Positions 1-27,029 of a DNA stretch of 27,029 nucleotides are shown here, in pieces. The notes under the pieces were generated by a model. That model was not told the DNA's origin. It did no database searches and saw only the letters and a list, made by a program, of their open reading frames with translations. The stretch lies in the IMG/VR virus record IMGVR_UViG_3300027833_000186, positions 1-27,029 of that record, one strand, 5' to 3'. Made by a program: the position numbers and the translations under genes. Origin of the DNA: a virus. Numbering within the stretch: the first letter of the stretch is position 1; each line of letters opens with the position of its first letter.

Positions 1-260
1 TTAATAATCTCCGTAATTAAATCTTCAAACTGTTCTATCTTAGCAACTCTATTGGGCCATAAGATATACTCCTTTTCAGGATTCATTTTTAAATTTGTCA
101 ACAAAGGAAGTATAGAATTATAAAGCTTGTTTAATTTAGCTTCTAACTCATGTACAGTAGCTGAAGCTTCGGAAGCTTCTGATTTGACTGATTGTACGGC
201 TTCAAGCTCGTTTTCATCAACGGCTGTAAATCCGAAATCAAAATCTAATAAATCACTCAT
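1..260 (-). CDS. Conserved T4-like phage protein, 3' end cut by window edge
   Basis: The first 86 residues are visible and the reading frame runs off the left edge. The start is the ATG at 260, with GGAG a few bases upstream, and a T4-type late promoter box lies just before it. The N-terminus is acidic and aromatic (MSDLLDFDFGF). A Glu/Ala/Ser-rich helical stretch follows at about residues 18-45, then a conserved-looking block around residues 47-80 (LPLL, NPEKEYI, WPNR). I recognise this type of protein from marine T4-like phages, where it is a short conserved protein of unknown role. Expression is probably late, judging from the promoter, so a virion or assembly role is possible but not shown. 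It is the only gene in the window with a perfect late box immediately upstream of its RBS. Confidence 0.85.
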   Translation of the reverse strand, partial: MSDLLDFDFGFTAVDENELEAVQSVKSEASEASATVHELEAKLNKLYNSILPLLTNLKMNPEKEYILWPNRVAKIEQFEDLITEII

Positions 261-277
261 TTGTTCTCCTTTACTGT

Positions 278-285
278 TATTTATA
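278..285 (-). promoter_or_regulatory. T4-type late promoter box TATAAATA
   Basis: Read on the minus strand, this is a perfect TATAAATA, the octamer used as the -10 element by T4 late transcription (gp55 sigma with gp33/gp45). It lies 18 bases before the ATG at 260, which leaves room for a start site and the AAAGGAG ribosome site. It also sits between the stop of the SET-domain gene and the next gene, where a promoter is expected. Confidence 0.75.
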
Positions 286-312
286 CAAGTAAAAAGGCTA
301 ACGAGTAATTAA

Positions 313-642
313 TTAATCGGTTTGATGATACTCTGGCATTTGATAAGTCAAAGTTAACTCATCGCCTGCTACTAAATCTTTAGCTGTTATTAGATAGAAT
401 TCCTCATCGCCATATAGATTTTTATAACAGACGTTAATACAAGAAGATGTCTCAGAGTGATTAGGAAATGACCCTAATGCAGTTCTTATCCACTCACCAT
501 TATATTTTAATCGCATTAGTCCAAGATTTGTATTAGCAGGAATATCTTTAACTGCAAACAAACCAAGGCCGTCGATCTCGCTTTGTTTAATAGTAACACA
601 ACTTGGTAATGGTCTCCAAGTATTTTTAAAGTTAATCTTCAT
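313..642 (-). CDS. SET-domain protein (candidate lysine methyltransferase)
   Basis: A protein of 109 residues with the main SET-fold landmarks in order. A G-L-G-L-F-A block with downstream K-D-I-P lies at about 25-35 (SAM-binding N-terminal part). The NHS motif lies at about 61-63 (N-H-S/C of the knot and SAM pocket), followed by two cysteines nearby. The terminal G-D-E-L-T-L-T-Y block at about 93-100 holds the catalytic-type Tyr. Known SET proteins transfer methyl from S-adenosylmethionine to protein lysine. Short stand-alone SET proteins occur in large viruses and some phages. There is no pre-SET or post-SET zinc cluster. The target is unknown: a host or phage protein is an inference. The start overlaps the end of the preceding tiny gene by 11 bases, so it is probably the last gene of the operon that begins at the promoter near 1708-1736. 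Confidence 0.75.
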   Translation of the reverse strand: MKINFKNTWRPLPSCVTIKQSEIDGLGLFAVKDIPANTNLGLMRLKYNGEWIRTALGSFPNHSETSSCINVCYKNLYGDEEFYLITAKDLVAGDELTLTYQMPEYHQTD

Positions 643-751
643 AATATTCTATCTTCTTTTTTAAATCAGTTAGTAAATTTATAAGTTCTTCAATTTGATC
701 GCAGTCACGTTCATCATTGGTATCTATTTCAACATTTATATTTATCTTCAC
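632..751 (-). CDS. Small charged protein, GTG start
   Basis: A protein of 39 residues starting with GTG (MKININVEID...), rich in Asp/Glu with a Lys-rich C-terminus, probably one beta strand and one helix. The start codon overlaps the TGA of the preceding gene as GTGA, and the end overlaps the SET gene by 11 bases. That is the coupling style of the whole operon and is the main reason to accept it. No recognisable domain. It could be chance, but the reading frame exactly fills the gap between its neighbours. Confidence 0.6.
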   Translation of the reverse strand: MKININVEIDTNDERDCDQIEELINLLTDLKKKIEYYED

Positions 752-927
752 AAGCCAATTAGACCCCAACCATGATTTGCTATTGCATTAGTTATAATGG
801 CTAAGCAAGTTATCATATGCGTAAGCCACCAAACTGTTCTAATACCTGCTACAGTATTTGCTTGTCTATCAGTTTCACCAACCTTTTCTCCTAGACTCTT
901 AGCCCAGATTCTCCACCACTTAGACAT
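748..927 (-). CDS. Small membrane protein conserved in T4-like marine phages
   Basis: A protein of 59 residues. It opens with a Trp-rich amphipathic segment (MSKWWRIWAKSLG) and a charged stretch, followed by one hydrophobic segment at about residues 27-50 that could span a membrane. The ATG at 927 is preferred to an in-frame GTG two codons upstream because it gives an 8-base overlap with the preceding stop. Similar short W-W-x-I-W proteins with a single transmembrane segment are familiar from T4-like cyanophages, and their function is unknown. Probably located in the inner membrane. Confidence 0.7.
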   Translation of the reverse strand: MSKWWRIWAKSLGEKVGETDRQANTVAGIRTVWWLTHMITCLAIITNAIANHGWGLIGL

Positions 928-1093
928 AACCACGCTTAGTTAATTCATTACGAATCTTCTGCTTCTTTTTTGGTTGTGTATTATTATTATCTAAAGCTTC
1001 TTTCAACTCATCAATTGAAGTTGATTGCATGTAATAGTTTTGTACCATGCCAGTTTTTTGATTCTTAACGCTATCTTTAAATTTGATTGGCAT
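920..1093 (-). CDS. Small conserved T4-like phage protein (MPIKFKDS type)
   Basis: A protein of 57 residues beginning MPIKFKDSVKN, with a middle helix (DELKEALDNN) and a basic end (KKKQKIRNELTKRG). This pattern, with an N-terminal basic strand and a closing R-N-E-L-x-x-R-G, is one I recognise as a recurrent small protein of marine T4-like phages with no assigned function. Its ATG overlaps the TAA of the HAD gene as TAATG, and its stop overlaps the next start. The basic character would suit nucleic-acid or protein binding, which is inference only. Confidence 0.75.
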   Translation of the reverse strand: MPIKFKDSVKNQKTGMVQNYYMQSTSIDELKEALDNNNTQPKKKQKIRNELTKRGYV

Positions 1094-1683
1094 TAGATTT
1101 CTCCTGTAATATGCTTATATATTTCTTTCCATTTCCAATAACGTGGTATATCACCTTCATAATAAGCGTTATGATCGTGCGCTACGAGTATTGGATTAAG
1201 TCCAAATGATGCTCCAACTTCAGCATTTTCTGGTTTATCTTCGATCCACCAACATTCAGTTCCTTCGTATTTAGCCAAAGCTTCAGTCTTATCAGCACCA
1301 CATGCTAGATAGACATAATCGTCAAACATACCTTTACCAAATAACAACTCAAGGTTTTGTGTTCTAAGTCTTTGTGCATATTTATTTATACTTAAAGATG
1401 TAACGCAATGGAATCTATAACCATGTAACATATTAAGTCGTTTCATGTAATAAACAGCATCTCTTAATGGTGGTAAGAAACCAATGGCTGCTGAATCATT
1501 AAACTCAGCTACTAGGTCATGACCATACTCTTTGGATATTCCAAATCTTTTACCAACGTTATATTGTTGATCATCAATCGTAGGGAATCCTTTGTGGTTC
1601 ATCCATTGAGTAAATGAATACTCCCAGTCACATAAGACGCCATCGCAATCAACTAATATTATATTTTCTTTCATTTCTTTCAT
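1093..1683 (-). CDS. HAD-superfamily phosphatase (5'-nucleotidase-like)
   Basis: A protein of 196 residues with the four HAD motifs visible. Motif I is D-C-D-G-V at 12-16 (the first Asp is the nucleophile), motif II is V-T-S at 94-96, the motif III Lys is in A-D-K-T at about 132, and motif IV is W-I-E-D-K-P-E-N at about 146-153. Size and layout suit the 5'(3')-deoxyribonucleotidase-like HAD proteins often found in phages. These hydrolyse nucleotide monophosphates or other small phosphates, but the substrate cannot be read from sequence. The start at 1683 has AAGGAC five bases upstream. It is the first gene after the promoter at 1708-1736. A role in nucleotide pool control would fit the NrdAB/ThyX content of the genome. 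Confidence 0.8.
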   Translation of the reverse strand: MKEMKENIILVDCDGVLCDWEYSFTQWMNHKGFPTIDDQQYNVGKRFGISKEYGHDLVAEFNDSAAIGFLPPLRDAVYYMKRLNMLHGYRFHCVTSLSINKYAQRLRTQNLELLFGKGMFDDYVYLACGADKTEALAKYEGTECWWIEDKPENAEVGASFGLNPILVAHDHNAYYEGDIPRYWKWKEIYKHITGEI

Positions 1684-1707
1684 AAGTCCTTATCAATTTA
1701 TAGGTAT

Positions 1708-1736
1708 ATTATATCATACTTTTAGTGCGTTGTAAA
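1708..1736 (-). promoter_or_regulatory. Sigma70-type (early) promoter for the HAD-SET operon
   Basis: On the minus strand the -35 is TTTACA (1736-1731) and the -10 is TATAAT (1713-1708), with a 17-bp spacer and an extended -10 TG (TGATATAAT). The GTTTACA form is the one seen in T4 early promoters. The -35 lies in the short palindrome TAAACGTTTA. It sits in the only gap of this area. Confidence 0.85.
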
Positions 1737-1744
1737 CGTTTATT

Positions 1745-1960
1745 TCACCTATATTGAAAATATTTTTCTAACATATTGTACTTATCAACATACTCAGCCA
1801 TTAAACCAAGCTCTTTTTCAAGAGTTTCCATTTGATCTGAATGCTCTCCAACTGATACTTGATTGCTCAAAATAATGTCTGCATTCATTTGATGCTTTGC
1901 TGCTTGAGCTTGCATATATGCCATAGATGTTTTTATCATATCTTGCCTAAAATTTCTCAT
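1745..1960 (-). CDS. Small conserved phage protein, mostly helical
   Basis: A protein of 71 residues (MRNFRQDMIKTSMAYMQ...). It reads as two helices separated by a VGEHSDQMETLEKEL segment and ends with an aromatic Y-F-Q-Y. I recognise the general form (Q-D-M-I-x-T-S-M... V-x-E-H-x-D-x-M-E-T-L-E-K-E-L) from small proteins of T4-like marine phages, with function unknown. A good AAGGAGA site precedes the ATG. It is the last gene before the promoter region at 1684-1744 and so probably ends the operon that begins at the 4282-4310 promoter. Confidence 0.75.
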   Translation of the reverse strand: MRNFRQDMIKTSMAYMQAQAAKHQMNADIILSNQVSVGEHSDQMETLEKELGLMAEYVDKYNMLEKYFQYR

Positions 1961-1987
1961 TTATCTTCTCCTTTAAATTATATGTTA

Positions 1988-2176
1988 TTAGTAACCGCCG
2001 CTCTTAAACCAGCCTTTACCTTTTAATTGAAACCCACCAGTAGTACTAGGAACCATAACCTTTTTAAGTTCATCCTTTTTACATTCTGGACAATTAACAA
2101 GTGGGTCATCACTCATACGCTGTATAATTTCAAACCCATGATCACATTGTTTGCACTTATAGTTATACGTTGGCAT
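1988..2176 (-). CDS. FmdB-family zinc-ribbon protein
   Basis: A protein of 62 residues with a typical FmdB/CxxC-ribbon layout: MPTYNYKCKQC (Cys8, Cys11), then C-P-E-C at about 29-32, making a four-cysteine zinc site. A Gly-rich tail ends in G-K-G-W-F-K-S-G-G-Y, as in many FmdB proteins. FmdB proteins are called putative regulators, and the biochemical role is not established. The start overlaps the end of the previous gene by 14 bases. A second FmdB-like protein without the cysteines lies at 5033-5275. Confidence 0.85.
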   Translation of the reverse strand: MPTYNYKCKQCDHGFEIIQRMSDDPLVNCPECKKDELKKVMVPSTTGGFQLKGKGWFKSGGY

Positions 2177-2504
2177 TAATTAATGTACTCCAATCTGTAT
2201 CTTCGGGCATCATTTGAATTTGACCTTTGAATTTCTCGTTCTCTTTCAGTTGGTTGTAGATACCTCCAATGGCCATTGTCAAGCGATAACCTCCTTGATG
2301 GCACCAATATACAGAACCAGAACTACCGTAGAATCCATACAGATATGCCTGTTTTTCTACACCCGTGATACCACTGTTCATTCGCCAAGCATCACCATGT
2401 AGATAACCACCGCTCCATCCTGCGAGAACTTTGTAGAAAGGGAATGTGCCTTTGCCTTCTTTGATCTTTAGTACTACCCAGTTGTCTGGCGTATATTCAC
2501 TCAT
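2163..2504 (-). CDS. Conserved phage hypothetical (TPDNWVVL type)
   Basis: A protein of 113 residues, aromatic and Gly-rich (G-W-S-G-G-Y-L-H-G-D-A-W-R-M-N-S-G), with a Y-G-S-S-G-S-V-Y-W-C-H segment and a C-terminal M-M-P-E-D-T-x-W. This combination is well conserved among marine phages and some other phages, and the function is unknown. It reads as a small beta-rich domain without catalytic motifs. The ATG overlaps the preceding TGA as ATGA. It lies in the run of small genes behind the exonuclease, so early expression is likely. Confidence 0.8.
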   Translation of the reverse strand: MSEYTPDNWVVLKIKEGKGTFPFYKVLAGWSGGYLHGDAWRMNSGITGVEKQAYLYGFYGSSGSVYWCHQGGYRLTMAIGGIYNQLKENEKFKGQIQMMPEDTDWSTLINANV

Positions 2505-2665
2505 TGTACAGCCTCTTCAAGCGCTTCAATGTATTTACGTAAGTCTTTAATTTCGCATTCAAGCCAGTTAATATATTCTTCAACTGGAGCTCGTTCACAT
2601 AGAGTTTCGCAGCAAATTGATATCTGTTGCTTTGCTATCACTTCTAAGCTTTTAGAAATCCTCAT
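2501..2665 (-). CDS. Small Cys-containing helical protein
   Basis: A protein of 54 residues (MRISKSLEVIAKQQ...). It appears wholly alpha-helical, with a C-C-x-x-L-C-E-R segment in the middle and a coiled-coil-like end (W-L-E-C-E-I-K-D-L-R-K-Y-I-E-A-L-E-E). Its start overlaps the preceding TAA as TAATG and its TGA overlaps the next ATG, which supports it as real. No known domain is recognised. The four cysteines could bind metal, but their spacing is not a standard ribbon. Confidence 0.7.
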   Translation of the reverse strand: MRISKSLEVIAKQQISICCETLCERAPVEEYINWLECEIKDLRKYIEALEEAVQ

Positions 2666-2898
2666 TAATCCTCCAACCAACTATCGCTTTTAATACCAGC
2701 ATTCCAATCACCAAATATTTCTGGTGCTAGTTTTCGTGCTTCTTCCATATGATACTCACCTGGGAAATGTTTAATAGCATAATACGCTTTAAGCCGTATT
2801 TCCTTAGGCACTCTAGGAGTTTTCTTAGGGTCCATTAATTCTACTAGGAACTCACGAGTATTTCTAATAGCATAGAATCTTTCGTTTGGCATAGTCAT
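2665..2898 (-). CDS. BPSL0761-like small protein
   Basis: A protein of 77 residues opening M-T-M-P-N-E-R-x-x-A-I-R-N-T-R-E-F-L-V-E-L. This closely follows the BPSL0761-type family of short bacterial and phage proteins (MTMPxERTRAV..TREFLxEL), whose function is unknown. The middle has a Pro-rich turn, then K-A-Y-Y-A-I-K-H-F-P, matching the usual R-x-L-L-R-H-Y-P helix end. The C-terminal 25 residues (EIFGDWNAGIK...) appear to be an extension. It overlaps the previous gene by 4 bases (ATGA). Confidence 0.7.
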   Translation of the reverse strand: MTMPNERFYAIRNTREFLVELMDPKKTPRVPKEIRLKAYYAIKHFPGEYHMEEARKLAPEIFGDWNAGIKSDSWLED

Positions 2899-3257
2899 CT
2901 TCGTATTAACTCCTCAATCATGCATGCTTTATGCGTGGGGTTTACATTAAGTTTTAGTACTGCCTCAATATGATCAGTATCCATTTCAGCAATAGTTACA
3001 TGTTTAAGTGGTTGATCACCATTGATGCCATACGTTCCCCACTTTAGAACAGACGCTTGAATAATATGTGGAGCGTCATCATAGAGGCATAAATCTACTT
3101 CATCACCATGCGCGCTACGACGAACATACTCTAACCCTCCATCGACCATATAAGTCTTACCATTGGCATCAGTATGTGTCTTATAATCGTGACGATGTGT
3201 CGATTCTAAGATCGTGCCGTCAGGAGTTTGCATGGCATTTTTAATTAAATTTTTCAT
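2895..3257 (-). CDS. Conserved phage hypothetical (MQTPDGT.LES.HRHDY type)
   Basis: A protein of 120 residues. The conserved-looking blocks are Q-T-P-D-G-T-I-L-E-S-T-H-R-H-D-Y, then G-K-T-Y-M-V-D-G-G-L-x-Y-x-R-R-S, then W-G-T-Y-G-I-N-G-D-Q-P-L and a closing M-D-T-D-H-I. I recognise this as a protein found in many tailed phages, with no assigned function. The clustered His/Asp residues near the N-terminus could be a metal site (inference). It starts at the stop codon of the exonuclease gene (TAATG overlap), so the two are probably co-translated. Confidence 0.8.
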   Translation of the reverse strand: MKNLIKNAMQTPDGTILESTHRHDYKTHTDANGKTYMVDGGLEYVRRSAHGDEVDLCLYDDAPHIIQASVLKWGTYGINGDQPLKHVTIAEMDTDHIEAVLKLNVNPTHKACMIEELIRR

Positions 3258-3943
3258 TATTTATGTCCGAATAGTTTGCGTCTTCTATATTCGGCAATAG
3301 TTTCTATTAACTTTTTAGACCAGTTGTCACGATGTTCAATAAAGACTTGAGCACCCTCATCACCGGCAATTAAAGTAACTAATTGCGTAATTGGCATCCC
3401 TGTCCGTTCTTCCCACATAATAGCATATGCAGTTTCTTGTATGAAGTAACCTTCACACCAGTCTTTTTTCTTAGTCTTAGCTGAAGTCTTATAATCAATA
3501 ATAGAATTTTTACCATCAAAGACTCCAACGCAATCTACTCTACCAGCAACACCTAGATGTTCTGAGTATAAAGCAGCCTCTTGGGCATAGACCTTGGTTA
3601 GTCGACTATCTAAGATTTCTTTTACTTCCATAAAGTTAGACTTTACAATAAGATTAGCATCTTTAAAATAGTCTTCTTCATTATCTACATATCTTTCTAA
3701 TACAGAATGTACTGCTGTACCACGAGTAGAAGCCCTGCGGCCGATTTTATTAGCTTCTTCGGCTCCTACTCTTGCTCTCCATTCCCTGATGTGATCTTCA
3801 CTTAGTATAGAAAGTACTGTAGTAATAGAAGGATACTTAATCCCATTAGGAGCAGCGTATTTTCGCCCAGCATCAGTAGTCTTTGCGACCAAATCTTTGT
3901 AGCCAAGATCAATTGGTTCATGTTCGAAGTTTCCTTTATTCAT
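3257..3943 (-). CDS. PD-(D/E)XK-family exonuclease
   Basis: A protein of 228 residues from the ATG at 3943. That start was chosen because it overlaps the preceding TGA as ATGA; an ATG five codons upstream (3958) is the alternative. RecB/Cas4-like nuclease signatures are visible: R-G-T-A-V-H-S-V-L-E around residues 74-83 (the motif with His and Glu), G-R-V-D at about 134-137 (first catalytic Asp), I-I-D-Y-K-T-S at about 148-154 (D-x-K core) and the following Q-E-T-A-Y-A helix. The N-terminal G-R-K-Y...Y-P-S-I-T-T-V-L-S is typical of the version in T4-like cyanophages. Such enzymes degrade DNA ends and act in recombination or host DNA breakdown. Four-cysteine Fe-S ligands as in Cas4 are not present. 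Confidence 0.85.
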   Translation of the reverse strand: MNKGNFEHEPIDLGYKDLVAKTTDAGRKYAAPNGIKYPSITTVLSILSEDHIREWRARVGAEEANKIGRRASTRGTAVHSVLERYVDNEEDYFKDANLIVKSNFMEVKEILDSRLTKVYAQEAALYSEHLGVAGRVDCVGVFDGKNSIIDYKTSAKTKKKDWCEGYFIQETAYAIMWEERTGMPITQLVTLIAGDEGAQVFIEHRDNWSKKLIETIAEYRRRKLFGHK

Positions 3944-4245
3944 ACTTGTTTGCGCCATGGACGTCTAGAGCCATCTTGAGGCCTGCCCGTTTGAGCCATT
4001 TCTGACTTATAGCCATTAATGGTAAAATTTAGTTTATAGGGATCAATACCAGAAGTATTTTCGATAGCTCGATGAACTGCAGCTAATTCCAAATCGCGCT
4101 CAGGCTTATTGGACTTTAGCTTCTCTTTATGTACTATGCCATATAGTTCATAGAGTTTAAAGTGCGATAAAGGTTTAATTAGATTTCGAGCTTCTGCATC
4201 GTAATCTCGTGATTCATTTTTATCTTCATGTCGCCATCTACTCAT
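3940..4245 (-). CDS. Small basic protein upstream of exonuclease
   Basis: A protein of 101 residues, highly charged at both ends (MSRWRHEDKNESRDYD..., ...DGSRRPWRKQV), with a central helical part (HFKLYELYGIVHKEKLKS and a helix L-E-L-A-A-V-H-R-A-I-E-N). I do not recognise a family. It is the first gene after the early promoter at 4282-4310, its stop overlaps the exonuclease start, and it has an AAAGGAAC ribosome site within the 51-bp repeat leader. Coupling suggests it may work with the nuclease, which is inference. Confidence 0.7.
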   Translation of the reverse strand: MSRWRHEDKNESRDYDAEARNLIKPLSHFKLYELYGIVHKEKLKSNKPERDLELAAVHRAIENTSGIDPYKLNFTINGYKSEMAQTGRPQDGSRRPWRKQV

Positions 4246-4346
4246 AATGTAGTTCCTTTCTTTATCATTTAATATAGGTATATTATATCATAGTTTTGGG
4301 ATTGTGTAAACATTTATTTTACTATTTCTTAGATCATTTAGTTATA
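4242..4346 (-). repeat. Promoter cassette copy 1 (shares ends with 24947-25061)
   Basis: Positions 4242-4292 are identical over 51 bases to 24947-24997, and 4329-4346 are identical over 18 bases to 25044-25061. The middle (4293-4328, 36 bases) differs between copies and holds the spacer and -35 box. The left repeat includes the start codon, ribosome site and -10 box. The right repeat lies just past the stop of phoH here and on the stop of thyX in the other copy. Confidence 0.85.
4282..4310 (-). promoter_or_regulatory. Sigma70-type (early) promoter for the exonuclease-FmdB operon
   Basis: The minus-strand -35 TTTACA (4310-4305) and -10 TATAAT (4287-4282) are separated by 17 bp, with the extended -10 TGA in front. 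The downstream part lies within the 51-bp leader that is repeated exactly at 24947-24997. Confidence 0.85.
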
Positions 4347-4349
4347 AGC

Positions 4350-5036
4350 TTAATCTAATTCCCCTCGTTCAATCATTTCTTTAGTCATAATGAAATCCCT
4401 TACAAAGCCAGATCTTACAATGTCTTCCCACTTGAATTCAATATGATCAAATGCACGCATATTTTTAATGATATTGATGAAATAACTAATACCATTTTGA
4501 TCACCCTTACGAGTAAAGTCTGATTGATAGTAATCACCAGCCATTATAAATCTACAATCTTCGCCGAGTCTTGTTATAACTGAGCAAAGTTCGTGATAGG
4601 TACAGTTTTGAGATTCATCAATAATAACAATTGCATTTTTAAGAGTAATACCACGAATAAACGATGTTGTGAGAAACTCAACGCTGTTAGTAGCAATTAC
4701 TTTACCCCAAGCTTCTTGATCTTCGAATAGATCATTAACAATTGCTTTATATGGAGCTGTGTAAGCGTCTTCTTTTTCTTCTTGAGTTCCAGGAAGAAAT
4801 CCCATGTCTCTTGTGGGAACTGCAGAACGTACAATAATAACCTTTTCATATTCTTTATTAAACACAGCTTCTAATGCGAGATATAGAGATATGAAAGTCT
4901 TACCAGTACCAGCTGAACCATCTAAGCATAGATGATTACCACTAGCAAAAGATTCGAATGCTAGTTTTTGATTCTGAGTTAATGGATCAAGCTTTACTAA
5001 ATGCTCTAGTTTTAAACGTAATGGTTTTTTATTCAT
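4350..5036 (-). CDS. phoH: PhoH-like P-loop ATPase
   Basis: A protein of 228 residues matching the phage PhoH-like family. Walker A is G-S-A-G-T-G-K-T at 40-47, Walker B is A-I-V-I-I-D-E-S-Q-N ending near 144, V-R-S-A-V-P-T-R-D-M-G-F-L-P-G-T follows Walker A, and M-A-G-D-Y-Y-Q supplies the sensor-like segment. PhoH is common in marine phages. Bacterial PhoH is a cytoplasmic ATPase linked to phosphate starvation and to RNA metabolism, and its role in phages is unresolved. It is the last gene of the operon starting near 5856-5884, and its ATG overlaps the preceding TGA. Confidence 0.93.
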   Translation of the reverse strand: MNKKPLRLKLEHLVKLDPLTQNQKLAFESFASGNHLCLDGSAGTGKTFISLYLALEAVFNKEYEKVIIVRSAVPTRDMGFLPGTQEEKEDAYTAPYKAIVNDLFEDQEAWGKVIATNSVEFLTTSFIRGITLKNAIVIIDESQNCTYHELCSVITRLGEDCRFIMAGDYYQSDFTRKGDQNGISYFINIIKNMRAFDHIEFKWEDIVRSGFVRDFIMTKEMIERGELD

Positions 5037-5275
5037 TTTGTATTGATATTCCCTCTATCAGCTGGTGGCATTCCACTTTGAATTCTTGATTGGACTTCTT
5101 TCCATCCTTCGCCTGCTTTGTTTAAAACAGATCCACCGGTTTCTCCAATAATCTTTGGAGCTGAAAGTACCTGTTGAATGTTTTTATCTTTAACGTATTC
5201 TTGCATGTCAGCAATAGACATCATTTTTGTATATACTTCGCCAGAAGTTAAATCTCTAAAATCATATAATGGCAT
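5033..5275 (-). CDS. FmdB-like protein lacking the zinc-ribbon cysteines
   Basis: A protein of 80 residues, taken from the ATG at 5275 because the product then begins MPLYDFRDLTSGEVY, parallel to the MPTYNYKCKQCDHGFE of FmdB proteins. A longer in-frame start exists at 5374 but would overlap the upstream gene by 113 bases. The zinc cysteines are replaced by a T-S-G turn. The rest keeps the FmdB-like layout: K-M-M-S-I, then a helix, then V-L-S-A-P-K-I-I-G-E-T-G-G and a G-W-K-E-V-Q-S-R-I end. Such zinc-less versions sit beside phoH in other T4-like marine phages as I recall. Function unknown. It overlaps the preceding gene by 14 bases and phoH by 4. Confidence 0.75.
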   Translation of the reverse strand: MPLYDFRDLTSGEVYTKMMSIADMQEYVKDKNIQQVLSAPKIIGETGGSVLNKAGEGWKEVQSRIQSGMPPADRGNINTK

Positions 5276-5825
5276 TAAACCACTCCGGTTGTTTACGATT
5301 AGTCCAACACATGTTAAACTTTTCTTGTTTTGTTTGATAAAAATTTCTATAGGATTGTACCGCGTTTGTTCCACCTAACTCAGTAACAACGCATTCTGGA
5401 TTAGATCCCATAGCTAGCTTATATGGAGTTTTACCTTGTTTTATATTAACAGGTAGCTTTTTAAGAGCTTCTCTCAACTTAGTATCTGTCGAATGAATTT
5501 TCCCATACCTATATGTATACTCATCGCATAGTGCAATAAAATGCTCGTAATGCCAAGTATAATTACAACAGCCTTCGCGAGTCCAAATAGTTGATGGGTG
5601 ATTAAAATGACATGCCTTATATAGAATATCTTCTCTTTCATCGGCAAGTTTAAAGTATTGTAGCATAGAACCAGATTTAGATGGTCTACGTTCCATAACG
5701 CCATCTATCATTCTATGAACTGTTGATAACATTTGAGCTGATTCAACAATCATTTTTACTACATGTTTGTCACATTGTGACTGTGCTGCTATCACTGGAT
5801 CATCATCTAAAACAAATATATTCAT
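5262..5825 (-). CDS. Conserved phage protein (MNIFVLDDDP..A...CDKHVVKM type)
   Basis: A protein of 187 residues. A signature N-terminus (M-N-I-F-V-L-D-D-D-P, then C-D-K-H-V-V-K-M-I-V-E-S-A-Q-M-L) is followed by N-H-P-S-x-I-W, an aromatic helix and a C-terminal P-E-C-V region. I recognise the family as widespread in tailed phages and some bacteria, without an established function. The conserved Asp, Cys, His and Lys suggest an enzyme active site (inference). It is the first gene after the promoter at 5856-5884. Confidence 0.8.
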   Translation of the reverse strand: MNIFVLDDDPVIAAQSQCDKHVVKMIVESAQMLSTVHRMIDGVMERRPSKSGSMLQYFKLADEREDILYKACHFNHPSTIWTREGCCNYTWHYEHFIALCDEYTYRYGKIHSTDTKLREALKKLPVNIKQGKTPYKLAMGSNPECVVTELGGTNAVQSYRNFYQTKQEKFNMCWTNRKQPEWFNAII

Positions 5826-5855
5826 AACGAGTCTTCTATTATTTAATATAGGTAT

Positions 5856-5884
5856 ATTATATCATACTTCTTAGCAAATGTAAA
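5856..5884 (-). promoter_or_regulatory. Sigma70-type (early) promoter for the phoH operon
   Basis: The minus-strand -35 TTTACA (5884-5879) and -10 TATAAT (5861-5856) have a 17-bp spacer and an extended -10 TGA. The leader shares 26 bases with the other cassettes. The -35 box directly abuts the stem of the terminator hairpin at 5885-5924. Confidence 0.87.
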
Positions 5885-5924
5885 CCCCTCAGTGAAACTA
5901 ATTTTACATTTTTTCACTGAGGGG
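5885..5924 (-). terminator. 13-bp stem-loop, likely terminator, abutting the -35 box
   Basis: Arms 5885-5897 and 5912-5924 (CCCCTCAGTGAAA / TTTCACTGAGGGG) pair perfectly over 13 bp around a 14-base loop. It starts 5 bases past the stop of the gene at 5930. The T-rich tract after the stem on the minus strand is short (GGGG then TTTACATTTG) and is also the -35 box of the next promoter. A strong GC-rich stem foot makes termination or RNA-end protection likely. Confidence 0.75.
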
Positions 5925-5929
5925 AATAA

Positions 5930-6100
5930 TCAATGCGCCTTGCTAATTGCCTCCATATCATCTAGGAAATGATTTAAATGCGCGATTTTCTTCTCCATCT
6001 TGTACGCTAACACATCCTTTCCTTTCTTCATTAATTTACGTTGATAGTATAATGCCTCGTTTCGATCCTTCTTAAGGCGTTCAATTTGAATATAACTCAT
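5930..6100 (-). CDS. Small Lys-rich coiled protein
   Basis: A protein of 56 residues from the ATG at 6100, chosen for the strong GGAGA site seven bases upstream. An earlier in-frame ATG at 6139 has no ribosome site. It is nearly all helical and highly charged (R-L-K-K-D-R-N-E-A, R-K-L-M-K-K-G-K-D, K-M-E-K-K-I-A-H-L-N), as in a short coiled coil. No family recognised. It is the final gene before the stem-loop at 5885-5924. A 68-base gap (6101-6168) separates it from the upstream gene, and I see no clear promoter there. Confidence 0.65.
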   Translation of the reverse strand: MSYIQIERLKKDRNEALYYQRKLMKKGKDVLAYKMEKKIAHLNHFLDDMEAISKAH

Positions 6101-6168
6101 AAGCAATCTCCGGGTTAAGTTAATTGAATTGACTATCATGATATAGATTTTTTTGTAGTATGATTCTC

Positions 6169-6606
6169 CTATTTTTTGATTAAGTTTGGAAACGCGCCTT
6201 TAATCATAGCCTTAGTGACATATTTGAGTTTGATATTTTTATCTTTGGCTTCACAGAATAACACAGCGTCGTCCGGGTGAATTGATTCTAATAAATCGAT
6301 AAATATTGTTTCTCTTTTAAATTGATTAAGCTTTGGTGTTGCGGCTTGTACAAAATTTCTAAACTTAGGATATTCAAATCTAAGTTGTTTTGGTAACTTT
6401 TCGCCAGAAACATCGAACTTCTTAAATGGTGGTTCACCATCTGGTAATGATAACGAGACTGCTTCATCGAAGTTGATACGTAATATATCCCTAAGAGCTG
6501 TACAGTCTTGTTCTTGAAGGTAAGCAACTCTCTTGCCTTTAGTTCCTAGTTTGTTAGCGGTTTTTAACACTTCGCTAATAAGTGGTTTTGTTGCTGGTTT
6601 AGCCAT
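6169..6606 (-). CDS. DUF6433-like conserved T4-like phage protein
   Basis: A protein of 145 residues. The pattern L-I-S-E-V-L, then V-A-Y-L-Q-E-Q-D...L-R-D-I-L-R-I-N-F-D, L-P-D-G-E-P-P-F-K-K, a middle helix and K-R-E-T-I-F-I-D-L-L-E-S-I-H-P-D-D-A with C-E-A-K-D-K matches, as I recall, the DUF6433 family of T4-like phages. The function is unknown. In those phages it is a conserved neighbour of replication genes, as here beside RNase H, with which it overlaps by 8 bases. A TATAAATA box lies 100 bases upstream inside the RNase H gene (6706-6713), so late expression in addition to early read-through is possible. Confidence 0.8.
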   Translation of the reverse strand: MAKPATKPLISEVLKTANKLGTKGKRVAYLQEQDCTALRDILRINFDEAVSLSLPDGEPPFKKFDVSGEKLPKQLRFEYPKFRNFVQAATPKLNQFKRETIFIDLLESIHPDDAVLFCEAKDKNIKLKYVTKAMIKGAFPNLIKK

Positions 6607-7453
6607 TGTAAAATTCCTCTACACATTCAATCAATAGATTGCATCGTTTTTTAATAAGATAGTTTAATACTTTCATCTTCATTGGAAGCTTTTGTTCCAT
6701 AAATGTATTTATAATATTTTCTCGGTGGACATCAGGTATCTCTTCAAGATCAATAAGAGTTTTGTTTCTTTGATAGTTTCTATACTCATCCTGAGTCATT
6801 ATTTCTTTTAGATTATCAGAGTTTTCAGCCCAATGCTCAATCTTTTTCTTAGTTATTGGAGATTGGCGAATACTTTCCATAATAGCATTATCCGGAGATA
6901 GGATATTAGGAATGCCATCACCCTTATCACCACGACAAATATGATCAAACTTATAAGTCCTAGGATTCTTATCAACTACCATTTTCTTTTGAATTGGAGA
7001 ATATTGCTTAACATTGTTATATTTGTGAAGTTGGATAAAGTCTTTATCCGATGAGATAATCATCACTGGTTCATGTTGACCAAACTCTTGAGTGTTCATA
7101 GTAAGAGTGCCAATAACATCATCAGCTTCGCATCCATCTAAGTGGATTACTTTGTATGGAAAGTTTTCTTTTAACTCTTCACGTACTAGATTTAAGATTC
7201 TAAAGATCTCTCCCCAGTCTTGGTCTGACTCTTTACGATTCTTTTTACGCATTCCTTTATATTCAGGAAAGTAATCTTTACGCCAGTATCCAGAACCATC
7301 AGCACAAATAACCATTTGACCGTATTCTTTTCGATACTTCTTATTATACATACGGATACTGTTTAGTATCATATGTCTTATCATATCTTCATCATTTAGC
7401 TTTTGTACTATAATATTAGATAGCGCTATTTGGCTATAGTCAAGTAAAATCAT
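6599..7453 (-). CDS. rnh: T4-type RNase H (FEN-1 family 5'-3' exonuclease)
   Basis: A protein of 284 residues (T4 RNase H is about 305; the N-terminus here is shorter). The flap-nuclease acidic residues are visible: L-L-D-Y-S-Q (Asp5), A-D-G-S-G-Y-W-R-K-D (Asp52), C-E-A-D-D-V-I-G (109-112), S-S-D-K-D-F-I-Q-L (Asp136, Asp138) and R-G-D-K-G-D-G-I-P-N (174-182). In T4 the enzyme removes RNA primers and flanking DNA from lagging-strand fragments, working with gp32 and the gp45 clamp. The H-K-Y-x-N-V-K-Q segment also matches the T4 protein. The start overlaps the preceding stop as ATGA. It is expressed from the promoter at 7804-7832. Confidence 0.93.
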   Translation of the reverse strand: MILLDYSQIALSNIIVQKLNDEDMIRHMILNSIRMYNKKYRKEYGQMVICADGSGYWRKDYFPEYKGMRKKNRKESDQDWGEIFRILNLVREELKENFPYKVIHLDGCEADDVIGTLTMNTQEFGQHEPVMIISSDKDFIQLHKYNNVKQYSPIQKKMVVDKNPRTYKFDHICRGDKGDGIPNILSPDNAIMESIRQSPITKKKIEHWAENSDNLKEIMTQDEYRNYQRNKTLIDLEEIPDVHRENIINTFMEQKLPMKMKVLNYLIKKRCNLLIECVEEFYNG

Positions 7454-7779
7454 TCAATTGCACCCATTAGTTTTTCATATAAATTATCGAAATCGTCTTG
7501 TAAAAAATGACGAGCTCCGCCATACCGCATTAACATTGAAGATACCATGTTCATAATAACAAACATATCACGTTGTTCAGCCATTTCTTCATCTCTAAAA
7601 TCTAGATCATCAAACAAACTATAGTCATTTAGCAAAACTTCTTCTAATACAAGAAGGCATGTTTGTGCTGCTTCCTGACAATCATTAACGTATTCTTCAT
7701 GCTCGCTTTGCGCTTCAGCATATTCATCGTCTATTGCTGCTTGACGAATATGTGTTGGAAACTTTATCACTTTACTCAT
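7450..7779 (-). CDS. Acidic helical protein upstream of RNase H
   Basis: A protein of 109 residues with a basic start (MSKVIKFPTHIRQ), an acidic segment (DDEYAEAQSEHEEYVND), and then helical segments with a hydrophobic M-F-V-I-M-N-M-V-S-S-M-L-M-R-Y at about 72-86. The layout (short basic tag, acidic helix, central VLEEVL and a late helix with L-M-R-Y) resembles a recurrent unnamed protein next to RNase H in marine T4-like phages. It is the first gene behind the promoter at 7804-7832 and is coupled to rnh by an ATGA overlap. No catalytic motif is seen. Confidence 0.7.
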   Translation of the reverse strand: MSKVIKFPTHIRQAAIDDEYAEAQSEHEEYVNDCQEAAQTCLLVLEEVLLNDYSLFDDLDFRDEEMAEQRDMFVIMNMVSSMLMRYGGARHFLQDDFDNLYEKLMGAIE

Positions 7780-7803
7780 ATATTATCCTTATTTAATAGA
7801 TAT

Positions 7804-7832
7804 ATTATAACATACTTTTAGGCATTTGTAAA
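7804..7832 (-). promoter_or_regulatory. Sigma70-type (early) promoter for the RNase H operon
   Basis: On the minus strand TTTACA (7832-7827) and TATAAT (7809-7804) are 17 bp apart. The bases before the -10 are TATGT rather than TATGA, so the TG extension is one base nearer or absent. It sits in the gap between two genes, like the other members of the family. Confidence 0.83.
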
Positions 7833-7835
7833 GGT

Positions 7836-8261
7836 TTATTTTAAAAAACTTTTCACTGCATTACCACCTAGCTTAATCTGAATGATACCATTATAGTATT
7901 CGTCAGTTAATAATACTCCCCTATCAAACTGTTCCTTTGCTTCCATGTATGAACATTCACCCTTAGTCTTACAGAAGTGCAATATCTCTCTATAGAATCC
8001 ATCATCTCCTATCTTTTCATGATGCTCTTGAAGATGCTTATTAGAACCCCAGTACTTCTGCCAATCAGATTCAACTAGAGTCTTCTTTCGGCGTTTTCTT
8101 GTCTTGGTTATTCCCAGAGTCTTCTGACTCCAGAAAAACTTTTTTCCAACGTATTTCTGGGATGTTGCTAGATTCGTTATCAGATATACAAAACCGTAAA
8201 CGTCTTTGTGATTGAAGTCTTCTGGCGGTAGCCATTCTGAACCTTGATAGTGCCATGTCAT
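7836..8261 (-). CDS. GIY-YIG-like nuclease family protein
   Basis: A protein of 141 residues. The segment F-V-Y-L-I-T-N at 24-30, then K-Y-V-G-K-K at 36-41, has the form of the GIY-YIG core (two strands with Tyr residues). It is followed by a basic stretch (T-K-T-R-K-R-R-K-K), W-Q-K-Y-W-G-S-N at about 67-74 and a later Glu-rich helix (M-E-A-K-E). Related proteins in T4-like phages are annotated as Seg-like putative endonucleases. The canonical catalytic Arg and Glu are not certain from the sequence alone, so it could be an inactive or structural relative. Its ATG overlaps the preceding stop (TAATG). It is the last gene of the nrd operon. Confidence 0.65.
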   Translation of the reverse strand: MTWHYQGSEWLPPEDFNHKDVYGFVYLITNLATSQKYVGKKFFWSQKTLGITKTRKRRKKTLVESDWQKYWGSNKHLQEHHEKIGDDGFYREILHFCKTKGECSYMEAKEQFDRGVLLTDEYYNGIIQIKLGGNAVKSFLK

Positions 8262-8404
8262 TACTCGTCGTTAAAGTCTAGTTCTTCTAGAGCTTCATCC
8301 TGTTCTTCACCACAATGTGGACAGAATAAAACTATCTCGTCTTCCTGGTGCCCAATTATACTTCTATTATAACAAACTTCACAGTTAACCACTGATCGCT
8401 TCAT
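8261..8404 (-). CDS. Small zinc-ribbon protein
   Basis: A protein of 47 residues (MKRSVVNCEVCYNRS...) with C-E-V-C at 8-11 and C-P-H-C at about 28-31, a four-cysteine zinc knuckle, followed by an acidic tail (EEQDEALEELDFNDE). Its stop overlaps the next ATG and a GGATAA ribosome site precedes the start. The fold is that of rubredoxin/zinc-ribbon adaptor proteins. Such proteins may bind nucleic acid or RNA polymerase, but nothing here identifies the partner. Confidence 0.75.
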   Translation of the reverse strand: MKRSVVNCEVCYNRSIIGHQEDEIVLFCPHCGEEQDEALEELDFNDE

Positions 8405-8407
8405 ATG

Positions 8408-8626
8408 TTATCCTATGTTTTTAAATTGATCCCAACCGCCAATAGATACACCATCAACTTTTATTTGTGGAAATGTACGTGCTGTTGGAAATTGCTCAAA
8501 TAGCTCTTCCCGAGTGAAATCCTTTCCTAGCTTTTTATATGTAAAATCCATATTAAGCTTTTGAGCTCTCTTAAGCGCAAAATCGCAATATGGACATTCG
8601 TCTTTTCCAAATATTTCTACCATCAT
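8408..8626 (-). CDS. nrdC: Glutaredoxin
   Basis: A protein of 72 residues with the redox motif C-P-Y-C at 11-14, the T-F-P cis-proline segment (R-T-F-P-Q-I) and the G-G-W-D glutathione-site loop, all typical of glutaredoxins. It reduces ribonucleotide reductase (or other disulfides) with glutathione. It lies directly behind nrdB, overlapping by 4 bases, so it is the likely electron donor for the NrdAB encoded just upstream. The T4 counterpart is NrdC, and the gene symbol is used in that sense. No signal peptide, so cytoplasmic. Confidence 0.92.
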   Translation of the reverse strand: MMVEIFGKDECPYCDFALKRAQKLNMDFTYKKLGKDFTREELFEQFPTARTFPQIKVDGVSIGGWDQFKNIG

Positions 8627-9696
8627 AAACTTAATCCTTTTAATGCATTACTATCTATATCTTGTTTAACTCCACCAATTACATAAGAGCTGATTTCAGT
8701 TTCTTGGGGAGCAACTTGTACGTTACCGCCACCAATCCACTTTTCAGTCCATGGTAATGGGTTAGCCTGAGGAACTACATAAGGACATGGTAATCCAATA
8801 GATCTCATTCTTTTACAACCAATCCATTCAATATAATTAGCTAAGATCTTTTCATTAAGACCAATCATAGAACCATTTTGAAACAAATAACTAGCCCATT
8901 CTTTTTCTTGGTTAATTACTTCTTCATATAATGCAATTGACTGTGGTTCCATTTCTTTTGCGATCTTTTCAAAATCTTTATCTTCTTTCTTAAGAAGCTT
9001 TAGCATAGTTGTAGTTGAAGCTAAGTGAACGTTCTCATCTCGAGCAATCAACTTAATAATCTTTGCGTTACCTTCCATCTTTTTAAGTTCAGCGAATGCC
9101 CAAGAACATGCAAAAGAGACATAGAATCTAACACCTTCTAAAGCGTTAGCGCTCATCATAGCCATCCAAATAGCGCGCTTATGATCCATTTTGTTTGTTG
9201 GACCACGATTACAATCAATAAGATCATCATAGTATTTAGCAATAGACTTACCGCAATCCATAATATTCTTTTGATTTAATAGATCATCAAATACAAAAGA
9301 TGGATCAGGATAGATATTACGAATAATATGCGTGTATGATCTACTATGAATTGTTTCAGAGAATGACCAAGTTTCAATCCAGTTCTCTACTTCAGGTAAA
9401 GACACAATAGGAAGGAATGCTAAGTTTGGAGCACGACCTTGAACGCTATCAAGTAAAATTTGTCGCTTAAGATTACTTGTAAAAATATGCTGCTCGTTTT
9501 CAGTAAGCGACATAAAGTCTTTTTTATCTTTTGATACATCTACCTCTTCAGGTCTCCAAAAGAATCCTAGTTGTTTATCTGTTATTTTATCCATTTGTGG
9601 ATATTTCACTTCATCATATCTTTGAATATCAACCGCCTCATCGAGAAACATCATTTTTTCTAAGTGCGATTTTTTATTCTTCTTCAATACTGCCAT
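8623..9696 (-). CDS. nrdB: Ribonucleotide reductase class Ia, beta subunit
   Basis: A protein of 357 residues, the usual length for NrdB. The di-iron ligands and radical Tyr are visible: Asp83, then S-E-T-I-H-S-R-S-Y at 113-121 (Glu114, His117, Tyr121), Glu187 in A-L-E-G-V-R-F-Y-V-S-F, and Glu221 and His224 in R-D-E-N-V-H-L. The beta subunit holds the tyrosyl radical that NrdA uses to turn ribonucleoside diphosphates into deoxy forms. AAGGAAAAAATT precedes the ATG, and the gap to nrdA is 11 bases. No intron or homing endonuclease interrupts the gene, unlike nrdB in T4. Confidence 0.97.
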   Translation of the reverse strand: MAVLKKNKKSHLEKMMFLDEAVDIQRYDEVKYPQMDKITDKQLGFFWRPEEVDVSKDKKDFMSLTENEQHIFTSNLKRQILLDSVQGRAPNLAFLPIVSLPEVENWIETWSFSETIHSRSYTHIIRNIYPDPSFVFDDLLNQKNIMDCGKSIAKYYDDLIDCNRGPTNKMDHKRAIWMAMMSANALEGVRFYVSFACSWAFAELKKMEGNAKIIKLIARDENVHLASTTTMLKLLKKEDKDFEKIAKEMEPQSIALYEEVINQEKEWASYLFQNGSMIGLNEKILANYIEWIGCKRMRSIGLPCPYVVPQANPLPWTEKWIGGGNVQVAPQETEISSYVIGGVKQDIDSNALKGLSL

Positions 9697-9707
9697 TAAT
9701 TTTTTCC

Positions 9708-12020
9708 TTATATTTTACAGCTTTCGCAGTCGTCTTCTTCGTATTGTGGACTTTCACCATCGTATGTATGGTTTGTTTGTTCATCAACTATTTCTCCAGC
9801 ACCATCAAAGGTGTTAAAGTAGTAAAGTTGCTTTAAACCATATTTGTAAGCTGTTACTAAGTCAGTCATCATTATAGACATAGGGATCTTATTGTCTTCG
9901 AAGTGTTCTGGATTATAAGATGTATTTACACTAATGCCTTGATCTATGTACTTTTGAAGAATCGCACAGATTTTAAGATAACCATCAGGAGACTTTTGAT
10001 CCCATAATAGGTCATACTTATTTTTAAGATGGTGGTAACCAGGAACTACCTGAGCCATTACTCCATCCTTTGACTGCTTGTAACTAACTAATGCACGAGG
10101 TGGTTCAATACCATTCGTACTATTAGAGATTTGAGCGCTTGTTTCTGCTGGCATAAGTGCCATGAGTGTAGAATTACGAGTACCTGTTTCTTTGAGTTTC
10201 TCTCGAAGCTCGTTCCACGGTAGTCTTTCTGTATGCTCTATTAAATTATTTAGCTCTCTTTTATATGTATCAATTGGCAATACTCCATCGGCATATTTTG
10301 TGTGATTTTTCAAAGGAATTTCACCTTTTTCACTTGCTAATTGCTGAGAGGCTTTAATTAAGTAATATGACCATGCTTCAGCATATTCATCTACTATTTC
10401 AAATGCACCTTCATCATATTTAAGACCACGTTTAGCTAGGAAGTATGCTAAGTTGATAATACCTATACCAAGTGGTCTACGATTCATAGTGCCCCGTTCT
10501 GCTGCGCGTACAGGGTAAGACTGATAATCAAGCAGCTCATCCAAAGCACGGACAGAAAGATCACAATACTTTTCAAATTCTGAGGGCTCATTGATTAGAC
10601 CCCAATTGATTGCTGATAATGTACATAACGAGATTTCTCCTTCTTCAGGACTATCTGATAGTGGGCTTGTTGGTAGATCAATTTCACAACATAGGTTACT
10701 CATACGAACTGGAGCAACTTTAGGTTTAAACGCGCCATGTTCATTTGCATGATCTACATTCATGATATAGATTCTACCGGTATCTTTACGTTGTTGAATA
10801 AGAGTAGAGAATACTTCAGTTGCTGGCAATGTCTTCTTGCGAATAGAACGAGTCTTTTCATACTTTTCGTATAGAGTTTTAAACTTATCTTGATCATCAA
10901 AGAAAGACTCATACAAACCAGGTACATCACTTGGACAAAAGAATGTAATATCACCATTAGTTAACAGACGTTCATACATCAGTTTATTAACTTGAAATGC
11001 ATAGTCCATATGACGTACGCGATTTTCTTCAATGCCTTTATTGTTTTTAAGTACAACTAGATCTTCAAATTCGTAATGCCACATTGGTAGATATACAGTA
11101 GCAGCTCCACCACGAACACCGCCTTGAGAACAAGACTTTACAGCAGCTTGAAAATACTTTAAAAATGGAATTAAACCAGTATGAACTACTGAGCCATCGC
11201 CAACTCTAGAGCCTTCAGCTCGAATAGAGCCAGCTCCAATACCAATACCAGCTTTCTTACTAATATATTTTACTATTGAGGTGGCAGTAGCATTAATAGA
11301 ATCGAGACTGTCACCAGATTCGATAAGCACACAGCTTGAAAACTGACGGGTTGGAGTGCGTACACCTGCCATAATCGGCGTAGGTAACGAAATATAGAAC
11401 TGAGAGATAGCATCGTAATAATCCTTAACGTATTTTAGTCGAGTTTCTTTAGGGTATTTTCCAAACAGAGTAGCTGAAATCATCATATACAATATTTGAG
11501 GTGTCTCATAATGAACTTTAGTCTTTCGATCTTGAACTAAATACTTGCCTCTAAACTGTTCCATACCAGCAAAGGTGAATGTATCATCCCTATCGTGTTT
11601 AATTGAAGCATCTAGTTCTAATAGTTCTTCGCGGGTATATTCCTGCATAATTGCGCCATCGTAAACTCCACGATCTACGTTATCAATTACGATATCGACT
11701 AATGATTTAGGTGTATATTGGCCATAGACTTCTTTACGAAGCTTATAAGATATTAACCGAGCTGCAACATATTGATAGTTTGGTGTATGCTCTGAGATTA
11801 ATTCTGCTGCTGATTTAATAAGAAGTTCGTGAATATCATACGCTGGAATCTTATCGTATAATTGTATATTTGCTTTAATTTCTATTTCGGAGACTGAAAC
11901 TCCGGAGATTTCAGCAGTAGCCCATTCTAAAACTTTGTGTACTTTTTCTAAATCAAAGTCTTGCGATGTGCCGTTGCGCTTAGTTACGTGCATCGTCATA
12001 AGTGGTTGTCCATCATTCAT
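9708..12020 (-). CDS. nrdA: Ribonucleotide reductase class Ia, alpha subunit
   Basis: A protein of 770 residues. An N-terminal ATP-cone-like region (V-T-K-R-N-G-x-S-Q-D-F-D-L-E-K-V) comes first. The redox pair is Cys230 (S-S-C) and Cys466 (L-C-T-L-S-A-I-N). The radical-site block N-L-C-C-E lies at 442-446, and the C-terminal C-E-S-C-K-I pair receives electrons from glutaredoxin. It reduces NDPs with NrdB to supply dNTPs for phage DNA. The promoter at 12046-12074 gives a very short leader. The ATG at 12020 has no clear ribosome site and an ATG at 11999 (MTMHVTKRNG) is a reasonable alternative start. It heads the nrdA-nrdB-glutaredoxin operon. Confidence 0.97.
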   Translation of the reverse strand: MNDGQPLMTMHVTKRNGTSQDFDLEKVHKVLEWATAEISGVSVSEIEIKANIQLYDKIPAYDIHELLIKSAAELISEHTPNYQYVAARLISYKLRKEVYGQYTPKSLVDIVIDNVDRGVYDGAIMQEYTREELLELDASIKHDRDDTFTFAGMEQFRGKYLVQDRKTKVHYETPQILYMMISATLFGKYPKETRLKYVKDYYDAISQFYISLPTPIMAGVRTPTRQFSSCVLIESGDSLDSINATATSIVKYISKKAGIGIGAGSIRAEGSRVGDGSVVHTGLIPFLKYFQAAVKSCSQGGVRGGAATVYLPMWHYEFEDLVVLKNNKGIEENRVRHMDYAFQVNKLMYERLLTNGDITFFCPSDVPGLYESFFDDQDKFKTLYEKYEKTRSIRKKTLPATEVFSTLIQQRKDTGRIYIMNVDHANEHGAFKPKVAPVRMSNLCCEIDLPTSPLSDSPEEGEISLCTLSAINWGLINEPSEFEKYCDLSVRALDELLDYQSYPVRAAERGTMNRRPLGIGIINLAYFLAKRGLKYDEGAFEIVDEYAEAWSYYLIKASQQLASEKGEIPLKNHTKYADGVLPIDTYKRELNNLIEHTERLPWNELREKLKETGTRNSTLMALMPAETSAQISNSTNGIEPPRALVSYKQSKDGVMAQVVPGYHHLKNKYDLLWDQKSPDGYLKICAILQKYIDQGISVNTSYNPEHFEDNKIPMSIMMTDLVTAYKYGLKQLYYFNTFDGAGEIVDEQTNHTYDGESPQYEEDDCESCKI

Positions 12021-12045
12021 AGTTTATTAATTAGTAATAGTATAT

Positions 12046-12074
12046 ATTATAACATAAAACCTAAGCTTTGTAAA
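12046..12074 (-). promoter_or_regulatory. Sigma70-type (early) promoter for the nrd operon
   Basis: The minus-strand TTTACA (12074-12069) and TATAAT (12051-12046) are separated by 17 bp. The -35 is embedded in TAAACGTTTA as at 1732-1741. It lies in the 67-base gap between the lysis-like module and nrdA. Confidence 0.84.
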
Positions 12075-12087
12075 CGTTTATTTTACT

Positions 12088-12459
12088 TTATTTTGGTTTG
12101 CTTAAATGTTTTGCAATTTGTCGGGCGTGTACTTCGTACAAAGTAAGCATGTCTTCTTCAATAGAGTCTAGTCTATCTATCATTGGTTGATAGTCGTCAA
12201 AACCATCTAAACCACATTTATGATGCGCCATGCTTTCTAGTATATCAAGTCTATCAGCAATAAGAGGATATTGCTTTCTAAACTTTGCGTCCTTTTTAGC
12301 TAACTCTAAATCGTACTTTATGGCAAGATATTGCATAAACGTATCTACTTTCTTTTGAAACCAGATACCTACAGTAGTACCTTCAAACCATTTGTAGAAT
12401 GAACTACCAATGATTGAAGATAATATTGATTTAAGCGAAAGTACTATTAGCCAATTCAT
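12088..12459 (-). CDS. Small protein with hydrophobic N-terminus
   Basis: A protein of 123 residues. The N-terminal 18 or so residues (MNWLIVLSLKSILSSIIG) are hydrophobic and could be a membrane segment or amphipathic helix, followed by F-Y-K-W-F-E-G-T-x-V-G-I-W-F. The rest is charged and helical, with L-D-I-L-E-S-M-A-H-H-K and D-G-F-D-D-Y. Similar proteins with an F-x-K-W-F...W-F-x-K-K-(V/I)-D start occur in marine T4-like phages, function unknown. It follows the lipase with a one-base gap and ends the lysis-like module. A membrane-active role is possible but not shown. Confidence 0.7.
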   Translation of the reverse strand: MNWLIVLSLKSILSSIIGSSFYKWFEGTTVGIWFQKKVDTFMQYLAIKYDLELAKKDAKFRKQYPLIADRLDILESMAHHKCGLDGFDDYQPMIDRLDSIEEDMLTLYEVHARQIAKHLSKPK

Positions 12460-12460
12460 G

Positions 12461-13216
12461 TCACTTCTCCGTTTTAGCTAGCTTTTTAATAGCTTTAACA
12501 TAGTTAGGCATTCCATGGTCTACAACACCATCAAAGAATGTCCATCTTTTCCATGACTGAATAACACCGTAAAAGAAATCAGACCAAGTTGGCTTTAAAG
12601 CCTTATCGCCAAATCTATCAAAGTAAATCATAGTACCGTGATGTCTAAATCCTAGCCATGCTGGTGGGATTCTACATACGATATCGTTATTATTCATAAA
12701 TCTATAATGATCACATTTTACATTTTTGATGAATCGTTTACCTCCGACTCTTGGCGATCCGAATGTGAAGAGTTCTTGAGGTTCATAACGTGTGGCACTA
12801 ATAGTAGCCATAGCAGCACCCAGACTATGCCCAGTAAAATATACATCTTTTCTTACCTTTAGTTGGTCATTATGTTCTAGTTCTTTTACAATATCCATCC
12901 ATACATCGTCGACTTCTTCTTGGAAACCTCCATGGACTTTACCTCCAGCTACTGCTGAATTTTTAATAACTTTAAGATCAGCCATAACATCGTTGAGTCT
13001 GTTTGGTTCTGTTCCTCTAAATGCAAACCATAGATCATTTCTATCTTTTGCTACTAGTACTTCTGCACCGTCTCTGCTAATAATTTTACCTGAACCAAAT
13101 CCTAATTTTTTACAAGCTGTATCGGCTGGCTTAGGGTTCATATATGCGATTGCTGATAGCTTTGCTGCTACTTCTGCCCTTTCCCATACTGTCATATCGT
13201 CTTTCATTCTACTCAT
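12461..13216 (-). CDS. Class-3 lipase family alpha/beta hydrolase
   Basis: A protein of 251 residues from the ATG at 13216, chosen for GGAG seven bases upstream; a start at 13252 would overlap the upstream gene by 44 bases. Class-3 lipase features are in the right order: F-R-G-T at 67-70 (oxyanion region), V-H-G-G-F at 94-98, nucleophile elbow G-H-S-L-G at 129-133 (Ser131), T-F-G-S-P-R-V-G at 151-158, N-N-D at 176-178 (Asp178) and His234 in D-H-G-M, completing a Ser-Asp-His triad. Substrates in this family are acylglycerols or phospholipids. No signal peptide is visible. It overlaps a lipoprotein gene by 8 bases within a candidate lysis module, so a membrane-lipid role at lysis is attractive. 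Host lipid remodelling is the alternative. Confidence 0.85.
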   Translation of the reverse strand: MSRMKDDMTVWERAEVAAKLSAIAYMNPKPADTACKKLGFGSGKIISRDGAEVLVAKDRNDLWFAFRGTEPNRLNDVMADLKVIKNSAVAGGKVHGGFQEEVDDVWMDIVKELEHNDQLKVRKDVYFTGHSLGAAMATISATRYEPQELFTFGSPRVGGKRFIKNVKCDHYRFMNNNDIVCRIPPAWLGFRHHGTMIYFDRFGDKALKPTWSDFFYGVIQSWKRWTFFDGVVDHGMPNYVKAIKKLAKTEK

Positions 13217-13700
13217 CTTTTTTCTCCACTTTAATTTCCACTGCTCCAGCATCTTCGTCGCCTATTGTTACGTTTCTATAATAAACTATTACTTCACCGA
13301 GTTGATTAATATATCTTTTAATCTCTTGTGTATTATAAGCCATTAACTCATAATCGGCAACGCTCATAGCAACAAATACTGTATCGCCTCCGTGCATTTT
13401 TTTAATATCATCAATAAACTTATCAAAGTATGTATATCCTTCAGGGTATAGATCTTCTCTACCAAGCTTACAATCAGACTTGCCTTCTTCGTTCTTTAAA
13501 CAATTTTCAATGATTTTAGTGTCTGAAACTACGTACCACTTAGGTTCTTTTAAGTTTAAAGATCTTGGTAATACTGGTTGTACAATATCAATCTTAATTG
13601 GTTTAGTTATTATTTCGACTTCACGAGGTGGTTGTTGTAATAGACTACATCCACTAATCATTAAGAGAGCTAATACGATTGCTATCTGCTTCGATACCAT
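13209..13700 (-). CDS. Lipoprotein, candidate outer-membrane spanin
   Basis: A protein of 163 residues from the ATG at 13700, which has an excellent AAAGGAGGTG site. The N-terminus is a lipoprotein signal: M-V-S-K, then a hydrophobic core, then I-S-G-C with Cys18 as the lipidated residue. A Pro-rich, extended segment (Q-Q-P-P-R, K-P-I, Q-P-V-L-P) follows, as in Rz1-type proteins. The rest (about residues 40-150) is a larger periplasmic domain than usual for Rz1. Its start lies 47 bases inside the preceding coiled-coil membrane gene in another frame, the geometry of Rz/Rz1 pairs. A role in outer-membrane fusion at lysis is inferred from this arrangement. Confidence 0.7.
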   Translation of the reverse strand: MVSKQIAIVLALLMISGCSLLQQPPREVEIITKPIKIDIVQPVLPRSLNLKEPKWYVVSDTKIIENCLKNEEGKSDCKLGREDLYPEGYTYFDKFIDDIKKMHGGDTVFVAMSVADYELMAYNTQEIKRYINQLGEVIVYYRNVTIGDEDAGAVEIKVEKKDE

Positions 13701-14046
13701 CAAACACCTCCTTTGTTGCATTATTAATTCGTGTTTCCATCAATCCAGGTCTAGCGCTTGCGAGCTTAGCAATGTTATGCCTACGGAATATATCCATATA
13801 TTCAGACATTTGAGTTTCGTATTGCTGATTTTGTACTTGAAGACCTCTAAGAGAATTAGAAGTCTTTTCCAAGTTACTTTGAATTGCCTCGATCGCGGCC
13901 TTTTGTTCTTGATCTCTAAGATCTTGAGCTAGAATAACCTTTGTTTGTTCTTCCAGCTTGTTCTTCATTGGTACAACAGAAAATTGGTAATACATCATAC
14001 CAGTAAAACCCATAGCAACAATAATTCCAATCAATATTTTACTCAT
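13654..14046 (-). CDS. Membrane-anchored coiled-coil protein, candidate inner-membrane spanin
   Basis: A protein of 130 residues. One N-terminal transmembrane segment (about residues 4-20, MSKILIGIIVAMGFTGMMYY) is followed by a long Gln/Glu/Lys-rich coiled coil (about 27-85). The conserved-looking R-R-H-N-I-A-K-L-A-S-A-R-P-G-L-M-E-T-R-I-N segment then leads to a short acidic end. Similar proteins ending in K-P-G-L-x-E-x-(R/K)-I-N-x-A-T-K-x-V-F occur in marine T4-like phages. Topology would be N-in with a periplasmic coil, as in Rz-type i-spanins. The overlapping lipoprotein gene supports this. A structural tail or head role cannot be ruled out. Confidence 0.7.
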   Translation of the reverse strand: MSKILIGIIVAMGFTGMMYYQFSVVPMKNKLEEQTKVILAQDLRDQEQKAAIEAIQSNLEKTSNSLRGLQVQNQQYETQMSEYMDIFRRHNIAKLASARPGLMETRINNATKEVFDGIEADSNRISSLND

Positions 14047-14073
14047 ATAATTTTAACCTATATTAGAAGTCTG

Positions 14074-14277
14074 CTACACCTTAGTAATCTTAAATGAATC
14101 TGCTGATGCAGCTTTAAGAGCAGGATCTTTCCATAACTTCATAGCTTTATTAATTGCTTCAAAACCAGAACGAGCTTTAACAACTTGCTTATCGCCTTTC
14201 TTAAGCTTATTAACTGGTTTCTGAACAGTCACTGTCCAAGTTGACATAGCTTCTCTTATTTCTTTAAATGTTTTCAT
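14074..14277 (-). CDS. Small protein with capsid-targeting-like N-terminus (MKTFKEIREA)
   Basis: A protein of 67 residues. The N-terminus M-K-T-F-K-E-I-R-E-A resembles the T4 internal-protein targeting peptide (MKTYQEFIAEA), with a possible prohead-protease site after I-R-E at 7-9. The remainder is a basic domain of about 55 residues (VTVQKPVNKLKKGDK..., AINKAMKLWKDP) with no recognised family. Its start codon region is a 17-bp exact repeat of that of the next upstream gene, which it overlaps by 14 bases. Probably a minor internal head protein (inference). Confidence 0.7.
   Translation of the reverse strand: MKTFKEIREAMSTWTVTVQKPVNKLKKGDKQVVKARSGFEAINKAMKLWKDPALKAASADSFKITKV
14261..14277 (-). 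repeat. 17-bp start-codon repeat (copy 1)
   Basis: The 17 bases ending at the start codon here are identical to 14457-14473 (coding M-K-T-F-K-[E/D]). They differ by one base at 19022-19038 and at 20597-20613. The copies mark the starts of four of the proteins with capsid-targeting-like N-termini. Confidence 0.8.
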
Positions 14278-14473
14278 TTTTTGCTTCCTTTTTTGCTTCG
14301 GCTGCCTTGCGCCTAGCTACTATTCTTTCTACGAATTTACGACCTGCTTTGGTTCTACCATCGTATAGATCTTTCTTTTTCTTTTTCTTAACAGCATCCG
14401 CTGGCATAGTTACACCACCCGATGCTACTGAATTTGCTGCTGCGTCTTCCCACATATCTTTAAATGTTTTCAT
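14264..14473 (-). CDS. Small basic protein with capsid-targeting-like N-terminus (MKTFKDMWED)
   Basis: A protein of 69 residues. After M-K-T-F-K-D-M-W-E (possible cleavage after M-W-E at 7-9) comes A-A-A-N-S-V-A-S-G-G-V-T-M-P, then a strongly basic run of lysines and arginines (K-K-K-K-K-K-D at about 29-35 and later R-R-K-A-A-E-A-K-K). The S-V-A-x-G-G-V motif followed by a basic tail is one I have seen in small T4-like marine phage proteins. It could bind packaged DNA. A late promoter box lies 122 bases upstream at 14595-14602. Confidence 0.7.
   Translation of the reverse strand: MKTFKDMWEDAAANSVASGGVTMPADAVKKKKKKDLYDGRTKAGRKFVERIVARRKAAEAKKEAKNENI
14457..14473 (-). repeat. 17-bp start-codon repeat (copy 2)
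   Basis: Exact copy of 14261-14277, again covering the start codon and the first residues M-K-T-F-K of a capsid-targeting-like N-terminus. Confidence 0.8.
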
Positions 14474-15069
14474 CGTTTTAAATCCACACTAGTTACTAGT
14501 ATTTTTTGTTTAGTTAAAACGTGTTCTACTTGGTATACGTTTAAACCGAATATATTACCATAGGCTTCTGTAAAATCAATAGCCTTTACCTTAGTATTTA
14601 TACTAGCAATCACTTCACCGGTGTTTGGAGACGCAATATCTTGAATTAATGTATATGTTCCGGGTGATAACCTATTATTCTTATCAAACCATGAAGCGCT
14701 TTCTGATATATCGCCTCCGGTAAAGTCTTCAATATCCTCAAATACTTTATCTAAGATTTCTTTGATCTCGTCATCAGTAAGACCTGTATTTTCTTTAATC
14801 AAAAATAAAGCTGATGCATACGATGCCAGTTTAGTTTGACCAAACGGTAACTTATTAAGTAGACGTTTTACATTAAATACTAGTCTATGAAAAACCGTGT
14901 ATGCTGATTTTTCCTGTGGAGTTTTTCGATCTTTAGCTTTCTTAAGAATCTTACCACTATCATCGATAATGCCTAGTTCATATGCATCGGTCTTATCCCA
15001 AGACGAGACTAATAACTTTAGAAACCTAAAGGCATAGAATAAATCAGCTGTTCTTGAGACTACGCTCAT
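14470..15069 (-). CDS. Conserved T4-like phage protein (MSVVSRTADLFYAFRFLKLL type)
   Basis: A protein of 199 residues. The N-terminus S-R-T-A-D-L-F-Y-A-F-R-F-L-K-L-L, followed by K-T-D-A-Y-E-L-G-I-I-D and A-Y-T-V-F-H-R-L-V-F-N-V-K-R-L-L, is highly characteristic of a protein kept across T4-like marine phages. The C-terminal 70 residues look beta-rich (S-P-G-T-Y-T-L-I-Q, V-L-T-K-Q-K-I-L-V-T). Function not known to me. Conservation, neighbours and size suggest a virion or assembly protein. Its ATG overlaps the preceding TAA. Its last codons overlap the next start by 4 bases. Confidence 0.82.
   Translation of the reverse strand: MSVVSRTADLFYAFRFLKLLVSSWDKTDAYELGIIDDSGKILKKAKDRKTPQEKSAYTVFHRLVFNVKRLLNKLPFGQTKLASYASALFLIKENTGLTDDEIKEILDKVFEDIEDFTGGDISESASWFDKNNRLSPGTYTLIQDIASPNTGEVIASINTKVKAIDFTEAYGNIFGLNVYQVEHVLTKQKILVTSVDLKR
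14595..14602 (-). promoter_or_regulatory. Possible late promoter box TATAAATA (inside a gene)
   Basis: A perfect minus-strand TATAAATA, 122 bases upstream of the ATG at 14473. T4 late promoters are often intragenic, and the gene served would be a candidate internal head protein. The motif alone is short, so chance cannot be excluded. Confidence 0.45.
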
Positions 15070-15440
15070 TAAAGTTTCCTCAGTTTATCTATTATGACTT
15101 GGTCTAATGGTATTTCTACCTTAGCATCTTCCGGAAGATAATTCAGGAAGATTAAAAAAGTCTTTAGCATTGAATGATGTTCTGGTTCTACTTTAAACCA
15201 CATCATTCTGTTAGCTGCTTCAATACCAAAAACGTTATATAAGACAATAATGTGGTTCAATATGAGCCTTTCTTGCAAGTCATCATATTGTTCATATCGT
15301 CTAAGTAATCGTTTTAGATACTTAAATCTTGTTAAATCTTCTTTAAACTCTTCAACGTCACAACACTCAGGATTATTGTAATGTTGTGACGCAAAGAGCT
15401 CAAAGTTTCTACTAGTTAGTTTGTCAAATAATTTCATCAT
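15069..15440 (-). CDS. Conserved T4-like phage protein (LILNHIIVLYNVFG type)
   Basis: A protein of 123 residues, helical. The conserved-looking blocks are F-D-K-L-T-x-x-N-F-x-L-F-A-x-x-H-Y-x-N-P, then F-x-E-D-L-x-R-F-K-Y-L-K-R-L-L-R-R-Y, E-R-L-I-L-N-H-I-I-V-L-Y-N-V-F-G, and L-K-T-F-L-I-F-L-N-Y-L-P-E. I know this as one of the better conserved small proteins of marine T4-like phages, function unknown. The start is either the ATG at 15440 or the one at 15437. No strong ribosome site is seen. It overlaps the next gene by one base. Confidence 0.83.
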   Translation of the reverse strand: MMKLFDKLTSRNFELFASQHYNNPECCDVEEFKEDLTRFKYLKRLLRRYEQYDDLQERLILNHIIVLYNVFGIEAANRMMWFKVEPEHHSMLKTFLIFLNYLPEDAKVEIPLDQVIIDKLRKL

Positions 15441-15453
15441 ATATTATATATAA

Positions 15454-16332
15454 CTAGTCCTCTTCGTTGTCTGCCTCGTAACCAGCATCGACGTAATCAA
15501 AGAATTCTTTCTTCTTATCGCCTTCTAGTTCACCCGGTGATTTAACACCAAACTTCTTAAGAGCTTTGTTAAAGAATGCTTTGTACTTAGCTTTATCTTC
15601 TAAAAGAGTATTCATAGCATGAGCATCGTCTAATACAGCTTCGCTTACTTCTTCATTAGCTAGTTGTAATGCAGCTGCTACTTCTTTCTCTTTAGACAAA
15701 CCTTTCTTCATTTTTTCGATTTTTTTAACAGCATTAGTCATATTACCACTCATCTTAAGAGCAATATCTACAGCTTTCTTAACAAGTTTCTTATCAACAG
15801 CTTCGTCAAGATCTTCTGTAAGAGCATCAATGAGTTTTTGGACAGAAATCTTTTTCTTAGGATCCAAAGCTCCACTAACAACAGTTTTATCAACATCAAC
15901 TAAATCAGCTCCGTCGAAATAAACCTTTGACTTCTTAGTTGCTTTCTTAAGAAACTTAGATAACTTCATCTGAGGAATAGAAGCAGCCATAGCTTTAGGA
16001 TCTACCTTAGCAGCAACTTCATCAATTGATTCTTCTTTAACTACAGAACCATCTTCTTTTTCGCCAGACTTCTTAACTTTATGCTTGCCTTTAAACTCTT
16101 TTTCGCCTTTAGCTTTAGGCTCAGCCACTTCATCAACTTCTGGCTTGTCATGGGTATAACCCTTCTTAGCAAGAGCTTTATGTTCAGCTTCGTCTTTAGC
16201 CACTTCTTTTTCACCAGTCTTTGGATCAAACATATCGTGTGGATATTTTGCTTCTTCTTTTACTTTACCTTCAATTACATCGCGAACAGAATCAGCAACG
16301 CTTGCGATAATATCGTCTTCATATTTTTTCAT
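15454..16332 (-). CDS. Highly charged head-core or internal-protein-like polypeptide
   Basis: A protein of 292 residues, very rich in Lys, Glu, Asp and Ala with almost no aromatic residues in the middle, the composition of a scaffold or internal head protein. The layout is an N-terminal helix (M-K-K-Y-E-D-D-I-I-A-S-V-A-D-S-V), an extended acidic/basic low-complexity part (about 25-110, with Y-P-H-D-M-F-D-P-K-T-G), a helical middle and a conserved-looking C-terminus (F-F-N-K-A-L-K-K-F-G-V-K-S-P-x-E-L, then D-K-K-K-E-F-F-D-Y-V-D). The C-terminal block is shared with several T4-like marine phage structural proteins as I recall. Several [I/L]-x-E sites could be cut by the prohead protease. A late box lies 135 bases upstream (16467-16474). 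Confidence 0.75.
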   Translation of the reverse strand: MKKYEDDIIASVADSVRDVIEGKVKEEAKYPHDMFDPKTGEKEVAKDEAEHKALAKKGYTHDKPEVDEVAEPKAKGEKEFKGKHKVKKSGEKEDGSVVKEESIDEVAAKVDPKAMAASIPQMKLSKFLKKATKKSKVYFDGADLVDVDKTVVSGALDPKKKISVQKLIDALTEDLDEAVDKKLVKKAVDIALKMSGNMTNAVKKIEKMKKGLSKEKEVAAALQLANEEVSEAVLDDAHAMNTLLEDKAKYKAFFNKALKKFGVKSPGELEGDKKKEFFDYVDAGYEADNEED

Positions 16333-16341
16333 ATCTTTCTC

Positions 16342-16641
16342 CTATTTTATGAAAAGCATTCCTGTGATAGCTGTTGCGGCTGATGCCATTACTATCCAGA
16401 ATAGTTTATTAATTATATTTACAGTCGCTTGGTTTTCCCGCACGACTTGATCTAACTTATCAACTCTATTTATAAGAGTTAATAGTTGTTCTCCTTGTTG
16501 CTTGCCAAATTCAGCCATTGTAGCAATCTTTTCCTCAGCACGTGCAAGGGATATAATAGCGTCGCAAAGTTTATCGATCTTCTCTTCGATTCTATCTAAT
16601 CGTGCTGATTGAGCCGCACGTTGTTCGTTAGCTGTTTCCAT
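16342..16641 (-). CDS. Coiled-coil protein with C-terminal membrane anchor
   Basis: A protein of 99 residues. Heptad-like helices occupy residues 5-75 (R-L-D-R-I-E-E-K-I-D-K-L, I-S-L-A-R-A-E-E-K-I, R-V-D-K-L-D), followed by one transmembrane segment at about 79-98 (L-F-W-I-V-M-A-S-A-A-T-A-I-T-G-M-L-F-I). Layout and size resemble XhlA-type membrane-associated phage proteins, and similar coil-plus-tail-anchor proteins are common in T4-like marine phages. A lysis or membrane-docking role is possible. It overlaps the preceding gene by 14 bases. Confidence 0.78.
   Translation of the reverse strand: METANEQRAAQSARLDRIEEKIDKLCDAIISLARAEEKIATMAEFGKQQGEQLLTLINRVDKLDQVVRENQATVNIINKLFWIVMASAATAITGMLFIK
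16467..16474 (-). promoter_or_regulatory. Possible late promoter box TATAAATA (inside a gene)
   Basis: A perfect minus-strand TATAAATA, 135 bases upstream of the start of the charged head-core-like gene at 16332. It is placed as expected for a late gene but inside the upstream coding region. Confidence 0.5.
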
Positions 16642-16930
16642 ATTTTACAACCCTACATTTTAACGGTGTAACACCCTTGATTAGTCTATGGTATTCATGA
16701 TTTTTAACGTCAAACACCATACCTTTTTTTAAAAGCCAGGGTAAACATTTCTGTAATTGAAACTGCCAACCTTCGCCTTCTAATATTTCTATCTCTCTGT
16801 CTTCAAAGTCTCTGTGCCAAACGAATTCAGCGTCTTCGCACATTGGGTCAAAGATTCTTACCTCTCCATCTTCCCAATACGGTTTACCAAAAGTAAGATC
16901 CACCACCTTTAAGCCCCAAGTCTTTAGCAT
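16628..16930 (-). CDS. Conserved cupin-like phage protein
   Basis: A protein of 100 residues. The blocks K-x-W-G-L-K-V-V-D-L-T-F-G-K-P-Y-W-x-D-G-E-V-R-I-F-D-P-M-C-E-D-A-E-F-V-W-H-R-D, then R-E-I-E-I-L-E-G-E-G-W-x-F-Q, and the late H-E-Y-H-R-L-I-K-G identify a short protein family common in T4-like cyanophages. The G-x-G-W-x-F and Y-H-R-x-I-K-G spacing suggests a small jelly-roll (cupin-like) fold with His ligands, which is inference. Function unknown. It overlaps the preceding gene by 47 bases, an unusually long overlap here, so the start may be further in. Confidence 0.75.
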   Translation of the reverse strand: MLKTWGLKVVDLTFGKPYWEDGEVRIFDPMCEDAEFVWHRDFEDREIEILEGEGWQFQLQKCLPWLLKKGMVFDVKNHEYHRLIKGVTPLKCRVVKYGNS

Positions 16931-17276
16931 ACTTCGGGAGGCGACACGCCCAATAGCCTGCTTTCATTTTGTCAGTCTTAGTATCACAGTTGTGACGAGA
17001 TGCAAAGTTTCTTGCAGCATCTCTATCTCCAATCTTTGATGTAAGACCACCCTTTTCGTCGCCAAATTCTATTTTCTTTACGTTTCCAGTCTTAGGATTT
17101 TTAACGTAAACAACGTATTTCTTTTTACCACTAGATCGCTTGGGTTTATTTAACTCAGGATCTCCAGCTTCGTCGATTTCGATCATAGGCTGTTCTAAAG
17201 GAACTTGAACGCCTTCGTACAAACCAAACCTTTCTTCAATATGTTCTAAAAAATTATGCATGTCTTTAAATCCCAT
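16884..17276 (-). CDS. Protein with capsid-targeting-like N-terminus and conserved YVKN-x-ARHNC domain
   Basis: A protein of 130 residues from the ATG at 17276. The N-terminal M-G-F-K-D-M-H-N-F-L-E-H-I-E-E resembles the targeting motif of its neighbours, with [F/I]-x-E sites at about 9-15. The C-terminal 80 residues (K-K-K-Y-V-V-Y-V-K-N-P-K-T-G-N-V-K-K-I-x-F-G-D, F-A-S-R-H-N-C-D, Y-W-A-C-R-L-P-K-Y-A) form a domain recurrent in marine phages, with two cysteines and basic residues. It may bind nucleic acid or metal (inference). An ATG two codons upstream (17282) is possible. It overlaps the preceding gene by 11 bases. Confidence 0.75.
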   Translation of the reverse strand: MGFKDMHNFLEHIEERFGLYEGVQVPLEQPMIEIDEAGDPELNKPKRSSGKKKYVVYVKNPKTGNVKKIEFGDEKGGLTSKIGDRDAARNFASRHNCDTKTDKMKAGYWACRLPKYAKDLGLKGGGSYFW

Positions 17277-17559
17277 GGTCATCTATCCATCGCTGAACTT
17301 CTTTCTTAGCTATACCAACATTTTTATATCCTGTAATCGGATGTCTTGGTGTATGACCGCTTTTATCAAATATTGTAGGCAGTACTTTCTGACTCCCGTC
17401 TTTATTAAACTTCATAGAATCCATACCGGACAAACGAATCTCAAACTTACCATCTGAAGTTACATGCTTGAATACTTTTTTATTGCCAGCGCCGTATCCA
17501 TCTGGAACCTTCTTCCATTTGATCTTAGCTTCAGTAATATATTCTTTAAACCCGTACAT
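17266..17559 (-). CDS. Small protein with capsid-targeting-like N-terminus (MYGFKEYITEA)
   Basis: A protein of 97 residues. M-Y-G-F-K-E-Y-I-T-E-A fits the shared N-terminal motif, with a possible cleavage site after I-T-E at 8-10. Mature sequence would begin A-K-I-K-W-K-K-V-P-D-G. It has a small domain with R-L-S-G-M-D-S-M-K-F and a closing W-I-D-D-H-G helix. No family recognised. It starts on the stop codon of the protease gene (TAATG). Confidence 0.7.
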   Translation of the reverse strand: MYGFKEYITEAKIKWKKVPDGYGAGNKKVFKHVTSDGKFEIRLSGMDSMKFNKDGSQKVLPTIFDKSGHTPRHPITGYKNVGIAKKEVQRWIDDHGI

Positions 17560-18011
17560 TAGTTACCCTTTATAGTTCTTACAATTTTACTAATTATCAT
17601 TTTAAGAGCTGCTTGGTATGCAAATCCGTATCCCCACAACCAATGGAACGTGTGGTTTTTTTCTATTTCTTTTTTACCACCAAACTTTCTAGTCCAGTTA
17701 TCTACAAACTCGCCTTTATATCTCAATATGGCATGTGATACTTTTGTTTTACTTGGTCCTACTAAACATATACCAGCTTGATGAGTAATTAATAACCACC
17801 ACATTTTAAGATGACTTTCTCCAGCCAATCTCCAAAGGATAGATAACGCATAGTCTTCGCAATCTCCTACAAACTTACCTTCAGCGTCTTCTGAATAGAT
17901 AATCTTCCAAGAATCAGCAGCGCCGAATTGTTCTTTATCGGTTCTATACTTCCACTTTGCTGTAAACGATGATACTATTTTATCTCTTGCTTTTATTTCA
18001 TCTCTATTCAT
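17559..18011 (-). CDS. Transglutaminase-like cysteine protease (BTLCP type)
   Basis: A protein of 150 residues from the ATG at 18011, chosen because it overlaps the preceding TGA as ATGA and has AAAAGGAC upstream. The G-D-C-E-D-Y-A-L motif at 49-56 supplies the catalytic Cys51, with V-S-H-A-I-L at 91-96 giving His93 and V-D-N-W at about 103-106 giving the Asp/Asn. This is the Cys-His-Asp order of bacterial transglutaminase-like cysteine proteinases. Such enzymes cut peptides or amide bonds. It lies between candidate head-cargo genes but lacks the targeting N-terminus. It could process virion proteins or act on the host, and the target is unknown. Confidence 0.78.
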   Translation of the reverse strand: MNRDEIKARDKIVSSFTAKWKYRTDKEQFGAADSWKIIYSEDAEGKFVGDCEDYALSILWRLAGESHLKMWWLLITHQAGICLVGPSKTKVSHAILRYKGEFVDNWTRKFGGKKEIEKNHTFHWLWGYGFAYQAALKMIISKIVRTIKGN

Positions 18012-18676
18012 TTCTTTTGTCCTTTTATCCAACGTTGAGCTATGGCGTTTTCAGGAGCTTTATCAGCCCAAGTTTTTATTCTTTTAAACGCCCCAATCGT
18101 CTGACTATCAATGTCAGAGCCTTTAGAGTTATCAACTATTAATAATCTATTTCTAAATAATCCTTGAAATTTACCAATATTCTTTTGAACATCTTTCCAC
18201 ATTTTAGTAACTAAACTGTCTTCTAAAGATCGAGGTCTTAACTTGTTTCTTTCTAATGCAGTTTCTAAATCTGTATTAACAAATATCATATGAACAGCAT
18301 AGCCAATTTCTCTTAACATATCAACTTGCTTTTTAATCTTAGCATAGTCCTTACCAGTACCATCAATAACAATACCCATTCTACCTTGAAGAGCAAAGTT
18401 CATTTTCTTACCAGTAATAGCTTTTGCTTTAGCTCTTACAGCTTGACCTTGAGCTGATGCAATATCTTCTGGAGAAGCAGTAAGTCCTGCTTTCTTTAAT
18501 CCCTTTTCAAAAGCATCATCAGAATTAATTAATCTAAAACCTAATGCTTGTAAAGCTGTTTTACCTACAACAAATGATTTACCAGAACCTGGGCCACCTG
18601 CTAAGAATACAGCTTTAAAAATAGAAGGATCGTTTACGCCTTCCATAAGTTCTAAATGTTCTTTAAAATTATCCAT
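18008..18676 (-). CDS. Zeta-toxin-like / polynucleotide-kinase-like P-loop kinase with targeting-like N-terminus
   Basis: A protein of 222 residues. N-terminal M-D-N-F-K-E-H-L-E-L-M-E (possible cleavage after L-M-E, 10-12) precedes the kinase domain. Walker A is G-G-P-G-S-G-K-S at 27-34, then L-I-N-S-D-D-A-F-E at 49-57 (the Asp pair after strand 2, as in zeta-toxin/PNK-like kinases), and I-V-I-D-G-T-G-K-D at 102-110. A lid with E-R-N-K-L-R-P-R at 142-149 carries the phosphate-binding Arg residues. These kinases phosphorylate small sugars, nucleotides or nucleic-acid ends, and the substrate cannot be told. No antitoxin gene is seen beside it, which argues against a classic toxin-antitoxin pair. 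It overlaps the next gene by 4 bases. Confidence 0.8.
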   Translation of the reverse strand: MDNFKEHLELMEGVNDPSIFKAVFLAGGPGSGKSFVVGKTALQALGFRLINSDDAFEKGLKKAGLTASPEDIASAQGQAVRAKAKAITGKKMNFALQGRMGIVIDGTGKDYAKIKKQVDMLREIGYAVHMIFVNTDLETALERNKLRPRSLEDSLVTKMWKDVQKNIGKFQGLFRNRLLIVDNSKGSDIDSQTIGAFKRIKTWADKAPENAIAQRWIKGQKK

Positions 18677-19038
18677 TATTTTTTAATATCGTATCTAAAT
18701 GATTTATCTTTAGCTTGGCCTTTCTTTGTAATACCATAGCCAGCCATTTGAGCTAGTGTTTGTAACTTAGGCCAGTTTTTTTCAGATTTCTTTTGGCGTC
18801 TAGCTTTAAACATATCATCTTTAATCTTTTTAAATAAAGTATCAAGTATATCCATATCATCCATTACAAGAGGAGACTCATCAATGGAGTCTTCTTTAGC
18901 ATACTTAGCTTTAAGTCTATCTAGCTCAGCTTTACGATCTTTAGCTCTCTTATCTAGATCAACACCTTTACCTTTTAAGCGTTTAGTTAATCTTGATGCT
19001 GCTGATTTTGCTTCTTGTATTTCTTTGAATGTTTTCAT
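18676..19038 (-). CDS. Basic protein with capsid-targeting-like N-terminus (MKTFKEIQEA)
   Basis: A protein of 120 residues from the ATG at 19038, which shares TGATG with the preceding stop and has GGGGA upstream. M-K-T-F-K-E-I-Q-E-A matches the motif (possible cut after I-Q-E, 7-9). A basic helical part (R-L-T-K-R-L-K-G-K-G) follows, then an acidic link (D-S-I-D-E-S-P-L-V-M-D-D-M-D), then a second basic domain (K-A-R-R-Q-K-K-S-E-K-N-W, G-Y-G-I-T-K-K-G-Q). No known family. Likely an internal head protein by its N-terminus and composition. Confidence 0.72.
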   Translation of the reverse strand: MKTFKEIQEAKSAASRLTKRLKGKGVDLDKRAKDRKAELDRLKAKYAKEDSIDESPLVMDDMDILDTLFKKIKDDMFKARRQKKSEKNWPKLQTLAQMAGYGITKKGQAKDKSFRYDIKK

Positions 19039-20225
19039 CAACTTCCCCTTACCTTTGCGGCAAGATCTTTATCAGCTTTACCCCATGTTCCAGATGATTT
19101 AGTTGTGAATGAGTTAACTCGAGCTAATCCCCACTGAGTTGGATTTGTTCCTGGTCTATGACTTGTTTTCCAAGCAGCATAACCACGATCAAATACTTTC
19201 TTTAGGATACCATAAGGCATGCCTGATTTTTCAGCTTTCTTTTTAAGTGCTGATTTAGCATCATCTTCTTCCAATGATTGTGAAAAACTTTTCATTTCGC
19301 CAAACTTCTTTTTAAAATTCTTAGTGTGTTGGCTTTCAGGAGCATTAGGTCTTTCTTTATCGTGAGCTGCTTTTTCTTTAGAATCCATATCAGTATATTT
19401 CTTTTCATCTAATAGTTCAACAGCATCTAACCAGACTCTCTTCTTCCAGTCGCCAAATTCAACTACTAGGAAGTTAGTACCACATCTTTGAATAACACCA
19501 ATTTGATTTGATTCTTTTAGCACAACTTCGTCGCCTTCTTTAAAAAGATCACCTGTTATAAACTGTTCTCTTTTTTCTGATACCGTTTCTAGTTCAACGT
19601 GCTTTCGATGCATGTGAGATTCTTTTAGACCCATGCCCTTTCTAATAGTATTAAATAATGACTTTGAATCTTTATAGCCTTTAGGCATTCCTTTTGTAAA
19701 ATTTTCTAAATCGTTATCTGAAGCATATGCTCTTAGTTTAGACGCAGACATACCTTCAACGCCTTCAGCATCTGGATCTCTTTCTCCAGCTGAAACGACT
19801 TTAATACCATTTTCGAAGTTATAGAAACCATGTCTAGAATCGACACCGTTATATTTATTGAGAAGAGTATCAAACTCTTTAACTCTATCTGATCCTGCAA
19901 CCATAGTTACTGAGGTATAACCTTGGTCATATAATTTAGTAGCAATGTCCATAACGTGTCTAACATCGCTATCAGCCATTACGCTACGCGCATGTTTTGG
20001 AAACATTTTACGTAAGAATTTTATCTTTTCTTTAAACGATAAAGGATTTTTCTTAGCATCTTGTGATTTTGAACCATATATACGATATGGATTACTACCA
20101 GCCGTTTTCTTTAGCTTGTCAAAAAGTTTCTCATGGCCTGAAGTTGGTGGATTAAATCTACCAAAGACGAAATAGACTTCGCCTTTAGCTTCAGTTAAAT
20201 AGTCGCTAAAACTTTTAATTTCCAT
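19038..20225 (-). CDS. Cytidylyltransferase-like nucleotidyltransferase fused to DUF5824-like domain
   Basis: A protein of 395 residues with several parts. Residues 1-13 are a targeting-like N-terminus (K-S-F-S-D-Y-L-T-E-A, possible cut after L-T-E). Residues about 16-200 are a nucleotidyltransferase of the cytidylyltransferase fold: G-R-F-N-P-P-T-S-G-H at 22-31 (HxGH-type signature) and G-M-S-A-S-K-L-R at 158-165 (ISSTxxR-type motif). This part is well conserved in T4-like marine phages. Residues about 229-272 look like a KOW/SH3-type barrel (G-D-E-V-V-L, G-V-I-Q-R, V-E-F-G-D-W). Residues 311-320 (M-K-S-F-S-Q-S-L-E-E) repeat the targeting motif. Residues 325-395 (G-M-P-Y-G-I-L-K-K-V-F-D-R-G, H-R-P-G-T-N-P-T-Q-W, K-S-S-G-T-W-G-K-A-D) match my memory of DUF5824. 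It transfers a nucleotide to an unknown acceptor. Confidence 0.85.
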   Translation of the reverse strand: MEIKSFSDYLTEAKGEVYFVFGRFNPPTSGHEKLFDKLKKTAGSNPYRIYGSKSQDAKKNPLSFKEKIKFLRKMFPKHARSVMADSDVRHVMDIATKLYDQGYTSVTMVAGSDRVKEFDTLLNKYNGVDSRHGFYNFENGIKVVSAGERDPDAEGVEGMSASKLRAYASDNDLENFTKGMPKGYKDSKSLFNTIRKGMGLKESHMHRKHVELETVSEKREQFITGDLFKEGDEVVLKESNQIGVIQRCGTNFLVVEFGDWKKRVWLDAVELLDEKKYTDMDSKEKAAHDKERPNAPESQHTKNFKKKFGEMKSFSQSLEEDDAKSALKKKAEKSGMPYGILKKVFDRGYAAWKTSHRPGTNPTQWGLARVNSFTTKSSGTWGKADKDLAAKVRGS

Positions 20226-20226
20226 A

Positions 20227-20613
20227 TTATTTGTCTTTACCTTTGCTCTTCAATTTAGCTCTATCAGCTTTCTTAATTGCTGGTAGTAACTTTTTAGCAA
20301 TCTTTGCAATTGCTCCTTTTTTAGATGCTAATCTCTTTTCAATACCAGCTCTGCCAGCAAATGATAGATCACCTTTCTTTTTATTCTTAAGTATTTTTTG
20401 TATCATGATATCACGAGCTTTTTTCGTGGCACGACCTTTGAGTTTTTCGGGAGATGCTAATTTTCTTGCTGCTTTCTTTTTACCTAGAGCAATTTTAGCT
20501 TTGTTTTTTCTGAAACTAGCTTTCATCTTCATTCTATGTTGAAGTGTCATTGCTTCAGAAGTATCAACAGAGTCTTCAGATAGATCTGCTTCGTGTTCTT
20601 TAAACGTTTTCAT
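20227..20613 (-). CDS. Lys-rich basic protein with capsid-targeting-like N-terminus
   Basis: A protein of 128 residues from the ATG at 20613, chosen for GAGGATAAAC just upstream and for the shared motif M-K-T-F-K-E-H-E-A-D-L-S-E (possible cut after L-S-E, 11-13). A short acidic pro-part is followed by about 100 residues extremely rich in Lys, Arg and Ala. I recognise the R-x-K-K-A-R-D-I-M-I-Q-K-I-L-K...L-S-F-A-G-R-A-G-I-E-K-R-L...A-K-K-L-L-P-A-I-K-K-A block from T4-like marine phages. A histone-like protein bound to packaged DNA is a reasonable inference. A late box lies 207 bases upstream (20820-20827). Confidence 0.78.
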   Translation of the reverse strand: MKTFKEHEADLSEDSVDTSEAMTLQHRMKMKASFRKNKAKIALGKKKAARKLASPEKLKGRATKKARDIMIQKILKNKKKGDLSFAGRAGIEKRLASKKGAIAKIAKKLLPAIKKADRAKLKSKGKDK

Positions 20614-20631
20614 GTTTATCCTCGGTTCCAT

Positions 20632-21873
20632 TTAGTTAGGATTATCCCAACCTTTAATAATGTCTTTGCTAAAGTTGTTAGTAGAAAATTCTAGTCTATC
20701 AACAAGTTTAACTGCTCCACCTTCCATACGATCTATAGCAACAAAACCTTCAGGGTTGGTTACTTTAAATCCGGATTTAGTCTTAACAAAAGTACCAATT
20801 TTGTTTAAACCATTTAGTTTATTTATAATAATTAATTTGCTATCTACTACTAAATTTTGTAAATCAAACACATTCTGTAAGTTTTTTATATTAGACTTGT
20901 CAAAAAATGCAAGTAATTGATCTCTTTTAGCAATCTGAGTATCTTTACCCTTTTGACTACTTCGCTTGTCAATCTCTTTTTGATAACGATCTTGAACAAA
21001 CATAATAAGACCAGTAGCATGCTTCTTAGTGTCTGTGATTCTTTGACCTTCTCTGACTTTCCTATTGTTATACACATTAATAACAAGGTTTAGTTCTTTG
21101 TTTGATTCTAACTCTTTAAGAGTAGATCCAGATATTTTTTTAAATAACTTACCAGCGGCTGAAAGTTTACTATTAAGTAATTCAGTATCCTTTTTAGTTA
21201 ACGTAGCAGTTCCTGATAGATCAGATAAAGTAGCATCGACCATCCAAACATCTTTTGAAGCTTTTAATTTTGGTACAATTTCTCTACCAAATTCAGCTCT
21301 CATTGTTTCAAATGTTGCTCCACTATATATTGTATGCCATACTATACCAATCTTAGCTCGGCCAATCTCTTTAGCCAAATTAGATCCAGTTGGAACAGCA
21401 TAAGCAATTGTATTAGGATGAAAAACTATATGCTTAACTCCATTTATGCTTTCTGTTTTAAGATCAGCATTATCAAACATAAAGTCACCTTGAATCACGC
21501 CTTTTACACCAAGTGGCTTAATGTAATCAAAGGCCATTTTCAACTTTTTAGCTAAATCTCCAGAAGTATCAGCATCGATATCAGCATGAGACTTATAGAT
21601 CTTTGGATTAGCATTAAAGATACCTTTCTTTGCTACAAAGAATTGTCCATCAGATGGATCTTCTCCAGCAAATACAGCGGGAGCACCGTCCCATTTTACG
21701 GTAACGTCTACTGCAGATTTTGCATTACCGGAAAGCATATCTCTTAGCGACCTTAGCGCGAGAATAGCTTGGCGTGCTCCCTTAACACCACCATCAAGAA
21801 TTAAATCTTCAATATGAATCATATGAGTATTCTTTCCGGATGCTTCAGCCAATTGTGTTTTAAAGCCTTTCAT
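20632..21873 (-). CDS. Ligase-fold nucleotidyltransferase, DUF6267-like, with targeting-like N-terminus
   Basis: A protein of 413 residues. The N-terminus M-K-G-F-K-T-Q-L-A-E-A fits the shared motif (possible cut after L-A-E, 8-10). M-I-H-I-E-D-L-I-L-D-G-G-V-K-G then leads to V-K-W-D-G-A-P-A, where Lys60-x-Asp-Gly is the adenylated-lysine motif I of ligases and capping enzymes. F-V-A-K-K-G lies at 79-84, G-V-I-Q-G-D at 125-130 (motif IV-like) and N-P-E-G-F-V plus V-K-L-V-D-R at 373-393 (motif V-like). The overall pattern matches DUF6267 proteins of T4-like phages as I recall. It may join or modify nucleic-acid ends, or just adenylate a partner. No OB-fold is evident. It shares one base with the upstream stop. 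Confidence 0.8.
   Translation of the reverse strand: MKGFKTQLAEASGKNTHMIHIEDLILDGGVKGARQAILALRSLRDMLSGNAKSAVDVTVKWDGAPAVFAGEDPSDGQFFVAKKGIFNANPKIYKSHADIDADTSGDLAKKLKMAFDYIKPLGVKGVIQGDFMFDNADLKTESINGVKHIVFHPNTIAYAVPTGSNLAKEIGRAKIGIVWHTIYSGATFETMRAEFGREIVPKLKASKDVWMVDATLSDLSGTATLTKKDTELLNSKLSAAGKLFKKISGSTLKELESNKELNLVINVYNNRKVREGQRITDTKKHATGLIMFVQDRYQKEIDKRSSQKGKDTQIAKRDQLLAFFDKSNIKNLQNVFDLQNLVVDSKLIIINKLNGLNKIGTFVKTKSGFKVTNPEGFVAIDRMEGGAVKLVDRLEFSTNNFSKDIIKGWDNPN
20820..20827 (-). promoter_or_regulatory. Possible late promoter box TATAAATA (inside a gene)
   Basis: A perfect minus-strand TATAAATA within the ligase-fold gene, 207 bases before the start of the basic internal-protein candidate at 20613. 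Supportive context only. Confidence 0.4.
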
Positions 21874-23240
21874 TATTCATATACCTTTACGTAAGCGCTT
21901 GAATCTTCAGATTTAGATCCAGCATAATTAATAATTTTAGTTAGCCATCGATTGGCCTTTGTTCCAGTGTTTTTGTCAACGTTGTATACAACATATAGAC
22001 ATGCTAATTTAGAACCAACCCAATAGACATCCTTTTGAGATAGTTCTTTTGCAAAGTTTTCAAACGTATCGTTATTATAGAAATTACTATATAGTTCAAA
22101 GAATATAGTAACTGATCTTTTATCACCCTTGACTATTTTCTTTGCTAGCTGATTGATTTTACCATTGTCTGGTATTTTCTTTCTAAATACGAGTTTCATA
22201 GCATCTGACATAATACCATAACCAGCACCGCCGCCTCTAGCAGTTTTAAGAGCAATTTCTCCTTTGATCGCTCCACCGGCTGAACCAGCTCTTAATTCAA
22301 ACTTACCTTCATCAAAGATAATTGTAGCACCTTTGTTTGACCAAAATGTTCCACGCTTTTCGCCTTGAAGTAGTATCTTAAGTAGTTTGTGATCATCAGT
22401 ATCAGGTGGTAGTTTAATGTTATATTCTTTAGCTTTTGCTTTCTTTTTGACTAGCTTAAGGGATATACCAACCAATTGACGATCAACGAATGCTTGTAGT
22501 AATGATTTATTATAAGCAGTAATTGAACTTGTATCAAGAGATTTAAGATCAAATGATTTTTCTACTGCCCAGAAGTCACCTGGATTCCACTTATCATCTT
22601 TAACTGGTTTTTGATCTGAATTTTTATATGCTACGTTTTTAAATGCGTAAACAGTATTCATTAACTTACTGTTTCTATGGAATGTTTGAGACTTATTAAT
22701 ATAACCTTCTTTAACTAAGATCTTAGCAGACTCATATGATGAGTGGAACCAACCATCTTCCACACTTAATATATCCTCATATGAGGCATCAACATAGACT
22801 CTTTTATATGCAGCTTTAAGAATATCTTCTTGCATAAAGAAGTCTTCTTCTTGCATACCATTATCAAGCATTGCCTGACATATAACGCATTGATGACTTT
22901 CAGTAATCTTGGTATTAAGAGTTCCACCGCCAGCACCACCGCCGCCACCGAATACTTTACTCTTACCAAGATCTGATGAACTAATAGTTTTACCATTGCC
23001 ATGAAGATTAAATGGCTTTCCTAGCTTTTTAAATATTTCAATTTGAGCTAAAGCATCTTCAATTTCAGTAACTTTAAAAACACCGCCTTTTGCTAGTTCA
23101 AGTGGTACTTCGTCTCTGACAAGTCGAGCCAAAATGTCAATACGAGCTTCACCAGTATTAGCATTGGGTTTTTTCATTTGAGCTGGCGAGAGTTTAACGC
23201 CTTCACGAATTGGTTCTAAAGTAGATAAAAAGCTTTTCAT
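21873..23240 (-). CDS. Large protein of unknown function with targeting-like N-terminus and Gly-rich loop
   Basis: A protein of 455 residues. The N-terminus M-K-S-F-L-S-T-L-E-P-I-R-E fits the cargo motif, with a possible cut after I-R-E (11-13). Residues about 31-80 form a helical domain ending N-L-H-G-N-G-K-T. A Gly-rich loop at 98-106 is followed by K-I-T-E-S-H-Q-C-V-I-C (Cys118 and Cys121, a CxxC). The C-terminal half includes K-W-N-P-G-D-F-W-A-V and L-R-A-G-S-A-G-G-A-I-K-G, then R-G-G-G-A-G-Y-G-I-M. I recall similar poly-Gly proteins in T4-like cyanophages without an assigned function, and no enzyme family is clear. It is the first gene after the double promoter at 23275-23315. Confidence 0.78.
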   Translation of the reverse strand: MKSFLSTLEPIREGVKLSPAQMKKPNANTGEARIDILARLVRDEVPLELAKGGVFKVTEIEDALAQIEIFKKLGKPFNLHGNGKTISSSDLGKSKVFGGGGGAGGGTLNTKITESHQCVICQAMLDNGMQEEDFFMQEDILKAAYKRVYVDASYEDILSVEDGWFHSSYESAKILVKEGYINKSQTFHRNSKLMNTVYAFKNVAYKNSDQKPVKDDKWNPGDFWAVEKSFDLKSLDTSSITAYNKSLLQAFVDRQLVGISLKLVKKKAKAKEYNIKLPPDTDDHKLLKILLQGEKRGTFWSNKGATIIFDEGKFELRAGSAGGAIKGEIALKTARGGGAGYGIMSDAMKLVFRKKIPDNGKINQLAKKIVKGDKRSVTIFFELYSNFYNNDTFENFAKELSQKDVYWVGSKLACLYVVYNVDKNTGTKANRWLTKIINYAGSKSEDSSAYVKVYE

Positions 23241-23274
23241 AATAGTATTAACCTTTGTTATTAAATATACATTT

Positions 23275-23303
23275 ATTATAACACATATATTAGAAAATGT
23301 ACA
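23275..23303 (-). promoter_or_regulatory. Sigma70-type promoter for the cargo block
   Basis: The minus-strand -10 TATAAT (23280-23275) is 17 bp from TGTACA (23303-23298), a weaker -35 than the TTTACA of the other six. It occupies the gap before the 455-residue gene and lies directly behind a late promoter box. Confidence 0.65.
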
Positions 23304-23307
23304 ATAC

Positions 23308-23315
23308 TATTTATA
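23308..23315 (-). promoter_or_regulatory. T4-type late promoter box TATAAATA
   Basis: A perfect minus-strand TATAAATA in the 87-base intergenic gap, 68 bases upstream of the ATG at 23240. It lies just before the sigma70-type promoter, giving a tandem late/early arrangement for the candidate head-cargo block. Confidence 0.65.
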
Positions 23316-23327
23316 ATATTTTTATTC

Positions 23328-23498
23328 TTACTTTGGGTCGTATAGCTTGTTCGGCCAAACGTTGTCGTCTTTATCTACGATTATTATTTCAAGGTACTCA
23401 AGCGAATCAATCATTTTAGCTCCACCTTCTTTGAGTCCAATAATATATGAAGTGTATCCTACACCTATCATACCAAGCATTAATATTGCTAGTTCCAT
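23328..23498 (-). CDS. Small membrane protein conserved in T4-like marine phages
   Basis: A protein of 56 residues with an N-terminal transmembrane segment (M-E-L-A-I-L-M-L-G-M-I-G-V-G-Y-T-S-Y-I-I-G) and a short cytoplasmic or periplasmic tail (L-K-E-G-G-A-K-M-I-D-S-L-E-Y-L), ending W-P-N-K-L-Y-D-P-K. The pattern of G-M-I-G-(V/I)-G-Y-T-S followed by I-G-x-x-E-G is familiar from marine T4-like phages. Its ATG overlaps the preceding TAA (TAATG). Confidence 0.72.
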   Translation of the reverse strand: MELAILMLGMIGVGYTSYIIGLKEGGAKMIDSLEYLEIIIVDKDDNVWPNKLYDPK

Positions 23499-23659
23499 TA
23501 AACAAATTCCTCGGTTCGTTCTATTGCTGCTATATAGCCTTTAGATTTCATAGAATTTCTAAATTGAATAGCATCTTCTTCGACGGCAAATAGGTATTTA
23601 TGCATTGGATCGTCATCGCCTTTGGAGAATAGCACAATCCAATATTCTAAAGCTTTCAT
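23498..23659 (-). CDS. Small hypothetical protein
   Basis: A protein of 53 residues (M-K-A-L-E-Y-W-I-V-L-F-S-K-G-D...), probably a small alpha/beta domain: strand, D-D-D-P turn, strand L-F-A-V, helix D-A-I-Q-F-R-N-S-M-K and final strand Y-I-A-A-I-E-R. It overlaps the preceding gene by 4 bases and the next by 3, which supports it. No family recognised. Confidence 0.68.
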   Translation of the reverse strand: MKALEYWIVLFSKGDDDPMHKYLFAVEEDAIQFRNSMKSKGYIAAIERTEEFV

Positions 23660-23829
23660 TCTGTAACCTCTAACCATTCGAATTGACCGTACTGAGGATT
23701 AAATTGAGCGCACGATGTTTGTGCTGCATCAAGACGCCAAGAGTTTTGTACTGCAGTTGATCCAGCCAAACTTCCGGCTAAGAATGCAAAAGCAGAAATG
23801 CATAGACATGCAACTTTAGGATTGTACAT
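23656..23829 (-). CDS. Small secreted or membrane protein
   Basis: A protein of 57 residues from the ATG at 23829; an in-frame TTG at 23868 would give a longer form without a good ribosome site. A hydrophobic N-terminal segment (V-A-C-L-C-I-S-A-F-A-F-L-A-G-S-L-A-G-S) could be a signal peptide or membrane anchor, followed by a short polar part with one Cys and an aromatic end. It overlaps the preceding gene by 14 bases. No family recognised. Confidence 0.62.
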   Translation of the reverse strand: MYNPKVACLCISAFAFLAGSLAGSTAVQNSWRLDAAQTSCAQFNPQYGQFEWLEVTE

Positions 23830-24046
23830 ATTCAGACCCCATATATTTTTCAACTGGTTTAAGTTCAATAAACTTTCTACGTGACTTTGAAAAGCCTTTC
23901 ATAGGTTTACTAAACTCTTTATACTGCTTAGATGTTGTTGATCTAAAGCCAACACAATGACCTTGTTCATTTAGAATATACGTGTGATTTAAAACCTTAT
24001 GACCACAATCATCCCAATTAGTAACTTCTTTAAAGGCTCTTAGCAT
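23816..24046 (-). CDS. Small basic hypothetical protein
   Basis: A protein of 76 residues from the ATG at 24046, which overlaps the preceding TAA. The sequence L-R-A-F-K-E-V-T-N-W-D-D-C-G-H-K, then H-T-Y-I-L-N-E-Q-G-H-C-V-G-F, is followed by a Lys/Arg/Ser-rich part (K-P-M-K-G-F-S-K-S-R-R-K-F). The N-terminal half looks like a small beta hairpin domain. No family recognised. Confidence 0.68.
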   Translation of the reverse strand: MLRAFKEVTNWDDCGHKVLNHTYILNEQGHCVGFRSTTSKQYKEFSKPMKGFSKSRRKFIELKPVEKYMGSEYVQS

Positions 24047-24378
24047 TAGCAATACTCTCTAGATAATGTATGGATATAAACATCTAGCCTTTCAGCATGA
24101 CGAATTGGAAGTGTTGAATCATAAGCTCTTGGTGAACGACCATCAGCGATTGCATGTACTGTACGAGCTCCACGTGGCATTATACTAACTCTATATCTCG
24201 GTAGCTTCTGTGGTTCTACATCAGACCAACCTGAATCATATCGGTATTGCTGAGACATTTCAGTTTGTTTAGCCATTTTGTTAATGCACTTTACAGATTT
24301 TCTAACCTGTTCAACTAAAAACATATCGTTTACGGAATTAACATCCGCTGTAAATTGATAACTATCTGATCTATTCAT
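24046..24378 (-). CDS. Hypothetical phage protein
   Basis: A protein of 110 residues from the ATG at 24378, where GGAG lies five bases upstream; an ATG at 24390 is possible. A helical first half (D-V-N-S-V-N-D-M-F-L-V-E-Q-V-R-K-S-V) is followed by an extended, Arg-rich second half (P-R-Y-R-V-S-I-M-P-R-G-A-R-T, then P-R-A-Y-D-S-T-L-P) and a closing amphipathic helix with D-V-Y-I-H-T-L. The second half could bind nucleic acid. No family recognised. Confidence 0.68.
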   Translation of the reverse strand: MNRSDSYQFTADVNSVNDMFLVEQVRKSVKCINKMAKQTEMSQQYRYDSGWSDVEPQKLPRYRVSIMPRGARTVHAIADGRSPRAYDSTLPIRHAERLDVYIHTLSREYC

Positions 24379-24379
24379 T

Positions 24380-24547
24380 TTATACTCCATGGGTCATATG
24401 GTCATAAGAATCTTCGCATTCATCAAGTCGATCACCGCATACGCAGGTTATAGATTCTTCAAGAGTTGGTGCTCCAACTATATCTCTTACCTGTTCTTCA
24501 GTAAGAGTTTCTTTTATTAGGCTTTTGATAATTTGTTCTAGGTTCAT
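24380..24547 (-). CDS. Small acidic protein with a Cys cluster
   Basis: A protein of 55 residues from the ATG at 24547, chosen for AAGGAGAATATT directly upstream; a longer frame from 24619 lacks a ribosome site and overlaps the upstream gene. The helical N-terminus (L-E-Q-I-I-K-S-L-I-K-E-T-L-T-E-E-Q-V-R-D-I-V) is followed by C-V-C-G-D-R-L-D-E-C-E-D, a three-Cys group that may bind metal together with the two His near the end. No family recognised. Confidence 0.65.
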   Translation of the reverse strand: MNLEQIIKSLIKETLTEEQVRDIVGAPTLEESITCVCGDRLDECEDSYDHMTHGV

Positions 24548-24557
24548 AATATTCTCC

Positions 24558-24950
24558 TTAAATTCCTGTCCAACGAATTGACTCTGACTGGTAACTATCA
24601 AATATGTTACCTCTAGCAAAGTTAGTAGCCGGCTTGCTCCATCCAGCTGCCATTAGCATATCGCCAACTTTAAATGGTTCGTTTGTTTTGTTATCGATTG
24701 CTTTAGGAGCTTTTTTAACAATGAAACCAACGACTGAAGATCTAAGATCTCCATCATATTGACTTTCTTCTGTCTTAACAAGCTTGATAAAATTACGACC
24801 TTCTTCGAAGATGTAGTTAATTCCTTCCATTCTTTCATCAGCATAATCTTCTGGATTGTCTCCAGCGTATTCGCTTTTAGCGTAGAAGTCTCGAAGGTTG
24901 TTTTGCATGAGAGCTAGAAGGTTGTTTGTTTCAGTAATTAAGTCTTTCAT
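24558..24950 (-). CDS. Conserved T4-like marine phage protein (AGDNPEDYADERMEGINYIFEEGR type)
   Basis: A protein of 130 residues. A helical N-terminus (L-L-A-L-M-Q-N-N-L-R-D-F-Y-A-K-S) is followed by the conserved-looking A-G-D-N-P-E-D-Y, G-I-N-Y-I-F-E-E-G-R-N-F-I-K and later V-G-F-I-V, F-K-V-G-D-M-L-M-A-A-G-W-S-K-P-A, A-R-G-N-I-F-D. I recognise this as a recurrent hypothetical of T4-like cyanophages and relatives. The N-terminal M-K-D-L-I-T-E is similar to, but not a clear match for, the targeting motif. It is the first gene behind the promoter cassette at 24947-25061. Confidence 0.78.
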   Translation of the reverse strand: MKDLITETNNLLALMQNNLRDFYAKSEYAGDNPEDYADERMEGINYIFEEGRNFIKLVKTEESQYDGDLRSSVVGFIVKKAPKAIDNKTNEPFKVGDMLMAAGWSKPATNFARGNIFDSYQSESIRWTGI

Positions 24951-24986
24951 AATGTAGTTCCTTTCTTTATCATTTAATATAGGTAT

Positions 24987-25015
24987 ATTATATCATAAAG
25001 AAAGGAGTTTGTAAA
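24987..25015 (-). promoter_or_regulatory. Sigma70-type (early) promoter
   Basis: The minus-strand TTTACA (25015-25010) and TATAAT (24992-24987) have a 17-bp spacer and an extended -10 TGA. It drives the gene at 24950 and the small genes behind it. A stem-loop lies 7 bases upstream of the -35. Confidence 0.86.
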
Positions 25016-25022
25016 CTGTTTT

Positions 25023-25039
25023 AGTGAAATTAATTCACT
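25023..25039. other. 6-bp stem-loop beside the promoter; T run follows on the plus strand
   Basis: Arms AGTGAA (25023-25028) and TTCACT (25034-25039) enclose a 5-base loop. The T run (25039-25045) follows the stem on the plus strand, so as a factor-independent terminator it would suit rightward transcription. For leftward thyX transcripts it is only a weak stem. The same AGTGAA/TTCACT core forms part of the larger hairpin at 5885-5924. Confidence 0.5.
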
Positions 25040-25056
25040 TTTTTTAGATCATTTAG

Positions 25057-25716
25057 TTATATGACATCGTCGAGAGGGAATATTTGGTATATAGCTTCTG
25101 CACATGCTTTAGCGATCTCTTGATGTTCTTTCTGAGTACCATTTGATGCTCGAAGCTGAATATAGTGAATCCAAGATCTTAATGTACCATTGACATACAT
25201 ACGAGACATTGTTAAACCTTCAGGAAGAATTGCTCTTGCCTGCTCTTTTGCGATACCAGCACTAATAGCCCATTCATAGGCATGCTTACAACGTTCAATA
25301 ATGACCTCTTGATATGATTCCCATATATGATGAATAGAATCTTCCATAGGAATATCAACAGAGTTTTGACGATTCTTATCGTCTTGTAGTCGTGCTTCAC
25401 GAGTTACAAAACTTAGATCTTGAGTTGGATCAGCGTATCGTTGACTAAACTCTTGAAACGAGAAAGATCGATGTCTAAGGATTTGTCGAGCAATATCCCT
25501 AGTAGTATCTACCTCCATACAAACACTAACCATCTCTAATGGAGACCAATGTTGATGTTTAATTAAGTAATTAACTAACTTTTCAGCGCTCGCTTCATTA
25601 TTTTGGTTACTTGGGTTTGACACACGAGCACAGTATGCGACCATTTGTAACAAATCGTCTTTTAATTCGACTCCAATAGCTGGTTTACTATGAGAAATTA
25701 CGCGAACATTAAACAT
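25057..25716 (-). CDS. thyX: Flavin-dependent thymidylate synthase ThyX
   Basis: A protein of 219 residues, the usual ThyX length. The signature RHRX7S is R-H-R-S-F-S-F-Q-E-F-S at 81-91, followed by Q-R-Y-A. The C-terminal R-S-W-I-H-Y-I-Q-L-R segment, which holds the substrate-binding Arg residues, is present too. ThyX makes dTMP from dUMP using methylene-tetrahydrofolate, NADPH and FAD. It replaces the T4 Td (ThyA-type) enzyme and is the form usual in marine T4-like phages. Together with NrdAB it supplies dNTPs. It follows the small membrane protein with a 3-base gap. Confidence 0.95.
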   Translation of the reverse strand: MFNVRVISHSKPAIGVELKDDLLQMVAYCARVSNPSNQNNEASAEKLVNYLIKHQHWSPLEMVSVCMEVDTTRDIARQILRHRSFSFQEFSQRYADPTQDLSFVTREARLQDDKNRQNSVDIPMEDSIHHIWESYQEVIIERCKHAYEWAISAGIAKEQARAILPEGLTMSRMYVNGTLRSWIHYIQLRASNGTQKEHQEIAKACAEAIYQIFPLDDVI

Positions 25717-25719
25717 TAA

Positions 25720-25884
25720 TTAATCCTTTTTTTCGATCCAAAGTTGAACTTCACAAGCAATAAGTGTAGCACTTACTACCAACTGTACTGGGTCAAAAAG
25801 AACAAAGCCAGTAACAAGACCTACAAGGCCAATTGTAATACCAGTGCCAATAGCACCACGGGTTTTCATAAATTTACTTAACAT
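25720..25884 (-). CDS. Small membrane protein between helicase and thyX
   Basis: A protein of 54 residues (M-L-S-K-F-M-K-T-R-G-A-I-G...). One Gly/Ile/Val-rich transmembrane segment lies at about 11-30, with a second hydrophobic stretch at about 33-44 and a charged end (I-E-K-K-D). AAGGAAACG precedes the ATG and the gene fills the gap between gp41 and thyX exactly. Function not known. Two hydrophobic segments separated by D-P could form a hairpin. Confidence 0.72.
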   Translation of the reverse strand: MLSKFMKTRGAIGTGITIGLVGLVTGFVLFDPVQLVVSATLIACEVQLWIEKKD

Positions 25885-25893
25885 ATCGTTTCC

Positions 25894-27029
25894 TTATACT
25901 TTAAATTCTGCAAACGTGTCTTTAGCATCGTTATTGCCCCACGTCGCAATTGGTTTATCAGGGATGACCATATCAGACATAATGTCAGATTGAGCCGATT
26001 CTTCAACATCATATAACTTCATTCTAGCTCGATCAATGCCTATCACGAACCTTTTATATTTACTCACATCATTATAACGATTCTTTAACTGTTTTACCAT
26101 TACTTGGTTTAACTCATCTAATTCTTCAGTAGCAATCAAAGCAAACATTAAATCAGCAGTAGCAGGTAAACCAAATGACTCAGAAGTATCTTCAAGTCCA
26201 ACATCAGTATTTCCAAAACCAGATCTTGTTGTTTGAGTTGCTGTCATAACTGGAACATCAAACTCAATAGCCAAACCACGTAGTTCTTCAGCAATAGCTT
26301 TAATATACGTGTAACTATTTATACTCCCACCCATGGCCTTCATACGAGATGATGAACAAATATTGAGATAATCAATATAGATCATATCAGGAATAAACTT
26401 TTTCTTCATCTTCATTTCATTTAACAATGCTCTAAAGTGACCAGAGTGAGCGCTACCGGTAGGATACTGTTTAATGATTAGTTTACCAATAGTACCAGTT
26501 GCGATCTTTTGAATCTTTTTAGAAAAGACATCTTTAGATAATGTTTCAAGCTGTTGGATTGGTAAATCCATAAGATTAGCATCAATACGTTCAGCGATCT
26601 TTTCTTCAGCCATTTCCATTGTAATGTATAATACGTTTTTGCCTTGTTGTAAAACAGAAGCTGCATTATGACACATAAACAATGATTTACCCACACCAGT
26701 ACCAGCAAGACAAACATTTAACGTTTTATTTGGAATACCACCTTTAGTAATCTTATTAAAGTAATCAAGATCGAACGGTATCTTTTCTTCAACGTTATTA
26801 TAGAATTCAAAACGACCATCAGCATCATCAATATAATCATGACCAATTTGTTGATCAAATGAAACACCAAGGGCTGTTGAAAGAATATCAGGAATAGAGC
26901 CTTCGCTTCTATTCTCGTCCTTACCATCAATGATTTGAATAGAATCCATAATTGCTAGATAAACAGCTCTATCTTTACACCACTTTTCTGTTTCAACAAT
27001 AAGATATTCAGTATCTAAATCAGTCTTTA
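25894..27029 (-). CDS. 41: Replicative DNA helicase gp41, 5' part beyond window edge
   Basis: 377 C-terminal residues are visible and the frame stays open to the right edge, so the ATG at 26949 is internal. T4 gp41 has 475 residues. The segment E-Y-L-I-V-E-T-E-K-W-C-K-D-R-A and S-I-Q-I-I-D-G-K, then A-L-G-V-S-F-D and H-D-Y-I-D-D-A, follows T4 gp41 closely. Walker A is L-A-G-T-G-V-G-K-S and Walker B is M-I-Y-I-D-Y-L-N-I, with T-A-T-Q-T-T-R-S-G-F as the sensor region and R-Y-N-D near the C-terminus. It is a DnaB/RecA-fold hexamer that unwinds DNA 5' to 3' on the lagging strand with gp61 primase and gp59 loader. Confidence 0.95.
   Translation of the reverse strand, partial: KTDLDTEYLIVETEKWCKDRAVYLAIMDSIQIIDGKDENRSEGSIPDILSTALGVSFDQQIGHDYIDDADGRFEFYNNVEEKIPFDLDYFNKITKGGIPNKTLNVCLAGTGVGKSLFMCHNAASVLQQGKNVLYITMEMAEEKIAERIDANLMDLPIQQLETLSKDVFSKKIQKIATGTIGKLIIKQYPTGSAHSGHFRALLNEMKMKKKFIPDMIYIDYLNICSSSRMKAMGGSINSYTYIKAIAEELRGLAIEFDVPVMTATQTTRSGFGNTDVGLEDTSESFGLPATADLMFALIATEELDELNQVMVKQLKNRYNDVSKYKRFVIGIDRARMKLYDVEESAQSDIMSDMVIPDKPIATWGNNDAKDTFAEFKV

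Follow-up and report, generated by a model that had tools for sequence, protein, structure and literature searches.

A dyad-symmetric candidate operator at whole-turn distances upstream of early promoters in marine T4-like phages

The window, an entire 27-kb viral record with T4-type genes for a gp41-like helicase, an RNase H-like exonuclease, PhoH, ThyX and ribonucleotide reductase, contains two copies of a repeat, each of which is probably an early promoter of the sigma70 type from a marine T4-like phage, modular in build, equipped with an upstream operator for a phase-dependent activator and made of parts that are separately gained and lost. The pattern suggests that, in T4-like phages of the ocean, a subset of the early genes is under the control of a putative regulatory protein not previously described. 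The evidence for this reading comes from the architecture of the two copies, the recurrence of the operator in IMG/VR and the helical phasing of the gap between operator and promoter.

Architecture of the two copies

The two copies share 51 identical base pairs at one end (4242–4292 and 24947–24997) and 18 identical base pairs, TTAGATCATTTAGTTATA, at the other (4329–4346 and 25044–25061), enclosing middles of 36 bp (4293–4328, copy 1) and 46 bp (24998–25043, copy 2). These figures, first given in an earlier note on the window, are exact, and a 51-bp exact repeat within 27 kb far exceeds chance. Both ends recur together in many IMG/VR contigs, and the search for paired ends in related phages that the note had proposed finds them before many unrelated genes. 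Both copies lie on the minus strand, the last element of each being the start codon of a small, unrelated gene, and read in the same order: operator, linker, TTTACA, 17 bp, TATAAT preceded by TGA, leader, Shine-Dalgarno, start codon. The middle, described earlier as variable, does differ in its bases, but it is not random filler, since it contains an A-rich linker whose length is quantised, together with the -35 hexamer and the greater part of the 17-bp promoter spacer.

In copy 1, the operator half-site TATAACTAAATGATCTAA occupies 4329–4346 on the minus strand (PWM score 32.3) and lacks the left half GTTATA. It is joined to the -35 hexamer TTTACA (4305–4310; 11/12 consensus matches) by an A-rich linker of 18 bp (4311–4328), which sets the predicted dyad centre at about -73.5, and a 17-bp spacer (4288–4304) leads to the TGA-extended -10 hexamer TATAAT (4282–4287). 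The 51-bp shared end comprises the end of the spacer, the -10 hexamer, the leader, the Shine-Dalgarno AAAGGA (4254–4259), the start codon (4243–4245) and one further base. The downstream gene (3940–4245, minus strand; 101 aa) has no PHROG match and belongs to no known family, and in relatives it also abuts phoH without any promoter. Upstream, on the same strand, lies the gene for a PhoH-like protein (phrog_170; 4350–5036), whose stop codon (4350–4352) falls 3 bp outside the 18-bp element.

Copy 2 carries the same half-site TATAACTAAATGATCTAA at 25044–25061 (minus strand; PWM score 24.0), and its linker of 28 bp (25016–25043) exceeds that of copy 1 by exactly one helical turn and holds an AT-rich inverted repeat, AGTGAATTAATTTCACT (25023–25039). 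The -35 hexamer TTTACA (25010–25015), the 17-bp spacer (24993–25009) and the TGA-extended -10 hexamer TATAAT (24987–24992) follow, and the shared end (24947–24997), which begins within the spacer, again includes the -10 hexamer, leader, Shine-Dalgarno (24959–24964) and start codon (24948–24950). The flanking genes are unrelated to those of copy 1, as the earlier note had stated: the downstream gene (24558–24950, minus strand; 130 aa) belongs to phrog_5014, which has no assigned function, and the upstream gene encodes the flavin-dependent thymidylate synthase ThyX (phrog_85; 25057–25716, minus strand). The overlap of the 18-bp end with the thyX stop codon (25057–25059), also claimed there, is real. 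The 18-bp element is absent from the other promoters of the window, whose -35 hexamers lie at 1736, 5884, 7832, 12074 and 23303.

The operator dyad and its recurrence

The 18-bp end is one half of a conserved palindrome, GTTATA-WSSW-TATAACWAAATGATMTAA, which forms a 28-bp dyad with a weak outer symmetry (TTA-K-ATC / GAT-M-TAA). GTTATA stands four bases before TATAAC in about half of all copies, the four bases being mostly WSSW; the left half-site is missing from the other half, including both window copies, which retain the promoter-proximal half. With GTTATA as the sole anchor, the left-anchored promoters yield TATAACWAAATGATCTAAAAAA, the right half being unforced. The dyad arms exhibit no covariation beyond composition, which argues against an RNA helix and is expected of DNA half-sites.

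Within IMG/VR, the 18-mer occurs in 70 stretches and a 33-bp piece of the leader in 32, many stretches containing both side by side. A looser operator pattern, TATAAC[AT]AA[AT]..AT.TAA, has at least 218 distinct instances there, of which at least 151 are accompanied by a promoter at a quantised distance, at no fewer than 120 loci and before at least 50 unrelated downstream gene families. The operator is missing from most of the early promoters of these genomes. Its presence is all-or-none in four contigs, with PWM scores either of 23 to 37 or below 14; one match in contig G001 (score 13.2, gap 60) proved to be the end of thyX rather than an operator. Mean identity is 91% among operators and 58% among linkers of the 18-bp gap class (linker minimum 11%).

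Read on its sense strand, the operator offers a stop codon in each of the three frames, and about one copy in three does contain the end of the upstream gene, the frame differing between copies. Where the upstream frame is clear, these stops lie at +2 (n=22), +10 (n=9), +15 (n=2) and +6 (n=1). The distance from operator to upstream stop varies from -44 to +15, and the operator is thus coupled to the promoter rather than to the gene end; the thyX stop inside copy 2 reflects a compact genome that lets an operator double as a gene end.

A cellular source of the operator was considered and discarded. Cellular genomes totalling 257 Gb contain 10 exact matches to the 18-mer, all of them lacking such a promoter; two of the matches, orthologous intergenic sites in Bermanella, are judged to be chance. 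DNA searches of annotated phages return weak matches only. Similar dyads or half-sites are present in Pseudoalteromonas phages H105/1 and C7 and Aeromonas phage Ah1 (L448 1490–1525, L449 1500–1530, L452 1500–1530), and neighbouring genes carry no regulator domain. The element is described nowhere in the literature searched, subscription literature lying outside that search.

Helical phasing of the operator–promoter gap

The gap between the operator end and the -35 hexamer is confined to discrete values: among the matches listed, it measures 7 or 8 bp (n=29), 17 to 19 bp (n=79), 28 or 29 bp (n=41) and 38 bp (n=2). Where a 17-bp-spaced promoter follows within 40 bp, the operator copy is in phase in 144 of 144 cases, again among the matches listed; the naive binomial p of 1e-77 is only indicative, because the sequences are related and many sites were collected by the operator pattern. 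The family-level count of at least 50 families, themselves drawn from in-phase copies, is the safer figure. Shuffled downstream DNA gives a 17-bp-spaced promoter call in 2.6% of trials. The phasing is also visible when the -35 hexamer is ignored, with the first TATAAT after the operator lying at 30/31, 40/41, 51/52 or 61 bp in 129 of the 138 copies among the matches listed. Loci fetched independently of the operator, with 181 promoters, contain 32 TATAACWAA sites within 120 bp of a promoter, every one of them at 16, 36, 45 or 46 bp, and the in-phase counts there are 20/20 and 12/12.

Within gene families, the gap takes the values 7/8, 17/18, 28/29 and 38 bp, so that orthologous promoters differ by whole turns; one family, for example, has gaps of 28 (eleven copies), 18 (nine), 8 (two), 17 (one) and 7 (one). 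The observed step is nearer to 10.0–10.3 bp than to 10.5 bp. With the start site deduced from the -10 hexamer, the predicted dyad centres fall at -63.5, -73.5, -83.5 and -93.5. The -35 hexamers at operator promoters differ (TTTACA, TGTACA, TTGACA). Related contigs have their own preferred -35, namely TTTACA in G005, TTGACA in G009 and TGTACA in G001, the remaining promoter being conserved (L465, L464, L468).

Whole-turn spacing of this kind is characteristic of a protein that contacts RNA polymerase while bound to DNA, and on the sequence evidence that protein is most likely an activator of the class I type. Neither termination nor recombination predicts phasing. The 8, 18, 28 and 38 bp gaps in orthologous promoters constitute an evolutionary record of a helical-phase constraint.

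Relation to known promoters and the putative activator

Both copies display the features of T4-type early promoters: a GTTTAC-like -35, a TGn-extended -10, TATAAT and 17-bp spacing. T4 early promoters are described as UP/-35/TGn/-10 (PMC2988021), and the description of the promoter logo of five T4-like phages names only an A-rich stretch upstream (PMC1524935). The present promoters share with the T4 class the -35 GTTTACA, TGn, TATAAT and A-rich DNA upstream of the -35, and differ from it by a dyad operator at -54 to -92, which those descriptions of the T4 early consensus do not contain. T4 middle promoters offer a second comparison, as there too a phage-specific element is added to sigma70 promoters for a subset of genes. 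In middle promoters a MotA box with its centre at -30 takes the place of the -35 (PMC2988021), whereas here the full -35 is kept (TTTACA, with no TGCTT box at that position) and the added element lies much further upstream.

A close parallel is class I activation by CRP, which follows a periodicity of about 10.5 bp and is active from sites at -61.5, -71.5 and -82.5, with no activity at -66.5 or -76.5 (PMC6301791). Like CRP sites at lac and similar promoters, the operator is an upstream dyad found at several distances one turn apart (PMC6301791), placed upstream of an intact -35 at whole-turn positions, with the full dyad in half of copies. It differs from CRP sites in its sequence, in serving strong phage early promoters and in overlapping the preceding gene; the predicted dyad centres are also about 2 bp off the CRP optimum.

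In the proposed mechanism, a sequence-specific protein of phage or host would bind the 28-bp site and contact RNA polymerase, probably through the alpha C-terminal domain, on the same helix face. A subset of early promoters would be activated through this contact, in the manner of class I activators. A repressor acting over such a distance upstream is less likely.

The origin of this protein divides into two proposals. A phage-encoded activator other than MotA, binding the dyad at whole turns and defining a second prereplicative class in marine T4-like phages, is put forward tentatively. A study of one marine T4-like phage reports identifiable middle promoters to be missing from such phages and gives undetected divergent sequences as one suggested explanation (PMC9004378). 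The highly conserved, phased operator that a subset of early promoters carries offers a concrete candidate for a missing layer of control, and provides a ready bait with which to fish out its protein. Among the small proteins of the 61-kb relative G005, a DsbA-like protein (L461:4975–5235, phrog_639) is a weak candidate for the factor; it is not singled out, as DsbA also occurs in G001 and G002, both of which are without the operator pattern.

The second proposal, that the phages have borrowed a host regulon and the dyad is the operator of a conserved bacterial activator of the host, is somewhat doubtful. Since early promoters are active ahead of any synthesis of phage proteins, a host factor would already be on hand, and the Pseudoalteromonas siphophages H105/1 and C7, in which similar dyads occur, are unrelated phages. 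Against this, the strict dyad is found in 0 of 369 gammaproteobacterial genomes, a sample that may leave out the right genomes; the 10 exact cellular 18-mers are promoterless, and in C7 the dyad overlaps the promoter rather than lying upstream of it. The Zur and ArcA boxes were considered and set aside: the half-sites of the Zur box are, as generally described, spaced by 1 bp rather than 4, and the ArcA box is generally given as direct repeats, in contrast to the dyad here.

Assembly of the parts at gene junctions

The earlier note had interpreted the repeat as a mobile PeSL, a cassette of T4-like phages reportedly described in Arbiol 2010 and Comeau 2014. A PeSL is a promoter–terminator composite, and in this interpretation recombination between the conserved ends would carry the whole of it from place to place in one piece. 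The comparison of loci with and without the cassette, which the note had advised, bears directly on this. At the junction between phoH and the small gene, related contigs, all of them fragments, present several states: a stop/start overlap TAATG (L281–L285), a minimal promoter right after the stop (L323–L325, L329), a promoter preceded by a short segment (L292, L326–L333), a promoter with half operator (L272, L273, L275, L276, L278) and a promoter with full dyad (L286–L288). Another, unrelated gene is inserted in L274 and L277, and the small gene is absent from L289 onwards. At the thyX junction, the operator is present with a gap of 28 in L347, and a promoter without operator in L349, L352 and L354. 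In L350 and L351, the position of the promoter cassette immediately after thyX is taken by tRNA-like genes.

Empty sites are thus found, and a single unit with fixed boundaries is not; no target-site duplication occurs at the phoH and thyX junctions compared. No terminal inverted repeats of the kind that delimit an insertion sequence or MITE bound the repeat unit. As for the supposed pair of insertion boundaries, the ends turn out to be functional elements, namely the operator half-site on one side and the promoter core, leader and ribosome site on the other. The note would have abandoned the cassette had the identities been confined to such elements and empty sites been lacking; the former is the case, yet empty sites exist.

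One identical leader precedes four unrelated gene families, which shows that promoter–leader DNA is copied between loci and is compatible with, though not proof of, recombination between cassettes. Copies 1 and 2 probably share their leader through duplication or recombination between promoters. The PeSL reading draws on this leader, on the many unrelated downstream genes, on the empty sites at phoH and on the unrelated gene inserted there, and the likeness extends to an early promoter placed in shuffled intergenic junctions between small genes, where genes are inserted and lost. A copied unit with paired, recurring ends therefore stands. Neither copy, however, has a stem followed by a T-run on the sense strand that could terminate the upstream transcript, and without a sense-strand terminator the two window copies are not PeSLs. 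Moreover, junctions with a promoter but no operator, or with a minimal promoter only, point to separate gain and loss, again unlike PeSL cassettes as generally described, and the PeSL reading leaves the helical quantisation of the inner gap unexplained. Movement as a unit is accordingly unlikely. The junction sequences show instead that operator, promoter and leader are gained and lost separately and assembled stepwise between gene ends, and their independent turnover at one junction shows how phage promoters are put together.

Elsewhere in the window, a long inverted repeat, CCCCTCAGTGAAA...TTTCACTGAGGGG (5885–5924, minus strand), lies directly upstream of the early promoter with its -35 at 5884, and this arrangement looks more like a PeSL than the two repeat copies do.

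Bending, inheritance and RNA-level explanations

A host protein that bends DNA or organises the nucleoid, IHF for instance, could produce phasing by delivering upstream DNA to RNA polymerase, since the action of bending proteins depends on helical phase. Of the 9 fixed positions of the IHF consensus WATCAANNNNTTR, 7 or 8 are matched by the reverse half-site (A/T/G)ATCATTTAGTTA. The dyad with its strongly conserved GTTATA-N4-TATAAC core is, however, unlike IHF sites, the C of ATCA is altered in about a quarter of copies, and conservation over 18–28 bp is far above that of typical IHF sites, all of which weighs against a bending site, an improbable reading.

The constant distances might instead be inherited from one ancestor, with the 10-bp steps arising as functionless duplications. 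The contigs do belong to related T4-like phages, and the 18- and 28-bp linkers share AGTGAA. Inheritance is nevertheless very hard to sustain: the step is kept across linkers as divergent as the identities above indicate, shifts among 8, 18, 28 and 38 bp recur within several gene families, the -35 hexamers vary, and no out-of-phase indels were found.

Least probable of all is a signal at the RNA level, a hairpin at the upstream gene's 3′ end that would govern termination, processing or stability. In its favour, RNA of a full dyad can fold (-13.6 kcal/mol in one instance) and the element often overlaps a stop codon. Against it, half of the copies, among them the two in the window, are without the left arm, the sense strand shows no U-tract after the element, the position is fixed to the promoter rather than the stop codon, and the reading was rejected on the arms' failure to covary.

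A ribosome-site-masking stem in copy 2

The earlier note had also placed a stem-loop in the second copy, and a strong one is indeed predicted in copy 2 only. Its left arm TCCTTTCTTTAT (24995–25006, minus strand) lies inside the promoter spacer and is present only in read-through RNA, while its right arm ATAAAGAAAGGA (24959–24970, minus strand) contains the Shine-Dalgarno; the arms form 12 base pairs and enclose the -10 box in their loop. The read-through strand has a predicted fold of -24.8 kcal/mol (z -5.4), and the leader of the local transcript is unstructured at 0 kcal/mol. No comparable stem exists in copy 1 (z -0.1). Read-through RNA of copy 2 would hide the Shine-Dalgarno in the stem, silencing translation, and RNA from the local promoter would carry the right arm only and hence be translatable.

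This resembles the T4 genes e, soc, 49 and I-TevI, in which long transcripts mask the Shine-Dalgarno and transcripts from local late promoters are without the left arm (PMC3014915). Copy 2, alone of the two, has a predicted stem that is present in read-through RNA and missing from local-promoter RNA, a likeness to the T4 leaders that stands at the level of prediction. The T4 genes use late promoters, whereas copy 2 has a sigma70 promoter of the early kind and takes the left arm from the -35/-10 spacer of that promoter. Spacer–leader pairing at or beyond the 1% null level is found in 29 of 453 promoters, mainly in two gene families. In the MYNNSSLP family (L133, L166, L223, L078, L193 and others), the arms differ and remain complementary (GATGTGCT/AGCACATC, TGCCCC/GGGGCA, GCTCC/GGAGC, CTCCTT/AAGGAG), a covariation signal for masking of the ribosome site in read-through RNA.

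Proteins with a common N-terminal peptide

A further observation concerns the minus strand between 14074 and 23240 of the window, where about nine consecutive, otherwise unrelated proteins begin with a common N-terminal peptide (MKTFKEIREA / MYGFKEYITEA / MEIKSFSDYLTEA / MKGFKTQLAEA), which is also visible as a repeat in the DNA. This peptide resembles the capsid-targeting sequence of T4 internal head proteins, and by this analogy the proteins may be injected.
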